A DNA stretch of 56,924 nucleotides, taken from the IMG/VR virus record IMGVR_UViG_3300045781_000081, positions 1-56,924 of that record; one strand, written 5' to 3'. Of the stretch, positions 1 through 56,924 are shown piece after piece; positions within the stretch are counted from its first letter, which is position 1; every line of letters starts with the position of its first letter. The DNA comes from a virus. Both the position numbers and the translations under genes were made by a program. The notes below the pieces were generated by a model. It did not search any database. It had not been told where the DNA came from and was given only the letters and a program-made list of their open reading frames with translations.

Positions 1-136
1 TGTAGACGGGCACTGCGTCGATGCTGCCCCCATCATCCGGTGGATGATCGGTATGACTGACCAGGAAATTTTACAGACCAAAGCGGCAATGTGGAAAATT
101 ACAATGATACTGTGAGAGGGGGGGGGGAGTCATGGG
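1..136. repeat. terminal direct repeat, left copy
   Basis: Bases 1-136 repeat 56790-56924 base for base except for one homopolymer: ten G at 118-127 here and nine G in the right copy. This shows that the sequence is a circular or terminally redundant molecule cut open. A repeat this short is more typical of an assembler's circular overlap than of a physical phage terminus, so the real genome is probably about 56.79 kb. Confidence 0.9.
2..115 (+). CDS. C-terminal part of the small phage protein that wraps round the ends
   Basis: An open frame runs from the first base to the TGA at 113-115 and is the C-terminal 37 codons of the gene at 56746-56904. It reads VDGHCVDAAPI and then IRWMIGM. This resembles a family of roughly 50-residue phage proteins of unknown function that carry an AAPI-x-RW core. 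It is listed separately only because the linear cut splits the gene. The full entry is at the right end. Confidence 0.6.
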   Translation, partial: VDGHCVDAAPIIRWMIGMTDQEILQTKAAMWKITMIL

Positions 137-224
137 TTACGTCGTGTGTTTGTTCGTCGGTGCGAGTCTCGGCGTTCTCTTAATGTGCTTACTACAAATG
201 GCGAAAAGCAATGATAATGCGTGA
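132..224 (+). CDS. 30-residue predicted single-pass membrane peptide
   Basis: The ATG lies four bases after a ten-G run ending in GGAG, which can act as ribosome binding site. The peptide starts MGYVVCLFVGASLGVLL, one hydrophobic helix of about 20 residues, and ends in a short polar tail (AKSNDNA). Its last codons overlap the start of the next gene, the usual arrangement in this operon. No function is recognised. Tiny membrane peptides in phage replication operons sometimes act in superinfection exclusion or lysis timing, but nothing here shows that. Confidence 0.5.
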   Translation: MGYVVCLFVGASLGVLLMCLLQMAKSNDNA

Positions 225-423
225 ACTGGCAGAGGATTACACTGATCCACCGACTGAATATCGGCGGGTCAACAGTTCATGCCCGTTCTGTAACGCTGAA
301 CCTTGGCACCGGACGACCGACATGATCCTGTATCGCTGCGGGACTATTGGTTGTCATGTTACGGGTAATCACACTAAAGGCGGCTGCTTGTCGCCGGCAT
401 TAATTCAATGGGGACCGCTATGA
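211..423 (+). CDS. Lar-like zinc-ribbon protein
   Basis: This 70-residue protein has CPFC at about residues 24-27, then RCG-x3-GC further on, and ends in ALIQWGPL. Lar-type restriction alleviation proteins have the same pattern: CPFCG, a second cysteine pair, and a terminal AxxxWNxR element. Four cysteines could hold one zinc ion. Known Lar proteins modulate host type I restriction; that role here is an inference from a weak family resemblance. A second ATG two codons downstream could also be the start. The stop overlaps the next ATG (ATGA). Confidence 0.55.
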   Translation: MIMRELAEDYTDPPTEYRRVNSSCPFCNAEPWHRTTDMILYRCGTIGCHVTGNHTKGGCLSPALIQWGPL

Positions 424-683
424 CCAACAGAGGTAACGACTGGCAGGATTTTTCAGACGGTGTACTGAACCACATCGAGACTTACACCGTCCCGCAGTAC
501 GGTGACGCACCCAACGACCATGTGAGCACCTATACCGCCGCCGAGTGCGTGCGCCAGGCGGAAAAGTACCTCAAGCGGTTCGGCAAAACGTCCCGCGTCG
601 GTGAGGAATGCTTGGACATGATGAAAGCGGCGCACTTCATCCAGATTGCTATGACCAAGATGCAGGGGGAGGTGGCCCGTTGA
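420..683 (+). CDS. conserved small phage protein, function unknown
   Basis: Start chosen at the ATG of an ATGA overlap with the preceding stop, giving 87 residues. The segment YTVPQYGDAP, followed by a cysteine, KYLKRFGK and then LDMMKAAHFIQIA, is a pattern I associate with small proteins of phage replication regions. The C-terminal half should be helical. No catalytic motif is visible. It is probably translationally coupled to its neighbours, since its stop overlaps the TTG start of the next gene. Confidence 0.75.
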   Translation: MTNRGNDWQDFSDGVLNHIETYTVPQYGDAPNDHVSTYTAAECVRQAEKYLKRFGKTSRVGEECLDMMKAAHFIQIAMTKMQGEVAR

Positions 684-1267
684 TCCCTCAGTCTGAATTT
701 AACTTGGCACTCGCCGTGGTGCTGCACGCGATACCTGACGAAAAGCCGTCCATGCCGGCGATTTGCTCGCTGCTTATGGAGTTCACCAGCGACCGCGAGA
801 TGCGCCTGATCGGTACGGACGGTGAGGTGATCGTGGTGTGCTGCCTGGAACTGGAGCACTTGGTGCCCGCCGGGGCGGTGTTCCGTATCGACAAGGAGGA
901 CACCGGGCGGCTCGTTGCGGACTTTCCGGCAGACAGCACGGAACGCATCACTCTTTGCATTTTTGGCGAGACGCTGATTGTGACTGCCGGGGCAAAATGT
1001 GCGAGCATGGAGAATCTGCCGGCTGAACCGACTTACCCCAACTATCGCAAGGCAATGACCTATAAACAGTGCCCGTCTGTGGCGCGTCCGTTCGATCTGC
1101 ATTACCTGCATGACGCACTCGCCGCACTCGCGCCGCTGTGCGACCTGGTGAGCGTTGACATCAACGGGTTGCTCGGTCCGGGGTACATCGACGCGGTGAT
1201 ACCGGAGGGACAGTTTGAGTGTTTACGCTCGGTACGTATCGGGATCGACCAGCGCCGGGGGGTATAG
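680..1267 (+). CDS. short sliding-clamp-like protein (DNA polymerase III beta fold)
   Basis: The start is taken as TTG at 680, in a TTGA overlap with the previous stop and behind a GGGGGAGG site; the first ATG in frame has no such support. At 195 residues it is about half a bacterial beta clamp. It keeps clamp-like signatures: LIGTDGE near residue 40, YPNYRKAM like the YPDYxRVIP segment, then FDLHYLHDALAAL and a final strand. It lies immediately upstream of the DNA polymerase, overlapping it by one base, so a processivity role is reasonable. A domain seems missing compared with the full family; whether it forms a ring is unknown. Confidence 0.6.
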   Translation: MIPQSEFNLALAVVLHAIPDEKPSMPAICSLLMEFTSDREMRLIGTDGEVIVVCCLELEHLVPAGAVFRIDKEDTGRLVADFPADSTERITLCIFGETLIVTAGAKCASMENLPAEPTYPNYRKAMTYKQCPSVARPFDLHYLHDALAALAPLCDLVSVDINGLLGPGYIDAVIPEGQFECLRSVRIGIDQRRGV

Positions 1268-3387
1268 TGGCGCTCCCCACCCTAGACTTTGAGACATACA
1301 GCGAAGCCGGCTACGTATGGGACACCGTGGCGAACCGCTGGAAGGGCGTGACCAAGACCGCGCCCGGTATAGCTGCGGTTGGTGCTGCTGCGTATTCCGA
1401 GCACCCGAGCACTCAGGTGCTGTGCCTCGCCTACGATGTTTTAGATGGTATCGGCCCGCGCCTGTGGTTGCCCGGCATGGAGCAACCTACCCGGCTCTTT
1501 AACCACATAACAGCGGGTGGGTTGCTGGAGTCCCACAATTCCGGGTTTGAGTTCCTGATCTGGTACAACGTCTGCCACAAGCGTATGGGTTGGCCCCCTC
1601 TCCCCGTCGCGCAGCAGCGGTGCTCTATGGCAAAAGGGCGAGCGTTCTCCCTACCGGGCAAGCTGGGGGAAGTCGCCAAGATACTCTGTGCGCGGGAACA
1701 GAAAGACCCGCGAGGTGAGGCGCTTATCCGCAAACTCTGCATCCCGCGTAACCCGACGAAAGCGGACCCGTCCACCCGTTGCACCGATCCCGAGTCGTTG
1801 GCGGAATTGTGGTGCTACTGCCTCCAAGACGTAAAAGCCGAAGCGGCTATATCCGAACTGATACCCGATCTGTCGCCCGACGAGCAGGTGCTGTGGCTGC
1901 TGGACCAGCACATAAATCTCAGGGGTGTGGCTATCGACCGCGTGGCGCTGGATAACTGTATTTCAATTGTGCAGCAGGCGACCGAGAAGTACACCTTAGA
2001 GCTACGACAGATTACGAGCGGGGAAGTGCAGTCTGCGGGTGAATTGGCTAAAATAATCCGTTGGCTGTGCGCGAACGGGTGTTACACAGAGAGTCTCGAT
2101 TCCGATCAGGTGGAAGGTCTACTTGGTCGTGAATGGATACCGCCCGCCGCCCGCCGCGTACTGGAAATCCGGTCAAGCCTCGGTGCCGCCAGCGTGAAAA
2201 AACTTTTCGCTATCGAGCGCCGATTGACAGCAGACGGTCGGTTGCATGATCTTTTTGCTTTCTGCGGGGCAGATCGTACCGGGCGTTGGGCGGGTCGTGG
2301 CCCTCAGCCGCAGAACCTGCCAGGGAGCGGACCAAAAACCCGCTACGGTTTGCCGGTGGAATGGGGTATCGAAGTTGTTGAGTCTGCTTTGGTGGACATC
2401 TCCACTCGGCATTTGTCACACGTTGAATCTGTGTGGGGTGATGCCGTGGCGGTCGTTTCCGGCTGTTTGCGCGGTCTATTCTCCGCAGCTCCGGGGCATG
2501 ACCTGATCTGCTCGGACTACTCCGCTATCGAGGCGGTGGTGCTTGCTGAGTTGGCGGGGGAGACATGGCGACAAGAGGTATTTCGGACGCACGGCAAAAT
2601 TTATGAAATGTCGGCCAGCAAGATAAGCGGGGTGCCGTTTGAAGAATTCGCACGGCATAAAGCCGAGACGGGGCAGCATCACCCGCTGCGAAAAAAAATC
2701 GGTAAAGTAGCTGAGTTGGCGAGCGGGTATGGTGGTGGGTTGGGTGCGTGGAAAGCGTTTGGTGCGGACGACTTTATGACCGACGACGAAATACAGCTCA
2801 ACGTGCGAGCGTGGCGGGTAGCAAGTCCCGCCATAGCAGCACAACGTGATCACACTAACAACCTCCCGCCGGGGTTCTGGTACGGATTGCAGGAGGCTGC
2901 GCTGTCCGCTATCCAGTTCCCCGGTTATCGGTATAGTTTCCGCGACATCAGCTACTATGTGCTCAACGACATAATGTACTGCCTGCTGCCGTCCGGTCGC
3001 ACGCTGACCTACCACGCACCCCGGATGGAATACAAAGTCATGCCGTGGGGCGCGACAACGGTCTGCATCACCTATTCCGGGTGGAACAGTAACTACCTCA
3101 ACGGACCTATCGGTTGGATGAGGCTTGAAACCTACGGACCAAAACTGACGGAGAACGTGGTGCAGGCGGTGGCGCGGGACTTACTGGCGTTCGGTATGAA
3201 GGGTCTGGACGCGGCGGGGTATGGCATTGTGCTGCACGTTCACGACGAGGTGGTGGTGGAAGTACCGGAGGGTTGGGGGTCTGTTGAGGAAGTAGAAAGC
3301 ATTATGGCGACGATGCCCCTTTGGGCGAATGGGTGGCCTGTGAAAGCTGCGGGGGGCTGGCGGGGGAAGCGGTATCGCAAGGGATGA
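1267..3387 (+). CDS. phage DNA polymerase, family A with 3'-5' exonuclease
   Basis: The GTG start at 1267 shares one base with the upstream TAG, and the protein then opens ALPTLDFETYSEAGYVWD as phage polymerases of this group do. The exonuclease domain shows motif I (DFETYS), motif II (ESHNSGFE) and motif III (YCLQDVKAE). The polymerase domain shows motif A (CSDYSAIEAVVLA), motif B (RKKIGKVAELASGYGG) and motif C (VHDEVVVEV) close to the C-terminus. At 706 residues it is a normal length. It should replicate the phage genome with the clamp-like and ssDNA-binding proteins of the same operon. The gene ends 10 bases from a convergent - strand gene. Confidence 0.97.
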   Translation: MALPTLDFETYSEAGYVWDTVANRWKGVTKTAPGIAAVGAAAYSEHPSTQVLCLAYDVLDGIGPRLWLPGMEQPTRLFNHITAGGLLESHNSGFEFLIWYNVCHKRMGWPPLPVAQQRCSMAKGRAFSLPGKLGEVAKILCAREQKDPRGEALIRKLCIPRNPTKADPSTRCTDPESLAELWCYCLQDVKAEAAISELIPDLSPDEQVLWLLDQHINLRGVAIDRVALDNCISIVQQATEKYTLELRQITSGEVQSAGELAKIIRWLCANGCYTESLDSDQVEGLLGREWIPPAARRVLEIRSSLGAASVKKLFAIERRLTADGRLHDLFAFCGADRTGRWAGRGPQPQNLPGSGPKTRYGLPVEWGIEVVESALVDISTRHLSHVESVWGDAVAVVSGCLRGLFSAAPGHDLICSDYSAIEAVVLAELAGETWRQEVFRTHGKIYEMSASKISGVPFEEFARHKAETGQHHPLRKKIGKVAELASGYGGGLGAWKAFGADDFMTDDEIQLNVRAWRVASPAIAAQRDHTNNLPPGFWYGLQEAALSAIQFPGYRYSFRDISYYVLNDIMYCLLPSGRTLTYHAPRMEYKVMPWGATTVCITYSGWNSNYLNGPIGWMRLETYGPKLTENVVQAVARDLLAFGMKGLDAAGYGIVLHVHDEVVVEVPEGWGSVEEVESIMATMPLWANGWPVKAAGGWRGKRYRKG

Positions 3388-3397
3388 CTTTTTTTTG

Positions 3398-3751
3398 CTA
3401 GGGACCGTTTGACCCGCTTGATACCGGAAAGTCACCGTTACCGTGCGCACGCGCCATGAGTCGTACCACGTCGTCATGCAGACGACTTAACTCTGAACTG
3501 ATCCGCAGTATTTCGGCGGTGTCCTTCTTGTCGATCCCCTCGCACGCGCCACATTTGGTTTCGACGGCGGTCAGGCGTTCCCGAATCAGAATGAATGTTT
3601 CCTGACCATTATCGAGCTGTTCCTGCTGCCCTTCACGATCCTTGTTGAGCCGGTTATAGAGCACGCCGACAAGCGCCATGATAACAGTCGAGCACCCACC
3701 TATGACGGCGTAAAGTTGGGTGGTGTCACTCTGCACTGGTTGTGTTGCCAC
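3398..3751 (-). CDS. small membrane protein with cytoplasmic coiled coil, lysis region
   Basis: 117 residues. A short polar N-terminus is followed by one membrane helix at about residues 14-32 (VIGGCSTVIMALVGVLY). A charged region with heptad character follows, including LIRERLTAVETKCG and ILRISSELSRLHDDVVRL. This topology resembles XhlA-like or holin-accessory proteins. It is the last gene of the leftward block and overlaps its upstream neighbour by 26 bases. A part in lysis is inferred from position; a spanin role is unlikely because no lipobox or second spanin partner is visible. Confidence 0.6.
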   Translation of the reverse strand: MATQPVQSDTTQLYAVIGGCSTVIMALVGVLYNRLNKDREGQQEQLDNGQETFILIRERLTAVETKCGACEGIDKKDTAEILRISSELSRLHDDVVRLMARAHGNGDFPVSSGSNGP

Positions 3752-3881
3752 GTTGACTCCTTCTAAGTCGGCGTTTCCTACAGTCTCTCAATATTTTATA
3801 AAATTGAATAACAGACCACGTTAACAAAGCCGTTGAGATGATTGCACAAAGCATGATCACATGCAAGAAAATATCTGTCAT
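3726..3881 (-). CDS. 51-residue single-pass membrane protein
   Basis: The ATG at 3881 follows a purine-poor leader, and the peptide begins MTDIFLHVIMLCAIISTALL, a strong membrane helix. The tail is highly basic (CRKRRLRRSQR). The positive tail would stay in the cytoplasm, placing the N-terminus outside. The gene lies just downstream of an intrinsic terminator and overlaps the next membrane protein gene, so it needs read-through or its own promoter. It may be a holin or antiholin candidate; no family is recognised. Confidence 0.55.
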   Translation of the reverse strand: MTDIFLHVIMLCAIISTALLTWSVIQFYKILRDCRKRRLRRSQRGNTTSAE

Positions 3882-3897
3882 GGTGGTGGCCCCTATA

Positions 3898-3937
3898 TAC
3901 AAAAAGACCCGGCAGCGGGGTAAGCCGACTGCCGGGT
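3898..3937 (-). terminator. intrinsic terminator after the NlpC/P60-like gene
   Basis: Read on the - strand, a nine-base stem ACCCGGCAG (3907-3915) pairs with CTGCCGGGT (3929-3937) around a 13-base loop. It is followed by CTTTTTGT. It starts six bases past the stop codon of the gene at 3943. This is a standard rho-independent terminator and would reduce transcription of the two small membrane genes to its left. Confidence 0.85.
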
Positions 3938-3942
3938 GGGTG

Positions 3943-4455
3943 TTACGGTTTGATGTAAGCCAACGATTCGCAAAAGTAGAGGAAGTCGCCTGGCGCGGCG
4001 CATCCAGGTGTGACATAGCCGGCAATCTGCCAACGATGCTGTGCGAAAAGTGAGCACACCTCATGTGGGGTGTCGTAGGTTTTCCCGGTAAGACCGGACA
4101 ACCAGACGGCGAACAGTTCCGGGTATCCGTACTTGCGGCGCTCCGGGTCGTTGTACTCGGCAAGACTACCAAGAATCGCCGCGCCACCTTGGCGCACCTG
4201 GTCCGGTGCACGGCCGAAGAACACCTTGTCGGTGGGTCGGCCTGCGAACCAATCGTCAATGGTCATGGACTGGTAACCGACACCCTCCACCATTTCGCAG
4301 ACCAGCAACGCGTCGGGGGCGGGGCGCGCCAGCAAGGCGATATGACAGAATGGAGAGCGGGTAGCCTCTTCGATCCCGCGCTGCACCAAGTCGGTACCGT
4401 GAACTACCAGCAGGTCGCCGGTCTGTGCCAGCGCCTTGACGTAGGACAGGTTCAC
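3943..4455 (-). CDS. YiiX-like NlpC/P60 superfamily cysteine hydrolase
   Basis: 170 residues. The N-terminal motif GDLLVVHGTDLVQRGIEE, followed by SPFCHIALL, matches the permuted papain-like (YiiX/NlpC/P60) fold, in which the histidine of the SxxxH segment is catalytic. The likely nucleophile is the cysteine of HEVCSLF in the C-terminal half. Such enzymes cut amide or ester bonds in peptidoglycan peptides or lipids. In the lysis region it may help degrade cell wall or act on a virion substrate. No signal peptide is seen. A terminator follows directly. Confidence 0.7.
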   Translation of the reverse strand: MNLSYVKALAQTGDLLVVHGTDLVQRGIEEATRSPFCHIALLARPAPDALLVCEMVEGVGYQSMTIDDWFAGRPTDKVFFGRAPDQVRQGGAAILGSLAEYNDPERRKYGYPELFAVWLSGLTGKTYDTPHEVCSLFAQHRWQIAGYVTPGCAAPGDFLYFCESLAYIKP

Positions 4456-4458
4456 GGG

Positions 4459-4683
4459 TTACTCCGCAGGTGCAGCGGTGAATGCGGTCAGCAGGTCGCT
4501 GTTGAACTTGGTGAACGCGGCGATGGCGGCAATGTCGGCCTGAACGTCGGTGCCCTTGGTGAGTACGGCGGCACCCATCTTAACGATGGTGTCAACGGCG
4601 TCCATGGGTGCCGGGCCAGTAAGGGCATTTTTGATACCCTGGTTGACATTGGTGGCGAGCTGGAGCAGTTCGGTTCTGTTCAT
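4459..4683 (-). CDS. small helical protein, lysis region
   Basis: 74 residues, mostly alanine, threonine and leucine in probable amphipathic helices, with no membrane segment of sufficient length, no cysteine and no known motif. It sits four bases from the downstream hydrolase gene and five bases from the upstream membrane protein, so it belongs to one transcript with them. An AAGGAG site precedes its ATG. Function unknown. Confidence 0.65.
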   Translation of the reverse strand: MNRTELLQLATNVNQGIKNALTGPAPMDAVDTIVKMGAAVLTKGTDVQADIAAIAAFTKFNSDLLTAFTAAPAE

Positions 4684-4687
4684 GGTT

Positions 4688-4963
4688 CTAATCTCCTTTT
4701 AATTGTGCCGCCAAGTCGTCGTTGAACTTCTTGAGTGCGGCTGCTGTGGGATCAAGCGGGGTAACGGTGGCCGTCGCGCCGGGTACCTTGGGAGCCACCA
4801 GCACGCCGCCGAGCGTGCCGAGAGCTGTTGCACCAATACCGAGGCACACAGCCCCGGCCATTGGGTCTTTCATGACGATGATCAGCGCGGTCCCGCAAAT
4901 GATGCCGAGGGCACCAAGGGCGATTGCTCCAGCTGCTATTACTGCCATAAAATGCTTATCCAT
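4688..4963 (-). CDS. two-helix membrane protein, holin candidate
   Basis: 91 residues with two hydrophobic segments, about residues 6-30 (rich in A, G, I) and 36-58 (AGAVCLGIGATALGTLGGVL), then a polar C-terminal tail with LKKFNDDLAAQL. Small size, two membrane helices and position just downstream of the endolysin fit a class II-type holin, which would open the inner membrane. It shares no motif I can assign to a named holin family. The upstream 34-residue frame overlaps its start by 25 bases. Confidence 0.65.
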   Translation of the reverse strand: MDKHFMAVIAAGAIALGALGIICGTALIIVMKDPMAGAVCLGIGATALGTLGGVLVAPKVPGATATVTPLDPTAAALKKFNDDLAAQLKGD

Positions 4964-5043
4964 TCTTTCCTTCCTCCCTTTTCGGTGGCTCCGCCCCCGG
5001 CCAGCGCCACCCTCTCTGCCGCTATCCTCTCCCGCATGGTCAT
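4939..5043 (-). CDS. 34-residue basic peptide between endolysin and holin candidate
   Basis: A short frame with ATG at 5043 has a convincing leader (AAAGGAG, nine bases before the ATG) and fills the otherwise empty gap between the endolysin and the membrane protein gene, overlapping the latter by 25 bases. The product begins MTMRERIAAERVALAGGG and ends in a hydrophobic stretch, ISILWQ. It may be a true peptide or simply a leader that couples translation. No homologue is recognised. Confidence 0.4.
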   Translation of the reverse strand: MTMRERIAAERVALAGGGATEKGGRKEWISILWQ

Positions 5044-5067
5044 ATCAAGGCTCTCCTTTATTCAGTC

Positions 5068-5631
5068 CTATACCACTGACTGTTCCAGCGCGTCAAGAAT
5101 TTTGACAGCATAACCGGCGATTCGGTCAGCACAGTCGGTCCCGTTGATGATACGCCGGGCATTGAGAAAGTCACATTTCTCCCCGGAAATATAGTGCGCG
5201 AGGCCGACGCCGGTAAACGATCCGTTTCTCATGCCGTAGGACATGATGCGATAGGCGATTGCCGGTTCCATGGCAAGGTCGGGTTGACGGTAGAGGTCCA
5301 CGCCGCAGACCTCCCCCATGGTTTTGAAATTTCCTGCCCACGTTAACTGGACAAACCCGCGTCCGTAGTACCGCTCCCCGCTCACCGGGTCCGGTTGACC
5401 GTAGGGGTGTCCGGCACCCTTGCCGTCTTCCGCAACCGGCTCGTAGGTGCCCCCGGTTTCATGCAGGGTTGTTGCCAGCATGTAGGCCGCGTGCCGTAGG
5501 TCGGTCACGGCAGCGTCGGCCTCCAGGAAGCCGAGCAACGCGAGCAGACCGGTCTGCGCCGCCGGGGTGAGAGTGCCGAATTCGGCCTGCTCGTAGATGA
5601 AAAGAAACTTGTCACGGTTGATCTCTTGCAT
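5068..5631 (-). CDS. endolysin, glycoside hydrolase family 19
   Basis: 187 residues. The GH19 (chitinase class I/lysozyme-like) fold is shown by YMLATTLHETGGTYEPV near residue 50, where the glutamate of HETGG is the expected catalytic acid. Further on come YYGRGFVQLTWAGNF and a C-terminal helix after the NGTDC segment. It cleaves peptidoglycan glycan strands to release progeny. There is no signal peptide or membrane anchor, so export should depend on a holin, and candidate holins lie immediately downstream. The ATG is preceded by AAAGG nine bases away. Confidence 0.92.
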   Translation of the reverse strand: MQEINRDKFLFIYEQAEFGTLTPAAQTGLLALLGFLEADAAVTDLRHAAYMLATTLHETGGTYEPVAEDGKGAGHPYGQPDPVSGERYYGRGFVQLTWAGNFKTMGEVCGVDLYRQPDLAMEPAIAYRIMSYGMRNGSFTGVGLAHYISGEKCDFLNARRIINGTDCADRIAGYAVKILDALEQSVV

Positions 5632-5700
5632 GTGTGATTACCTTTATAATTGACTACCGACTGTTGCAGCAATCTATCTCTGTCCACTTAATTCTCCCCT

Positions 5701-7314
5701 TTAGTTGAGCAGTAACCATCCTGCCGAGTTAATCGTGTTTTTCGCTTTATACCACTTGCTGTTTGTGGTGTCCAAATACTCCTCACCGATATAGTCTGGA
5801 GTACTCCCTGGCGCACCTACCCCGCTGCGGGGGCTGTTATTAATCAGTATCCAGTCTGCAACAGTGGAATTGAACTGAGCGCGATACCATCTCCCAAGAA
5901 CTATGTCCCAGTACATGCACCCCTCATAAGGCGGTGCGGCTGAGGGTTTGACAGACGCTGTTATAGTCCCAGGGTTAGCGAATCTGACCATAGTTCCATC
6001 GGCTCCAATTAGTTGCTTGTAGTACGTAGGTGTAGTCGTGGGGTCTGTAAGCTGGCTCATAACTGAAGAATCTTGTTGGACGATACCCCCAAAATCGACA
6101 TAGGCGTAGGTTCCGTCTATGTCAAAATAGTTTGCCCCTATTTCAAGCCCCGATATTTGCTTGGTTCTGGTATTGGTATATGAAAATTGGATAGGGGCCG
6201 TGGCATTTGCCCCAGTATCAGCAGTTTTCATGCTTAGGTAATTTCCTGATATTTTCAGGCCGGCAACATAATGCACTATATTCGGGCCTGATGCTTCGTA
6301 GTCTGTCTTTCCTCGGATGTGACCGTATCCGTTAATCTCAAAATAATTATTCAAGATAGTACACATCGACATACTGGAATCTGTCGTGGTCATTCCGTCG
6401 CCGGTTAATAAAACACCAGACCCGGCGTTGCCCTGTATCACATTGTTATTGATGTTAAGATTATTGGCCCATACCTCAACACCGTGGCCACCGTTATTTT
6501 GAATATGGCTATTTGTAATATTGACGGAGTTTAACTGTTTCGTTGTTTCAGTTTTACCGTAAATACCTGACAACGTGCTGCCGTTGATATAGCAGTTATC
6601 TATATTTATGACTGATGTATTTACGCCCCCACCAAGAACAAGCCCATATGAACCTGCGTTGACTATATTTACCCTGTTGATTGTGTGTACCCCACCATCA
6701 CCATTTATTGATAGTGCATTCCCCGAGGTGGAAGTGCGCGCCGTGTTCGTATTGCCGACCAGAATTAGGTCCTCCATGACAAATGACGTAGCAGTCACGG
6801 ATATACCTGTGCTGGCACTCATGTTTCGCAGGGCCGTCCATGCGAGATCGGCCCCGATTCCAGGACCTTTGATCGTGAGGGACTCGCTGACCGTCAGGGC
6901 GTTATGCCGATAGACTCCAGGACTGACGTGGAGCAGTCCGGTTCCCGCCGTGTTTATGGCTGCCTGGATCTTCACCGTGTTGGCTGCTTCGCTCCCCACC
7001 GTATCCCCACCGTCCGGCGCAAACCAATCCAGCCAAACCTCAAGCAATCCGGTAATGGCGCCGGAGCCAGAGTACGAAATCGAGCCACCTTTTTTAACCT
7101 CCAGCTTCCTATCTGCCGGCCATGCGATGACGGTACTCACGACTTGAGGGGTTGTGACTATGATGGTTTTGCCTGCACATTGCACATCCGTTGCCGCAAC
7201 TGCCAGCGTTGTTTTAGCGGTGTAGGTTCCGTTGCTGGAAGAAACCAGCACGGCTGCATCTACATTCACAGCCAAACTGCACAGGAGTAGGATCAAAAAC
7301 AAAAACTTTTTCAT
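5701..7314 (-). CDS. tail spike-like right-handed beta-helix protein with signal peptide
   Basis: 537 residues. It opens with a clear Sec signal sequence, MKKFLFLILLLCSLAVNVDA followed by A. The mature part has a pectate-lyase-type head segment (WFAPDGGDT, then KIQAAINTAGTG and VSPGVYRHN) and many short repeats rich in N, G, I and V such as NINNNVIQGNAGSG, typical of parallel beta-helix rungs. C-terminal segments contain YEGCMYWDIVLGRWYRAQF. It lies at the tail-spike position of the virion block, so it likely binds or degrades surface polysaccharide. A signal peptide on a virion adhesin is unusual, and three more genes nearby share this. Confidence 0.8.
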   Translation of the reverse strand: MKKFLFLILLLCSLAVNVDAAVLVSSSNGTYTAKTTLAVAATDVQCAGKTIIVTTPQVVSTVIAWPADRKLEVKKGGSISYSGSGAITGLLEVWLDWFAPDGGDTVGSEAANTVKIQAAINTAGTGLLHVSPGVYRHNALTVSESLTIKGPGIGADLAWTALRNMSASTGISVTATSFVMEDLILVGNTNTARTSTSGNALSINGDGGVHTINRVNIVNAGSYGLVLGGGVNTSVINIDNCYINGSTLSGIYGKTETTKQLNSVNITNSHIQNNGGHGVEVWANNLNINNNVIQGNAGSGVLLTGDGMTTTDSSMSMCTILNNYFEINGYGHIRGKTDYEASGPNIVHYVAGLKISGNYLSMKTADTGANATAPIQFSYTNTRTKQISGLEIGANYFDIDGTYAYVDFGGIVQQDSSVMSQLTDPTTTPTYYKQLIGADGTMVRFANPGTITASVKPSAAPPYEGCMYWDIVLGRWYRAQFNSTVADWILINNSPRSGVGAPGSTPDYIGEEYLDTTNSKWYKAKNTINSAGWLLLN

Positions 7315-7326
7315 GCTGGATCTCCG

Positions 7327-8190
7327 TTAAAATGGATCATTGGTGTTATATTGGAACGATAAGATTACCCAGTTACTTGTTGTCCATGATGGTGCCCATG
7401 CAAGGTTGATATACACGTATCCGCCAACACCAGTGTTAAGCATTGCGCCAGTTGCCAGGTTCACGCCTGTGATTGCTTCATTGCTAGCGTTGTTGTACGG
7501 TAGACTGAAATACGTGCTATTCCCAGCAGCAGAAGTTGACCCCGTTGACTGAATAGCCAGAGTGCAGCAGACCCTGCGTCCAATCCTTGTATATGTTCCC
7601 GTGTACGTTGGAGTCCCGACAACGGTTAAATTGGTCGGCGTTGGTGTCCAGGTCCCTTCCTTGTAACCAGTGAGCGGAGTTGTCCCGGCAATGGTTACCG
7701 AGGTGGTAATGTTAGGAGTTATGATGGTTGGGCTGGTATCCATGACAAACTTGTTGCCGGTGCCGGTCTGACTTGCCACGGTTGCCGCTGCCGTCACGTT
7801 CCCGCTGCCGTCAAAGCCGGGCGATGTCCAGGTGATGGGGCCGGTGATCCCGATAGTCCTAGCAGTCTGCAACTTTGTCGCGGTGGCCACATTTCCAGCA
7901 GGTTGAACGGCCGTCGATAGCGAGGTATGATCTGCCGCTGTCAGCGCTCCAGGTTGGCTATTTGTGGCCGCCTGCAGGCTGAGTACCTGTCCGGCAAGGG
8001 ATAAGCCGTTGGCGGTGCCGATGATGACGTTTTTATGATTTGACGTGTAGGCGCTGAATCCGGTTATGTCGCCCGGGACCGTGCCCACCACCACCATGTC
8101 GGGCTTGCCGGTCTGTGGATTGTTTTTGTAGCCGTAGGTGAACCCGCACAACAGCATCGTTGCAAGAAATAGAAAAGTTGATTGTCTCAT
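7327..8190 (-). CDS. tail fibre-like protein with signal peptide
   Basis: The ATG at 8190 is preferred because GTGGAGT lies seven bases upstream; an ATG five codons earlier lacks a site. Of 287 residues, the first 20 form a signal sequence (MRQSTFLFLATMLLCGFTYG). The body is rich in T, G, S and N with phage-fibre repeats such as TGPITWTSPGFDG and GNKFVMDTSPTIITP. The end, from about GYKEGTWTPTPTNL, forms a beta-rich domain seen in many phage receptor-binding proteins. It probably forms part of the adhesin complex with the neighbouring genes. Confidence 0.72.
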   Translation of the reverse strand: MRQSTFLFLATMLLCGFTYGYKNNPQTGKPDMVVVGTVPGDITGFSAYTSNHKNVIIGTANGLSLAGQVLSLQAATNSQPGALTAADHTSLSTAVQPAGNVATATKLQTARTIGITGPITWTSPGFDGSGNVTAAATVASQTGTGNKFVMDTSPTIITPNITTSVTIAGTTPLTGYKEGTWTPTPTNLTVVGTPTYTGTYTRIGRRVCCTLAIQSTGSTSAAGNSTYFSLPYNNASNEAITGVNLATGAMLNTGVGGYVYINLAWAPSWTTSNWVILSFQYNTNDPF

Positions 8191-8194
8191 AATT

Positions 8195-8770
8195 TTACTC
8201 CACATACCAAGTTGATCCGTTAAGAATTAAGTGGACACACTCACCTTGTAACGATAGCGGATCAAGTGGTACGGTGCGCGGTGTAGTATCTGTAATTGTA
8301 ATTACGTTAACAGTCGCATCGGTTTTACAAAGTCTAACGTCATTGCTCCCGTTGAGATTGTATACAATAGAGCCGGTTGTCGCGTCAAGAAATAATTGCA
8401 GACCATTTGATCCTGCTCCACTGGACGATATATTGTCCTGAGTGTATATCAAACTGGAAGCTGAATCGTAAACTGCGATTTTATAAAATCCCGTGATCCA
8501 AATTGACCCTCGACCCGCCGAGTCAAGGACCACCGGATTAGCATTTGGAGTTACACCCGTCGAGTCGGTGTAACTTGACTTGAGTGTCACACTACCCGGA
8601 CCACAAGATGTACCGGGTTGACAGGTGTAAATTTTGCCGCCGGACAAAGGTAGTCCTTGGTTGCTGAAAAATTGCAACTTTGGCATCGGCATAATATTAG
8701 TCTGCGCAGCCTGAGTTGGTGCGACAGAGACGATAAACAGAATGAGAGCGAAGAGAGTGCGGGTTAACAT
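8195..8770 (-). CDS. tail spike head-binding-type protein with signal peptide
   Basis: 191 residues: a signal sequence MLTRTLFALILFIVSVAPTQ, then PKLQFFSNQGLPLSGGKIYT, SYTDSTGVTPNANPVVLDS and GSIWITGFYKIAVYD. That series is the standard N-terminal virion-binding module of many phage tail spikes. Here it is an independent short protein with no receptor-binding domain, so it may serve as an adaptor for the beta-helix protein downstream. A GAGGT site lies before the ATG, and the start overlaps the upstream stop. Confidence 0.75.
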   Translation of the reverse strand: MLTRTLFALILFIVSVAPTQAAQTNIMPMPKLQFFSNQGLPLSGGKIYTCQPGTSCGPGSVTLKSSYTDSTGVTPNANPVVLDSAGRGSIWITGFYKIAVYDSASSLIYTQDNISSSGAGSNGLQLFLDATTGSIVYNLNGSNDVRLCKTDATVNVITITDTTPRTVPLDPLSLQGECVHLILNGSTWYVE

Positions 8771-9135
8771 GTGGTTACCTCATTGATAGCGGTTTCATAG
8801 GTCACCCAGTCGCAGCCGGTCAGGACGATAAAAAGCCGCTCCAGCACGTCGGCCTCCATATGAGTTTTGTGGTAGGGCGCATCCGGTAACAGGCCGGGGT
8901 CGTCGTGATCCAGATGCGCCAGGTCGAATTCGTCAACCAGAGCGTCGGCGATACCGAGCTGGTCATTGCGGAATTTTTCATGCAGTTCGTGCAGCAGGAT
9001 CGCCATGCTGTGCGCCGGGTTGGGCATGACGGTGATCTGGAACACCGTAGCGTTCGGGGTGTCGAAATAGTCGCCCACCTGACCCGGTATTCGTTGCTCT
9101 GACTGTGATATGAAGTCGATAATGATTCGTTTCAT
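8764..9135 (-). CDS. conserved phage protein with HELHE motif, possible metalloprotein
   Basis: 123 residues. The pattern IPGQVGDYFD, then AILLHELHEKFRNDQLGI, EFDLAHLD and APYHKTHMEADVLERL resembles a widespread phage family in which a HELxE helix sits in the middle of a short protein. HExxH-type helices bind zinc in peptidases, but here the second histidine is displaced (HELHE), so activity is uncertain. Another histidine-rich segment (PYHKTHMEA) could complete a metal site. It overlaps both neighbours by a few bases and sits next to the ATP-grasp gene. Confidence 0.7.
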   Translation of the reverse strand: MKRIIIDFISQSEQRIPGQVGDYFDTPNATVFQITVMPNPAHSMAILLHELHEKFRNDQLGIADALVDEFDLAHLDHDDPGLLPDAPYHKTHMEADVLERLFIVLTGCDWVTYETAINEVTTC

Positions 9136-9362
9136 GTGGTCACATCCCCCTCGGCAACATATCCTTTAAACCAAATTTTATGTAGCAGTACCCGCCAACC
9201 TGTCAATTTACGGTCCGGTTGCCAATGTGTGACTTTGCCTTGCGGTGACTCATGCAAAAAATGCGGTATCAAGCGGCATTGAGAGCAGCGTCGTACTTTG
9301 AGATAACCACCATGTTTGCACCACATTACCAGTGCGTAAACTATGCAGTTACACCTCCGCAT
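9132..9362 (-). CDS. small cysteine-containing phage protein, virion region
   Basis: The ATG at 9362 gives 76 residues starting MRRCNCIVYALVMWCKHGGY, with CSQC and PHFLHE later and ending in WFKGYVAEGD. I recognise the layout CNC, a hydrophobic stretch, GGYL and PHFL from short proteins encoded next to phage structural genes, function unknown. Six cysteines suggest metal binding or disulfides. The start overlaps the end of the ATP-grasp gene by 14 bases, and the stop overlaps the next ATG (ATGA), so all three are co-translated. Confidence 0.65.
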   Translation of the reverse strand: MRRCNCIVYALVMWCKHGGYLKVRRCSQCRLIPHFLHESPQGKVTHWQPDRKLTGWRVLLHKIWFKGYVAEGDVTT

Positions 9363-10914
9363 GTTTAAAGTCAATGCCTGCAACACGCTTGCCTGCTTCG
9401 ATCTGTTTGCCCGCCTCGTCAAAGATGGTCGGGTCATGCTCCAGGTCGTCCGCCTTGATCGTTTCCACGATGGCGAGCGCCTTTTTGGCCGCTTCCTCGT
9501 AGGTCTTGCCGCTGGCGGTCACCGCACCGAAAAACGAGCCGTTACCTGCGGGGATACACCGATACTTACCGCCCTCGCGCAGATGATTTTTGAGTTTGAT
9601 GTTGTCGGCGTGTTCCGGCGGGAAGTCCACGACCAGTTCGTGTTCCTCATGCCAGGGGCTGCGCAGGACCACCTCTGCGATGTACGGGTTATCCCACTTG
9701 GGTGTCGGTAGGATACCACCCGCACACAACCATGCCACCTCGGCGTAGTTCGTGATGTGCTGACACATTGCCTCGGACGGCGGTGAGGGTGCCCGCTGGG
9801 TGGCGTCGATGAAATACCCCTTACCATCAGCCGTGAAAATGATTTCCGTGGACAGGTGACCGTTGTAGCCGAGCTTCTGGTAGATCGGTGCAACTGCCTG
9901 GTTCACTTTGTCGATACTGGCCGGCGTTTCGGCAAATACTTTACCGAGCAACCCACGGTCCTTTATCTCGTAGCCAAACAGGCAGTTTTTGGTGTACTCA
10001 CCGTTGACGCAGAAACCGTCGTAGCCGCCCTCGGCTTCCTTCTTGAGCACGTTCTGCACCAGGACTTCCAGGGTCCGGCTGGCGTGATCCCCGATACGGT
10101 GTTCCACGTCCTTGAGCTTCGATTCAAACTGCATCATGTTACCGGGGTACTTCATTGTTTCAAAGTCTTCCCGATAATAGGGAGTTTTGAGCCATTTTGG
10201 GCCTTTCCCGTCGAGATACTGCCGTAAGGCGTCCGTACCCTTCACTCGGTGCGTGTATGCCACTGGCAGGCCGACGCGGGTCAGCTCTGACAGGAAAAAA
10301 TCTTTCTCCAGTTCCATTTTCTCGGAAAGGCCGGACCCGAATACCCGGTGACCCTCCCCGCGCAGGTAATGTTGGAGGTCGCCGTCGTAGCAGTCGGGGA
10401 AAAACACCATGTCCGCTTTGTCCAGGTACTTCCAGAACGAGTACACCCGCTCGATCTCCGGTAACCCGGTGCCGATCAGTTTGAACCGGCTGGAGGGGTA
10501 CGGTGCGCTCTCGGCGAGGTAGAACCAGACCTTCTTGAACTTCTCGCCGAGCTTCTGCGCCAGGAAGATGTAAAGTCCCTTGCGACCGTAGACCAGGCAG
10601 GTCTTGTCCGACAGGTCAACCGAGTCGGTCACGTCCTTCTGCTTGATCCCTTTCGCGGCAGCATAGATGTGACTATGCAGACCTTCCGGTGGCACATTGC
10701 GCAGCTTGGCGGCTAACTGCGGCTCGTATTTCTTGAGCCAACCGAGCGCCTGCTTCCTGGTGAGGAACATCTGACCGCCGGGCGTGAAACCGTGGGCCGA
10801 GTCAGGCAGATTGTCGGGTAGACCGCGACCTTCGATGATGGTCACATGGGTGTCGGTGGGGGTGCCGGTCACTACGGTACCGTCAGGCAGGCGGATTGCG
10901 GGTAGAAGTCTCAC
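9349..10914 (-). CDS. ATP-grasp ligase-like enzyme with extra N-terminal domain
   Basis: The GTG at 10914 is chosen because AGGGAG sits six bases upstream. Of 521 residues, the first 100 form a separate domain (RLLPAIRLPDGTVVTG, later MFLTRKQALGWLKK). The remainder resembles ATP-grasp enzymes such as PurD: a lysine-containing N-subdomain (KWLKTPYY), VLVQNVL near the middle, a metal and phosphate site (STEIIFTADGKGYFIDATQR) and a C-terminal segment VTASGKTYEEAAKKALAIVE like that of glycinamide ligases. It should join an amine to a carboxylate using ATP; substrate unknown. It lies among virion genes next to a HELHE protein and a secreted 56-residue peptide. Confidence 0.82.
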   Translation of the reverse strand: MRLLPAIRLPDGTVVTGTPTDTHVTIIEGRGLPDNLPDSAHGFTPGGQMFLTRKQALGWLKKYEPQLAAKLRNVPPEGLHSHIYAAAKGIKQKDVTDSVDLSDKTCLVYGRKGLYIFLAQKLGEKFKKVWFYLAESAPYPSSRFKLIGTGLPEIERVYSFWKYLDKADMVFFPDCYDGDLQHYLRGEGHRVFGSGLSEKMELEKDFFLSELTRVGLPVAYTHRVKGTDALRQYLDGKGPKWLKTPYYREDFETMKYPGNMMQFESKLKDVEHRIGDHASRTLEVLVQNVLKKEAEGGYDGFCVNGEYTKNCLFGYEIKDRGLLGKVFAETPASIDKVNQAVAPIYQKLGYNGHLSTEIIFTADGKGYFIDATQRAPSPPSEAMCQHITNYAEVAWLCAGGILPTPKWDNPYIAEVVLRSPWHEEHELVVDFPPEHADNIKLKNHLREGGKYRCIPAGNGSFFGAVTASGKTYEEAAKKALAIVETIKADDLEHDPTIFDEAGKQIEAGKRVAGIDFKHAEV

Positions 10915-10930
10915 GATATGCTCCCTGTGG

Positions 10931-11101
10931 TTACCCGAGCTTTTTCTGCTTTGAAACTCCAATGACGACCGGGGCAGTTGCAATCTTTTTAGGTCGAAAA
11001 TGGGTGGTGCGGAAATTATTAACGCGGTACGACTTGGTAAAACATCCGGCGTCAACGGACACAGCGAACACTAAAGCCACGAAACACAGTAAATACCACA
11101 T
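10931..11101 (-). CDS. 56-residue secreted or membrane-anchored basic peptide
   Basis: The ATG shares one base with the stop of the large ejection-type gene (TAATG) and has AGGAG seven bases upstream. The product begins MWYLLCFVALVFAVSVDAG and then C, a good signal sequence. The cysteine at position 20 could be lipidated, although aspartate at the -3 position is not the usual lipobox. The mature tail is strongly basic (RPKKIATAP, then SKQKKLG) and nearly free of acidic residues. Its location, 16 bases upstream of the ATP-grasp gene, suggests a shared role, possibly as partner or substrate; this is inference. Confidence 0.6.
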   Translation of the reverse strand: MWYLLCFVALVFAVSVDAGCFTKSYRVNNFRTTHFRPKKIATAPVVIGVSKQKKLG

Positions 11102-14100
11102 TATTCATCTCCTGTTTTAATGTATTTTTCCATCTTTTTAAGTATTTCCAACTGTTTTTTGGAGTACATAGTGTTGCCCGATTTAGTCTGTCCTTCCCTT
11201 GCGGACTTAGCGTCAGCACCTAACCACCCACGCACGTACGCGTCGTAGGTAGCACCACCTTCCGCCCCCCCACCGTTTACGTCTTCCCACCATGCCCGTT
11301 TACGCTTTATACGCTCCTGTTCCTCGGGGGTAAAGTTCTTCATGAACTCGTCACGTAGCTTTTTAAACTGCGGGTCACGGTTCATACCATGTATCATGTC
11401 ACCATAAAGCGCTTGTTTTAGCTGCGCGGGGTCTTTCTTTAAATCGTCGCCGTATATCTCAAGGATGTTTTTACCTTTTGACGGGTGCGGCCAATCCTTG
11501 GTACCACCCTCACTGTCCGGCCAATACTCCAGACCGACATTACCCATACGTTTCCGAGCTTGATTGGTTCGATCTGGATCAGCGAATATAACGGACGTAT
11601 TGTCTTTGTTGTGAATCTTTGCCAATCCTTTGTTTTCATTCAGTACCTGCTGTAACACCAACTGCTCCGGGGTGAGCGTGGCGGGTGCCGGGACGCTCGG
11701 CTGCACCATACCCGGTTGCTGCGGGGTAATTACTTGCGGACCCGCCACGCCGAGAATCTGCTGGGTGCCGTCCGCGTTCAGCAGTGTTTCCGGCTGGTTC
11801 TCACCTGTGAGGTATTTCTGACCAGGTACAACCGGCCCACCGTCTGCACGCGGTATTGGCTCGCTGTCGTCGGTGCCCCACTGGTCGGTCGCGCCCTGCG
11901 ATACCGCCGCGCCGGCAGCGCCTCGCACGGTGGCCTGCTTGGCGTACCCCCTGACGCGGGCGGCTATCTGCTTACACATCGCCTCGGACACTCCGCGCTT
12001 GGTCTGTGACGCTTGGAACGCCTCGTTGAGTAGTCGGCCGTCTTTTGGGTTGAGTGCGGCCTGGTCAACGAACTGCTCGATCATCTCACCGTGTTCTTCG
12101 ATCATCCCTTTCATGAAATGACGCAGCACGTTGGCACCTGTGTTGACTACCGCACCGCCGGCATAACGCAACACGTCCCGTGCCACGCCGTAGCCTACCT
12201 GACCCATTTCCTTGGATTGCAGGAACGACGTAGCGGATTGTGCGCCGTGGGGAGATGTCTTGTTGCGCGACAGGTTGCGGATGGTTTCATGGAAGTCCGA
12301 CAGAGCATCCCTCTGCTTGCCGTCGAACACCTCGTGCAGCATCCGCTTGGTACGTGCGACCGTCAGTTTCTTGGACTTACTCAAGGTCGTTTTGTTGAAA
12401 CCCAACATATCCTCGGCGCTGACTTCCCCGCTGGTCATGACCCAATCGCGCACCGCCACCTGGAGGCCCGCCTTGTAACTCGGGTTACCCTTGCCGTATG
12501 CCAGCACCTCTCGCATCGCGGCGGCAGGATCGGTCTGCTTATGAATCCACCCCACTATCGTGTCCGGGTCCATTTCCATGATCTTGCCGACCGTCGATTT
12601 CTGGAACTGCTCAAGGGTAGACTGTGCTGCCGCGACGGTCTGCTTGGCACGGCTAACGTTGGAGAATTCGTCGTACAAACCGAGCTTTTGCAGGACCGGC
12701 TTGACCTTGGGGGAGTTGAGCCAGGCGGTCAATTTCTTCGGATTGTCCAGCATGGTGGCGGCTTTGTCAGCGAAGTGATCGCGCATCAGGTCGCCGGCAG
12801 CTTTGCGCCCTGCATCGGTGATTTCCAGCTTGCCGCGTGCGTCCCGTTTGTTGCTATCGCTCAGTGACCGCGCCAAGTCCTCGGCTCCCGACTCCGTTTC
12901 AAATTTTGCTGGTAATTTCTCGGCGGGCAGGCGCTGGCCGCTGGCTTCCTTACCTTGCCGGAACACCTCGTCACTGGCACCTTTACCGTAGCGGTCGGCT
13001 TCCTCGCTGGCGAGAGTGGTTGCACGCTTGTACTTGGTTGCGAAGTCCTCGGCGGGTTGTAGCTCGGTGAGCTGTTTCTGCTTCGCCGCGATAGCCGCTT
13101 TGATGTCAGCTACAATTTTGGGATCAACGGCGGATACGCTTGGCACCGGCTCGTTGGGAAACCGACGCTTCCACTGCTTTTCCAAGCGAGCGGTGTAACC
13201 GTCCGGTTTCTCCCCGGTCATTTTCATAGTCGAGGTGTCACCCGATTCTTTCAACTTGGCAGCCATTGCTGCGGTGTCGGTTCCGGCGGCTTTCCCTGAC
13301 CCGTCTGCCAGGCGCTTTTCCAATGTGGTTATTTCAGCCTTTACCTCGGACGGTCTGACGATCCGTTTCTCATGGATAGCCACATCTCCTGCCTCGACTG
13401 CTTTACTGAACGCTTCCGCGTCGGACCGCAACGCATCCTTCGCTTTTTGCAGCAGCGCGACGGCACGACTTGCGCCAGGTGTCTTGCTCCCTTGGAAGTC
13501 CCGAATGTAGCTGTTGAGGGTCTTATAAACCGCGTCGTATCCGCTGGTACTCTTGGCTTTCTCCAGCGTGCCCTTGACGATCCCGATCACGTTTTTTATT
13601 GCCGGGTCGGCCTCGGTGGCGGCGGATGCTTCCAACTCCCCTACATGCTTTTCGTAGTTGGGGAATTTCATCTCGTAACCGAGTGCATCCACCTCGTCGT
13701 AGGCGGCTTTCTTGGCGGCTTTCTCCGGGGTCCGTTTGGTGGTGAGCGTATCAGTTATGCGCTCTCCCACGGTCTGTGGTGAGTCGGTGGCAGCGAGCGG
13801 TCTGCCTGCCGCGTCAGCGGCTTGCCCGGCAATCTCAACCTCGCCCGTGAGCGCCGCAGCATCAGCTTTGATGCGATCCCTCACGGTCCTTGCACCCTCA
13901 CCAGTCTCACCGGGTATCGCACGGTCCACACTCTCGCGTGCAGCCGCAGCCAACGTGTTGTCGTTCAGCTCGGCGGCGATAGCGTGAGTCGGGTCTTTGC
14001 TCCTGGTACGGCGCACCATTTCGTTCACGGCGTGCTGCGGCATACCCAGTTCACCGGGGGTGAACGCTGCACGCTGTTCCGGCGGGCGGTGCTCCATGAT

Positions 14101-14916
14101 CCGTTGATTGAGCGCCTGGGCGTCCGCAACGTCGGTCGCCTGCGTCATGGCATGTTCGGTGCTGAGAGGGTTTGACAGGTTATTAAATTTCTGACCCGCC
14201 TTGTATTCGGCACGTTTCTTACCGTAGGGGAGGAAACCTTGCTCGGCACCGGTAGCGAGCTTGTTTTTAACAACACCAGCACCTTTCGTGAGCGCGTTCG
14301 TGCCGGGTTTGACCGCACTGAGTGCCAGCAAGTCACCAACCACCTCGGCGACTTTCGGCAGGTTCGGCAGGTCCAAGTCCTGCGACACCTTATTGACCAA
14401 TCGTCCGGTGTAATTGCCCACCGCTTTACCGGTCCAGGACTTGCCGAGCGGAGATTCCAAACCCGACTCATGATACGCGTCATACGCCTGTTTGGTGCTA
14501 CCGCCACCCGCTAAGGTACCTGCACCTGCGGCGAGTTTGTTGACTGCCGAGACAGGGGCGGTAACCGCCTCACCGAGCACTTGTGGTATCTCTGCGGCTA
14601 CCTGGCCGGCGGTGGATAGCGTCTCGGTTACGGGATGTGCTTTAAACTTGCTCCACTTGCGACTTATCGTATCTCCGATGTCACCGAGAAACGAACCTTC
14701 CTGCTTGGGTGCGTGTTGCGGTGCTGTCGGCGCGGCGGGTGTGGTGGGTGTCTTACCACGCCCCGGTTCCCGTCCGTTCATCTCCTTGAGGACTTCCAGG
14801 GGGTCGTGACCGTCAGCGATAGCACGCTTGTAATCCATTTTGACGCCGCGTTTCGCCAGTTCACCCATTACGTCTTCGGGGCTGTGACCGTCCGATAATG
14901 CTCTTTGGTAATCCAT
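11101..14916 (-). CDS. very large virion protein, probable DNA-ejection (gp16-like by position) protein
   Basis: The ATG at 14916 follows the upstream stop by one base; longer versions of the frame have no support. Of 1271 residues, the N-terminus holds two tandem copies of a ~26-residue element, MDYQRALSDGHSPEDVM and MDYKRAIADGHDPLEVL. Proline-rich linkers, long helical regions (about residues 260-900, many K, E, A), a second proline-rich linker and a C-terminal domain with FMKNFTPEEQERIKRKR and LEILKKMEKYIKTG follow. This composition is typical of large internal proteins that leave the capsid with the DNA. By synteny with P22 it occupies the gp16 position. Confidence 0.75.
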   Translation of the reverse strand: MDYQRALSDGHSPEDVMGELAKRGVKMDYKRAIADGHDPLEVLKEMNGREPGRGKTPTTPAAPTAPQHAPKQEGSFLGDIGDTISRKWSKFKAHPVTETLSTAGQVAAEIPQVLGEAVTAPVSAVNKLAAGAGTLAGGGSTKQAYDAYHESGLESPLGKSWTGKAVGNYTGRLVNKVSQDLDLPNLPKVAEVVGDLLALSAVKPGTNALTKGAGVVKNKLATGAEQGFLPYGKKRAEYKAGQKFNNLSNPLSTEHAMTQATDVADAQALNQRIMEHRPPEQRAAFTPGELGMPQHAVNEMVRRTRSKDPTHAIAAELNDNTLAAAARESVDRAIPGETGEGARTVRDRIKADAAALTGEVEIAGQAADAAGRPLAATDSPQTVGERITDTLTTKRTPEKAAKKAAYDEVDALGYEMKFPNYEKHVGELEASAATEADPAIKNVIGIVKGTLEKAKSTSGYDAVYKTLNSYIRDFQGSKTPGASRAVALLQKAKDALRSDAEAFSKAVEAGDVAIHEKRIVRPSEVKAEITTLEKRLADGSGKAAGTDTAAMAAKLKESGDTSTMKMTGEKPDGYTARLEKQWKRRFPNEPVPSVSAVDPKIVADIKAAIAAKQKQLTELQPAEDFATKYKRATTLASEEADRYGKGASDEVFRQGKEASGQRLPAEKLPAKFETESGAEDLARSLSDSNKRDARGKLEITDAGRKAAGDLMRDHFADKAATMLDNPKKLTAWLNSPKVKPVLQKLGLYDEFSNVSRAKQTVAAAQSTLEQFQKSTVGKIMEMDPDTIVGWIHKQTDPAAAMREVLAYGKGNPSYKAGLQVAVRDWVMTSGEVSAEDMLGFNKTTLSKSKKLTVARTKRMLHEVFDGKQRDALSDFHETIRNLSRNKTSPHGAQSATSFLQSKEMGQVGYGVARDVLRYAGGAVVNTGANVLRHFMKGMIEEHGEMIEQFVDQAALNPKDGRLLNEAFQASQTKRGVSEAMCKQIAARVRGYAKQATVRGAAGAAVSQGATDQWGTDDSEPIPRADGGPVVPGQKYLTGENQPETLLNADGTQQILGVAGPQVITPQQPGMVQPSVPAPATLTPEQLVLQQVLNENKGLAKIHNKDNTSVIFADPDRTNQARKRMGNVGLEYWPDSEGGTKDWPHPSKGKNILEIYGDDLKKDPAQLKQALYGDMIHGMNRDPQFKKLRDEFMKNFTPEEQERIKRKRAWWEDVNGGGAEGGATYDAYVRGWLGADAKSAREGQTKSGNTMYSKKQLEILKKMEKYIKTGDE

Positions 14917-14917
14917 T

Positions 14918-16654
14918 TTAGTAGCTCGCCAAGGGTTTTTTCTCACCCGACTTGAACGCATCGGATATGCTCGCGTTGATCCCTTCGGAAATCTGCTTGT
15001 TGGAAGTGGTACGCACGGCCATGTTGGCAATCATGTTGTCCACGATTTCCTGCACTCCGTCGCCACCCGCCATACCAGCGGTGAGCAGCATCTGCGCCTC
15101 TTTACGTGCCGAGTCGGTCAGACCACCGGCACCCACGTTACCACCCATGACCTTACCGTAGTCAACCAGTGCCTCGTAGATCGTGTTGTTGATGTTGACC
15201 GCTTTCGGGTTACCCTTATACTCAGCACGCAGGTGGTTCAACCAGTCGTCGGCTTTCTTGAAACCGGACATGCTGGACTTGATCGCCTTACCCTGTGTGA
15301 CCACATTTACAAGCAGTTTCTTGGCGGTTTCCTCGTCGCGCTGCACCTGTGCGTTGATCGTGGCGATCTTGTTGAGCGCCTTTTGTCCCGCCTGGGAGTT
15401 CGGACCCATCTTGGCCCACTCCATCGGACTGATACCGTAATATTTCAACTGCGCGTTGGCAACGCGGCGGAACTGCGCCTGCGTAGCGGGGTCGCGCATG
15501 TTGCCGGGCAATTTGTGCGAAACAAGATAATCCGCCACCATCGGTAACATGTCCTCGTCGGGCGACTTCTTGGCGTCGGCGGCTTTTTCCTTTAATGCTT
15601 CCTTTTTTTCGTCCCGCTGCGTCACGTACATGTTTGTCGTGGCTTTACTGTGATCGGCTATATCCTCTTTTTCCGCCTTTATGTAGTCCGCAACCTCCGT
15701 CATGGTCGGTCGGCGGTGCAGCTTCTCACGCAACACACCTTCCGCGATTTGCTCCGGTGTCTTGGTTTTGCCACCCGCTATGTTGCTCACCGTGTCGTCC
15801 ACGCTGGTGATACGTTTTCCGTCCATTGAAATGCGCACCACACTGTCCGGCGTCGGCTGCGTTCCTTCCGGCATGTACGGTGCAAGTTGGTCAGCAATCC
15901 CACGATACTGTGGGGAGTCGGACGGTGGGATATTGAGGTCGATGGTTGACGTGCTCCCCGGACCAGGCACCCAACCGTTGTCCATCATGGTGGTGATCTG
16001 CTTGGTTCGTTGTGCAACCACTTGGTTGCCAGGGTTTTCTTCTACCGCCTGTTGCATGTATTTTCGTAACAGTTTGGTGTCACCCGCTTTCTTAGCCGCT
16101 TCCATCGGCTCATTCATGACCTTGAAATACGAATTCGCTTGTGCGGTCTGTTGCTGAAAAACCTGCTGACGGTATGCTGATTGCGCCTGCTGTTGACCGA
16201 TAAATTTATTCATCCCCTCTCGATTATCCGGGTCAGGCATACCACCAGACGCAGCGGCGAGCGGATTACCTGTTGGTGCGGGGCGCGGAGCACTCTGCGG
16301 TGCGGGCATACCACCACCGACAGCGAGAGAGTTGCCTGTTGTGGGCGCTACCGGACCTGGTGCTGGCGAGGGTAATGACGCGGGTGCTGCTGGTCGCGGT
16401 ATGTCCGCAAGAGGGTTGTCCTGAGTCTGATCGCCGGTAAAACCGAACGGAACATTGGGGTCGTTCGCAGCTACAAGCGCGGCGTTCCGCACCAACTGTT
16501 CACGATTGATGCCGAGTCGGTCAGCGTAGTCGTCAATTTGCATGGACGCCAAACGATTCTGTATCCCGCCAGCATACAGATTCTGCTGACGTAATGCGGC
16601 GTCATCTCGTATCTCCTGATGTTCCCACGGATACAATATTCCGTTTTCAGGCAT
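14918..16654 (-). CDS. virion protein, probable ejection protein (gp20-like by position)
   Basis: 578 residues. The start ATG follows AGGAGG by seven bases. The N-terminal third is proline- and alanine-rich with low-complexity repeats (PAPTGNPLA, PAPQSAP); the rest is helical, with QQAQSAYRQQVFQQQTAQAN and a lysine-rich region near residue 350 (KEALKEKAADAKKS). No enzyme motif is visible. It lies between the 459-residue Gly/Ala-rich protein and the 1271-residue protein, matching the order of the P22 ejection proteins gp7-gp20-gp16. Assignment rests on position, not on sequence identity. Confidence 0.7.
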   Translation of the reverse strand: MPENGILYPWEHQEIRDDAALRQQNLYAGGIQNRLASMQIDDYADRLGINREQLVRNAALVAANDPNVPFGFTGDQTQDNPLADIPRPAAPASLPSPAPGPVAPTTGNSLAVGGGMPAPQSAPRPAPTGNPLAAASGGMPDPDNREGMNKFIGQQQAQSAYRQQVFQQQTAQANSYFKVMNEPMEAAKKAGDTKLLRKYMQQAVEENPGNQVVAQRTKQITTMMDNGWVPGPGSTSTIDLNIPPSDSPQYRGIADQLAPYMPEGTQPTPDSVVRISMDGKRITSVDDTVSNIAGGKTKTPEQIAEGVLREKLHRRPTMTEVADYIKAEKEDIADHSKATTNMYVTQRDEKKEALKEKAADAKKSPDEDMLPMVADYLVSHKLPGNMRDPATQAQFRRVANAQLKYYGISPMEWAKMGPNSQAGQKALNKIATINAQVQRDEETAKKLLVNVVTQGKAIKSSMSGFKKADDWLNHLRAEYKGNPKAVNINNTIYEALVDYGKVMGGNVGAGGLTDSARKEAQMLLTAGMAGGDGVQEIVDNMIANMAVRTTSNKQISEGINASISDAFKSGEKKPLASY

Positions 16655-16665
16655 TGCCTGCCCTC

Positions 16666-18045
16666 CTACGACTTAAGGTAATTTGCCAGCACGTTGGTGC
16701 CGTAGTTGATTGCAGGTGCCCATGAATTACCAGCATTAACGGTGTATGGTGCCGCACTGGAAGCCGCGCTGGTCAGGTTGGTACCCTGCGATGTAGCCAC
16801 ATTTGCACCGAGATTACCGAGTTGGTTGATTTGTCCCGGATTGGCGGCGCTGGCGAGTGTGTTGGTTTGCTGTGCGACTTGGTTCATATACGGTGTGTAA
16901 CCGGACTGCATGGCAATCAGCGCGTTCTGCTGTGCCAGGCTGTTAGCGAGCGCCGGGCTACCGGAGTTGCCGGTAGCGGCAGCGTGTGCGAGAGCGGTCT
17001 GGTCGGCCTGTTGTGTGGCTGCCTGCGCGACAGCGTAAGGAGTGGACGCTTGGTACGCCTGCGGCGTGTAGGCAGTGAGCGGGTTGAGCGCACCGTTACC
17101 AGTGGTCGCCGCCGTGTAGGTTTCCAAACCTTGCTGCTCGGCAGCCACATAGGGTGCGTTCAAACCTTGTGTGTATGCCCATTCGGCAGCCTGTATCTGG
17201 TTGGCTTGAGACGCCGCAGCGGACATGTTGCTTGCTGCTGCTGTATTTGCGTTGTTGCTGAGAGCAGAGCTGAGCAAACTACCAGCAGCGCCGACCAAAC
17301 TGCTCCCGGTGCTTCCGGTACCGAGCAAATTGGTCAGACCGGACAAACCGGTTCCACCGGCAGTGGATGCGGAAGCAGACAGACCTGCAACCGCTGTGCC
17401 GTCCGCACCGATTACCGATCCACCTTCACCGATTGACCCGATCACCGCTCCATTTGACGCTGTAACGGACCCGTCCGCACCGATGGTGCCGACAATGGTA
17501 CCGGACGAATCAACTACCGTGCCTGCCGCTGCACCCGCTGTGGCGGCGTCAATGGACGACGCGGCGGATAGGCCGGCAATTGGAGCACCATTTGCTCCGA
17601 TCACCGCTCCACCTTCGCCGATTGAACCAAGAGCGATACCGCTGCTGGATATAACCGTACCGTCAGCGCCGATTGTTCCAACTACTGCACCAGTTGAGTC
17701 AATTACTGAACCAGCAGTACCGGCAACAGTGGTGGTAGCAGCACCACTTACCCCCGCACCTGCACCTGCACCTGCACCTGCACCTGCACCAGCTATTTCA
17801 GGAAGTATTGCGGCACCTACCGCACCAAAGACTGCTGCTGCACCGCCAACCGCAATACCTCGTATGATGTCACCGAACAAACCACCACCAGGCATCGCAT
17901 CAAGTTCGGCTTGAGTGTATGGGCGTTGTTCGGTGTAATTCCACAGTGTCGGGTCCGTGTACGGCACCAGACTCTGCCCACCGTTGATAGTACTGGTTCG
18001 GGTGTTATTGCCGTTTACCATACCAACAGTAAAGTCGTCACTCAT
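16666..18045 (-). CDS. Gly/Ala/Ser-rich virion protein with internal repeats (gp7 position)
   Basis: The ATG at 18045 has AGGAGA seven bases upstream; a start seven codons earlier lacks one. Of 459 residues, a short hydrophobic segment (IIRGIAVGGAAAVFGAVGAA) is followed by a GAGAGAGAGA run. Then come two copies of a 63-residue module built of VVGTIGADGTVIS-, GSIGEGGAVIGANG- and IAGLSA-type units. The C-terminal half is rich in Q, N, A and T. The repeated G-x-IG units suggest an elongated beta structure. It is likely a minor virion or ejection protein; function is inferred from position only. Confidence 0.68.
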   Translation of the reverse strand: MSDDFTVGMVNGNNTRTSTINGGQSLVPYTDPTLWNYTEQRPYTQAELDAMPGGGLFGDIIRGIAVGGAAAVFGAVGAAILPEIAGAGAGAGAGAGAGVSGAATTTVAGTAGSVIDSTGAVVGTIGADGTVISSSGIALGSIGEGGAVIGANGAPIAGLSAASSIDAATAGAAAGTVVDSSGTIVGTIGADGSVTASNGAVIGSIGEGGSVIGADGTAVAGLSASASTAGGTGLSGLTNLLGTGSTGSSLVGAAGSLLSSALSNNANTAAASNMSAAASQANQIQAAEWAYTQGLNAPYVAAEQQGLETYTAATTGNGALNPLTAYTPQAYQASTPYAVAQAATQQADQTALAHAAATGNSGSPALANSLAQQNALIAMQSGYTPYMNQVAQQTNTLASAANPGQINQLGNLGANVATSQGTNLTSAASSAAPYTVNAGNSWAPAINYGTNVLANYLKS

Positions 18046-18056
18046 AACGCGTTCTC

Positions 18057-18392
18057 CTATGTCCACACCAGTGCGTTGACTTCCAGGTTCAGTTTGCTGG
18101 CAGCGTCCGCATAAAATGCAACCGAGTCGCCGGGATAAAGCACTTTGGAACGACTGTAGGTGTTCGGTCCATTGCCAGCGGCCTGCACCACCTCGCCGTC
18201 GTAATCGAACGCTGCCGCGCCGCCGTTGGGTGTGGTTTTCATGTAGAACTGGTGGGTCACGGCGTCGATGTTGGAGACATGAATCTCTTTCACAACAACT
18301 TGTTTCACGCCGGTTGCCGGGACTGTGTAGACCAGAGCACCACCGACAAGCGGCAGAGTCTGTAAGGGAAGTAGTTGAAAAGGGGTTATCAT
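18057..18392 (-). CDS. small beta-rich virion protein
   Basis: 111 residues starting after a GGAGG site. The sequence alternates short hydrophobic strands (KQVVVKEIHVSN, HQFYMKTTPNGG, VLYPGDSVAFYAD) with glycines, fitting a compact beta-sandwich, as in small tail or decoration proteins. It lies two bases from the coiled-coil gene and just downstream of the gp10-like hub. The phrase YPGDSVAFYAD resembles receptor-side or accessory proteins of podovirus tails. Exact role unknown. Confidence 0.65.
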   Translation of the reverse strand: MITPFQLLPLQTLPLVGGALVYTVPATGVKQVVVKEIHVSNIDAVTHQFYMKTTPNGGAAAFDYDGEVVQAAGNGPNTYSRSKVLYPGDSVAFYADAASKLNLEVNALVWT

Positions 18393-18393
18393 G

Positions 18394-18768
18394 TTAGCCT
18401 CCCACAGAGAACTGCGTTCTTATATCACTTATTTCGCGTCGGAGTCCAGCTATTTCAGCGCGATAATCACATTGCATTGCTAATTCCGTTCGCATATCCT
18501 GTATCGTCCTACGCAACCGAATCAGTTCACTGTCATACAACATTTCCATTGAAAGCTGAGTCTGAATATCTTGAATTGATCTGCGCAGCGCAGTTATTGC
18601 TGATTGAGCGTCGTAATCCATTGACGACTGTGCAACCGACGCATCGGTGCTGTCGGTGCCGATCGCTGCCGCATTGTTAACGAACCACAGATACCAGGCG
18701 GGCGACATGACACCTGATTTCGCGTCCAGGAACATCGGCGTTCCTATCGGTGGCGGCCGTACACTCAT
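18394..18768 (-). CDS. coiled-coil tail protein, tail-needle candidate
   Basis: 124 residues. The first 40 read PPPIGTPMFLDAKSGVMSPA then WYLWF, a segment I know from small podovirus proteins near the tail hub. From residue about 50 there are three copies of a ~25-residue element around ITALRRSIQDIQTQLSME, LIRLRRTIQDMRTELAMQ and IAGLRREISDIRTQFS. These have heptad spacing and would make a parallel coiled coil. In P22 the trimeric needle gp26 follows gp10; here this gene overlaps the gp10-like gene by four bases (ATGA). Needle function is therefore plausible but unproven, and the protein is shorter than gp26. Confidence 0.62.
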   Translation of the reverse strand: MSVRPPPIGTPMFLDAKSGVMSPAWYLWFVNNAAAIGTDSTDASVAQSSMDYDAQSAITALRRSIQDIQTQLSMEMLYDSELIRLRRTIQDMRTELAMQCDYRAEIAGLRREISDIRTQFSVGG

Positions 18769-20471
18769 TCTTCCACCTCCGCATACCCACCGAGCAGGAT
18801 CACCCGGCAGGCGTCACTGCACCTGATCTGCAATACCCGATCCCGCGCCTTACCCTGTCTGCGAAAAACTACACGTGTGTTGTACTGACCCGCGTTACCC
18901 ATCGACTTGATTTGCTCGTTACCGAACGTGTGTCCACCGTCCTTCGACCAACTTAGAGCCATCACCGGTGTGACTGCCGGGCCGGCGAAAACGACTTGCG
19001 GTGGTGCGGTGTAACCAGCTCCCGCCGCCGTCACGTTCACCCCGGTAATCTGACCGTTCGCCACGACCGCAGTTGCCGCCGCTCCCGCCCCGTTACCGTC
19101 CACCGGCACGAAAACGACCTGTGGTGCGGTTGAATAGTCGTAACCGGGCGTGACCACCGTAACCGACCAAACGCCGTCTGCCACCATGGTTGCGGTCGCG
19201 GTTGCCGGCACGACGGGTCCGTTGTTACCGACTCCGGTTTCCAAGTCTATCTGGAACTGAGAAATGAAAAAATTAGCAAGCGACTGTTTGTCGAAGATGT
19301 GCCCTGTCCGGCGCAGCCGAACTATCGGTAAACCGAAATCGGTACTGTAGTTGTCCGCCATCTGATAGATATTGCCCGATTGCCAGTCTCCTACCAGGTG
19401 CATATTGTTGAACCGAGCGTAGGAATTAGTTACGTGTCGGTTGACCTGATACGAGCTGTCGCCATAGGTGGACCTGTCATGCCATTTCTGCGTCGTCAGG
19501 TCGTAGACGAGCGTCTGGTTATCACCTGGTGAGGTGAACGCTATAAATGTATGACCACCTTCACTATAACTCCAGCCGAAAATATTTGGTATGCCGGTCC
19601 ACTGGCTCATTTGATAAATGATTGCCTGTGACGCAATGAACTGCGGTGTGTAGCCGTTGAGTATGACAGGACCGACGAATACTCCACCGTTATCAGTTTG
19701 CTGACAGGCCAACCAAATGGCGGCACCACCGGCCAAGACAAGTGACCAGGGTGACTGCGTACCGTAGGGAATGACTGCACCTTGGATGCGGTCGAAAGGC
19801 AGACCCACGGCGGTGCCGGTGGTGCCGGTGTCATAGAAAAATTCAGTATTGTATTGCTTGACGATCATCAGACCTTGTGGTAATCCGACCGCTGTCTGCA
19901 CATTGTCCTGTAGGAACTGAACGGCTTTATAGGCACTAGCACTCCATGACATTGCATCATACTGATCGCTGGCAGACACCATCATAGTGCCGTTGGTGAG
20001 AATTATGTAACCGTCTTGATATGCAAGATGTGTTGGATTGGAGGGAAAACCTGGCGACGTGACGGCGGCAAAAACATTGGTCACGATGTTGTAGACGTAC
20101 CCTGTTTGCCCGTCCACAACCAATATCTGGTTGCCACCGACACCTTGCGCCTGCACACCATTATCCATCATTGAAACACGCCCGGTAACGGTGCCGAGCG
20201 TGCCGAGCAAAGAGAATGTGCCGAGAGGCGACACGGCGTAAAGACCGGACCCGGAAACGACGAAAAGAGCGCCAGCAAAAGGTCGTTTACCACGAATCGG
20301 ACCACTACCGAGCGACTGCCATAACGCGCAGCCCGGCGTGCTAACAAGCGATATTTTGGCCTTACCCATCGGGTCGGTGTCGATTTCAGGGTAAAGATTG
20401 ACGGTACGGCTTGCATTGGCGGCTACGCTGCGTCCTGCACCCGTACCGTCGAGTATTGCCAATTCGGCCAT
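18765..20471 (-). CDS. P22 gp10-like tail hub / DNA stabilisation protein with inserted beta domain
   Basis: 568 residues. The N-terminus (GRSVAANASRTVNLYPE, then PMGKAKISLVSTPGC) and repeated strand patterns (GGVFVGPVILNGY, FGWSYSEGGHTFIAF, LVYDLTTQKWHDR) are those of the P22 gp10 packaged-DNA stabilisation family. It plugs the portal vertex after packaging with the gp4-like adaptor encoded just upstream. Near residues 400-480 it carries an insert with two GYDYSTAPQVVFV / GAGYTAPPQVVFA units that is not part of the usual hub; similar units occur in the 555-residue virion protein at 25077. The C-terminus has SWSKDGGHTFGNE. Confidence 0.88.
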   Translation of the reverse strand: MAELAILDGTGAGRSVAANASRTVNLYPEIDTDPMGKAKISLVSTPGCALWQSLGSGPIRGKRPFAGALFVVSGSGLYAVSPLGTFSLLGTLGTVTGRVSMMDNGVQAQGVGGNQILVVDGQTGYVYNIVTNVFAAVTSPGFPSNPTHLAYQDGYIILTNGTMMVSASDQYDAMSWSASAYKAVQFLQDNVQTAVGLPQGLMIVKQYNTEFFYDTGTTGTAVGLPFDRIQGAVIPYGTQSPWSLVLAGGAAIWLACQQTDNGGVFVGPVILNGYTPQFIASQAIIYQMSQWTGIPNIFGWSYSEGGHTFIAFTSPGDNQTLVYDLTTQKWHDRSTYGDSSYQVNRHVTNSYARFNNMHLVGDWQSGNIYQMADNYSTDFGLPIVRLRRTGHIFDKQSLANFFISQFQIDLETGVGNNGPVVPATATATMVADGVWSVTVVTPGYDYSTAPQVVFVPVDGNGAGAAATAVVANGQITGVNVTAAGAGYTAPPQVVFAGPAVTPVMALSWSKDGGHTFGNEQIKSMGNAGQYNTRVVFRRQGKARDRVLQIRCSDACRVILLGGYAEVEE

Positions 20472-20481
20472 GTGGTTACCC

Positions 20482-21219
20482 CTATACGTCGTCGCCGTTC
20501 AGGATGTTGAAGGTGCTCTTTTTCATACCGGGCAGGTCCATACCGACCAGCAACTGCGTACTGTTCATCGACTTGATAACGTGCATCGACTCACGTGCAG
20601 CTCTCAGAATGTCGGCGGGTATCGCTGTGTTGTGACCGCGATACTCATGATACATTTCGACAGCGCCGTTGAACTTGATCGCACGGAGATAGAATGACTC
20701 CAGGGTGATCACATCAGTGGGGTTAACAAACTCGGTGAGCATTTTCTGCTCGGTGATGAACGCGGTGTAGGAGGTGGTCGCGTCGGGAATGTAATAAATA
20801 TTGACCATCCCGACCTGTGGATTCTGCTGGGTATAACCGGGGTCGAAGAAAAGAGCACAGGGTCGCCCTTGGGTGAACGACTTGTCCTCGCGGGCGTTGT
20901 ATTGGTCCTCGGTGTAGATGTCCAGCGGCGTGTCAATCGACTGGCTGTCACGTATGAACGCTTCGGGTATCGCCAGCGGTTTGCTGGTGTTCCAGGTCTG
21001 ACCGATCCCGATTGTGTACTGACCGACGTTGGCGGTCAGCGGAAAACTCTCTTGTATCAGCGCACGAATCATCAGCCGTTGCGCCGACCACGAATCGAGC
21101 ATGATGTTGTTCGCCTGCACGGCGGCATTGATCATGTCGGTGTCAGGTGTTTCACCGGGATCAACGACGCCGATTAGCCGTAACTGTGCCAGAACTATGT
21201 CCTGTACGGTTAGTTGCAT
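20482..21219 (-). CDS. P22 gp4-like tail accessory (head completion) protein
   Basis: 245 residues, starting directly after the upstream TAA. The opening, TVQDIVLAQLRLIGVVDPGE, followed by ANNIMLDSWSAQRLMI and FPLTANVGQYTIG, is characteristic of the gp4 adaptor family. The C-terminal half keeps ESFYLRAIKFNGAVEMY. It binds the portal ring and receives the gp10-like hub, and is encoded next to it in the same order as in P22. Some gp4 proteins also have muramidase activity; no catalytic site can be assigned here. Confidence 0.88.
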   Translation of the reverse strand: MQLTVQDIVLAQLRLIGVVDPGETPDTDMINAAVQANNIMLDSWSAQRLMIRALIQESFPLTANVGQYTIGIGQTWNTSKPLAIPEAFIRDSQSIDTPLDIYTEDQYNAREDKSFTQGRPCALFFDPGYTQQNPQVGMVNIYYIPDATTSYTAFITEQKMLTEFVNPTDVITLESFYLRAIKFNGAVEMYHEYRGHNTAIPADILRAARESMHVIKSMNSTQLLVGMDLPGMKKSTFNILNGDDV

Positions 21220-21615
21220 TTAGACCGCCGGGGGCGCTTCGGGCGCGGGCGGCACGACGGGCGGTCGGCCCGGTTTGCCGGCCTTTTCCAGCGCGGAAAC
21301 CCTGCCGCTGACAGATGCGAGCAACTGCCCCTGCCCTTTGATCATTTCGGGGTTGGGCGCAGCGGCCCGCAGCTCGGCAACCTCTTTACGGAGCGCCGCG
21401 ACTTCGGCACGCAGGTCGTCCAGGCTGTCCGGGGTGAGCAGCACGACCGGCGCGACTTCTTCCGGTTCCTCGGGTTTCTCAACCGACCATCCCTGTAGAA
21501 TGTGGTACTCCAGCGACTCCAGGTTATCAACGCGGTACTCCGCGCCGCCTAGTTTGTAAATGGTTACGGGGAAATCGTAACCGAGCAAGTTTTCATCGTC
21601 GTCCTCGATCCGCAT
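21220..21615 (-). CDS. coiled-coil virion-region protein, paralogue of the next gene
   Basis: 131 residues. The N-terminal 45 residues (YDFPVTIYKLGGAEYRVDN, then LEYHILQGWSVE) match the N-terminus of the adjacent 117-residue protein, so the two arose by duplication. The middle is a coiled coil (LDDLRAEVAALRKEVAELRA) and the tail is proline-rich. The start directly follows a TAA, with GGGGG upstream. Function unknown; the coiled coil suggests a structural or assembly role near the head-tail junction. Confidence 0.68.
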   Translation of the reverse strand: MRIEDDDENLLGYDFPVTIYKLGGAEYRVDNLESLEYHILQGWSVEKPEEPEEVAPVVLLTPDSLDDLRAEVAALRKEVAELRAAAPNPEMIKGQGQLLASVSGRVSALEKAGKPGRPPVVPPAPEAPPAV

Positions 21616-21969
21616 TTACTTGCCCCCTTCCGGTGCGACGGGCGGCACCGCCTGGTCAGCCGCAGCAGGCTCGACGGGTGCAGTAGGCTCGACGGGTGCT
21701 GCCGGTTCGTGCAGGATCGCTTCAAGCGCAGCAACTCTGTTGGTCAGTTCGTTGAGCGAACACACCTGTTCATCCCTGAGCGAACACACCTGTTCAGCCA
21801 ATTCAACGAGTTTCTGGTTGCCCCATTTCTCGATGTCTGCGGCGGACAGGTCGGCAAGACTGGTTGCGGTTTCCACCGCCCACCCCTGACCTAAATGAAA
21901 GTCAAGAGCGGCCTGGTCGTACACGGAGTATTTGAACTCGCCTTTTTCGATGGTTACGGGAAATTCCAT
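21616..21969 (-). CDS. coiled-coil virion-region protein, paralogue of the preceding gene
   Basis: 117 residues with MEFPVTIEKGEFKYSVYD, then DFHLGQGWAVE at the N-terminus, the same layout as the gene at 21220. A short helix (LADIEKWGNQKL-like region) leads into a coiled coil containing the direct repeat EQVCSLRDEQVCSLNE, followed by a proline/alanine tail with the repeat APVEPTAPVEP. The DNA shows matching duplications around 21755-21795 and 21655-21700. No known family. Confidence 0.66.
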   Translation of the reverse strand: MEFPVTIEKGEFKYSVYDQAALDFHLGQGWAVETATSLADLSAADIEKWGNQKLVELAEQVCSLRDEQVCSLNELTNRVAALEAILHEPAAPVEPTAPVEPAAADQAVPPVAPEGGK

Positions 21970-21973
21970 GACG

Positions 21974-22129
21974 TTATTTCTCCCCTTTGATGTAGTCGGC
22001 GACGGTCGGCTCTTTTTTCTTTTTCTTACCGGCGGCGAACGGGTTTTTGGTTTTGCCGACCGCCGGTTTTTTAGCTTTGGCGACTTTCTTTTTCTTCTTG
22101 GATTCTTCCGTACCGAGCATGTTTTTCAT
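21974..22129 (-). CDS. 51-residue lysine-rich protein
   Basis: The ATG at 22129 has GGAGGA nine bases upstream. The product starts MKNMLGTEESKKKKKVAKAK and contains a second lysine run (GKKKKKE). It ends VADYIKGEK. Eighteen of 51 residues are lysine. Such short basic proteins are common between podovirus head genes and may bind DNA or RNA inside the capsid. No fold or family is recognised, and the function is unknown. Confidence 0.68.
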   Translation of the reverse strand: MKNMLGTEESKKKKKVAKAKKPAVGKTKNPFAAGKKKKKEPTVADYIKGEK

Positions 22130-22134
22130 CGAGT

Positions 22135-23679
22135 TTATTCCTCCGTGAGTGCAACGTTAATTCCAAAACTGGCTGCGCCGAGTGCGCCCGAATCGTCGAT
22201 AGCTATACCGTTGGTTATACCCGCAGGAACAACCAAATCTTTCACCGTGCCAGGTGCGATACCTAATGGAGGCCACACCTGTAGTGGTGGTTGACTCGCC
22301 ACCGCAGTGGGCACCCAAAACTGATACGTGAACAGGGTTACGCCTGCCGTACCGTCGATGCCGGATGCGCGGGTGATACCCGAATACGCGGCGTCCGCAG
22401 CGTCTGCCGGGTACGGTGTGACGGCACCTGTGCTGCCGGCGGCGGACGTGCGTTTAATTGTCAACGTCCGCATACCCGGAGTAGTTTGCGCTCCTACGTT
22501 GGTAATGTAGATCGACCTGACCCGTGTCACCTTTACCACTCCTGACTCAACGGCAACCGCTTGAACCGCAGCAGTATTCGCTTGACCGGACGCGGAAAGA
22601 ATGTATGTCGGTTTATTGGAATTGTCAACTCTTATGCTCGCCGCCACATCCGATGCCGCTGAAATTACCGATGCAGGTTTCAAGGTCTGTTTGCGCCAGG
22701 CGTACTGACCATCACTGATCTGGATGTTGTTCTTGGCTGTGTCAGAGACGGAAACCGCATTGCTGGTGAGAGTTGCGGTCGTCGTGCCACCCTGCACAAC
22801 CAGATAAGCCGACGAAAGTGTGTCCACACTGAGCGCGGATTGCGCGAGGGAACTGGTGCAGACTGGCACGTCCGAATTGTCGATATTCCAGTAAATTTTG
22901 GTAGGACGGTAAAAAATCTGGTAATTGTGAGTCGTACTGTCTTTGGGTTGCACGCCAGTTCCGGTAGTTGCCGACAGGTCACAGACCGCAGTTCTTACGC
23001 CCGCCTGGTACACAGCAGCATACATCTTACCGTCCGTGTCCACCTCAAACACTGCGGCGTCGGTGAACGTGTTGGAACAGGCCGGGCAAGCCGTCGAACT
23101 CGGCACTGCCTGTACCTTGCCACCGCCCCACGCCATGTATGTGGACGCGACGACCGGGTAGGGAACAGCAATGTTGTTTGCGTACCTGATCCAGCCGGGT
23201 GTGCTCGACGTGAACGTAGGTTGGCTGGTCAGGTATGAGTACCCGTTTAACGTGGTACCGGTACCAAGTGTCAGGTTACCGGCGCTCTGTGACGCGGCGA
23301 CACCACCACCCCCCGACACTGCGGCGTTCCACCTGTTGGTGGTGTCCAAGGACGCACCATTGTCGAAAGGGTCTACAAAGAGTTGGTGCGGTTCATCCGT
23401 CACGCGCTGGTACCCGGCAGGGAAATTGGTACCGTATATCCCCGCTACGGATTGTGCCGGTGTCGTGCTGGTACTGAACAAAAACCCGTTGGTGTCGGTC
23501 CGCAGCAATCGCACATACGTTCCATCCGAACCACCGATCAGAACAGGATTAACTTTGGTTACCACACTGCCGTTCGCCGCTAAACCCTCCGCTCCCACGG
23601 TGTTTCCAACGTAATCGGACGCCGCCGCCGGCAACACCGCAACGACCAACAAACACAATAAAACCGATAACATTTTCAC
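22135..23679 (-). CDS. virion-region beta-rich protein with signal peptide
   Basis: The GTG at 23679 is preferred: GGAGG lies eight bases upstream, while the ATG two codons later would be too far. 514 residues begin MKMLSVLLCLLVVAVLPAAA, a clear signal sequence. The mature protein starts SDYVGNTVGAEGLAANGS and includes DPFDNGASLDTTNRWNA, WIRYANNIAVPYPVVA and other segments of carbohydrate-binding or lectin-like beta folds. The C-terminal 150 residues form a second domain with VRSIYITNVGAQTTPGMRTL. It is likely an exterior virion component, but a Sec signal on such a protein is unexpected. Confidence 0.75.
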   Translation of the reverse strand: MKMLSVLLCLLVVAVLPAAASDYVGNTVGAEGLAANGSVVTKVNPVLIGGSDGTYVRLLRTDTNGFLFSTSTTPAQSVAGIYGTNFPAGYQRVTDEPHQLFVDPFDNGASLDTTNRWNAAVSGGGGVAASQSAGNLTLGTGTTLNGYSYLTSQPTFTSSTPGWIRYANNIAVPYPVVASTYMAWGGGKVQAVPSSTACPACSNTFTDAAVFEVDTDGKMYAAVYQAGVRTAVCDLSATTGTGVQPKDSTTHNYQIFYRPTKIYWNIDNSDVPVCTSSLAQSALSVDTLSSAYLVVQGGTTTATLTSNAVSVSDTAKNNIQISDGQYAWRKQTLKPASVISAASDVAASIRVDNSNKPTYILSASGQANTAAVQAVAVESGVVKVTRVRSIYITNVGAQTTPGMRTLTIKRTSAAGSTGAVTPYPADAADAAYSGITRASGIDGTAGVTLFTYQFWVPTAVASQPPLQVWPPLGIAPGTVKDLVVPAGITNGIAIDDSGALGAASFGINVALTEE

Positions 23680-23765
23680 GGTGTATACCTCCAGTAACTG
23701 ATTGCGATAGCGGTTGCGCTCAATACCAGGACGGTAAAGAGCGGTGATTTAAAATAACTCCACAT
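23676..23765 (-). CDS. 29-residue single-pass membrane peptide
   Basis: A short frame from ATG 23765 encodes MWSYFKSPLFTVLVLSATAI, then AISYWRYTP: a membrane helix flanked by aromatic residues. Its stop overlaps the GTG of the next gene (GTGA), and its start lies inside the end of the glycosyltransferase-methyltransferase gene. No strong ribosome binding site is seen. The overlap pattern and the hydrophobic profile favour a real peptide; function unknown. Confidence 0.42.
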   Translation of the reverse strand: MWSYFKSPLFTVLVLSATAIAISYWRYTP

Positions 23766-24957
23766 ACCAGATTGACCCTGCGGTTTTGACGCGGGTTCCG
23801 AACACCTCGTTGACCGCCTGCATGACACCGGGCCAGGCCGGGCTGTAATCGTGACCACACACCAGGCGCTTCGCCTTGCTGGCGTACCCCTCAATGTCGG
23901 ATTTGCACCCTTCATAGGTATGTTCAGCGTCGATGAACACCATATCGACAGACGGCAGGTGGCCGGACATTTCCTTGCTGTCGCCGCGACAAACGGTGAG
24001 GTTCGCATAAGCACCGACATTTACCTGGAACTCCGCGAAAACGTCAGTTTTAGCCGCGTGATCCTCCAGAACACCGTTGCTCGACGGGTCATGACCGGTC
24101 CAGTTGTCAACAGCTACGACAGTGCCTGGGCACCCTTCCAGCAGTACCGTGGTGCTGCGTCCCTTCCACGATCCTATCTCGATCACGCTGCCCATTCTGG
24201 TGGCCTGCTCGTAGAGCCAAACCAGCTCGTCCAGGGTCATGTAACCGTCAACGCAGTTCGCCCGCTTCACCGCTTCCGGCAGGTCCATGAACTTCCGGGT
24301 ACCATCCATGAGGAATTCCTGGAAATTCCCCTCGTAACTGCGCCCGCCGGAATGCCCGAACGTGATGTTGGGTAAACACCACATTTCACCACCGAGTTTT
24401 TCCCACAGGTGACAGAAACCGTAGTCGTCACCGAACCAGCGCCCGTCCTTAACGAACGTGCCGAAAAAGTCATAGGTCGATTTTCCGGTGATGCCGTCCT
24501 TGTACTCCAGTTCCGGGTATGCCGCCTGCATCTGCTCGATTACCGACCGTGTGATCTTGAGGAAACCGGTCGCCAGGGAGTCAGCCAACAACACGCCGTT
24601 GTGATTGATCGGGTGATGATCCGCGTCAGTTTTCAGTCTGACGGCAAACTCCAGATTGTCCTGCTTTTTGGGATAGGCACCGCCGATAACTTCCTCCGGG
24701 GAATTGAGCAAGTCGCGGAATGCAGTAGCCGGGAAGTTCACGTCGGCGTCGATGAATACCATGTCGGTACATTCGGATGCCATGAAAGCGCGGGTCAGGT
24801 TGTTCCGTGCCATGGACACATACGGGCAGCCGACCTCAAATTTGAACTCAAACGGAATTTCCATCAGTAGCATTGCCTGCATGGCGTTCATCAGGCTCTG
24901 CACGGTCGGTGCAAAAACCTTTTTGTCGTAACACGGTACTGCCACAAATACTTTCAC
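23749..24957 (-). CDS. glycosyltransferase-methyltransferase fusion
   Basis: GTG at 24957 is chosen because AAGGAGA lies six bases upstream. 402 residues. The first ~230 match phage GT-A glycosyltransferases: VKVFVAVPCYDKKVF, VSMARNNLTRAFMAS, and the metal site FIDADV. The last ~160 are a class I SAM-dependent methyltransferase: motif I VIEIGSWKGRSTTVL, motif II VAVDNW, and VFIDAEHTYEGCKSDIEGY. The enzyme probably adds and methylates a sugar on a surface or virion target. It sits between a decoration-type protein and a secreted virion protein, so virion glycosylation is one possibility. Confidence 0.88.
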   Translation of the reverse strand: MKVFVAVPCYDKKVFAPTVQSLMNAMQAMLLMEIPFEFKFEVGCPYVSMARNNLTRAFMASECTDMVFIDADVNFPATAFRDLLNSPEEVIGGAYPKKQDNLEFAVRLKTDADHHPINHNGVLLADSLATGFLKITRSVIEQMQAAYPELEYKDGITGKSTYDFFGTFVKDGRWFGDDYGFCHLWEKLGGEMWCLPNITFGHSGGRSYEGNFQEFLMDGTRKFMDLPEAVKRANCVDGYMTLDELVWLYEQATRMGSVIEIGSWKGRSTTVLLEGCPGTVVAVDNWTGHDPSSNGVLEDHAAKTDVFAEFQVNVGAYANLTVCRGDSKEMSGHLPSVDMVFIDAEHTYEGCKSDIEGYASKAKRLVCGHDYSPAWPGVMQAVNEVFGTRVKTAGSIWYVELF

Positions 24958-24970
24958 AATTTTCTCCTTG

Positions 24971-25017
24971 GTGACGGGGTTTGTAATCGGACCCGCCGGC
25001 ACCCTCCACCCCGTCAC
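24971..25017 (-). repeat. inverted repeat in the gap before the glycosyltransferase gene
   Basis: GTGACGGGG at 24971-24979 pairs with CCCCGTCAC at 25009-25017, nine perfect base pairs around a 29-base loop that is itself GC-rich. It is in the 119-base gap between two virion-region genes. There is no T-run, so a terminator is unlikely. The - strand transcript could fold here and affect expression or processing of the enzyme gene just downstream. Confidence 0.45.
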
Positions 25018-25076
25018 AGGATAGAGGATACCGGGAGCCGATGCGTTACGGGGTCAGCGGAGCACCCCTTGGATAA

Positions 25077-26744
25077 TTACTGCGAACCTTTCATTGCACC
25101 GATACCGGACTGCGCCAGGGTCTGCTGCATCTCGTTGACCAGGTTGACCAGGGCGTTACGGGCGGGTGCACCCGACAATGCTACCCAGCTACCCGGTGCG
25201 CCGCCGCCAGGTCCGACCGCATTGAAACAACCGATGGTGTAAATCTCGGTGTTCGGGGTGATCGCGGTTGCGGTGACGTTTTCAAAGGTAATCGCCAGGG
25301 TGTTGGCTGCCGAGATGCGGCAACCGGCGATTGCCAGGCCGGCCTGAAACGACGGCTTGTTGACGAACACCGTAGCGGGACTGGCGTTGACGAACGGCAG
25401 ACCAACGACGGTGAAAGTCTGCTCGGCGGTGGTGTTTGCCGCAACCGAGGTAGGCGTAATGCTGGCACGCAGCACGGTGAACGGGCTAATCGGTGTCTGG
25501 TTGAGTACGGTAACGCCGTAAATCTCGGTGGCGGACGGTGTGACTGCTGCGGCGGTCGGGTTGACGAATTGAATCTGCAACGTGTTTGCCGCCGAGATGC
25601 GCCCTGTACCGTTCAGTAGACCCACGGAAAGGGTCGGTTTCTGCACACCAACCGCGATGTCGGTAGCGAGCAGACCGCTGACAGTCAGTGTCTGTTCCGA
25701 CGAGGTGATGGTTGCTACGGACACCAGGCCGGTACCGACGACGCCGTAACTGGTAATCTGGTCAGCGGTGAGCATGGAATGCAGACCGACAACGGAGTAG
25801 GTTTCAGCGGCGGTCGGCGTAACCACGGCGGCGGTCGGGTTGACGAATGTGACCCCGATCTGGTTGATACCAGTCACCCTTGCGTTGCTGATCGCCACGC
25901 CTGCGTTGATAGTCGGTTTGGTGACCATGACAGCCATGCCGGGGGCGATGGTGTTACCTCCGAGGAACGTAACGGTCGGTGCGGTCACATACCCGGAGCC
26001 GGGGTTGGTGATCTGTACGCCGAGGATCGTACCGGTTGCGCTCATGATGGGTACGCCGGTCGCGCCGACGCCGACCGTGCCGATGTTCGGGAAAGGTACC
26101 GAGGGGTTGGCCGGGTTGACCGCCGGGTTGTTGAGTCCGTAGTTGAAGGACACGACCGGCGGGGTGGTGTAGTTGGACCCGGCGGCGGTGATCGTGACGC
26201 TGGTGACCTGCCCGCCGGAAATAGCGGCGGTACCGGTTGCGACGACCGGGACAAGGTTGAAAATCTGTTCCTGAGTGGTTGCCGCCGGCACGGGCGCGGG
26301 AGTCAGCGCCTGCTGGTGAACAGGGAAACCGCGCAGTACAGTCACGTTGTAGACCTGACTCGCGGTCGGGGTCAGGGTACCCGCCGAGGTGTTGGAAAGC
26401 GTCAGGAACATGGTGTTCGCCGCCGAGATTCGGGCACTATGAACACCGATACCCGCCTGTGCGGTCGGCTTGTTGACGGCTGCCACAAAGTCGGTGGCGA
26501 GCAGACCGTTGCCTGCGGTGGTGCCGACCGTCAGGGACTGCTCGGCAGTCGTCAGGGTGACGATGGCTGCCGGGGTCAGGGTCTGCTGGTAGGTGACAAC
26601 CTGCCCGCCGGCCAGGGGGTACAGAGGACCAGCGCAGGGATTGTTACGCTGGGGCACTTCGCCGCTGTTGTAGAGAGCTACCAGGTCGGTAGCGCCGTCG
26701 CCGAGGCTAACACCGTCGCCTCCGGTAAGAATATTTTTAGGCAT
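25077..26744 (-). CDS. repeat-domain virion protein, capsid decoration candidate
   Basis: 555 residues, start preceded by AGGAGA. After an N-terminal strap (MPKNILTGGDGVSLGDGA) there are four copies of a ~80-100-residue module with the signature TTAEQ-x-LTV, GLLATD, NKPTxQAGxG, RISAANTLxI and TPTxxEIYxV. In copy two a GSNYTTPPVVSF / GSGYVTAPTVTF beta insert is present. The end has SWVALSGAPARNALVNLVNE. It lies just downstream of the major capsid gene, the usual place for decoration or head-fibre proteins. No Ig-like or known decoration family can be assigned by eye. Confidence 0.72.
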   Translation of the reverse strand: MPKNILTGGDGVSLGDGATDLVALYNSGEVPQRNNPCAGPLYPLAGGQVVTYQQTLTPAAIVTLTTAEQSLTVGTTAGNGLLATDFVAAVNKPTAQAGIGVHSARISAANTMFLTLSNTSAGTLTPTASQVYNVTVLRGFPVHQQALTPAPVPAATTQEQIFNLVPVVATGTAAISGGQVTSVTITAAGSNYTTPPVVSFNYGLNNPAVNPANPSVPFPNIGTVGVGATGVPIMSATGTILGVQITNPGSGYVTAPTVTFLGGNTIAPGMAVMVTKPTINAGVAISNARVTGINQIGVTFVNPTAAVVTPTAAETYSVVGLHSMLTADQITSYGVVGTGLVSVATITSSEQTLTVSGLLATDIAVGVQKPTLSVGLLNGTGRISAANTLQIQFVNPTAAAVTPSATEIYGVTVLNQTPISPFTVLRASITPTSVAANTTAEQTFTVVGLPFVNASPATVFVNKPSFQAGLAIAGCRISAANTLAITFENVTATAITPNTEIYTIGCFNAVGPGGGAPGSWVALSGAPARNALVNLVNEMQQTLAQSGIGAMKGSQ

Positions 26745-26798
26745 GGTTCGTTTCTCCTATGTTGATTGTGATCACATTTACTGCTGTGTCGCTACGGG

Positions 26799-28046
26799 TT
26801 ACCGGGTTACGCGGGCGGCGCACTGCGGACGGGTCGCCAGATACCCGTACAGTACGTCCAGGCGGGACAGGTACACGTTGTTGATGATGTCGAAGCCGCG
26901 CAGGATGCGGAGCGAAATACCTTCGGACACCTCGCGGTAGCACATGTCCATTCCTTTGGGGAGCGTCATGTCGCCGGTAACGAACGTGAACGCCGTCTTG
27001 TCGTAGGCGATGTTCTGCCCGTAGCTGGTGGACGCCGCACCCTGGAACACGACCGAACCGGCAACACCTGTGGTCGGAGAGGCGGTCACGTTGCTGTAGG
27101 GGTTTTGCACCGCCGGCAGCGCGATAACCGGTATGATCGCCGGGGAGATGTTGAGGGTGACGTTGCCGTTCGCGTCCGCCGTGTAAACATCCGTACCGTC
27201 GGCAGTGCCGGTCGCCACGAACTGCTGGAGCGAACCGAACGTCTGCTTGGTTTCCATGTGAACCTTGCTGCACCCCGTCATGGTGAAGACGGTCCCGCGT
27301 GTGATCGTTGCGCCTGCGGTGAAACCCGCAAGTAAGACGGTCGTGCCAGTCTGGTTCGCGCCGTTCACGTAGACGTTGGCGCTGCCGGCCATGGTGCCCG
27401 TGGTGTGGACCGGCACCAGTTCGTTCTCGTAGAAATCGAAGTTGGAAGCGCGACCCATGGTCCCTTCCAAGAACTGCTCTTCAATCGCCTTGACCGGGTT
27501 GAAAAAGTTGGTCATGCCGTTGCTCATGGCGGCACTGGTCACGGAGTCGAGCTGCACCTTGCGCCCCTTGCCTTTGGGTGCCAACGACTGGTTCAGCAGG
27601 GTCTTGGCGTTGAGGAACGGCAGGATACCAGCGGGAGTCGAACCGGCGGTGCCGGTGAACTGGTAGATGTCCTTGAACATCTGGAACGCGTCGGATTCCA
27701 TGTTGGCGATGATCGTCGCAACCGCCGGGTCCAGGACGCGCTCCGCGAAGTCCTCGATGTTCAGCGACAGGTCGGTGTCGGAAAAGTCCATGTCGGCACC
27801 GCCGATCTGGGACAGGACCAGGACAATGTTCTGCTCCTGCGTGCCCTGCATGTTGGAAACCGGGCCGCGCCGGTAATTGTACTGGTTCGGCAGACGAATC
27901 TTGAGTTGGTTGCCGATCTTGGCGTTTTCCTGACCGAACTGATCGTCATACTGGCGACCGATGGTCCCGATGAAGGTGGACTTATTGTGGAGGATCGCCA
28001 AGGACTTGCGGGTTATCTTAATATCCGTTAATAGTGCGTTAGCCAC
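26799..28046 (-). CDS. major capsid protein, P22 coat-like
   Basis: 415 residues from a GTG start behind AAGGAG. The N-terminus ANALLTDIKITRKSLAILHN, followed by GTIGRQYDDQFGQENAKIGN and LKIRLPNQYNYRRGP, and the C-terminal SEGISLRILRGFDIINN match the P22 gp5 coat protein family (HK97 fold with an inserted I-domain). The stretch around SKVHMETKQTFGSLQQFV also fits. It assembles the icosahedral head with the scaffold encoded directly upstream. Confidence 0.93.
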   Translation of the reverse strand: MANALLTDIKITRKSLAILHNKSTFIGTIGRQYDDQFGQENAKIGNQLKIRLPNQYNYRRGPVSNMQGTQEQNIVLVLSQIGGADMDFSDTDLSLNIEDFAERVLDPAVATIIANMESDAFQMFKDIYQFTGTAGSTPAGILPFLNAKTLLNQSLAPKGKGRKVQLDSVTSAAMSNGMTNFFNPVKAIEEQFLEGTMGRASNFDFYENELVPVHTTGTMAGSANVYVNGANQTGTTVLLAGFTAGATITRGTVFTMTGCSKVHMETKQTFGSLQQFVATGTADGTDVYTADANGNVTLNISPAIIPVIALPAVQNPYSNVTASPTTGVAGSVVFQGAASTSYGQNIAYDKTAFTFVTGDMTLPKGMDMCYREVSEGISLRILRGFDIINNVYLSRLDVLYGYLATRPQCAARVTR

Positions 28047-28078
28047 GGTTAATACTCCTTACGCCCGGTGCTGCCGGG

Positions 28079-29008
28079 TCAACCTCGTCTGTAGCTAGCC
28101 TCGCGCATTTCCCTGATCACATCTGCTGCCGGGCGCTTGTCGTCGTCGGTATCCAACGCGCCTCGCTGCTGACTTGCCGGTGTGACCGGGGGTGGCGCTC
28201 CGCTAACCTTCTTGACGGGCGTGTTGTTTGCCGCTGTGATAGCGGATTCGATTTTTACCAGTTCCCTCATTGCCGCCACCGGGGCGAGTTGCGCAATCCG
28301 CGTGGCGTCCTTCTTGTTGTTAAACAGGTGCCGCAACAGTTCCGGCCCGACTTCCGACTCCAGCACCAATTCCTGAGTTGCCGCGTTGAGCGGTAGATGG
28401 TACTCGCCGGGGAGGTGCCATTTGTTGGCGATGTCCGCCAGCTCCGGGTCAAGCTCGCTCGCTTTCTCCAGGCGCTTGACGTACTCGCTGCGTTTCTGCT
28501 GTACGGTCTGCTGCACCGTCTGTTCCTGCTGTTCCGCCCGCAGGTCGTACTTGGCTTTCTCGATCACGTACTTGTCACGAGCTTCCTGGTACTTGTCGTC
28601 CTCGGCTTCCTGCGCCGCTTCGCCTTCCTCCCAATCGTCAAACTTGCTCCGGTCGATCTTTACCCTGACAGGAGCTTTCGGGACGGTCGGCGCTGCCGGT
28701 GCGGGCGGTGTGGCTGCGGGGCTGTGTGCGGCGGGTGCTTTCCCACCGGCCTCGGCTACGCCACGCCAATATGCTGCTTCCTGTGATGCTTCCTGGCGTT
28801 TTTTCCGTTCCGCAGACAGTGCTGTGGTCAGACCCTTCACCGGGTCCGCTGCCGGTGGATCGCCCGCAGGCGGGTCTGCCGCTGGGGGATCGCTGGCCGG
28901 CGGGTCCGCTGCCGGTGGATCGCCCGCAGGCGGGTCTGCCGCTGGGGGGTCGGTGACTGTGACTTCACCACGCTGATTTCCGAGAATACGTACCAGTCTT
29001 TTAAACAT
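28079..29008 (-). CDS. scaffolding protein
   Basis: ATG 29008 is chosen since GGAG lies eight bases upstream; a GTG two codons before it is too close to that site. 309 residues: a basic N-terminus, then a repeated DPPAADPPAGDPPA segment (residues about 18-60), a charged helical middle (KYQEARDKYVIEKAKYD, EQTVQQTVQQKRSEYV) and a basic C-terminal helix (AADVIREMREASYRRG). That composition and its place between portal and coat genes fit a P22-type scaffold, whose C-terminal helix binds coat. The proline repeat is also a DNA repeat. Confidence 0.82.
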   Translation of the reverse strand: MFKRLVRILGNQRGEVTVTDPPAADPPAGDPPAADPPASDPPAADPPAGDPPAADPVKGLTTALSAERKKRQEASQEAAYWRGVAEAGGKAPAAHSPAATPPAPAAPTVPKAPVRVKIDRSKFDDWEEGEAAQEAEDDKYQEARDKYVIEKAKYDLRAEQQEQTVQQTVQQKRSEYVKRLEKASELDPELADIANKWHLPGEYHLPLNAATQELVLESEVGPELLRHLFNNKKDATRIAQLAPVAAMRELVKIESAITAANNTPVKKVSGAPPPVTPASQQRGALDTDDDKRPAADVIREMREASYRRG

Positions 29009-29090
29009 GATCACATCTCCTTTTGCTACGCGCCCGATAGGTCCGGCGACAACCGTTTAGCGCCCGTTAAGGTCGGCTTCACCTTGTTGA

Positions 29091-29333
29091 CTATTTCTTA
29101 CCGCTGCCGAGCAACGTCTTAGTGTGCCGCATGGCTTCTGCCGGCGACTTGGCGATAAGGATTTCCTCACCTTTCGGGCCATAGGCACTCACCGTGAAAC
29201 CGTTATCCGCCTCGGTGATCCGAACCGACCGTTTTTCCCGGTAGCAGCATTCGACGGGTCCATCGGCAATTGTACCCTTCTGTTTACGAACGGATTTCTT
29301 CGCGGTGGCGGGTTTCTTCTTGGGGGTGGTCAT
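29091..29333 (-). CDS. small basic protein between portal and scaffold genes
   Basis: 80 residues behind a GAGGAGA site. A lysine-rich N-terminus (PKKKPATAKKSVRKQKG) is followed by a small beta-rich domain (RSVRITEADNGFTVSAYGPK, then EEILIAKSPAEAMRHTK). The basic tail suggests nucleic acid contact. No family is recognised; the gene is in the packaging/head block and is probably co-transcribed with the scaffold gene. Confidence 0.65.
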   Translation of the reverse strand: MTTPKKKPATAKKSVRKQKGTIADGPVECCYREKRSVRITEADNGFTVSAYGPKGEEILIAKSPAEAMRHTKTLLGSGKK

Positions 29334-29345
29334 ATCGGTTCTCCT

Positions 29346-29492
29346 CTAAACGTCAATCCATTCGTGCCCGCACGCGACACATCTGTAATGGTCGTGCCGG
29401 TGATCCGCACCTGGTGTATTGATCAGACCGCACACTGTGAAGTCATGCGGCGCCACTTGGCAACCCGCCGTGCCACAGACCGGGCAACGCAT
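29346..29492 (-). CDS. 48-residue zinc-ribbon protein
   Basis: The ATG lies one base after the portal stop. The product begins MRCPVCGTAGC and ends YRCVACGHEWIDV, so two CxxC knuckles about 30 residues apart can bind zinc. No Shine-Dalgarno is obvious, so translation may be coupled to the portal gene. Small zinc ribbons of this kind are frequent in phage genomes and may be transcription or assembly cofactors; function unknown. Confidence 0.65.
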   Translation of the reverse strand: MRCPVCGTAGCQVAPHDFTVCGLINTPGADHRHDHYRCVACGHEWIDV

Positions 29493-29493
29493 G

Positions 29494-31881
29494 TCACGCG
29501 GCCAACTGCTGCGGTATCAAGTCCGGGTGTTTGCTGGACGGCGAGACACTGTGCAGTTCTTCCAGGATGCGCAGTATCTGCGTCTTGATACCCGACTCGC
29601 TCTCGTTGGTCGCCTTGTAAAGCTCAACCATCTTGACCTTGGCGGTCAGCAGTGCGACCTGCTCTTTGGCCTGTGCTGTCTTTTCCTTCGCCAGCTCAGT
29701 CTGAACCTTGGCAAGTTGCACCTGTATCTGTGGCGGGACGGGCGGCTGGAAGGTCTGTTCACCTTCTTTGAGTGCGACCAGGCCGGCGGGCATGGTACGG
29801 CGTGCGCGGCTTGCCATCTTGTCAGCTCCCAAGAAATCCATATTTTCAAACAGAATATCCTGGTATTTCTCCATACCCTTGGGGTTGGCTTGCGTCATAC
29901 CCTGGAGAATTTGAGTGGCTTCTTGGCGCTGGGTGGCGTAGCTCGGCCCGGTGGTCACAACTATGTCGTACTTGCCCACGGTGATGTCGTTGAACTTCGC
30001 ACCCTTACCCTTCTGCTGGAACAGTTCGACCAGGTGGGTGGTGTTCATCTCTTTGTACCGTTCCGGGTTGGCACGGACGTTTTTAAGGGCGGTTTCCGCG
30101 TTAGTGTTGATCGGCACAATGTGCTCAGTATCATCAATATTGCGTAGCCGCACATCGCGTTCGGAGTCATAGATTTCCGGGATCATGGAATTGATCACTT
30201 TGCCGGAATGCTCAATACCCCGATTGAGGTTGTAGCCGTAGACGTAGGTGGAAATGTCGCCCGGCTTTTGCTTGGCGTAAACGGCGGGGGCGCTGCGCTC
30301 CGGTCCCACTTCTCCCACATCGCCGCCAAACATGCCGATAACTGCTTTCAGATTGTCGTGCGCTCGTTGTGCCTGGGTGAACAGGGCGGTCGGGGGTTGT
30401 GCGGGTGCCTGGCGCATGGGGGGCGGCAGGAGTTGCCCGTTGTCGCCCACGACGGCGTTGTATTTCAGCACCGCGTAGTTCTTCACATTGGCGTTGATAT
30501 AGTCGTTTTCATAATTCTCGATCTGCTCGGCGGTAGCGAGCCAGGGTGCTTTGGGGGCAAGCGCAATGGTTTCAGCCAATGCGGTTTCCCAATAATTGAC
30601 CAGGCGCTGCGCGTCCTTGGCGTCCCGAATGATCCCCTTGATAATCACCTTACCCTTGATGTTGAGCGTCGGACCTGTGATCATCACGATGGGGATATAG
30701 CAGCCGGGTATCGGGTCGCCGTCCAGCAGAGTTTCCGGGTCCAGGTCGTCCTCTTCCCGATAATCCTCGTAACCGTCCTTGCGCGGCGGCAAGATCGTAT
30801 CCATGGTGAGCGTGTAGTGCCGGATGCGATTGACGGGCGTGGTGCGGCGAGCTGTAATTTTCGGCTCGTCGGGCAGCGCCATCGGGGGGAGCGCCGGGGG
30901 AGCGCCGGACGCGGGAGGCGCAGCAGGACCGGTGGGTACCGGCTGACCCGGCTGACCGGGGGGCGTTGAACCGGGGGGTACCGGTCCTGCTGCTACGGGC
31001 GGGTGGCCCGCCTGCGGTGGTGCGCCGGGTGCTGCCTGGTGCGGCGGCGGTGCGGGCTGCGCCTGCTGCGCCTGCTCCAGCTTGTACTCGCGCAACTCTT
31101 TCCAGTCGGAGATCAGTTTCTTGGCGTCGGCCTCGGGTAACACGGTGCCGTCTTCCATCTGGCAGAAGGTGACTTTTTCCGGTTTGACCACATAATAGTC
31201 GATGACCGCCACCGAGTCCTCGGAATACATGCCCTCCAGGCCGGTTGTGGCGAGCGCCTTGTTGGGCAGGTCCGCGTCCGGCCAAAATTCCTTGAACTCG
31301 TCCTTGGGCATCATGTCGTAAATAAACCCGTACTTCGCGTCCGCTCCCGCCGCGTCCTTGCGGTGCGAGTCGAGGTACACGTTGAACGGGTTGGGGATCA
31401 GTTCTTCGTAGATTTCCTGGAGAAAGGGATTGTCTTCACAGTACCGGGTGCCGACGCGCCACGCGCCGTAGCCGGCGGGTACCTGCGTCTTGCCTGCTTC
31501 CAGGTAGATGTCCTCGGCGTTGGAAATGTACTCGGTGTTGGCGATGATCCCGGCGCGGATACGGGCGATGTGGGGGTCTGCTTTGTAATCGACGGGTTTT
31601 ACGGAGATGCGAGCGCGGTTGTGCAGCATGTCACCGACGACTTGTGCGGGGAATTTAGTGATTATAGGGACTTCGATGCAAGGGCGACCGTCGCGGGTCC
31701 GGTCGTCGCGCTCTTTCTGCGCCCACTGGTTGCCTGCAACGGTGAACTCAAGGCACTCTACTGCGTGGCGACGGTTCTCGGCGTCGAGTTTGATTTCATA
31801 CTCAAGACGCTTTCTAACTTTCGCTAGAAACTTCTTGGTACTCTCGTCAGTCGCTTCCTGTGCCTTGGTTTTCTTAGCCAA
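29494..31881 (-). CDS. portal protein, P22 gp1-like
   Basis: TTG at 31881 is favoured: CGGAGA lies seven bases before it, while the ATG five codons upstream overlaps that site. 795 residues. Family features: ENRRHAVECLEFTVAGNQW, LDSHRKDAAGADAKYGF, YDMMPKDEF, CYIPIVMITGPTLNIKGKV, and RGIEHSGKVINSMIPEIYD. The C-terminal 100 residues form a long helical barrel-like tail (QIQVQLAKVQTELAKEK). Residues about 280-345 are a proline/glutamine/alanine-rich insert with PPGQPGQPVP not expected in the P22 portal. It forms the dodecameric DNA gate. Confidence 0.92.
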   Translation of the reverse strand: MAKKTKAQEATDESTKKFLAKVRKRLEYEIKLDAENRRHAVECLEFTVAGNQWAQKERDDRTRDGRPCIEVPIITKFPAQVVGDMLHNRARISVKPVDYKADPHIARIRAGIIANTEYISNAEDIYLEAGKTQVPAGYGAWRVGTRYCEDNPFLQEIYEELIPNPFNVYLDSHRKDAAGADAKYGFIYDMMPKDEFKEFWPDADLPNKALATTGLEGMYSEDSVAVIDYYVVKPEKVTFCQMEDGTVLPEADAKKLISDWKELREYKLEQAQQAQPAPPPHQAAPGAPPQAGHPPVAAGPVPPGSTPPGQPGQPVPTGPAAPPASGAPPALPPMALPDEPKITARRTTPVNRIRHYTLTMDTILPPRKDGYEDYREEDDLDPETLLDGDPIPGCYIPIVMITGPTLNIKGKVIIKGIIRDAKDAQRLVNYWETALAETIALAPKAPWLATAEQIENYENDYINANVKNYAVLKYNAVVGDNGQLLPPPMRQAPAQPPTALFTQAQRAHDNLKAVIGMFGGDVGEVGPERSAPAVYAKQKPGDISTYVYGYNLNRGIEHSGKVINSMIPEIYDSERDVRLRNIDDTEHIVPINTNAETALKNVRANPERYKEMNTTHLVELFQQKGKGAKFNDITVGKYDIVVTTGPSYATQRQEATQILQGMTQANPKGMEKYQDILFENMDFLGADKMASRARRTMPAGLVALKEGEQTFQPPVPPQIQVQLAKVQTELAKEKTAQAKEQVALLTAKVKMVELYKATNESESGIKTQILRILEELHSVSPSSKHPDLIPQQLAA

Positions 31882-31982
31882 AGTAAGTCTCCGCATGTGC
31901 GGTGCACGCCAAATGAAACCGGCTGGTGGTAGTTTGTCATGAGCCTTACACCCTTACGGGTGATAAAGTCAAGAGAAATTAA

Positions 31983-33713
31983 TTACATCTCGCCCCGAAT
32001 ACGTCGCGCTGCCATCATGGAGCCGACTGACTGAGGTTTGGGGCGGCTCGCCAGGTTGAATTTGTACGTTTTGATGATGTCATACGTGTACGCCCAACCG
32101 TTGATACAGTCGGGATGGTAGTACGGGTGCAGGTCCATCTCTGTGGTGATTTTTAACATGTCCTCGTCACTCACCTCGGTGGACACATACAACTTCCCGT
32201 TGCAAAGCGGCCATTCCAGCGCGGCCTCGACGCGTTCTTCCGTGGACCTGCCACCGGGGCGTAGCAGTATGAGCGATCCCGTCTCGGTCGAGACGCGGCG
32301 TCCGTGCGCCTTGAGTGCGCCGGCAATGTGAATTTCCGTGGTGGACAGACCGACTTTCTCGACTGCGATTGCCCGGATGAAACCGCCGTTCAGGTACATG
32401 TCGATGACGGTGTTGATCGCCTCGGCGTGCGTCAGTTCGTCGGCAACCATCCGCTCCAGGTAGCAGTCCGACGCTCCCAGCTCGTTCATGATCGGGTTTA
32501 CGGAGATGATACCGATGAACCACTTGTCACCTTTACGGGTCGCTTTAGACCTGGTGTCGGTGCCACCGGCCTGGTCAATGATAAGGAACTTGTAACGGTC
32601 TTTCGGCATGAAACGCGGCTCGATCCGCTTGAGCATTTTGCTGTCAAGTTTCACGTCCTTAACCGGGGTCGGGTTGCAGAGCTGTTGTGAGTCAAAATAT
32701 TTACTGGTTTTCAGCTTGTCGAGTCGTTCCTGGGGGAGCAGCACTGGTCTGCCTGTCTTGGTGCCGTCGTGGGTAGCTGCTTTGATGATCGTTCGGTAGA
32801 GTTTTTCACCGTGAATGTCCTTCTTGTCACGGATTTGGACCAGCGCACCGACGTGGCTGTAATAGGTACCGACGATCAGCTCCGTACCACCATCCGTTCC
32901 AAGGTTGTCCGACATCTCAAACGCCGCGAAACAAAGGTTCAATTGATCCGGTGACTTGGCAATGTCGAATGTCTCGCAGTCGTCATAGACGCGATGATCA
33001 AAGTGACCACCCGTTGGCATCCCCTCGATCAGACCGAACGCCTCAACCGTGTTTTCCCTGCGACTGGCCGATTTCCGTTTGATCCGGATACCGTTTTGCA
33101 GCGACCAGGACGGCGATTCAGTGTCAGGTTTCTCGTAAAGAATATCGGGGAAACACTGCCACATGACCTCTTTTTGCAGCGTTTCGCGGATGCCGGACAG
33201 GAATTTGTCGGCTGCGGGTTTTTTGAAGGAGAATAACGCGGTGGTGCATTCCGGGTCGTTGAGGATACGCTTGATCGTCAAACCCATTGTGATCACAGTG
33301 GATTTGAAGTGCTCGCGTGCGTAGTTGTGGAACGCTCCGGTGTGGCTCAATCCACCGTCCGGGGTGCTCGCTTCCAGTTCGTTACACATTTCTACGACGA
33401 ACGGGTGGTTGGCCGGCGGCACCTCCATGATAAAATGGACGATGAAGAACAGGTCACCCTTGGTGAACAGCCGTACAATTGATTTTGCGAACCGCTCACG
33501 ATCTACCGGGGGCTGCGCGGCGATGTCGCGGAACGCTTTTTCATAGTCGTGGGCGTACCAGGTGAGCCAGGGGAAGTCAGGGTGTGACGCGGGGTCGGCT
33601 AGGTACTGGTCGTCAGACGGCAGAGACAGAGCAAACCGTGTCAGGTCGGCGTCATAGACGGACCTGCACGGCGCGATCTGCGGGTGCGGAATGAATTTTG
33701 GAAGCGTTTGCAA
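31983..33713 (-). CDS. terminase large subunit
   Basis: The open frame extends into the tRNA gene, so the start is placed at TTG 33713, five bases after GGAG. 576 residues. ATPase domain: an atypical P-loop AREHFKST, then KRILNDPECTTALFSFKK, and a Walker B-like stretch HRVYDDCET. Nuclease domain: FLIIDQAGGTDT with the metal-binding aspartate, later IRAIAVEKVGLSTTEI and VSTETGS. It cuts and pumps DNA through the portal encoded next to it. The phosphate loop lacks the usual glycines; this is seen in other phage terminases. Confidence 0.88.
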   Translation of the reverse strand: MQTLPKFIPHPQIAPCRSVYDADLTRFALSLPSDDQYLADPASHPDFPWLTWYAHDYEKAFRDIAAQPPVDRERFAKSIVRLFTKGDLFFIVHFIMEVPPANHPFVVEMCNELEASTPDGGLSHTGAFHNYAREHFKSTVITMGLTIKRILNDPECTTALFSFKKPAADKFLSGIRETLQKEVMWQCFPDILYEKPDTESPSWSLQNGIRIKRKSASRRENTVEAFGLIEGMPTGGHFDHRVYDDCETFDIAKSPDQLNLCFAAFEMSDNLGTDGGTELIVGTYYSHVGALVQIRDKKDIHGEKLYRTIIKAATHDGTKTGRPVLLPQERLDKLKTSKYFDSQQLCNPTPVKDVKLDSKMLKRIEPRFMPKDRYKFLIIDQAGGTDTRSKATRKGDKWFIGIISVNPIMNELGASDCYLERMVADELTHAEAINTVIDMYLNGGFIRAIAVEKVGLSTTEIHIAGALKAHGRRVSTETGSLILLRPGGRSTEERVEAALEWPLCNGKLYVSTEVSDEDMLKITTEMDLHPYYHPDCINGWAYTYDIIKTYKFNLASRPKPQSVGSMMAARRIRGEM

Positions 33714-33761
33714 TATGACTCCGCGTGTGCGGTTCGGGCGCGTGTGGCGTCGCAGGTTACT

Positions 33762-33837
33762 TGGCGGCGGGGGTTGGGATTGAACCAACGACCACGGGAT
33801 TCAAAGTCCCGCGCTCTACCAACTGAGCTACCCCGCT
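33762..33837 (-). tRNA. tRNA-Gln (anticodon TTG)
   Basis: A 76-base cloverleaf with encoded CCA. D-stem GCTC/GAGC, anticodon stem CGGGA/TCCCG with loop CTTTGAA (anticodon TTG, reads CAA), T-stem GTTGG/CCAAC with loop TTCAATC, and acceptor AGCGGGG against CCCCGCC followed by G73. The first pair is A1 with C72, a mismatch. tRNA-Gln normally has a weak 1-72 pair and G73, so the assignment is coherent. Its 5' two bases are also the end of the stop codon of the upstream gene at 33836. Confidence 0.93.
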
Positions 33838-34252
33838 AAACGGTGTACGTCGGTCGTATCCGTATGAGCAGACACACTCGCATGATATACGTGCATTTGT
33901 CAATGTCGAACATTCGGACGACACGACATGTGATGTTCTGATATGTTTCTACTGCTGCGTCCTCAACGCCGACTGGTAGCGCGACTTTAACGCTGTCATG
34001 GTCAATCATTCTCGGTAACTTGATGTACTGGTGGTCCATCCAAACGTAGTGCTCCGGGTTGGTCAACAGCGGTTTAAGGTACTTGTCTCTCAAATCCTCC
34101 AGTGAACCATTCAACTCCAGTTCTGTCGGGCTAGTGAACAAGCACGTTCGGGTTGTGAAGTCGCAGCCCTTGGGTGCATTCATTTCCAGATCGTTCGTCG
34201 CCAAAAGCAACAACTGTCGCGCAATGTGTGTCATACTGATTCGTTTTTCCAT
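33836..34252 (-). CDS. hypothetical protein ending in the tRNA 5' end
   Basis: 138 residues from ATG 34252, behind AGGAGG. It begins MEKRISMTHIARQLLLLATN and has GCDFTTRTCLFTSPTELELN, then LRDKYLKPLL and LPVGVEDAAVETYQN. No family is recognised. The last two bases of its TAG are the first two of the tRNA, so tRNA 5' processing would cut the message at its stop codon. It shares a transcript with the genes upstream. Confidence 0.65.
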   Translation of the reverse strand: MEKRISMTHIARQLLLLATNDLEMNAPKGCDFTTRTCLFTSPTELELNGSLEDLRDKYLKPLLTNPEHYVWMDHQYIKLPRMIDHDSVKVALPVGVEDAAVETYQNITCRVVRMFDIDKCTYIMRVCLLIRIRPTYTV

Positions 34253-34263
34253 GTGACCTCCTG

Positions 34264-34551
34264 TTACCACATTTTCATACCTACCGTCAACGCATTCTCG
34301 CTCGGTTCACCGAGTTTAACGCATTCCTTGGGTTTCGCCTTGGGGTGGTTTTCACTCATATATACGAACAGCATGTCCGCGAGCGCCTTGTGGATTACCG
34401 GAATGTTTTTCTCCAGACGGCAGGTGTCGGTGACCACGCGCCAATCGGTTCCCACACATATCTCGACGCGGGCGTGGTACTGCTGTTCGTTTATGTCGTA
34501 GGCGGACAGCTTGCGCGTGAAAGAATCAAACTGCTTGCGGGTCAAGGACAT
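34264..34551 (-). CDS. hypothetical small protein
   Basis: The ATG at 34551 follows GGGGGTGG and gives 95 residues: MSLTRKQFDSFTRKLSAYDI, then YHARVEICVGTDWRVVTDTC and KALADMLFVYM. The mix of helix and beta strands suggests a small globular domain; no motif is seen. It starts ten bases inside the end of the upstream gene. Function unknown. Confidence 0.65.
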   Translation of the reverse strand: MSLTRKQFDSFTRKLSAYDINEQQYHARVEICVGTDWRVVTDTCRLEKNIPVIHKALADMLFVYMSENHPKAKPKECVKLGEPSENALTVGMKMW

Positions 34552-35150
34552 ACCACCCCCACGTCGAATTTGAGACTCACCGCAACAAACCCTTCCACCC
34601 ACGACATGTCAATGAGGCGAACTGATAAACCATTGAGTGTTTCTCTCACTGAATTGAAATCTTTACTAGCCAATGGTAGCATTACGGTTCCCATGTCGCA
34701 GCAGTTATTGTCTAACCAAAGTTCTATCATCATGCCGGCCAATGTTGACGCGGCAGGTCTTAAATATCTCAGAGAAAAATCAAGTATTGGGAGTTTTAAA
34801 TCAGCAGGTTTAACGTGCATGTCTATACCGAGAATGTCTTTTCTTCTATTGGTAGAAATACATGTCATTGGTATCTGATCCACATATTGACTTAGAATTT
34901 TAAGAAATTTTCGGTTTATTTGAATCAGGTTGATTTCATCACGCATGTGATCCCCTCCTACCCTGCGCTGTGCCCTGGGTTGCCGCTCCTTAACCGGTGC
35001 GAGCCGGTTATCCTGTGCTGCTGCTACCCGGTTGCTGTAACCCACGATCAGTTCGTGCTCCCAACACCCCGGTCGTGGTAATGAACCCTCGTACCGGATT
35101 CCGCAGGTTTTGCAGATTATCAGATTTGGGCCACTTTGCTGTGTCTCCAC
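34542..35150 (-). CDS. zinc-finger-like protein with a strong internal start
   Basis: 202 residues from GTG 35150 behind GGAGG, directly after the stop of the GroES-like gene. The N-terminal part has ICKTCGIRYEGSLPRPGC, followed by WEHE: C-x2-C, C and H that may bind zinc. Residue 69 is an ATG at 34946 with its own perfect GGAGG seven bases upstream, which would give a separate 134-residue product (MRDEINLIQINRKFLKILSQ). Either one fused gene with two starts, or two genes joined by loss of a stop. The C-terminal part is AT-richer than the first third. Confidence 0.62.
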   Translation of the reverse strand: METQQSGPNLIICKTCGIRYEGSLPRPGCWEHELIVGYSNRVAAAQDNRLAPVKERQPRAQRRVGGDHMRDEINLIQINRKFLKILSQYVDQIPMTCISTNRRKDILGIDMHVKPADLKLPILDFSLRYLRPAASTLAGMMIELWLDNNCCDMGTVMLPLASKDFNSVRETLNGLSVRLIDMSWVEGFVAVSLKFDVGVVCP

Positions 35151-35151
35151 G

Positions 35152-35505
35152 CTACACCTCCACCACGCCGGACAGCTCCGACTCGCGCATGATCCGCACC
35201 GGATAATCCCACGGCAACCGCGCCCGACCCGCCTCAGCGGGGAACATGACGGTCATACCTACCTCGACCTCCAGGGGGAGCAGCACGTCGCGTTTAGAGC
35301 GCCGGCCCGGTCCGACAACCTCGACCACGCCTTGCATGACGGTGCCAGGCTGCGGGCCGGACGGAGTGACGTACACCAGACCGTCGTGCAACGGTGGTGC
35401 GCTCTCTCTGACCGCGATCCAGTCAGCGATGAGGCGCAGGGCGCGGGGGGTGGCTCCGGGGGCGATGGAGCGGCCTGATCCTTCTTGTCTGAGTCCGTGT
35501 GTCAT
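35152..35505 (-). CDS. GroES/Cpn10-like co-chaperonin
   Basis: 117 residues. After a variable N-terminus the fold elements of Cpn10 are in order: RALRLIADWIAVRE, GTVMQGVVEVVGPG, LPLEVEVGMTVMFP, and the closing strand YPVRIMRESELSGVVEV, close to the GroES C-terminal signature. A Cpn10 caps a chaperonin barrel during folding. Phage versions (T4 gp31 type) help fold large capsid proteins with host GroEL. A mobile loop cannot be defined clearly: the region PPLHDGLVYVTPSG is the likely candidate. It lies far upstream of the coat gene on the same strand. Confidence 0.75.
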   Translation of the reverse strand: MTHGLRQEGSGRSIAPGATPRALRLIADWIAVRESAPPLHDGLVYVTPSGPQPGTVMQGVVEVVGPGRRSKRDVLLPLEVEVGMTVMFPAEAGRARLPWDYPVRIMRESELSGVVEV

Positions 35506-35723
35506 TCTGCTACCTCGCTCGATGCTTCCAACATGTCGTGTTGCAGCACTGTGACCATGCCGATATACGGGAAAATGTCACCAACCGGGCTGTACCTGGT
35601 CATCAACGAACCGTCCTGCCTGCGCCCGATCAGCACGATCTCGGTCAATCCTGCCTCGGTGGCTTCGTTGAGCACGTTCTGTACTGAATCCGTGCGGAAT
35701 AATTGGTGTACCTTTGCGGTCAT
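35502..35723 (-). CDS. small conserved phage protein
   Basis: 73 residues from an ATG that overlaps the upstream TGA (ATGA). MTAKVHQLFRTDSVQNVLNE, then LTEIVLIGRRQDGSLMTRYS. The phrase ELILIGRDQDGxL is one I associate with short phage proteins of unknown function near DNA packaging genes. It is mixed alpha/beta with no cysteine or catalytic motif. Confidence 0.68.
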   Translation of the reverse strand: MTAKVHQLFRTDSVQNVLNEATEAGLTEIVLIGRRQDGSLMTRYSPVGDIFPYIGMVTVLQHDMLEASSEVAE

Positions 35724-35848
35724 AGCGTAAAATGTGTTCTGGAGCCGTCCGCTTCAAATGCCGTACCGCATTTTCTGCAAACGTAAAACGGGGTGCCGGA
35801 CGCTCCGATTGTGTCGATTTCTTTGGATGTGCAATTGGGGCAGTTCAT
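35720..35848 (-). CDS. 42-residue zinc-ribbon protein
   Basis: ATG 35848 follows AGGAG by six bases. MNCPNCTSKEIDTIGASG, then YVCRKCGTAFEAD: two CxxC pairs 19 residues apart, a typical zinc ribbon. Its stop overlaps the next start (ATGA). The function is unknown; the fold is common in nucleic-acid-binding and transcription-related small phage proteins. Confidence 0.7.
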   Translation of the reverse strand: MNCPNCTSKEIDTIGASGTPFYVCRKCGTAFEADGSRTHFTL

Positions 35849-35903
35849 GTGGTGCTCCTGTAAAACCCCGACCTCACCAGTGGGACTGTAAACAGTAGAT
35901 TTG

Positions 35904-36257
35904 TCATTTCTTTTCCGCCTTCTTGATAGCGCGCACGATTGTGGGCTTTTTGGCCTGTTTCTTTGTTATAACTACTTCACCTTTGTGAACTAACGCCGGT
36001 CCGGTCTTCTTTACCTTCCCGCCATTTTTATACGCCGGAAGTAATGTTGAACCGCCATCAGTACTAAATGGCCGCTTGGGTATGGAAGGTGCTGTGGCGA
36101 ACGACCCTGTTTTTTGAGCAGCGTCATTTCTGGCGTTGTTTGATGTTTCATTCTTGTATTGAGAAATAGGCTTTTCTGAGGCGGCCCTTTCCTTTGAGTT
36201 TTTACTTCTTCGTTCGCTTTCTGAAATCTTTATTTTCTCTCTGTCTGTTAATTTCAT
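35904..36257 (-). CDS. basic phage protein with GGxVxxTGPALVHKGEVV motif
   Basis: 117 residues, lysine-rich, low complexity in the first half (REKIKISESERRSKNSKER). The C-terminal region NGGKVKKTGPALVHKGEVVI is a motif shared by several phage structural-region proteins. The basic tail AIKKAEKK follows. It may bind nucleic acid or act in assembly. Its ATG overlaps the TGA of a small frame just upstream (ATGA), and GGAGG lies upstream. Function unknown. Confidence 0.66.
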   Translation of the reverse strand: MKLTDREKIKISESERRSKNSKERAASEKPISQYKNETSNNARNDAAQKTGSFATAPSIPKRPFSTDGGSTLLPAYKNGGKVKKTGPALVHKGEVVITKKQAKKPTIVRAIKKAEKK

Positions 36258-36338
36258 TTCTTTTCCTCCGGTAGAACTAGCTTGTTTCCTGGTTCTACTC
36301 TGTTGAAGTAATCTTTAAGCTCGTCGACAGTGTGTCAC
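36254..36338 (-). pseudogene. small gene with apparent 2-base deletion (frameshift)
   Basis: A GTG at 36338 overlaps the upstream stop (GTGA), the usual start geometry in this operon, but that frame closes after seven codons. Switching frame at the ACACAC tract gives TVDELKDYFNRVEPGNKLVL, then PEEKK and a TGA that overlaps the next ATG (ATGA). Two more bases in the CA run would produce an intact 28-residue gene. Seen directly: both overlaps and the coding-like sequence. Inferred: a deletion, a sequencing error, or programmed slippage. Confidence 0.4.
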
Positions 36339-36871
36339 GCTCGCCCCACCCCGCCGAGTCCCGGCAGCAGGATACGCGGCTCCGCAGCCTCGTTGCACCC
36401 GGACCGGTCGATGGACATCATGAGGGTGATCACACTGCCGGCCGGCGGGATCGCGTCACCGCTCGACTTGCGGTCCTGCGCCAGCATGGCACGGAGCGCG
36501 TGCAGCAGTATGTCGTCCACCAGGTGCAAGGGGCTGCCGTAGCGGATACCGACGCGGCAATCCATCCGGTACAGGTCCATCATTTCGTCGTCCGCGTCAG
36601 GCGCGGGGTCCGGCGCGCCCACCAACGTGTAACCACCCTCGAACGGAGCAGCCGGGGAGTACGCGCTGTAGTCGCTGTCCGGGTACTCCACGAAATACCC
36701 GCCGATAGCGAGCGCGGGGTTGCGTGTTTTCCACGCCGTGTCGACGACCACGCGGCCCGCTCCGTCAAGCAAAAGCCCGGTACGTAATTCGTTGTCGCAC
36801 GGCTCAATACCCACGATCTTAGCGGCGCGGACCTTCTTGTGACACTGGTAAAGCGGTAGTAAATGTGTCAT
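36335..36871 (-). CDS. conserved phage protein of two parts
   Basis: 178 residues. The N-terminal half (YQCHKKVRAAKIVGIEPCD, then GGYFVEYPDSDYSAYSPAAP) matches short phage proteins that carry a KYQCHKxVxAAKI motif and end in SPAxxFEEGYT. The C-terminal half (LVDDILLHALRAMLAQDRK, GSVITLMMSIDRSG) is a separate helix-strand segment I do not recognise, so this may be a fusion. No function is known. A GGAGA site precedes the ATG. Confidence 0.68.
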   Translation of the reverse strand: MTHLLPLYQCHKKVRAAKIVGIEPCDNELRTGLLLDGAGRVVVDTAWKTRNPALAIGGYFVEYPDSDYSAYSPAAPFEGGYTLVGAPDPAPDADDEMMDLYRMDCRVGIRYGSPLHLVDDILLHALRAMLAQDRKSSGDAIPPAGSVITLMMSIDRSGCNEAAEPRILLPGLGGVGRA

Positions 36872-37066
36872 GTCGTCTCCTTGTCATTCGATAACTTAGG
36901 CTGGATTTACACCGGCTGTCTGCGCGATAGGCGTGTGGTTTGCGACGCCTCGTTTTACTCCTTACCCACCCCTCTTATCACACTCATTTGGAGTGGTCCC
37001 ACCCGCACCGTGTCGTGTCCTACCGGGTAAGTTCTCGCACAGCGGATTCTCCCCCACGTGGGGCCG

Positions 37067-37468
37067 CTAAGTCTCCTGTGCAGCCGCCGCCCGGTGTCGG
37101 GCGTACAGCGCGGTTACTGTTTCGACCGGCGTGCCGGGCGGTGGTGGCGTGTCAACGGGTAGACACATATCCTGCGGCACTATGACGTACCGCTCGTTGT
37201 CGAGATGGACGCGGTAGCACAATGTGTTGTACACCATCTCCGCCATGACGACCGTGCCTGTTTGCCCACGGCTGGTGTGACCTGGGCCGATCACCACGCG
37301 GGTGCCCTCCGGTCCCTTACTCACCGAAATGTACGCCAGTTCAATAGCTCCAACGATACCCCGGAGCGCCATGCACATCGGTTCGCCGGGGTCGGCGTCG
37401 TGGTCGATCAGCCGCTCGATGTTGTCGCGTAGCTCTGTGACAAAGCGGTCCAGTCTGTCGCGGCTCAT
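37067..37468 (-). CDS. hypothetical protein, downstream of the resolvase
   Basis: 133 residues from the ATG that overlaps the resolvase stop (ATGA). MSRDRLDRFVTELRDNIERL is helical; the middle, GPEGTRVVIGPGHTSRGQTG, then TVVMAEMVYNTLCYRVHLDN, looks like a small beta barrel. No family is recognised. It is translationally coupled to the resolvase. The 195 bases downstream hold no convincing gene, only a CCCCACGTGGGG palindrome near 37055-37066. Confidence 0.58.
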   Translation of the reverse strand: MSRDRLDRFVTELRDNIERLIDHDADPGEPMCMALRGIVGAIELAYISVSKGPEGTRVVIGPGHTSRGQTGTVVMAEMVYNTLCYRVHLDNERYVIVPQDMCLPVDTPPPPGTPVETVTALYARHRAAAAQET

Positions 37469-38151
37469 ACAGCACACCGCTGGAGCACGGAACGTACCGC
37501 TGATGCGGTCCAGGCACCTTTACCGCCAGGCGTGAGCATCTGGTCGGCGGTGAGTTGTGCAGCGATGTCACGCAGGGACATACCCTTGTCGCGATAACGA
37601 GTGACCAGAGGACCAATCTTGCGAGCGTAGGTGTCGGCTTTGCGACGCCGGGTTTCCGACCCGGCAGTGCGCCCGGCAGCAGCCGCCGCAGTGGTGAGAT
37701 TGTTGGGCGATCCGAGCTTGACGCCGCGATCACGCAGGGAACTGAGTGCTGATTTAGTGCGCTGCGATATAAGACCACGTTCGTATTCAGCCAATGCCGC
37801 GAAAACATGAATTATGAAACTGTTGACGATGGGAAGATCGCATGCGATGAAATTCACGTTACTTTTCATCACAGCGTTGATAAATCCCACGTCGCGGCTC
37901 AATCGGTCGAGTTTTGCGACCAACAGGACCGCTCCAGTCAATTCAGCGTGCATGAGTGCCGCCGCAAGTTGCGGTCGGTCGTTGTGGGCACCTGACTCAA
38001 CCTCTACAAACTCCCGTAGGTGATCGTCGGCGGTCGCACCCTGACCTGTCAGGTACTGTTGAACGGTGGTTTGCTGCGCTTCCAGTCCGAGGCCGGATGC
38101 TCCCTGCTTGGCGGTACTGACGCGGACGTAGGAGACGTACTTTGTGGTCAC
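37465..38151 (-). CDS. serine recombinase of the resolvase/invertase type
   Basis: 228 residues from GTG 38151 behind GGAGG. N-terminal catalytic domain: YVRVSTAKQGASGLGLEAQ with the nucleophilic serine in RVS, VEVESGAHNDRPQLAAAL, VAKLDRLSRD with the arginines of the active site, and AALAEYERGLISQRT. C-terminal helix-turn-helix: SLRDIAAQLTADQMLTPGG. At this size it is a resolvase or invertase, not a large phage integrase. It could resolve genome multimers or invert a segment. The RHH gene lies directly upstream in the same operon. Confidence 0.92.
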   Translation of the reverse strand: MTTKYVSYVRVSTAKQGASGLGLEAQQTTVQQYLTGQGATADDHLREFVEVESGAHNDRPQLAAALMHAELTGAVLLVAKLDRLSRDVGFINAVMKSNVNFIACDLPIVNSFIIHVFAALAEYERGLISQRTKSALSSLRDRGVKLGSPNNLTTAAAAAGRTAGSETRRRKADTYARKIGPLVTRYRDKGMSLRDIAAQLTADQMLTPGGKGAWTASAVRSVLQRCAV

Positions 38152-38327
38152 ATTGCACCTCCGGTCGTCTCATGCCGGGTGACCGGTGACGGTGGCGCGG
38201 TGGCGTAGCGCACCCAATGTGACACCAGGGCGCTACGGTCCAGACCACTCTGTGCTGCGAGGACGGCTAGAGCATGGGCCACCTCCGGTGCTAGGAAAAG
38301 CGATATTTTCTGTTTAGGTGTCTTCAT
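38148..38327 (-). CDS. ribbon-helix-helix DNA-binding protein
   Basis: ATG 38327 is preferred because an upstream GTG would overlap the candidate -10 box. 59 residues: MKTPKQKISLFLAPEVAHAL gives the beta strand and first helix, and the region around AQSGLDRSALVSHWVRYA gives the second helix of an RHH (CopG/Arc-like) fold. It overlaps the resolvase gene by four bases. Such proteins repress their own operon or act in plasmid partition. The upstream palindromes at 38340-38760 are candidate binding sites. Confidence 0.72.
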   Translation of the reverse strand: MKTPKQKISLFLAPEVAHALAVLAAQSGLDRSALVSHWVRYATAPPSPVTRHETTGGAM

Positions 38328-38335
38328 GACTGACA

Positions 38336-38364
38336 CTTGTATTCCATCTGATACGAGTTGTCAA
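38336..38364 (-). promoter_or_regulatory. candidate promoter for the RHH-resolvase operon
   Basis: On the - strand a perfect TTGACA (38364-38359) lies 17 bases before TACAAG (38341-38336). The -10 match is weak, and the start of the RHH gene is only about nine bases downstream, so the message would be nearly leaderless. It is the best promoter-like match upstream of this operon. Confidence 0.35.
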
Positions 38365-38448
38365 CATTTTATTTACGTACCAGGTGCGAGGTGCTGCCGG
38401 GCACTTGCTCCATAGCGGGGCAATCATAGCGGCTATGGGACAACTCTT

Positions 38449-38470
38449 AAAAAATTGCCCGCGTTGCGGG
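38449..38470 (-). terminator. intrinsic terminator after the HTH protein gene
   Basis: Read on the - strand, CCCGC and GCGGG enclose a three-base loop, extended by GCCCG/CGGGC pairs further out. A CAATTTTTT tract follows at once. It would stop leftward transcripts from 39.3 kb before the RHH-resolvase operon. The short stem makes it a moderate terminator. Confidence 0.6.
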
Positions 38471-38759
38471 ATACGGGCCGCGCGAATTTCCGCAGCCAAT
38501 CGCGTTGGCCCATGCACCGGGGGGTCGGACCGGGCGCGGGGGTCCGGCCTGCCTGGCTCGGCTCGGTCCGGCTCTCCAGCTCCTGCCGTCGCGGCGCTCC
38601 TGGCCTGGTGGCGCGGCCTGCCTGGTAGGGGGTGGGGTGCCGTGTGCGAGCTGTAAACGGTCGTTTACTGTTTCCATACAGGCGGCGCGGCGGGCCTGGT
38701 AGGATCGCGGGCGGCGCTCGGCTCCTGGAGCTGGCGACCGGCGCGGCTTGGTCCGGGTC
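38471..38759. other. GC-rich intergenic region with palindromes
   Basis: No gene is supported in these 290 bases. They contain GTAAACG-GT-CGTTTAC (38653-38668), with perfect seven-base arms; repeated GGCCTGCCTGG units near 38546, 38619 and 38692; and CAGCTCCTG/GGAGCTGG inverted pieces. Such a region near a resolvase and an RHH gene could hold recombination (res-type) sites or operators. A CCTATAGG palindrome lies at its right edge. Confidence 0.5.
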
Positions 38760-39257
38760 CTATAGGTAATCAGTCAGATCGATGGGTAGAAACTCGGCGC
38801 TAATGCTGGCGGTCAAGCTGACCTTGGGTTGCTCGCGGTCCATGACAAGTTCAACGGCTCGCATTACATCGCTTCCCTTGGGCTGCACACCTCCGGTCTT
38901 GGCTCCTGTAGTGGGGTCGGTGGTCTGACCTATTGGTTTTCCTTGGATAAATTTCTTGGTGGTCTGCGTTGCTAGTGACAGCAATTTGTCCCGTTCCAGC
39001 TCATAGCTGTTTAATTTACGCTCTAACCTGGTGCCGTGTTGCGGCGTGTATCCGAGTAGTTCAGCGGCTTGTGTCGGGCCTGCTCCTGCTTCACGTAACA
39101 AACCATAAGCGGCGTGTTTCATACTTACTTTTTTATCTTCATGTGCCGGTTTTCTCCCTCCTTTGCTCCTGTCTCTCTCTGGTGTGTTCATGCTCTGAAC
39201 GTCTATAGGATAAATTGCTATCGGTTTTACAGGGGTTTCTGTCTCAAATAATCCCAT
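38760..39257 (-). CDS. HTH DNA-binding protein, small terminase candidate
   Basis: 165 residues behind GGAGGG. Residues about 45-75 (MKHAAYGLLREAGAGPTQAA, then ELLGYTPQHGTRLERKL) are a helix-turn-helix. The C-terminal third has VMRAVELVMDREQPKV. This layout fits phage small terminase subunits, which recognise the packaging site. However, it is 5 kb from the large subunit and stands beside the iteron-like repeats, so an initiator or repressor role is equally possible. It has its own promoter-like sequence and terminator. Confidence 0.6.
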   Translation of the reverse strand: MGLFETETPVKPIAIYPIDVQSMNTPERDRSKGGRKPAHEDKKVSMKHAAYGLLREAGAGPTQAAELLGYTPQHGTRLERKLNSYELERDKLLSLATQTTKKFIQGKPIGQTTDPTTGAKTGGVQPKGSDVMRAVELVMDREQPKVSLTASISAEFLPIDLTDYL

Positions 39258-39281
39258 AATAAGCGTCCCTCCTGGCTCGTT

Positions 39282-39309
39282 ATTATCACATGAGTCTGTG
39301 AGGCGTCAA
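39282..39309 (-). promoter_or_regulatory. promoter for the HTH protein gene
   Basis: On the - strand TTGACG (39309-39304) and GATAAT (39287-39282) are separated by 16 bases, close to the sigma-70 consensus in both boxes. The gene's ATG follows 25 bases after the -10 box, with GGAGGG in between. This is the best-looking leftward promoter in the intergenic region. Confidence 0.6.
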
Positions 39310-39391
39310 GGGCCGTTTGCGTGGGTGCCTTGGTGTCTGCTCGGCGTGCTCCGTGGTGGCTTGGCGTGCGGTGTCGGGTGGCGTCGGGTGG

Positions 39392-39831
39392 TTACCTTTA
39401 ATACCTAGATACGTTTTGAACATTGTAGGTATAAAGTTATATTATAATTTCAATCACTTACACTATTTACCTTTAATACCTTTAAATATATAAAAGATAT
39501 GTATGTATGTTATATGGTACTGTAGCCGCTACATAGCGGCTACATAGCGGCTACATAGCGGCTATAGTGCGGTGTGCGTGGGGTAGTAATGCGATTGTTT
39601 AAAGGTATTAAAGGTATTAAAGGTAAATCGTGTAACTGTGGGGAGTTGTTACGTTTATTTTACCTTTAATACATAAGGTGATTAAAGGTATCTAGGTGAT
39701 TAAAGGTAAAAATAAAGCCGCTACGGGTCCGTGTGAGGTCGTAGCGGCTTTGTAGCGGCTTGGGTATGTTGTAGCGGCTTGGTGTGGTCTGTAGCGGCTT
39801 TGTAGCGGTTTGGTGTATGTCGTAGCGGCTA
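39392..39831. repeat. AT-rich iteron-like repeat region, replication origin candidate
   Basis: No gene is present. Two families of short repeats are packed together. Family A: TTACCTTTAATACC at 39392-39405 and 39467-39480, and the inverse GGTATTAAA at 39604, 39613 and in variants up to 39709. Family B: CATAGCGGCTA three times head to tail (39532-39564), preceded by its inverse at 39523, then GTAGCGGCTT at 39741, 39752, 39771, 39791, 39802 and 39822. The DNA between 39400 and 39520 is far richer in A and T than the genome. Repeats plus an AT-rich stretch are the layout of iteron-type origins. Confidence 0.65.
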
Positions 39832-40494
39832 CAGATTGATGTATGGCTGCTCCATAGCGGCTGTGAAAGTATCCGCTAGGTATTCTTTTATCTGGTTGCG
39901 GTCGCGTCCGGTGACGTGCAAGGTGTAGCCGTCCGCTAGGCTAGGTGTGATTATAACGGCGTGGTCAGTCCAGCCGTCATAAAACCCGGCGTCGTTCATG
40001 TGGTGGTAACTGGTGCGCAGTATGACGCGTTCCGGGGTGCTGGCCGGGTCAATGGTCGTTCCTGAGTCTATGCCGCTGCCGCTGGGTAGCATTTCGCGGG
40101 CTATGGCGTCAAGTTTCTCCTGGTAGCGGTCGTGCCAGTCGGCGCGGCTTGCGCAGGTGCTGCAAGTCGGCTCTCCCTCTGGTCCTTGGTCTGCGCAGTG
40201 TCGCGGGCAAGCTGCAAGGGCTGCTTGGCAATTGTTGCGGGCCTGGAGCGTGGCGGCTATGACGCGGTAAAGCGGGCGCGGCTTGGTGGCTCTGCCGGTG
40301 GCTTGGTTGGTCTGCGGTTCGTCGGCTGCGTCGGTGCCGTCGTTAAATTCGTGGTCACATTCAATGCAGGTTATCGCGGTTATCTCGTCGTGTTCTGGTT
40401 CGCTGGTGTTGTAGTGGACCGTGCCCGCGTCGTCGATCGTGCCGGTAAAAGCGCGCTCTTGGTAAACTCTTATGTTGTCGTGTTTGCATTTCAT
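39829..40494 (-). CDS. hypothetical cysteine-containing protein of the small-gene cluster
   Basis: ATG 40494 behind GGAGG gives 221 residues; a longer frame has no start support. MKCKHDNIRVYQERAFTGTI, then ITAITCIECDHEFNDG show C, H and CxxC that could bind zinc, and CPRHCADQGPEGEPTCSTC is a second cysteine cluster. The C-terminal half (TDHAVIITPSLADGYTLHVT) is beta-rich. Function unknown. It is the last gene of the cluster and ends in the iteron region. Confidence 0.66.
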   Translation of the reverse strand: MKCKHDNIRVYQERAFTGTIDDAGTVHYNTSEPEHDEITAITCIECDHEFNDGTDAADEPQTNQATGRATKPRPLYRVIAATLQARNNCQAALAACPRHCADQGPEGEPTCSTCASRADWHDRYQEKLDAIAREMLPSGSGIDSGTTIDPASTPERVILRTSYHHMNDAGFYDGWTDHAVIITPSLADGYTLHVTGRDRNQIKEYLADTFTAAMEQPYINL

Positions 40495-40823
40495 CGGGTT
40501 GCCTCCTGGGTGGCTGCGTGTGCTCCTGCCTCGGCTGCTAATTCGCCGGGTCCGGGTTTCCTCCAAAGTCCGGCGGCTGCCGGGCCTCTCATTACTCCGT
40601 CAAGTAAAGAAACGGCTACAAAATGCGTGGTGTTGCTCCACGTGGCACGTGGGTTGCGGCGGTCAAGTTTCCATGCTTTGCTGAGTGCTCCGGGGCTGTG
40701 CGGGTCGTTGGTCAGGACCATTACAAGCCGGGCGGCTGTGAGTAGTGCAAGTTTCGCGTTGGGAAATATAAGGTTGTCGGTGTGCGCTCCACCTCTGGCG
40801 CCAAATTCTAAAACTGTTTTCAT
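40491..40823 (-). CDS. hypothetical protein of the small-gene cluster
   Basis: 110 residues behind AGGAGA. MKTVLEFGARGGAHTDNLIF, then LALLTAARLVMVLTNDPHSP, with NTTHFVAVSLLDGVMRGP near the C-terminus. The stop overlaps the next ATG (ATGA). It looks like a small alpha/beta domain; the AVSLLDGVMRGP segment resembles phage proteins that carry a short hydrophobic helix. No function is known. Confidence 0.6.
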   Translation of the reverse strand: MKTVLEFGARGGAHTDNLIFPNAKLALLTAARLVMVLTNDPHSPGALSKAWKLDRRNPRATWSNTTHFVAVSLLDGVMRGPAAAGLWRKPGPGELAAEAGAHAATQEATR

Positions 40824-41035
40824 GGTCTGCGCTCTCCTGTGGTCGGGTCGATATTTAAAGTTATCTGCGTATATTTCAAATCGCCAAAATGTGAGGCTTT
40901 ACAGCCTTGCGCGGCTGCCTCGGTGGTCGGTATTGATGCGCAATAATCGCAGTCGTCTTTGTAAATATCCCAATTTCCATTATGACAAACAAAATGAGGA
41001 AAATTTACCGTATTGTAGTACGGGTGCGGGTTCAT
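40820..41035 (-). CDS. small hypothetical protein with three cysteines
   Basis: 71 residues starting MNPHPYYNTVNFPHFVCHNG, with DDCDYCASI in the middle. The cysteine/histidine pattern (H-x2-C-H, C-x2-C) could bind zinc. Overlaps both neighbours by four bases (ATGA). No homologue recognised. Confidence 0.58.
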   Translation of the reverse strand: MNPHPYYNTVNFPHFVCHNGNWDIYKDDCDYCASIPTTEAAAQGCKASHFGDLKYTQITLNIDPTTGERRP

Positions 41036-41316
41036 GGCGTCGGCTCCGTGTCGCTCTCCGTCTCCAGTGATATAAACTTATCCGCGCTTATCCATGCTTC
41101 ACCTGTGCCGTGCTCCGGGGTGACTAACAGTCGGGCGGCTCCGTAGGGTGTCGCGGTGCCCCGGACTATGACGCGGACGTGTCGCGGGTCGTGGGTCGGC
41201 TGCATGTCGCCGGGTAGTGGGTCGGTTAACAGTTTGACGGTGACGGTTTTGCCTATGAGGTCGCGCAGGTGGTGCCGTCCGGCGGTGTTCCTGGGTGTGC
41301 TTGATGATCGGCTCAT
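41032..41316 (-). CDS. small beta-rich hypothetical protein
   Basis: 94 residues. After a basic N-terminus (MSRSSSTPRNTAGRHHLRDL), strands such as GKTVTVKLLTDPLPGD, RHVRVIVRGTATPYGAARL and EAWISADKFISLE suggest a small beta barrel. No motif. Overlaps the next gene by four bases. A 30-base gap separates it from the gene upstream. Confidence 0.58.
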   Translation of the reverse strand: MSRSSSTPRNTAGRHHLRDLIGKTVTVKLLTDPLPGDMQPTHDPRHVRVIVRGTATPYGAARLLVTPEHGTGEAWISADKFISLETESDTEPTP

Positions 41317-41346
41317 GTTATCGGGTGCCGCGTGTTGTGCGGGCTT

Positions 41347-41709
41347 TTACGGGTATTCGTTAGGGTGGCGCTCTACAATGTCGGCGACGGCACAAATTGA
41401 AAGCGTGCCGGTCTTGTGGTTATAAATCACGGTCGCGGTGTAGCTGTCTCCGGTGTTGATGTAGGTTAAGCCGTGGGTGCCGTGCTGGTCGTCGTCGCGG
41501 TGGGCTGCATAATCGGTGCCGTGGGTCTGTAAAGTTTTGTCTAGTCCGCTAAAAATGTATTGCAGGCGGTTTTCTGTAATCGGTCGATCTGTGAGTTTTT
41601 CCAGCTCGGCGCGGACGCGTTGCGCAAGCTCTCCGGGATCGCCTACTTTGTCCAGCCATTGCAGGCGGGCGAGTATGGTTTTAACGGTCGGTGCGTTGCA
41701 TTGTCTCAT
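41347..41709 (-). CDS. small hypothetical protein
   Basis: ATG 41709 follows AAGGAG; 120 residues. MRQCNAPTVKTILARLQWLD, LAQRVRAELEKLTDRPITEN, and a C-terminal GDSYTATVIYNHKTGTLSIC strand pair. Helical N-terminal half, beta C-terminal half. Overlaps the gene upstream (ATGA). Function unknown. Confidence 0.6.
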   Translation of the reverse strand: MRQCNAPTVKTILARLQWLDKVGDPGELAQRVRAELEKLTDRPITENRLQYIFSGLDKTLQTHGTDYAAHRDDDQHGTHGLTYINTGDSYTATVIYNHKTGTLSICAVADIVERHPNEYP

Positions 41710-41990
41710 GGTCGGCGCTCCTTGTGGTCCTCGGTTATGTTTCCGGCGGCTATCCAAACAATCCGGCGCTCGTTGTCGGTGCGGTCCTGTAGCTCGTCGG
41801 CGCTCCATGCTCCTACTTCGCGCAACTCGGCTATTAAGTCCGCGTCGCTGATGCGTGCGAGCTGGCGGCGTATAGCGGGGTGTGCAGTGAGTGCTTCTAC
41901 GTCCGCGTCACATTGGCCGGGGTGGCTGGCGCTCCGTGCCTGGTCAAGCGTCATTGTGAGAGGTGGTATGTGGTTGTGATAGGATTGCAT
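41706..41990 (-). CDS. small hypothetical protein
   Basis: 94 residues from ATG 41990, where GCGAGG is seven bases upstream; an ATG two codons earlier overlaps the previous stop (ATGA) but lies one base from that site. The protein has DQARSASHPGQCDADVEALT, then ARISDADLIAELREVGAWSA and DNERRIVWIAAGNI. It looks like a small helical domain. Function unknown. Confidence 0.58.
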   Translation of the reverse strand: MQSYHNHIPPLTMTLDQARSASHPGQCDADVEALTAHPAIRRQLARISDADLIAELREVGAWSADELQDRTDNERRIVWIAAGNITEDHKERRP

Positions 41991-41992
41991 GG

Positions 41993-42406
41993 TCATGCCT
42001 CGCCGGGTTCAAAGTCTGCGCGGTTCGCGTCAAAGTGTTTGATTTCACCTTGCACCAAAGCGTCAAGGGTGGCTCTCTGCTCCGTGGTGAGGGTGAGGTA
42101 TGCCTTGCGACTGTTGTCTGCGGTCACATTCCATTCAGCGAGTGCGGTTAGTTGCGACAGTCCGGCGGTGCGGTTCAATCGTTTGTTGTCGGCTATCTGG
42201 ATCGCTTTAACCATTGTGCCATAACCGTAGCTGCCGTTTAAAACCCAATTGATCCGCTCGGCAAATATCGCGGGGTTCTGTATCCAGCACTCGATTAATG
42301 CGGCTCGGTTCTCTGCTTTGTCCGCTCGCGGTAGTCGTTCGGCTGCGGTCACCTGGTTGGCAAAGGCTCGCAACTCCCTGTCGTGGTACTCTTTTTGGGT
42401 GCTCAT
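41993..42406 (-). CDS. hypothetical helical protein of the small-gene cluster
   Basis: 137 residues starting MSTQKEYHDRELRAFANQVT. Helices around AENRAALIECWIQNPAIFAE and NWVLNGSYGYGTMVKAIQIA, then KAYLTLTTEQRATLDALVQG. GYGTMVKAIQIADNKR is the most distinctive phrase. No catalytic motif. GGAGC lies upstream of the ATG. Confidence 0.62.
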   Translation of the reverse strand: MSTQKEYHDRELRAFANQVTAAERLPRADKAENRAALIECWIQNPAIFAERINWVLNGSYGYGTMVKAIQIADNKRLNRTAGLSQLTALAEWNVTADNSRKAYLTLTTEQRATLDALVQGEIKHFDANRADFEPGEA

Positions 42407-42427
42407 GTCGTCGGCTCCTTGGTCGGG

Positions 42428-42688
42428 TTATTTGGCTTCAAAAACACATTCAAACGTTACTTTGTCAAAATACGCGGGGTCTTTCAATCCGTGTTTTACT
42501 GCCCGGCGGCGGTAAAGTTCCCATACTTCAACCTGGCGGCGGTCGTCTCCGTATCCTCTCCAAATAGTAGCGGTCCGCACTCCATAGTTTTTCATGGTGT
42601 CACCAAAAAATGACATAGTTTTGCGAGTGAAAAAATACGATTCGTGGCCGGATTGCTCTACTTGATATTTAAGCTCGCTCGGTGTCAT
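42428..42688 (-). CDS. SYFF/MxFFGDTMxNYGVR-type small protein
   Basis: 86 residues from ATG 42688 behind GGAGG (ten bases). The core HESYFFTRKTMSFFGDTMKN, followed by YGVR, is a recurring pattern in small proteins of plasmids and phages. It is followed by a tyrosine- and arginine-rich half (VWELYRRRAVKHG). It may form a small beta-hairpin/helix domain. Function unknown; families with this pattern occur in mobile elements. Confidence 0.66.
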   Translation of the reverse strand: MTPSELKYQVEQSGHESYFFTRKTMSFFGDTMKNYGVRTATIWRGYGDDRRQVEVWELYRRRAVKHGLKDPAYFDKVTFECVFEAK

Positions 42689-42693
42689 GTTGT

Positions 42694-43020
42694 CTAATCC
42701 TCCGTGTTGGTGCGGCGTCGGTTGTGTTCCACCTGGGCGGTGTGTGCCTGGTCTGCGGTGTCGTGCGAGCTGCACCATACACCACAGAACCTAAGTACAG
42801 CACGTACCGTGGGCGCTCCGGTGTGCTCCCATGTGATGGTGTAACGGGCGTCGGCTGGCTGCGGGGTGGGTCTGGTCCCTGCGTGCGGCGTGCGGGGCGT
42901 GGTGGCCGTCCTGGTGCGTGTGGTGCCGTGCAGGCGGGTACGCGTCGCGGCTGCTAGTACAAGCGGCGCGGGCGGCTGCATGGCGGCAATTAATGCGGGG
43001 TGCGTGTGCTGTCTGGTCAT
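42694..43020 (-). CDS. hypothetical protein, first gene of the leftward cluster
   Basis: 108 residues. The N-terminal 60 are low-complexity, rich in T, R and P (TRTRTATTPRTPHAGTRP). The C-terminal 45 (DARYTITWEHTGAPTVRAVL, then FCGVWCSSHDTADQAHTAQ) form a compact domain. It follows the promoter at 43061-43089. Function unknown; it heads nine overlapping genes on one transcript. Confidence 0.55.
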   Translation of the reverse strand: MTRQHTHPALIAAMQPPAPLVLAAATRTRLHGTTRTRTATTPRTPHAGTRPTPQPADARYTITWEHTGAPTVRAVLRFCGVWCSSHDTADQAHTAQVEHNRRRTNTED

Positions 43021-43060
43021 GGTGTCGGCCTCCGGGGCGGTGTTTAACTGTCGATGGCTA

Positions 43061-43089
43061 TTTATACCGCCTTATTCCCCTATAGGCAA
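43061..43089 (-). promoter_or_regulatory. leftward promoter for the small-gene cluster
   Basis: On the - strand TTGCCT (43089-43084) and TATAAA (43066-43061) stand exactly 17 bases apart. The first gene's ATG is 41 bases downstream, with GGAGGC between. The spacer contains the CCTATAGG palindrome that recurs in this region. A rightward promoter lies about 350 bases away, so this is a divergent control region. Confidence 0.55.
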
Positions 43090-43142
43090 TAGGCAAAATG
43101 ATTATAAATTTTTAATGGTTGCGGGGTCCGCTCCGGGTACCT

Positions 43143-43255
43143 GGTCGGACCGGCGGCGGCTCGTCGTGCTCTCTCCTGGAGGGTCGGACCGGCGGCGGCT
43201 CGTCGTGCTCTCTCCTGGAGGGTCGGACCGGCGGCGGCTCGTCGTGCTCTCTCCT
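43143..43255. repeat. 39-bp tandem repeat, 2.9 copies
   Basis: Three consecutive copies of a 39-base unit starting GGTCGGACCGGCGGCGGCTC begin at 43143, 43182 and 43221. The first two are complete and identical; the third ends after 35 bases and runs into CTATAGG. Each unit contains the inverted pair GGTCGGACC. There are no spacers, so it is not a CRISPR array. It lies between two divergent operons and may hold regulator or replication-protein sites. No gene crosses it. Confidence 0.85.
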
Positions 43256-43411
43256 ATAGGCCCACCCCTATGGTCCTATAGGGGCGCTAAATATTCCCGC
43301 CGCGCCGGCATCGCCGTGGTGAATCGGTCCGTAGCCGCTACAAACAGCAAATGGTTTCAGCGCGGTGGTTGAGACAGAATCGTAAATTCTGCGGGACAAT
43401 TTTTATTTTGC

Positions 43412-43441
43412 TTGACTCGTAGCGGTCGGTCGTTGTAATGT
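43412..43441 (+). promoter_or_regulatory. rightward promoter for the early small-gene operon
   Basis: TTGACT (43412-43417) and TAATGT (43436-43441) with an 18-base spacer precede the ATG at 43478, whose AGGAGGAATT leader is perfect. The stretch before it (43385-43411) is AT-rich, which could act as an UP-type element. It is the only plausible rightward promoter here. Confidence 0.5.
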
Positions 43442-43477
43442 GGCGTCACACTGTAATCACATCCACCAGGAGGAATT

Positions 43478-43909
43478 ATGCAAACCCCGTCACTCGCTAC
43501 GACACCCGACAACGGAACACCTTGGGTAACCACTCTCGCCGCGATCCGCGCAAAATCACCCTGTCAGCCCGGTTGGGAAAAGTTGCTTAAAACGCTCGGC
43601 AAAACCCTCGCCGACGACGAACCGTTGTTGTTGTTGTTGTTGTTGTTGACGACAATCTTGGAAAGTAAGGGTCTGGACGACACGTTATGGGCACTTCGCA
43701 CCATCACAAACCACGACCGAGAGATTCGTTTGCTCGCCGTCCGGTATGCGCGTCGTGTGCAACATCTCATGACAGACCCGCGTAGTATCAACGCACTTGA
43801 TGTACCGGAACAATTCGCTAAAGGTGAAGTGGATGAAAACGTTCGGGAGGCGGCTGGGGAGGTGCAAAAAGCAGAACTGCTACGCATCATATCAGGTGGT
43901 GGGTACTGA
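43478..43909 (+). CDS. conserved phage protein with a poly-leucine microsatellite
   Basis: 143 residues behind AGGAGG. IRAKSPCQPGWEKLLKTLGK, then TLADDEP, LESKGLDDTLWALR, HDREIRLLAVRYARRVQHLM and QKAELLRII form a pattern found in several phages and prophages, function unknown. After DDEP the sequence has eight leucines in a row, seven of them from a (TTG) repeat at about 43624-43649; relatives I recall have only a short LxLL here. It is mostly helical, likely an early protein. Confidence 0.72.
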   Translation: MQTPSLATTPDNGTPWVTTLAAIRAKSPCQPGWEKLLKTLGKTLADDEPLLLLLLLLTTILESKGLDDTLWALRTITNHDREIRLLAVRYARRVQHLMTDPRSINALDVPEQFAKGEVDENVREAAGEVQKAELLRIISGGGY

Positions 43910-43910
43910 T

Positions 43911-44111
43911 ATGTGTGATCATAACCACTGCGTATGCAAAGACTGCGGGCGGGAGGATAGCGCGAAGTCGCTGTTCAGCTCGATACCGAGTGCAGCAAAA
44001 CAGGCGGCGCGTGTAGCGAACGCCAAGAAGCCGCGTCCAGGCGCACGGGGTCCGCGTGGTCCTCGCGTCACGGACGTTAAGAGAGGGGTGAGTCATGAAA
44101 GTAAGGACTAA
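43911..44111 (+). CDS. small zinc-knuckle basic protein
   Basis: 66 residues from ATG 43911. MCDHNHCVCKDCGREDSAKS gives C, H, H, C, C and C, a compact metal-binding knuckle. The tail is basic and rich in K, P, G and R (NAKKPRPGARGPRGPR). It may bind nucleic acid. It overlaps the next gene by 17 bases. Confidence 0.6.
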   Translation: MCDHNHCVCKDCGREDSAKSLFSSIPSAAKQAARVANAKKPRPGARGPRGPRVTDVKRGVSHESKD

Positions 44112-44334
44112 GGATTTCCGTTGGAAAGATACCGAAATGGAATTGTCCGACCTGCTCACACCGACCAACGATGACGACGGTATCGCCGAGCGAGCGTATG
44201 CTTTGGCTCAGACCAACGCCGAGGTGATTGGTCGGCTCGTTGCTCATTTGGTGGAAACCGGCGCGATACTCCTGCCCGACGCGCTCACCATCTGCGGCGT
44301 GTACGGGGAAGTGGAGGAGGTGACCGGTGAGTAA
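44095..44334 (+). CDS. small acidic helical protein
   Basis: 79 residues: MKVRTKDFRWKDTEMELSDL, then AYALAQTNAEVIGRLVAHLV and ICGVYGEVEEVTGE. Mostly helical and acidic. The ATG follows GAGAGGGG. The final codons belong to a 20-base block repeated at the next junction. Function unknown. Confidence 0.6.
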   Translation: MKVRTKDFRWKDTEMELSDLLTPTNDDDGIAERAYALAQTNAEVIGRLVAHLVETGAILLPDALTICGVYGEVEEVTGE

Positions 44335-44542
44335 TCCCAGACCTTTCAAACACCCCATAATCGGTCAGGAAGCGATTTGTGGCGATGGGTTGGGGAGGGT
44401 TGTTGCGTTCAGAGATGTATTTCCAGACCAGTGGATACAAGTGAAAACCTACGTTGACAACCGGTCATGTATGTGGTCGCCGGACAACGTGGAATTGGTA
44501 TGTATCCACCGATGCCAGTGCAAGGAGGTGACCGGTGAGTAA
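44327..44542 (+). CDS. small beta-rich hypothetical protein
   Basis: 71 residues from GTG 44327, seven bases after AGGAGG, overlapping the upstream stop. MSNPRPFKHPIIGQEAICGD, then LGRVVAFRDVFPDQWIQVKT suggest a small SH3-like barrel. It ends EVTGE like its predecessor because the junction sequence is duplicated. Function unknown. Confidence 0.6.
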   Translation: MSNPRPFKHPIIGQEAICGDGLGRVVAFRDVFPDQWIQVKTYVDNRSCMWSPDNVELVCIHRCQCKEVTGE

Positions 44543-44660
44543 CTGGCAGTCGGAAATGGAGCAAGTGCGGTACTTACAGGTGCGAATCGTCGCCGCGTGC
44601 ATAGTAATTGCAGCGGCCTACGGGGTCGCACATGTCATGGGGGTGAGGTATGCCGGATAA
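44535..44660 (+). CDS. 41-residue membrane peptide
   Basis: GTG 44535 behind AGGAGG. MSNWQSEMEQVRYLQVRIVA is followed by ACIVIAAAYGVAHVMG, one membrane helix with a short amphipathic N-terminal segment. The start overlaps the upstream stop in the same GTGAGTAA arrangement as the previous gene. It overlaps the next gene by 11 bases. Function unknown. Confidence 0.55.
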   Translation: MSNWQSEMEQVRYLQVRIVAACIVIAAAYGVAHVMGVRYAG

Positions 44661-44853
44661 TCGGCTGGAGGGCGTTGTATCGTGTCTGGAGTGTCCCAAG
44701 TTCGACCGCAGCGAGGCACCGTGCAAATGGCGTATTGGCGGTAACGATTGCCCGCGTCGTGAGGACGTGACGGGCTGCACGGAGTGCGCAGACTACAACA
44801 CGACCATTATTGTGTCGGTGAGCGAGTGCTGCGGACGGGCGGTGCCGGTATGA
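44650..44853 (+). CDS. small cysteine-rich protein
   Basis: 67 residues with nine cysteines: SCLECPKFDRSEAPCKW, GNDCPRREDV, GCTECADY and SECCGR. The spacing allows two zinc sites. The ATG overlaps the end of the membrane peptide gene, and its stop overlaps the MazG-like start (ATGA). Function unknown. Confidence 0.6.
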   Translation: MPDNRLEGVVSCLECPKFDRSEAPCKWRIGGNDCPRREDVTGCTECADYNTTIIVSVSECCGRAVPV

Positions 44854-45278
44854 GTGCTGCCGGCAAACTGATAGCCGAGATGGAGGGTGAGTTCAACGCT
44901 AAAACCAATCAGATGATTGAGCGGCACGCTGAACAAATTACCCAGCTCATGCTCGACCGCGACTGGTTGACTACTGTCGGTGGTGCGATCCACGCCAACA
45001 AACTGCGTCACGGTTGGAAGGTAACAGGTCGTGGTGCGTTTGAATCGGACCCGGAGCAGGTCTTGGCGGTGCTCATGCTTGTGGTTACAGAGGTCGCCGA
45101 GGCAGCGGAAGCGGTGCGTAAAACGGATGAACTGAATTTCCGCGAGGAATTGGCCGACATTGTGATCCGCGTGATCGGCTTGGCGCACGGTATGGGTATC
45201 GACATGCGAGCGGAGATTTTGGCAAAGGTCGAGAAGAATTCAACGCGGGAACACAAACATGGAGGTAAGCGGGTATGA
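44850..45278 (+). CDS. MazG-like nucleotide pyrophosphohydrolase
   Basis: 142 residues from ATG 44850. The all-alpha NTP pyrophosphatase motif is present: VVTEVAEAAEAVRK followed by FREELADIVIRVIGLAHG, where the E-x3-E and E-x2-D residues bind magnesium. Upstream helices include RDWLTTVGGAIHANKLRHG. The enzyme hydrolyses (d)NTPs or alarmones to monophosphates. In phages this may clean unwanted nucleotides or blunt the stringent response. It is in the early operon. Confidence 0.8.
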   Translation: MSAAGKLIAEMEGEFNAKTNQMIERHAEQITQLMLDRDWLTTVGGAIHANKLRHGWKVTGRGAFESDPEQVLAVLMLVVTEVAEAAEAVRKTDELNFREELADIVIRVIGLAHGMGIDMRAEILAKVEKNSTREHKHGGKRV

Positions 45279-45553
45279 AATGCAGCGACTGTAAGTATCA
45301 CATTGACGAGGATACTGGATATTCCAACTGGACCGTTGAAGGGACGGACATAGACTGTCTGTTAAAACTGAACCCTGGGTTGCCCAAAGATAGGTGGTAT
45401 AATGAAGACCCGGTTTTGGATTTTGCTAACCAGTGCGAGAAATTCGTAGAAGGACCGGGTGTTGAAGTCGATGTCGATATTGGGTTAGGTGATTTGATGA
45501 ATTATTCCGATGATCCTGAGATAAAAGAATTACTTAGTAAACGGAGTCTGTAA
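45275..45553 (+). CDS. conserved phage protein with CSDCKYH motif
   Basis: 92 residues. MKCSDCKYHIDEDTGYSNWT, then GTDIDCLLKLNPGLPKDRWY and FANQCEKF. Phages encode relatives with nearly the same order (CSDCKYHxxEDYGYSNYTVEG). Four conserved cysteines suggest a metal or disulfide site. Acidic C-terminal half. Last gene before the terminator. Function unknown. Confidence 0.75.
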   Translation: MKCSDCKYHIDEDTGYSNWTVEGTDIDCLLKLNPGLPKDRWYNEDPVLDFANQCEKFVEGPGVEVDVDIGLGDLMNYSDDPEIKELLSKRSL

Positions 45554-45561
45554 AAACGAAA

Positions 45562-45600
45562 CAAGGGCGGTTCACCTCATAAGTGAACCGCCCTTTCTTT
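45562..45600 (+). terminator. strong bidirectional terminator
   Basis: AAGGGCGGTTCAC (45562-45574) and GTGAACCGCCCTT (45582-45594) make a perfect 13-base stem with a seven-base loop. A T-rich tail TCTTTATG follows on the + strand, and on the other strand the tail is TGTTTCGTTTTTAC. It ends the rightward small-gene operon and would also stop leftward transcripts from the replication block at 45650-52307. It lies 48 bases past the last leftward gene. Confidence 0.93.
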
Positions 45601-45649
45601 ATGTTCAACCGCTGGCACCCACTGGTGCGCTACAGAAAGCATTTTTCTG

Positions 45650-45772
45650 TCATAACCATCCGCACCATGTCAATATCCAAAGAGGCAACCAAACAATAAT
45701 CAAACCTGTCATGCCGACTATAACTAACCAAACACCAAACGAGGCTGTGACCGAGCCAATCCGTATCATCAT
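45650..45772 (-). CDS. 40-residue membrane protein
   Basis: ATG 45772 has a perfect GGAGG five bases upstream, inside the end of the prim-pol gene. MMIRIGSVTASFGVWLVIVG, then MTGLIIVWLPLWILTWCGWL: almost wholly hydrophobic, enough for one long or two short membrane helices, tryptophan-rich at the C-terminus. It is the last gene of the leftward replication operon. Function unknown. Confidence 0.65.
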   Translation of the reverse strand: MMIRIGSVTASFGVWLVIVGMTGLIIVWLPLWILTWCGWL

Positions 45773-45773
45773 G

Positions 45774-48194
45774 TTACCCTCCTGCCGTTGCGAACGCCGG
45801 GCACGCCGCGCCAGGTGCTGCCGCTCCAATCTGGCAGTCCAGATAATGCTTGACGATTTCCACGTTGCCGACGATGTTGCCGACGATGTGTCCAATTTTG
45901 ATATAAAGCACAGGTTTCCCTATCAGACCGCAGGCGTCCTTTATGTTGTTGTTCACCTGCCCGTTTGCTAGTCCGGGGTGACGTTCGTACCCCAAACCGC
46001 GCATCATTTCCTTGCGTTTCACATGAGGCATCCGGTTGTTCATGTTGTTGTCCTTGAGCAACTTGTCGAGCGCCAGGCTTGACACCCAACCACCGATAAA
46101 ACCGGGTTGACCATTTGTTATGGCTGCGGCAACCTCCTGCTCGATGTTGCCGAGCGACAGACTCACCGCCTCGTCGCTGCTGCTGGATCGGGGAGCTTCC
46201 TGACAGTCGCGGGCCGGGTTCAGCTCGGCACACAGCGCGTATTTGTGCAGGTAGTCACATACAACAGCGTAGCCGTAGTTCGCACCGTGTTCCGCGTACT
46301 TCCCGCGCCCGGTAAACCAGTCGTAGAGGTCCGGGAAGTAGGAGCCGCCCATGCCGTCGCGCATCTTGTCGGACTTGCACTGCTGCGCGGTGTAGAGGAT
46401 GGTGTAGCGGCGCTGGTCGGCGGTGGTCGGCACACCATCCTTGTGGTTGGTACACATGACGCCGTTGGCGCGGTTGTCGCCGGTCACCTGGTCGCGTCCC
46501 TTCCCTTCGATCTGGATACGGTCGTTGGTCACAATCGCCTTGAACGCCTCCAGGAAGTCGCGCCGGTCGTTGACGTAAATTTCTTCGATCCCGATGAACA
46601 GTTTACCGACAATCCAGGAGTTGAATTTCGCTCCATTTCGTGCCATGTCGTCCACGTTCGGCAGATGGGAATACCGTTGCCCCACCGCGTGCGCCAGGCA
46701 CCGTATTATGGCACTCTTGCCGTTTCCTTCTGTGCCTTGGATAACCGGCCACCACTGAAATTTCGTGCCGGGGTTCTGAACCATCGACGCCATGTAGGTG
46801 AGCAGGATTTCCCGGTCGCGGTCCACCGGCAGTATCTTGCGCAGGAGCGACAGAAACGGTGTAGCATCGCCAGCAACGCGCCGGGTCTGTACCGGGGTGA
46901 ATGTGTTTACCGTGCGGCGGTTTTCTTCCACGGTGATAGCTCCAGCGGGTTGCTCCGGTCGGAAACAAACAGCGTGCGCTTTGGGGAACGACACAGCTTG
47001 GGATTTGGTGAAACATTCAAAAGCGGATTTGGTCGTTTTGGTCGCCTGGGAGTCCATGACGAAAAGTCGCCCGCCATACTCAACGTCGAACTGATCCGGT
47101 TTGAGCAGGTCGCCGTCCGGCACCAGCACACAATGACCCTGACGGATATAGCAGCATCCTTTAAAGAATTCCGGTTGCTCGCTGACGGTGCAGTAGGCAA
47201 CGCCGACGCCGGTAATCTCACCTGTCACCGGGTCGATGTGCTGCGTGGGGGCGGGCGCGGCAGGCTTGTCACCGAGCACTTTGCTGCACTGCCCAACTGC
47301 CTTTAGCACGCTGCGCTGCATGTACTGCTCGATGTGGTGACGTTCGGGCCGGAACAACGACGACATGCGGAACAGGCGGTCAATGCGGGCGCAATCCTTA
47401 CCAGTCCAGAACGCGAGGTGCTGCATAAGCGCAGCGTCGGCGGCGGACGCGTCATAACCGCTACCATGGTTATCCGGGTAAGTACGCAAGAGCGGTTCGT
47501 AGTTGGCGGACCATAAGTCTTGCACGGTGGCTTTACCACCCATGACAGCGGCAGCGGATGGTTTCGACAGGAGGATGCGGGACAGCAGGTCGTTGTCGTC
47601 GGTCGGTCCGTTCCAGGTGGGGTCCGGTCCGGTTGTCCATTCGGTTGACGGCGTTGCCACATCGCTGCCGGACCATCCCGGCCAGGCCAGCAGAGGTGCC
47701 AGGTCAGCGGGGCGGCTTGCGTCACCCTGCGCGTGGTAACCGGTCAGAGTGATAAAGTGACCTTTGTTAAAACCGTAGAGGTCGATCTGGTATGTTTTGT
47801 TCGACTCAGGATGGTTACCGAGCGGCGGGCAGGTGCCTATGATGTGTAAACCAGTTCCTGACGGCGACACTTCACAGTAGCACCCTGCATAATGAGCACA
47901 TATCTGTTGGGCGACGGGTGACCAGGTGCCGTCCGGCTGGAGCTGACCGTCGAGGTCGATACAGAAAAACGGGTCGGTTGCTTCAAACGAAAAACCTATT
48001 CCAGTTGCACCGCTTCCGGGTAGCGCGGCCAACGCCTCGGCACCCGTCATGCGGTTGGCAGGATCACGGTGACTGGCTTTCCAACCGGTGCGTGGGTCGA
48101 TGGAGATTTTGTCCATTTTACCCGGACGCGTTGTCGAGGGTATAGCTTTCCAAAGCACGAACTGGCGGTAGGCAGCCATGGCTTGAGGTATCAC
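45774..48194 (-). CDS. primase-polymerase/helicase, NrS-1-like
   Basis: GTG 48194 behind AGGAGG gives 806 residues. Residues 1-190 are an archaeo-eukaryotic-type prim-pol domain: FVLWKAIPSTT, FFCIDLDG with the two metal-binding aspartates, SPSGTGLHIIGTC with the histidine, and YQIDLYGFNKGHFITLTGY. The C-terminal half is an SF3-type (D5/VE-like) helicase: Walker A GTEGNGKSAIIRCLAHAVG, Walker B LFIGIEEIY, and a sensor TNHKDGVP then RRY. It likely primes and unwinds DNA for the family A polymerase. The layout resembles phage NrS-1 polymerase. Confidence 0.88.
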   Translation of the reverse strand: MIPQAMAAYRQFVLWKAIPSTTRPGKMDKISIDPRTGWKASHRDPANRMTGAEALAALPGSGATGIGFSFEATDPFFCIDLDGQLQPDGTWSPVAQQICAHYAGCYCEVSPSGTGLHIIGTCPPLGNHPESNKTYQIDLYGFNKGHFITLTGYHAQGDASRPADLAPLLAWPGWSGSDVATPSTEWTTGPDPTWNGPTDDNDLLSRILLSKPSAAAVMGGKATVQDLWSANYEPLLRTYPDNHGSGYDASAADAALMQHLAFWTGKDCARIDRLFRMSSLFRPERHHIEQYMQRSVLKAVGQCSKVLGDKPAAPAPTQHIDPVTGEITGVGVAYCTVSEQPEFFKGCCYIRQGHCVLVPDGDLLKPDQFDVEYGGRLFVMDSQATKTTKSAFECFTKSQAVSFPKAHAVCFRPEQPAGAITVEENRRTVNTFTPVQTRRVAGDATPFLSLLRKILPVDRDREILLTYMASMVQNPGTKFQWWPVIQGTEGNGKSAIIRCLAHAVGQRYSHLPNVDDMARNGAKFNSWIVGKLFIGIEEIYVNDRRDFLEAFKAIVTNDRIQIEGKGRDQVTGDNRANGVMCTNHKDGVPTTADQRRYTILYTAQQCKSDKMRDGMGGSYFPDLYDWFTGRGKYAEHGANYGYAVVCDYLHKYALCAELNPARDCQEAPRSSSSDEAVSLSLGNIEQEVAAAITNGQPGFIGGWVSSLALDKLLKDNNMNNRMPHVKRKEMMRGLGYERHPGLANGQVNNNIKDACGLIGKPVLYIKIGHIVGNIVGNVEIVKHYLDCQIGAAAPGAACPAFATAGG

Positions 48195-48202
48195 GTCGCC
48201 TC

Positions 48203-48526
48203 CTAGTGGTTCGTCGCAATCCAATGAATAGCGGCCTGTCTCAGTGCAGGCGGGCACGCTAAAATATGTGGGCACCGATGTATAGCAGCCTCACCGATAA
48301 TCTGCAAGATTTCATGTTCGATGGCGTGCGCTATGACAGCGGCACGGAGCGAGTCGGCGGTGTAGTAGTGCAGCACCAGGCCGATTGACACATTTGCCTC
48401 GCGGGCGACGGCAGAGCAACTGGTGCGGGAGTATCCGTCGCGGGTGGCAACTGCGATCGCAGCGGTGAGTATTCCGAGAGCGCGGGCGTCGGGTTCCAGG
48501 CGTCGGGGTGCGGTGGGGGTGGTCAT
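48203..48526 (-). CDS. TetR-like HTH regulator
   Basis: 107 residues behind GGAGG. ILTAAIAVATRDGYSRTSCS, then AVAREANVSIGLVLHYY is the TetR N-terminal helix-turn-helix, with a short helical C-terminus (AIEHEILQIIGEAAIH) instead of a full ligand domain. Many phages encode this compact form. It probably regulates the replication or small-gene operons. Overlaps the nuclease gene stop (ATGA). Confidence 0.75.
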   Translation of the reverse strand: MTTPTAPRRLEPDARALGILTAAIAVATRDGYSRTSCSAVAREANVSIGLVLHYYTADSLRAAVIAHAIEHEILQIIGEAAIHRCPHILACPPALRQAAIHWIATNH

Positions 48527-49011
48527 GGTGCCTCCGGGTCAGTTACGAACTTGGCGATCCCGCCGAGCGACTGAACTTTTTTAATGAAATTAAATTGGGC
48601 AACAGCGCGGTCGTCTGACTGTCTGAATTTCCACGTAGGTGCTTTACATTCCTCGGCGGTGAAAATACCCGCCGTGTAGCCGACGTGAGCAGGTGTGATC
48701 ACAATAGGCGTGATACCGATCAGGTCGGACGATTTCATGACTTTGATCGTTTCGGGACTGGTGTGACCCAAACCGTACCGGACTAAGCGACCGGTCGAGT
48801 CTTGGCAAGCGCCGCTGTTGTTGCGTAGCAGCCAATAACCGTGTCGTGCGGCGCGGAGTATGCGGCGTGACTGCGTGCCCGCTTCGCTCGCCGTGTCATT
48901 GACCGGGGTGGTTGCTGCGGTTGGCACGGCGGCACCCATGACCGCGAGCAGTTCCTGGAGGAATTGAGGGGGGAGCTGCCAACGGTTGACCAGGGTAACG
49001 AGAGAGTTCAT
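48523..49011 (-). CDS. VRR-NUC nuclease
   Basis: 162 residues from ATG 49011; longer frames upstream overlap another gene. An N-terminal helical and linker part precedes the VRR-NUC core: RHGYWLLRNNSGACQDSTGR, RYGLGHT, VMKSSDLIGITPIVI, and GIFTAEECKAPTWKFRQSDD with the E-x-K pair. Then VAQFNFIKKVQSLGGIAKFV. This small PD-(D/E)XK nuclease class cuts branched or flap DNA, and here would serve replication or recombination. Confidence 0.88.
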   Translation of the reverse strand: MNSLVTLVNRWQLPPQFLQELLAVMGAAVPTAATTPVNDTASEAGTQSRRILRAARHGYWLLRNNSGACQDSTGRLVRYGLGHTSPETIKVMKSSDLIGITPIVITPAHVGYTAGIFTAEECKAPTWKFRQSDDRAVAQFNFIKKVQSLGGIAKFVTDPEAP

Positions 49012-49012
49012 A

Positions 49013-49294
49013 TTACTGACCACCTCCCAGCAGCGACTCAGCGCCGAGCTTTGCACAAACCAGTTGTCCCTCAAAACCCGCAAAGTCAGGACCAGGGAAG
49101 GGGAACGGTCCAACCGACATGTAAACCATCCCCACACCGGTATAGAGTCGCGCTGACTTGTCGCGGTAGAGTGACAGAAATATGCCGTCTTTTTCATAGG
49201 TGACGCTCGGTCCGGCTCCGGGATCACCGACCATCTCGGCGTGTACCGTATAGCCGGCGGCGCGGGCGGCTGCGTGTCGTGGGTCAGCGTGCAT
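49013..49294 (-). CDS. small hypothetical protein in the nuclease operon
   Basis: 93 residues behind AGGAG. MHADPRHAAARAAGYTVHAE, then GIFLSLYRDKSARLYTGVGM and VGPFPFPGPDFAGFEGQLVC. A beta-rich centre with aromatic residues; no motif. Its stop is two bases from the nuclease ATG. Function unknown. Confidence 0.62.
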   Translation of the reverse strand: MHADPRHAAARAAGYTVHAEMVGDPGAGPSVTYEKDGIFLSLYRDKSARLYTGVGMVYMSVGPFPFPGPDFAGFEGQLVCAKLGAESLLGGGQ

Positions 49295-49303
49295 GGATAA
49301 CTC

Positions 49304-50230
49304 CTACCATTGGTTGTATTGGCAATCTGCGGGTAATTCTTCGTCGGTTTCTTCACCTGTCACGGCGTCTCGAACAGGCGGTTCGTATGCTTTCCCGGAA
49401 ATCCACCAGTTCCACAAATCGTCCACGCTGTCCATTTTCTCAATCCAACGGTCGTGGTTGCCGTGTTTGTTCTCACGTAAGGTCGGAACACCTTTCCAAC
49501 GATCCCAATATTTCTGAAACCCGCGTTTCCACAATTTCTCGTAGTGCGGCCAGCGTGCAAAGTCTTTCGCCATTCCTTTTGGACCACCCATCGGGCAACC
49601 GATGCAGCCGAGTCGTGCAAAACCCTCGTCGTAGAGTGAACAATACTCCATTTTCTGCTCGTAGATGAACGTCCAAATGTCAACGTCGGTCCAGTATAAA
49701 ATCGGGCACATAATTGGGCTATTGTCTCGTTTGTGAAACGAGACAATAGCCCAAGCACCTTTGCGGCGTTGCGATTCCGGCGCACGTACACCTATTGCTT
49801 GAAACAGACCATTACCACCCTGCTCCTTGTAAATCTCACAACACCAGCGGGCCAGTCTTGTTGGTGGTCCGCTGGCTTTATCGGCCATTTTGGAGCAAAG
49901 GTGCATCGCCGGATTATTCCATGTGACTTCTGGGTATTTGTCCTTGATGAACCGTACCAGTTCAGGCGGGTCGATAGTCACATTGTTGTAAAACGGTTTG
50001 TATTTGACTCCTGCCATTTTAAATAACCTCTCCATCACGATGCTGTCTTTGCCACCGCTGAACGCAACGTAATATCCGTCCGGTGAGAGAGAGAGAGCAC
50101 TTGATTCCATGAGTTGTATTAGACCAATCGCCTGACGAACTTTATCAGCGAGCGGTTGAGCAATGGCAATCTGATACTGTGTCTCGATCTGCTGTTCTTC
50201 TTCGGTTAATATTTTCTTAGGTTTAGCCAT
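49304..50230 (-). CDS. PAPS reductase/PP-loop family protein
   Basis: 308 residues. The PP-loop YYVAFSGGKDSIVMERLFK is near residue 55. ARWCCEIYKEQGG, LGCIGCPMGGPKG and CSKMADKA add cysteines arranged as in phosphoadenosine phosphosulfate reductase-like proteins, which may bind an Fe-S cluster. DndC, the phosphorothioation enzyme, belongs to the same superfamily. No other dnd gene is visible. The role in phages is unknown; base or backbone modification and cofactor metabolism are possible. Confidence 0.86.
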   Translation of the reverse strand: MAKPKKILTEEEQQIETQYQIAIAQPLADKVRQAIGLIQLMESSALSLSPDGYYVAFSGGKDSIVMERLFKMAGVKYKPFYNNVTIDPPELVRFIKDKYPEVTWNNPAMHLCSKMADKASGPPTRLARWCCEIYKEQGGNGLFQAIGVRAPESQRRKGAWAIVSFHKRDNSPIMCPILYWTDVDIWTFIYEQKMEYCSLYDEGFARLGCIGCPMGGPKGMAKDFARWPHYEKLWKRGFQKYWDRWKGVPTLRENKHGNHDRWIEKMDSVDDLWNWWISGKAYEPPVRDAVTGEETDEELPADCQYNQW

Positions 50231-50577
50231 TAGTAGTCACCGAGTGTTACTGTTTTGTCGGGCATTACAATTGTCACTCGCAATTGACCAAGACATGATT
50301 TGAGACGTGATGCAAGCGCAAAAATTCTATCTTCCAAGTCGTCCGGTTCCATTGGAAATCTCGGGTAATTTATGAAACCGATTATCGCACCCGGCTCTTC
50401 TCCACCGGTATAAATAAACTCAGTCGTTGTAACGGTTACACATAACCCAATTTCGTCTACAAACTCATGGCAAACGTCTTTTACCACATTAATTGGGTGA
50501 ACTATGTTGGAATACTCACTGCGCAAACCAACGAAAATTTGACCTACCCATGTGTTAACCGGCTTTATCATCGTCAT
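50230..50577 (-). CDS. conserved small phage protein (GLCVTVTxTxFIYxxGxEPG)
   Basis: 115 residues, overlapping the helicase stop (ATGA) and sharing a base with the PAPS reductase start. NTWVGQIFVGLRSEYSNI, VDEIGLCVTVTTTEFIYTGG and EPGAIIGFINYPRFP form a pattern common in phage replication or nucleotide-modification regions. It may be a small enzyme or binding domain; function unknown. Confidence 0.72.
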   Translation of the reverse strand: MTMIKPVNTWVGQIFVGLRSEYSNIVHPINVVKDVCHEFVDEIGLCVTVTTTEFIYTGGEEPGAIIGFINYPRFPMEPDDLEDRIFALASRLKSCLGQLRVTIVMPDKTVTLGDY

Positions 50578-52307
50578 CGGCGTGCTCCCCCTGTGGTCGC
50601 TCCCGTGCGCAGCTCCGTGTCGAGGCGCACGATGTCATTGCAAAGCAGTTGTGTCATTTCGTCAGCGTCGGACCGACCGAGCGCCTGGGCGGACAGCACG
50701 TCGGTCTTGAACCGGTGGTAGAACCGGCGCTGTGCCTCGGCGATGTCGCGCCCCATGCTTGCCTGATACCCCATCCAGAGTTGCGCGGCCTCGCGCATGA
50801 ACGCCTGTGCAACCTGGCGCTCGCGGTGACGGTTGCGAGCTGCGAAAGCGACGACTTCGGGCTGTCCCATACGAATCATCTGGTTGAACACATACTGCGG
50901 GTCCGCGTCGATGCGCTCTTTCTCACCGCGCATGACCGCGAGGGTTGAAGGGTCAAGTTCCTCCAGCACGCCGTCAACCTGGTCCGGTGTGGACCGCTCG
51001 GCAGGTACCGGCACCATACCGCAGTACGGGCACTGCGACAGAAACCTTTCGTAAGGCCAGAGACATTCAGGGTTGGCGCAAGTCCGCATGGGGATAACGT
51101 CGGGGTCTTTGTTGGCGGTGCGACGCTCTTTGCGTTCTAGGCTCCACTCACGTGGGCGATCCGGCAGACCATGACGTAATACGTTATTTACATGGTCAAT
51201 TACAAAACCTACTTTTTTACCATCCATAAGTCTATCCATGCGACAAAACTGCTGGACATATAGACTATATGATTCCGTAGCTCGCCCCATAATCACTACT
51301 TCGACAGCCGGTACGTCTATACCTTCACCCAATATGTCCTGATTTGTGAGCATGAGCAATTCTCGTCGGGCGAAGCGTTTCATTATTTCAATGCGTGCTC
51401 GATCTGGTGTTTTAGCTGTAATGACTTCACAAGGTACACCTGCTTTGTTAAACTCAGCAGACCAAAGTGTTGCTGTTTCAACGTCGGGAGCAAACGTGAT
51501 GCCGAGTTTACCAGGTGTAATCCGTAAATAATGTTCGACCACATGACCTGTAATATTTGACTCACGAGTTTTCAATGCGAGCTGACCACGCACAAAGTCA
51601 CCGTCCGCGCCGGTCGCAACGGTAGACAGGTCCAAGTTGGATGGAGGGCAAAAGATACGGTAGTCGGTAAGGTACGGAGTGATTTTACCGTTCCAGTCTG
51701 GTATCCCGTTGATTAGCGTTCGCATGTCTGGCCCCTCGACCATCATGTCAAACACACCGTCTGCGTGTCGCCCAAGACCTTTACCGTCTGTGCGCTCCGG
51801 GGTCGCAGTGACACCAAGTCCTTTGGCGTTGGGGAACATGTCGATTGCCTTACCCCATTTATTGTCTTTGACAATATGGTGCGCCTCGTCAGTAACCCAA
51901 AGCGTGACCTGGTTGCACCACGCGGCCAGCGAGTCAGCGCGGCGCACTAATGTGTCCACACCAGCAACGGCAACGCGGCTGGAGGGATCGTAGAAGTCTT
52001 TTCCGAATAATTGGATATGGGATTGGATTATTGCTTTGATTACGTTGGGTGGGCCGATGATGCGGTGACGGACACCCCACATGGCGAGGGTGCGGGACAT
52101 CTGCCCGACCAGCTCCTGGCGGTGAGCGATGGCGAGGCAGGCACCATTGTGTTTCTCTATCTGGTCGGCGACAATGGGCGACTTCCCCCCACCGCACGCC
52201 ATTACAAATAGGACATTACGTTGCCCTGCGTTCCAGGCAGCATTTATCTGTATGTCGGCGACACTCTGGTATGTGCGTAATTTAGCTAACAACCTGCCCC
52301 CTGACAT
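50574..52307 (-). CDS. superfamily 2 DEAH-type helicase with zinc ribbon
   Basis: 577 residues. LRTYQSVADIQ, Walker A ACGGGKSP (residues 37-44), motif Ia AIAHRQELVGQM, motif II VTDEAHHI, motif III GVTATPERTDG. The second RecA domain has ITFAPDVETA, LTNQDILGEGIDVPAVEVVI and QQFCRMDR (motif VI). Then a zinc ribbon CANPECLWPYERFLSQCPYC and a helical C-terminus. It would remodel DNA in replication or recombination. The ATG at 52307 has no clear ribosome site, though GGGGG lies just inside. Confidence 0.93.
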   Translation of the reverse strand: MSGGRLLAKLRTYQSVADIQINAAWNAGQRNVLFVMACGGGKSPIVADQIEKHNGACLAIAHRQELVGQMSRTLAMWGVRHRIIGPPNVIKAIIQSHIQLFGKDFYDPSSRVAVAGVDTLVRRADSLAAWCNQVTLWVTDEAHHIVKDNKWGKAIDMFPNAKGLGVTATPERTDGKGLGRHADGVFDMMVEGPDMRTLINGIPDWNGKITPYLTDYRIFCPPSNLDLSTVATGADGDFVRGQLALKTRESNITGHVVEHYLRITPGKLGITFAPDVETATLWSAEFNKAGVPCEVITAKTPDRARIEIMKRFARRELLMLTNQDILGEGIDVPAVEVVIMGRATESYSLYVQQFCRMDRLMDGKKVGFVIDHVNNVLRHGLPDRPREWSLERKERRTANKDPDVIPMRTCANPECLWPYERFLSQCPYCGMVPVPAERSTPDQVDGVLEELDPSTLAVMRGEKERIDADPQYVFNQMIRMGQPEVVAFAARNRHRERQVAQAFMREAAQLWMGYQASMGRDIAEAQRRFYHRFKTDVLSAQALGRSDADEMTQLLCNDIVRLDTELRTGATTGGARR

Positions 52308-52319
52308 TACATATCATTA

Positions 52320-52349
52320 ACCGACCGCTTTACTGTCAAAGCGGTCGGT
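52320..52349. promoter_or_regulatory. 12-bp inverted repeat upstream of the SF2 helicase
   Basis: ACCGACCGCTTT (52320-52331) and AAAGCGGTCGGT (52338-52349) are perfect arms around a six-base centre. It lies 13 bases before the helicase ATG and downstream of the leftward promoter, so it could be an operator or an RNA hairpin in the leader. On one strand it is followed by no T-run, making a terminator less likely. Confidence 0.65.
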
Positions 52350-52378
52350 GAGACGCACCCCGCCCTGACATGGTGAGC

Positions 52379-52407
52379 ACCTTACTGATTGTTGATAGAG
52401 GTGTCAA
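52379..52407 (-). promoter_or_regulatory. leftward promoter for the helicase-nuclease-primase operon
   Basis: TTGACA (52407-52402) and TAAGGT (52384-52379) on the - strand are separated by 17 bases. The -35 is perfect, the -10 modest. The inverted repeat at 52320-52349 would lie in the 5' leader. The -35 sits in TATTGACA, and the rightward promoter has an identical octamer facing the other way 29 bases off. Confidence 0.5.
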
Positions 52408-52435
52408 TATATTTTTAACCGATGTAAAATAATTA

Positions 52436-52464
52436 TTGACAGGGGTGTAAATAACATATAGTGT
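52436..52464 (+). promoter_or_regulatory. rightward promoter for the replication operon
   Basis: TTGACA (52436-52441) and TAGTGT (52459-52464) on the + strand are 17 bases apart. It precedes the small Cys peptide and HU-like genes. Its -35 lies in TATTGACA, mirrored by TGTCAATA at 52402-52409, so one regulator bound at both could control both directions. Confidence 0.45.
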
Positions 52465-52499
52465 CCCGTATCACAGCACGCCATGCAGGGATAACTACT

Positions 52500-52598
52500 A
52501 TGATTTCGTGTCTCAACTGTAAAATGGTCCGTAAGTGTGGCACCGCTGGAGATATTGCTATCAATGTATTTCTTCAAGCACTCAAGAGTCGTGCTTGA
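52500..52598 (+). CDS. 32-residue cysteine-containing peptide
   Basis: ATG 52500, with AGGGA eight bases upstream. MISCLNCKMVRKCGTAGDIA, then INVFLQALKSRA: C-x2-C and a third cysteine, then a helix. It is the first frame after the rightward promoter and fills the gap before the HU-like gene. It may be a small metal-binding peptide or a leader. Moderate support. Confidence 0.45.
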   Translation: MISCLNCKMVRKCGTAGDIAINVFLQALKSRA

Positions 52599-52637
52599 AT
52601 TGAGAAAAGCGAACCGAGGGGGAGGTGATCCGACAGC

Positions 52638-52925
52638 GTGAACAAGGGAGAACTGGTGGCTAAGACCGCGAGGCGCACCGGGTTGAGCCGGCGGCGTTGC
52701 GACATCATCCTCAAGGCAGCGTTTGTGATAATTCGGGAAACAGGGCATTTGGAATACCGAGGGTTTGGAGTATTTCGCACCAAGATTACAGGCGTCCGTC
52801 CTTACAAACTAGGTTGGAACGGCGAGCAAAACGTGACGCTGGGTAAAAAGAAGCTCGTTTTTGATGAAAGTAAGACAGACCCACGAACTAAAACCAAGGA
52901 GGAAGTGAGTAATGACGCAACATAA
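52638..52925 (+). CDS. HU/IHF-like DNA-binding protein
   Basis: 95 residues from GTG 52638. MNKGELVAKTARRTGLSRRR is the HU N-terminal helix pair, followed by GHLEYRGFGVFRTK (HU FGxF). The DNA-wrapping arm differs from HU: VRPYKLGWNGEQNVTLGKKK replaces the usual RxGRNPxTGE, although GKKKLVFDES closes as in HU. It would bend or coat DNA, first in the replication operon. Overlaps the next gene by 14 bases. Confidence 0.8.
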   Translation: MNKGELVAKTARRTGLSRRRCDIILKAAFVIIRETGHLEYRGFGVFRTKITGVRPYKLGWNGEQNVTLGKKKLVFDESKTDPRTKTKEEVSNDAT

Positions 52926-53925
52926 CACGTTGAAAATCGAAGTCTCCACCACGGACGGGCGCACGATGATGGAGCTGGGAAAAATGTTCATGTCGCTCGC
53001 GGGGCAGGCGCTGGGAGCTGTGCAGGTCGATCTGGACCGGGACATTGTGCAGCGGCAGCACGACATGGCGTGCGATGTGATCAAAGAAGCGCACCGTGTC
53101 GGCAGCGACGAATACAAAGAAGCACAGAAAACCCTCAATGCTGAGGACTCCGCACGTGCTGATCTGGTTGCGTTGGTACCTGGCACCCCGTTCAATCCGT
53201 TCCAGGCCGGCGCACCTGCGCCGCCGCCACCCGCCGGCACGGTATTTCCCGGTACGCCGTTATCCGACATGATGCCGCCGCCCGCATTTCCGCTGGTTCC
53301 GACTCCCCCCGCACCGCTTGTGCCTGGCGTCGAACTGGACAGCGCCGGCATACCGTGGGACGCTCGCATTCACTCCAAAAGCAAGGCGAAACTTGCCAAA
53401 ACTGCCGAGTGGAAACTGGCTAAAAACATCGACAAGAACCTGGTAACCACAGTAATTGCCGAACTGAAAGCGGTCATGGCTTCTCAGGTAACACCCGCCG
53501 CGCCGGGTCTTCCGGTACAGCCGGTGGCTCCCCCTGCACCGCCGCAGGTTCCGACACCTCCGGTGATCCCGACAACACCCGTCGTTCCCGCGCCGCCCGT
53601 ACTGACGCTGGTTCCGACACCGCCCGCACCTCCGCAGGTGCCCGTAACGCCGCAGACGGTAGCGCCCGCAGGCGAGCCGCCCACGACCTTTCCGGCGTTC
53701 CTCCAGGCAATGACCGCGTTTCAGAACGCCGGCCAGGTCACCAACGAACAGATACTCCAGGTGCTGAATGCCTACGGTATCCCCAATCCGGCGCTGCTCA
53801 ACGCGAAGCGTGAGCTGATCCCGACCGTCTACCAGTACCTCACCTTCATCGCAAGCGGTGCCTGGACGCTTGAGCAGGTGCTGATTAGCATCGCGCAGCA
53901 ACTGGCGGGCGGCGCAGGCGCGTGA
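52912..53925 (+). CDS. proline-rich phage protein with LDSxGxPWDxRIHS motif
   Basis: 337 residues behind AAGGAGG. Residues 1-85 are a helical domain; a proline-rich linker follows; then VELDSAGIPWDARIHSKSKA, a signature seen in many phage replication-region proteins next to exonuclease and ssDNA-binding genes, ending near IAELKAVMASQ. A second long proline-rich linker (PVIPTTPVVPAPPVLTL) leads to a C-terminal helical domain. It may link recombination proteins; function unproven. Confidence 0.75.
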   Translation: MTQHNTLKIEVSTTDGRTMMELGKMFMSLAGQALGAVQVDLDRDIVQRQHDMACDVIKEAHRVGSDEYKEAQKTLNAEDSARADLVALVPGTPFNPFQAGAPAPPPPAGTVFPGTPLSDMMPPPAFPLVPTPPAPLVPGVELDSAGIPWDARIHSKSKAKLAKTAEWKLAKNIDKNLVTTVIAELKAVMASQVTPAAPGLPVQPVAPPAPPQVPTPPVIPTTPVVPAPPVLTLVPTPPAPPQVPVTPQTVAPAGEPPTTFPAFLQAMTAFQNAGQVTNEQILQVLNAYGIPNPALLNAKRELIPTVYQYLTFIASGAWTLEQVLISIAQQLAGGAGA

Positions 53926-54560
53926 TCATATACAAGGCCACCAACCTTGTGAACGGGAAAGTTTACGTAGGACAGACCATGCAACCGCTTTCGGTAAGAT
54001 TACACAGTCACAAACGATCTAAACACCCATTCGGTAGTGCTATCCGCAAATACGGAATGTTAAATTTTGATGTTGTAATTATAGATCGTGCCAATGGTAG
54101 ATTTTGTCTCAATAGCAAAGAATCATTTTGGATTGATTTTTATAAATGTATGGCACCGTCAGGTTACAATTTAACATCCGGTGGTGATGCACCAACCGAA
54201 ATTTCAGATGAAACCCGGATTAAACTTTCGGTGGCTACAACTAAGAGAATGGCATCCCCGGAAGCACGTGCTAAAGTATCAGCGGTACACTCAGGTAAAG
54301 TTGTATCACTGACAACGCGTGCGAAAATGTCAATTATACAACGGAACAAAATTACAACACTTGAGACGCGTATTAAAATGTCTGCTTCACAGTCTGGCCG
54401 AATCATAACACCGGAACACCGCGCAAAATTATCTGCTGCTGGCAAAAATAGGACACAAGAGGCACAAGACAGAATCACCGCTGGACTTATCGGAAGAAAA
54501 CTCTCTTTGGAGACGCGTGCTAAAATCTCCGCTTCGCATTTAGCGAGAAGGAAAACGAAT
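53922..54560 (+). mobile_element. in-frame GIY-YIG homing endonuclease insert
   Basis: The segment is visibly richer in A and T than the DNA on both sides, with adenine-rich codon use (AAA, ATA, ACA), and encodes only GIY-YIG plus NUMOD3 repeats. It occupies the exact 5' edge of the exonuclease gene, without a stop, so it looks like a homing endonuclease that entered at the start codon and fused. No intron structure is evident. Whether its boundary is at the GTG or slightly upstream is not resolvable here. Confidence 0.72.
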
Positions 54561-55709
54561 ATGAGTCATAAACATGCTTTACTTTCTCCATCAGGAGCAA
54601 GCCGTTGGGTTGCTTGTCCGGGGAGTGTGCAAATGTGTCAGCAATTCCCCGAACAAGGACGTTCAGAGGACGCTGAGTTAGGCACCGCCGTACATTGGGT
54701 CGGTAGCGAAGCGTTGGAGGGTAAACCGATGCCCGTTCCCGGCGCGGTATCACCTAACGGCATTGTGATCACCCTGGAGATGGTCGAGTGCGCAGGCGTC
54801 TACGTGCAGGCGGCTATCCAAGGTGCGCAGGGTGCGGCGATTTACGCCGTCGAGCAGCATATGGTTATCAGCCGGGTGCACCCGGAATGCCACGGTACGC
54901 CGGACTTGCGCTACTGGTTACCGACTCCTAACGAACTTCACGTGTGGGATTACAAAAACGGTTTCGGCATTGTCGAGCCGTATGAAAACTGGCAGTTGAT
55001 TTGCTACGCTGCCGGGGCGATTGACGAGGTGGCGGCGTTCACCGGTCAGGAAGTCGGCATTCTCGACCAGCATCTCACCGTCGTGCTCCATATCGTGCAA
55101 CCGCGACCGTTCCACGCGCTCGGCCCGATCCGCGAATGGCGGGTCAAGGCAAGCGACCTGCGGGCACACATCAATCGACTGACACATTCGGCTACGCTGG
55201 CGCTCCAGCAGCAGGCCGCGTGTACCAGCGGCGAGCACTGTCGTTACTGCAACGGTCGCCGGGGTTGCCCGACGCTCCAGCACGCCGCGATGATTGCGGT
55301 GGACTATACGTGCAGCACTTCCGCGTGTCAGCTCTCACCGGCAGCACTGGCAATCGAGTTGCGGACCCTCCAGCGGTGCGCCGAGTTGGTCAAGGCACGC
55401 CTCACTGGTATGGAACAGCAGGCCATGGGGATCATCAAAAGCGGCACTTCTGTGCCCGGTTTCGTCCTGGAGGTGGGCAAGGGTAGGCCCGTCTGGAAAA
55501 AGCCCGTTGGAGAGGTACTGGCGCTCGGCCAAATGCTAGGTAAGAACTTCGCCGCACCCCAGGAAGCAGTCACACCAGCGGTCGCAAAACGCATGGGACT
55601 TGACGACGAGCTTCTGGCGCTCTACAGCGAGACGCCGAGCAACGGTTTCAAACTGGTTCCCAACGATAAATCCCGCATCGCGTCGGTATTCGGTTCACAG
55701 GCAACTTAA
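53922..55709 (+). CDS. GIY-YIG homing endonuclease fused to DUF2800 exonuclease
   Basis: One open frame of 595 codons from GTG 53922 (GTGA overlap). Residues 1-213 form a GIY-YIG domain: IIYKATNLVNGKVYVGQT, FGSAIRKYGMLNFDV, ESFWIDFYK and APSGYNLTSGG. It is followed by about seven NUMOD3-type repeats such as ETRIKLS, EARAKVS, TRAKMS and EHRAKLS. From residue 214 (ATG 54561, with AAGGA eight bases upstream) it is a DUF2800 PD-(D/E)XK RecB-like exonuclease: HALLSPSGASRWVACPGSV, LGTAVHWVGSEAL, CHGTPDLRYW and ELHVWDYKNGFG, and a C-x2-C near the end. The exonuclease alone would be 382 residues. Confidence 0.88.
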   Translation: MIIYKATNLVNGKVYVGQTMQPLSVRLHSHKRSKHPFGSAIRKYGMLNFDVVIIDRANGRFCLNSKESFWIDFYKCMAPSGYNLTSGGDAPTEISDETRIKLSVATTKRMASPEARAKVSAVHSGKVVSLTTRAKMSIIQRNKITTLETRIKMSASQSGRIITPEHRAKLSAAGKNRTQEAQDRITAGLIGRKLSLETRAKISASHLARRKTNMSHKHALLSPSGASRWVACPGSVQMCQQFPEQGRSEDAELGTAVHWVGSEALEGKPMPVPGAVSPNGIVITLEMVECAGVYVQAAIQGAQGAAIYAVEQHMVISRVHPECHGTPDLRYWLPTPNELHVWDYKNGFGIVEPYENWQLICYAAGAIDEVAAFTGQEVGILDQHLTVVLHIVQPRPFHALGPIREWRVKASDLRAHINRLTHSATLALQQQAACTSGEHCRYCNGRRGCPTLQHAAMIAVDYTCSTSACQLSPAALAIELRTLQRCAELVKARLTGMEQQAMGIIKSGTSVPGFVLEVGKGRPVWKKPVGEVLALGQMLGKNFAAPQEAVTPAVAKRMGLDDELLALYSETPSNGFKLVPNDKSRIASVFGSQAT

Positions 55710-55716
55710 CCGCTTG

Positions 55717-55734
55717 CCGGGTGCGATAACCCGG
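55717..55734. promoter_or_regulatory. small hairpin between exonuclease and ssDNA-binding genes
   Basis: CCGGGT (55717-55722) pairs with ACCCGG (55729-55734) around GCGATA in the 52-base gap. No T-run follows, so this is probably a leader hairpin or RNA processing site rather than a terminator. The downstream gene has AGAGGG before its ATG. Confidence 0.4.
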
Positions 55735-55761
55735 TGGTTTCACCTCAAGAGGGCATGACAA

Positions 55762-56736
55762 ATGGACATTTTATTTCCACCGGGAAGGATGATCGGCGGC
55801 AATGTTGATAAACTGTTCCCGCGCACCGACAACACCACGAATCAGCCGAAAATCGGCAAAGACGGTAGCCCGGAGATGCAGTGCTCTATCGGGTACGCGA
55901 TCCCCAAGAATCCCGGCGAGCAGGCGTGGTACCAGACCGCGTGGGGCGCTGAGATTTACAAGATCGGCGCGGCAGCTCACCCGAACCTGGTTGCCTCGCC
56001 CGCGTTCTCCTGGAAGATCACGGACGGCGACAGCATGCTCCCCAACAAGAAGGGCAAACGTCCCTGCGACCAGGTAGGGTACCCCGGCCATTGGGTACTG
56101 TGGCTTTCACAGTGGTGGTTGCCGAAACGCGTGAACGCCAACGGCTCGGTTGAACTGCCGGAAGGGTCCATTATCGCCGGGTACTACGTGCAGATTTTCG
56201 GCTCGGTCAACGGTAACAAACTGGTGCAGAACGGCACGCCGGGCGTCTACCTCAATCCCATCGCGGTGGCGCTGGTTGGCGAGGGTGACAAAATCGCCAC
56301 GGACGTTGACACCACGTCGGTTGGTTTCGGCGCGGCTCCCATGCCTGCCGGGGCACGTCCGGTTACCATGGCTGCTCCGCAGTTCGCACCGCCGGTACCG
56401 GGTCAGATGCCCGGCGTGCCGCCTATGCCCGGTCAGATGCCGGCGCCCCCCATGCCGCAACAGCAGTACCAGCAGCCCGTCGCACCGCCGGTACCGGGTC
56501 AGATGCCCGGCGTGCCGGGTCAGGGTTACCCCGCAGGCGGCGTCCAGCCGGCACCCAACTACATGGCACCGCCGGTACCGGATCAGATGCCCGGCACACC
56601 GCCCGTCCCGCCGACTCCCCCTGCACCTGGCCCGCAAATGACGGCGACGGCACAGCAGGCCGGTCTGACTTATGCGGCGCTCAAGGGGAACAACTGGACC
56701 GACGACCAGATGCGCGGCGCGGGGTACATCGTCTGA
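55762..56736 (+). CDS. DUF2815-like ssDNA-binding protein with proline-rich tail
   Basis: 324 residues. Residues 1-190 follow the DUF2815 pattern: ILFPPGRMIGGNVDKLFPRT, MQCSIGYAIPKN, DQVGYPGHWVLWLS and PEGSIIAGYYVQIFGSVNGN, then NPIAVALVGEGD. These proteins are phage OB-fold ssDNA-binding proteins. The remaining 130 residues are proline- and glutamine-rich with four APPVPGQMPG-type repeats. The last 25 residues (GLTYAALKGNNWTDDQMRGA) look like a conserved C-terminal tip. It works with the exonuclease and polymerase. Confidence 0.86.
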   Translation: MDILFPPGRMIGGNVDKLFPRTDNTTNQPKIGKDGSPEMQCSIGYAIPKNPGEQAWYQTAWGAEIYKIGAAAHPNLVASPAFSWKITDGDSMLPNKKGKRPCDQVGYPGHWVLWLSQWWLPKRVNANGSVELPEGSIIAGYYVQIFGSVNGNKLVQNGTPGVYLNPIAVALVGEGDKIATDVDTTSVGFGAAPMPAGARPVTMAAPQFAPPVPGQMPGVPPMPGQMPAPPMPQQQYQQPVAPPVPGQMPGVPGQGYPAGGVQPAPNYMAPPVPDQMPGTPPVPPTPPAPGPQMTATAQQAGLTYAALKGNNWTDDQMRGAGYIV

Positions 56737-56745
56737 CAAGAGGAA

Positions 56746-56904
56746 CTGTGGCAGTTCGATAGCGGTTATTTCTGCGCGGGGGCAGCATTTGTAGACGGGC
56801 ACTGCGTCGATGCTGCCCCCATCATCCGGTGGATGATCGGTATGACTGACCAGGAAATTTTACAGACCAAAGCGGCAATGTGGAAAATTACAATGATACT
56901 GTGA
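56746..56904 (+). CDS. short phage protein with FDSGYFCAG motif, CTG start likely
   Basis: Directly after the TGA of the ssDNA-binding gene, the same frame stays open: LWQFDSGYFCAGAAFVDG, then AAPIIRWMIGM. This is the pattern of a ~50-residue phage family that normally begins MWxFxSGYFCAG. No ATG, GTG or TTG exists at the proper place; CTG at 56746 stands where the methionine is expected, with AGAGGA one base upstream. The first ATG in frame would remove the motif. The gene therefore uses a rare start or read-through. It continues past the right-hand cut. Confidence 0.6.
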   Translation: MWQFDSGYFCAGAAFVDGHCVDAAPIIRWMIGMTDQEILQTKAAMWKITMIL

Positions 56905-56924
56905 GAGGGGGGGGGAGTCATGGG
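56790..56924. repeat. terminal direct repeat, right copy
   Basis: Right copy of the 136-base end repeat, 135 bases long because its G-run is nine rather than ten. It contains the 3' end of the FDSGYFCAG-type gene and the start of the 30-residue membrane peptide gene, whose remainder is at 137-224. Confidence 0.9.

Follow-up and report, generated by a model that had tools for sequence, protein, structure and literature searches.

A GIY-YIG/NUMOD3 homing endonuclease inserted before a phage DUF2800 exonuclease and continuous with its reading frame

Introduction

Among described systems, the closest to the locus analysed here are segA-segG and mobE/mobA of phage T4 (PMC2988022), with which it has in common a GIY-YIG gene placed between conserved replication and recombination genes and absent from relatives; its start overlaps the upstream stop codon as that of mobE does, and it is a GTG, as in mobA. 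The free-standing endonucleases of T4 show overlaps of starts and stops as well as GUG starts, re-initiation has been proposed for mobE, and repair copies flanking sequence together with the homing insert (PMC2988022). Overlap and co-transcription with neighbouring genes are common among the free-standing homing endonucleases of phages (PMC2988022, PMC3468402), and nuclease genes have been found at the borders of genetic exchange (PMC10448857). The T4 examples, however, occupy separate reading frames, whereas the frame considered here has no stop of its own and continues through the downstream gene.

Two other kinds of protein invite comparison. In bacteria, Cho-like GIY-YIG domains are joined to epsilon/ExoIII exonucleases (PMC1564403), so that here, too, an endonuclease and an exonuclease share one chain; those fusions, though, contain a repair-type GIY-YIG domain and a different exonuclease fold placed N-terminally, recur in bacteria and are not mobile. 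The Odn protein of phage ICP1 (PMC8263062) likewise has a homing-endonuclease domain (T5orf172) within a chimeric nuclease, but its partner is a DNA-binding domain and Odn is a tested anti-satellite weapon, whereas the partner in the present case is a predicted catalytic exonuclease known from sequence. That exonuclease belongs to a DUF2800-gp2.5-polA module which occurs in many phages and in which DUF2800 is annotated as PD-(D/E)XK nuclease-like (PMC8093625); the order of genes is identical here, but the module as described has no endonuclease before DUF2800.

Results

One open reading frame, two complete domains

The DNA analysed, referred to below as the window, is an entire IMG/VR viral record of 56,924 bases (IMGVR_UViG_3300045781_000081). 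An open reading frame on its + strand, at 53922-55709, runs from a GTG to a TAA over 595 codons with no internal stop, residues 1-213 forming a GIY-YIG/NUMOD3 homing endonuclease and residues 214-595 a complete DUF2800 exonuclease, with no stop codon between them. An earlier note on this DNA had described a GIY-YIG domain with about seven NUMOD3 repeats passing without a stop into a complete DUF2800 exonuclease, and on this the reading frame and the Pfam and PHROG matches agree. The features discussed below are as follows.

52912-53925 (+), intact phrog_11133 gene of 337 aa, a conserved neighbour of DUF2800 exonucleases (PHROG match, relatives)
53922-54560 (+), coding region of the inserted GIY-YIG/NUMOD3 endonuclease, 213 codons with a GTG start and without its own stop (Pfam, PHROGs, alignment, models)
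53922-54188 (+), GIY-YIG catalytic domain (27-sequence alignment, I-TevI profile match, AlphaFold2)
54204-54557 (+), seven NUMOD3-like units of ~17 residues each, residues 95-212 (read by eye, Pfam, model)
54546-54552 (+), AGAAGGA, a Shine-Dalgarno-like sequence for the exonuclease within the final endonuclease codons (sequence)
54561-55709 (+), complete DUF2800 / phrog_69 exonuclease of 382 aa with its native ATG (Pfam, PHROGs, relatives, fold)
54561-54665 (+), exonuclease 5' end with endonuclease-like low GC3, probably co-acquired (composition, jedunavirus parallel)
55762-56736 (+), Gp2.5-like ssDNA-binding/annealing protein, the next gene of the DUF2800-gp2.5-polA module (PHROG match)
1219-3387 (+), DNA polymerase belonging to this module, which follows when the contig ends are joined (terminal repeat 1-135 / 56790-56924)

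The GIY-YIG domain is matched by Pfam over residues 2-74 with an E-value of 0.0024, which lies below the curated Pfam cut-off, but NUMOD3 is matched over residues 191-206 at 8e-7 and PHROG homing-endonuclease families cover residues 2-168 with E-values down to 1e-33. When a profile was built from the window sequence and those of 26 relatives, 27 in all, the structures of the I-TevI catalytic domain (1mk0, 1ln0) matched it over positions 3-90 at an E-value of ~2e-10. All of the residues invariant in that alignment (Y4, Y15-x-G17, R26, E67, N83, G87 and G88) are kept, as is the nearly invariant H30, and, judged from the sequence, the catalytic residues of the domain are intact. In the translation, seven NUMOD3-like units can be made out by eye between residues 95 and 212; they are modelled as a chain of helices and presumably bind DNA. 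The two domains were modelled separately with AlphaFold2, and the endonuclease model has a mean pLDDT of 88.8, reaching 96-98 across residues 1-80. In its layout, a GIY-YIG domain with the conserved Y, R, E and N followed by C-terminal NUMOD-type repeats, the protein resembles the Seg endonucleases, and free-standing relatives share this layout; the departure from the Seg type is that the gene does not close its own reading frame with a stop, the frame running on to 55709.

The exonuclease is equally well defined. DUF2800 is matched over residues 218-527 (E 9e-40) and phrog_69 over residues 203-585 (E 1e-60), and in 28 aligned exonuclease proteins, numbered from the exonuclease start, E98, D115 and K132 are invariant and D130 and Q145 nearly so, so that the PD-(D/E)XK motifs and the whole-domain family profile together place it in DUF2800/phrog_69. 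Four cysteines, C19, C227, C230 and C236, are also invariant in these proteins, and by analogy with AddB and Cas4 we infer that one N-terminal and three C-terminal cysteines may hold an iron-sulphur cluster. Because no PDB sequence matched a profile made from the exonuclease alignment, the domain was compared by fold instead. The AlphaFold2 model (mean pLDDT 90.0) found its best PDB matches, with modest TM-scores, in AdnAB, a Cas4-family protein, RecE and SSO0001, and the predicted model thus has a nuclease fold of the AddB/Cas4/RecE type.

The endonuclease is inserted between two intact genes

The TGA of the upstream gene overlaps the endonuclease GTG as GTGA, and the exonuclease starts at ATG 54561 (MSHKHALLSPSGASRW), the same position at which its relatives start; between the two lies an insert of 639 bp, flanked by two intact genes. 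Unrelated phages, of Shewanella, Pseudomonas, Vibrio and Klebsiella, have the same order of genes around the DUF2800 exonuclease, and in most relatives the site is empty, with the upstream stop abutting or overlapping the exonuclease start. A search of 52300-56924 against Rfam for introns gave no match, the Pfam matches include no splicing domain, and residue 1 already belongs to the nuclease domain. The endonuclease has thus been inserted between genes, outside any intron or intein. The earlier note had set the fusion apart from endonucleases lying in introns or between genes, a contrast that does not hold, as an intact gene flanks the element on either side, and other homing endonucleases are found elsewhere at this very junction. 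The suggestion that the internal ATG marks the old start of the exonuclease, by contrast, is borne out by relatives that begin there and by 128 other loci that have no such extension.

How precisely the insert can be delimited is another matter. The nearest exonuclease relatives (L089-L091), all three without the endonuclease, are only ~51% identical (50-52%), and for this reason the recipient sequence and both ends of the insert can be placed only approximately. It had been proposed to read the exact boundaries from insert-free relatives; these do start at the equivalent of 54561, but the ends are fuzzier than that position implies, as sequence of foreign composition enters the exonuclease.

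The fusion is rare, and its junction appears to be invaded repeatedly

A set of 129 distinct DUF2800 loci, with duplicates merged, was compared, and the window alone has an in-frame N-terminal extension of more than 100 aa (213 residues); the second-longest, of 97 residues, appears to be an overlapping upstream gene in another frame. Relatives carrying the same N-terminus, which would have spoken against an insertion, were looked for among these loci and none was seen. Nor was the same fusion found by tblastn in INPHARED, where no phage record covers 80% of the fused protein, in IMG/VR (queried with window exonuclease peptides and with A6), or in GTDB genome contigs. Relatives of the endonuclease were recovered at 79 IMG/VR loci, none of which has a DUF2800 gene beside it, and many of them are free-standing. 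Many of these free-standing relatives begin with an identical MIIYKATN and end in a NUMOD3 unit and a short basic tail, and one (L016) is also 213 aa long, with the C-terminus KISESLKRKRG. The window endonuclease ends in KISASHLARRKTN, followed directly by the methionine of the exonuclease. By this sequence comparison the endonuclease is essentially full length and just its stop codon is missing.

The position of the insert is by no means unique. In the Klebsiella jedunaviruses KpV52, SBP and FZ14 an HNH homing endonuclease lies exactly at the junction between the upstream gene and the exonuclease, its reading frame sharing 29 nt with the start of the exonuclease gene in a different frame, and in KpV79 the same junction is empty. 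A contig with a different exonuclease lineage (L195) has another HNH endonuclease at the junction, which overlaps the exonuclease start as ATGA. These HNH-AP2 endonucleases share with the window the insertion point and a 3' end that overlaps the exonuclease start, but differ in that their fold is unrelated and their overlaps, of 29 nt in another frame or of 4 nt as ATGA, leave two proteins. Unrelated small cargo occupies the same junction in other phages. The small ORFs at the jedunavirus junction (JD001, Geezett, RCIP0080) showed, by eye, no resemblance to homing endonucleases. Since unrelated HNH homing endonucleases are found at one and the same junction, the site ahead of the DUF2800 exonuclease appears to have been invaded more than once, in several phage groups.

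Foreign composition extends into the exonuclease

As the earlier note had it, the endonuclease part is richer in AT than its flanks, with a GC content of 0.42; the corresponding values are 0.62 upstream of it and 0.61 in the distal part of the exonuclease. The AT-rich tract reaches beyond the boundary between the domains, however, its change-points falling at 53958 and 54666. The latter, the best 3' change-point, lies ~105 nt inside the exonuclease, and positions up to ~54726 fit nearly as well. GC3 is 0.70 in the upstream gene and 0.31 in most of the endonuclease, and along the exonuclease it rises from 0.33 in codons 1-30 to 0.53 in codons 31-60 and 0.71 beyond. None of the 51 other ORFs in the window has a 5' drop in GC3 that large (ORF 608-1267 comes close), and selection near start codons could account for part of it. 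As the low-GC3 tract extends ~105 nt into the exonuclease, the insert probably brought the 5' end of the exonuclease along.

The jedunaviruses offer a parallel. Compared with KpV79, and with L184-L187 left out as mis-anchored, they are 56-79% identical over the 48 nt before a conserved exonuclease anchor and 91-95% identical over the next 150 nt. The drop is seen with endonuclease and non-endonuclease cargo alike, and for this reason points to exchange breakpoints inside the exonuclease 5' end. Together, the composition tract and the jedunavirus alleles are consistent with repair having copied flanking sequence along with the insert.

Discussion

The element belongs with the known free-standing homing endonucleases of phages; what is new is its run-on into the frame of the exonuclease, a rare but understandable outcome. 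Our favoured account, which we hold to be probable, is that homing brought a Seg-like endonuclease into the junction, that translation is coupled, that the exonuclease is made from its internal start and that the fusion is a by-product. A free-standing GIY-YIG/NUMOD3 gene would have inserted into a phage recombination/replication module, after the phrog_11133 gene and ahead of the DUF2800 exonuclease gene; ribosomes terminating the upstream gene at GTGA would re-initiate on the overlapping GTG to make the endonuclease and, as this has no stop and is in the exonuclease frame, would yield the 595-residue fusion at a low level. The exonuclease itself would come mainly from ATG 54561, by way of the AGAAGGA in the last endonuclease codons. 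The endonuclease, for its part, would cut endonuclease-free alleles, whose repair would copy the gene and its flank, including the exonuclease 5' end, as the base composition and the jedunavirus alleles suggest.

The internal start had been credited with a good ribosome site. An AGAAGGA is indeed present eight bases 5' of ATG 54561, in weak local structure and with an anti-Shine-Dalgarno energy of -5.7 kcal/mol, which beats 82% of the ATGs in the window; with 18% equal or better, however, its strength is moderate. As for how the frames came to be joined, a gene whose 3' end overlaps its neighbour's start will be in the neighbour's frame in roughly one third of cases, and an indel in the tail has the same effect; we infer that a chance coincidence of frame or a small tail indel is the simplest origin of the fusion. 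The +1 frame of the endonuclease would end at an ATGA over the exonuclease start, as in L195. In the models a helix closes the endonuclease tail, and the first nine exonuclease residues are non-helical; the link between the two domains is for this reason probably short and flexible, and need interfere with neither. Most likely, then, the fusion is a tolerated by-product of where the frame happened to end rather than a purpose-built enzyme. Two purposes offered for it in the earlier note fare less well: making both proteins from one message requires no fusion, co-transcription being common among free-standing endonucleases, and targeting of the nuclease to recombination intermediates is not supported.

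That +1 frame also lends itself to a different reading, in which the tail of the endonuclease gene has undergone a small frameshift or lost its stop, whether in reality or through an assembly error, and the true or ancestral state is one of two cistrons. For this a single short indel within the final codons would be enough, and homing endonuclease genes of ICP1 phages are unstable through frameshifts and variable stops (PMC10448857). The observed frame, however, keeps the NUMOD3 pattern to about five codons before the junction and then has a normal basic tail, and there is no direct sign of an assembly error; we consider this reading unlikely and, as a matter of ancestry, compatible with the by-product account. 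A more ambitious proposal is that the 595-residue protein is a functional bifunctional nuclease, in which the GIY-YIG domain cuts its site and the tethered DUF2800 domain resects, favouring homing or excluding rival phages. The single intact frame with both active sites preserved is what a selected fusion would also show, phage exonuclease and single-strand-binding functions are needed for T4 homing (PMC2988022), and the exonuclease here has the gp2.5-polA module for company (PMC8093625). Fusion of GIY-YIG to another type of exonuclease is, moreover, on record in bacteria, but the same study advises caution, since a single fusion of this domain may stem from its mobility rather than from function (PMC1564403); a C-terminal DUF2800 and a homing-type GIY-YIG also place the window protein outside the Cho-like group, in which an ExoIII/DnaQ-type domain precedes a UvrC-type GIY-YIG domain. 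With the architecture confined to one of 129 loci, no near-complete counterpart in INPHARED, and the native start and Shine-Dalgarno sequence of the exonuclease retained, we regard a bifunctional enzyme as decidedly improbable.

Less credible still is an old fusion, in which a domesticated N-terminal DNA-binding or nuclease module had become fixed in an exonuclease lineage: the architecture is in frame, as this would require, but it is missing from L089-L091 and from every other locus sampled, and its composition still looks foreign, so that the chance of it is very small. Phage introns commonly carry GIY-YIG endonucleases, and an intron- or intein-encoded enzyme within a misread host gene was also considered. 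In Vibrio phage VP-1 the first piece of a terminase shares its frame with an endonuclease and the second piece follows, an arrangement that looks intron-like. In the window, by contrast, no gene is interrupted, the upstream gene and the exonuclease both being complete; a group I intron thus has neither an interrupted gene nor an Rfam match, and an intein has neither splicing blocks nor a flanking host protein ahead of residue 1. To this last reading we give next to no credence.

Whichever way the run-on arose, nature has set up here a test of whether the reading frame of an essential gene can carry a homing endonuclease along: the allele with the fusion can be compared with related alleles whose junction is empty and with others in which that junction holds an unrelated homing endonuclease. 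If the fusion is functional, cleavage and resection are coupled in one protein; if it is not, it shows how overlapping 3' ends, a typical trait of such elements, can give rise to fusions accidentally. On a smaller scale, in two jedunaviruses, KpTDp1 (L176) and L183, a 54-codon ORF at the junction also continues in frame into the exonuclease, which could be by chance.

At its 5' end, the homing endonuclease that runs in frame into the DUF2800 exonuclease in the window has a third-codon-position GC of 0.64 over codons 1-25 (53922-53996), as against 0.31 in the remainder, a rise that amelioration, a chimeric origin of the 5' end or mere chance could explain.

The junction between the upstream gene and the exonuclease has other occupants elsewhere. 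Klebsiella phage KpTDp1 (L176, 1402-2466) and its IMG/VR relative L183 each carry there an ORF of 54 codons that shares the reading frame of the DUF2800 exonuclease, and for KpTDp1 the longer form of the exonuclease is the one annotated in GenBank. On contig L195, the same junction holds an HNH homing endonuclease of a second lineage (2459-2998), which overlaps the exonuclease start through an ATGA. At four further exonuclease loci (L113, L157, L158 and L090) the junction is occupied by unrelated cargo genes, ~530 nt upstream of the exonuclease; judged by eye, their products are apparently a DUF1643-like protein, exonucleases of the DnaQ-like type and a P-loop protein.

In Vibrio phage VP-1 (MH363700, 74807-78149), a GIY-YIG domain forms the C-terminal end of the protein annotated as terminase large subunit, and a second piece of terminase comes after it; the region is probably an unannotated intron carrying an in-frame endonuclease.

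Other features of the window

31983-33788, minus strand: terminase large subunit ORF
33762-33837, minus strand: tRNA-Gln (TTG)
45774-48275, minus strand: primase/helicase (phrog_1829) with NrS-1 polymerase-like HBD and DUF5906 domains

The terminase ORF and the tRNA gene overlap where the ORF is annotated to begin, which suggests that the true start of the terminase lies later. The record is probably a complete phage genome, either circular or terminally repeated, because a sequence of ~135 bases is common to both ends (1-135 and 56790-56924), the two copies differing by one G within a G run.
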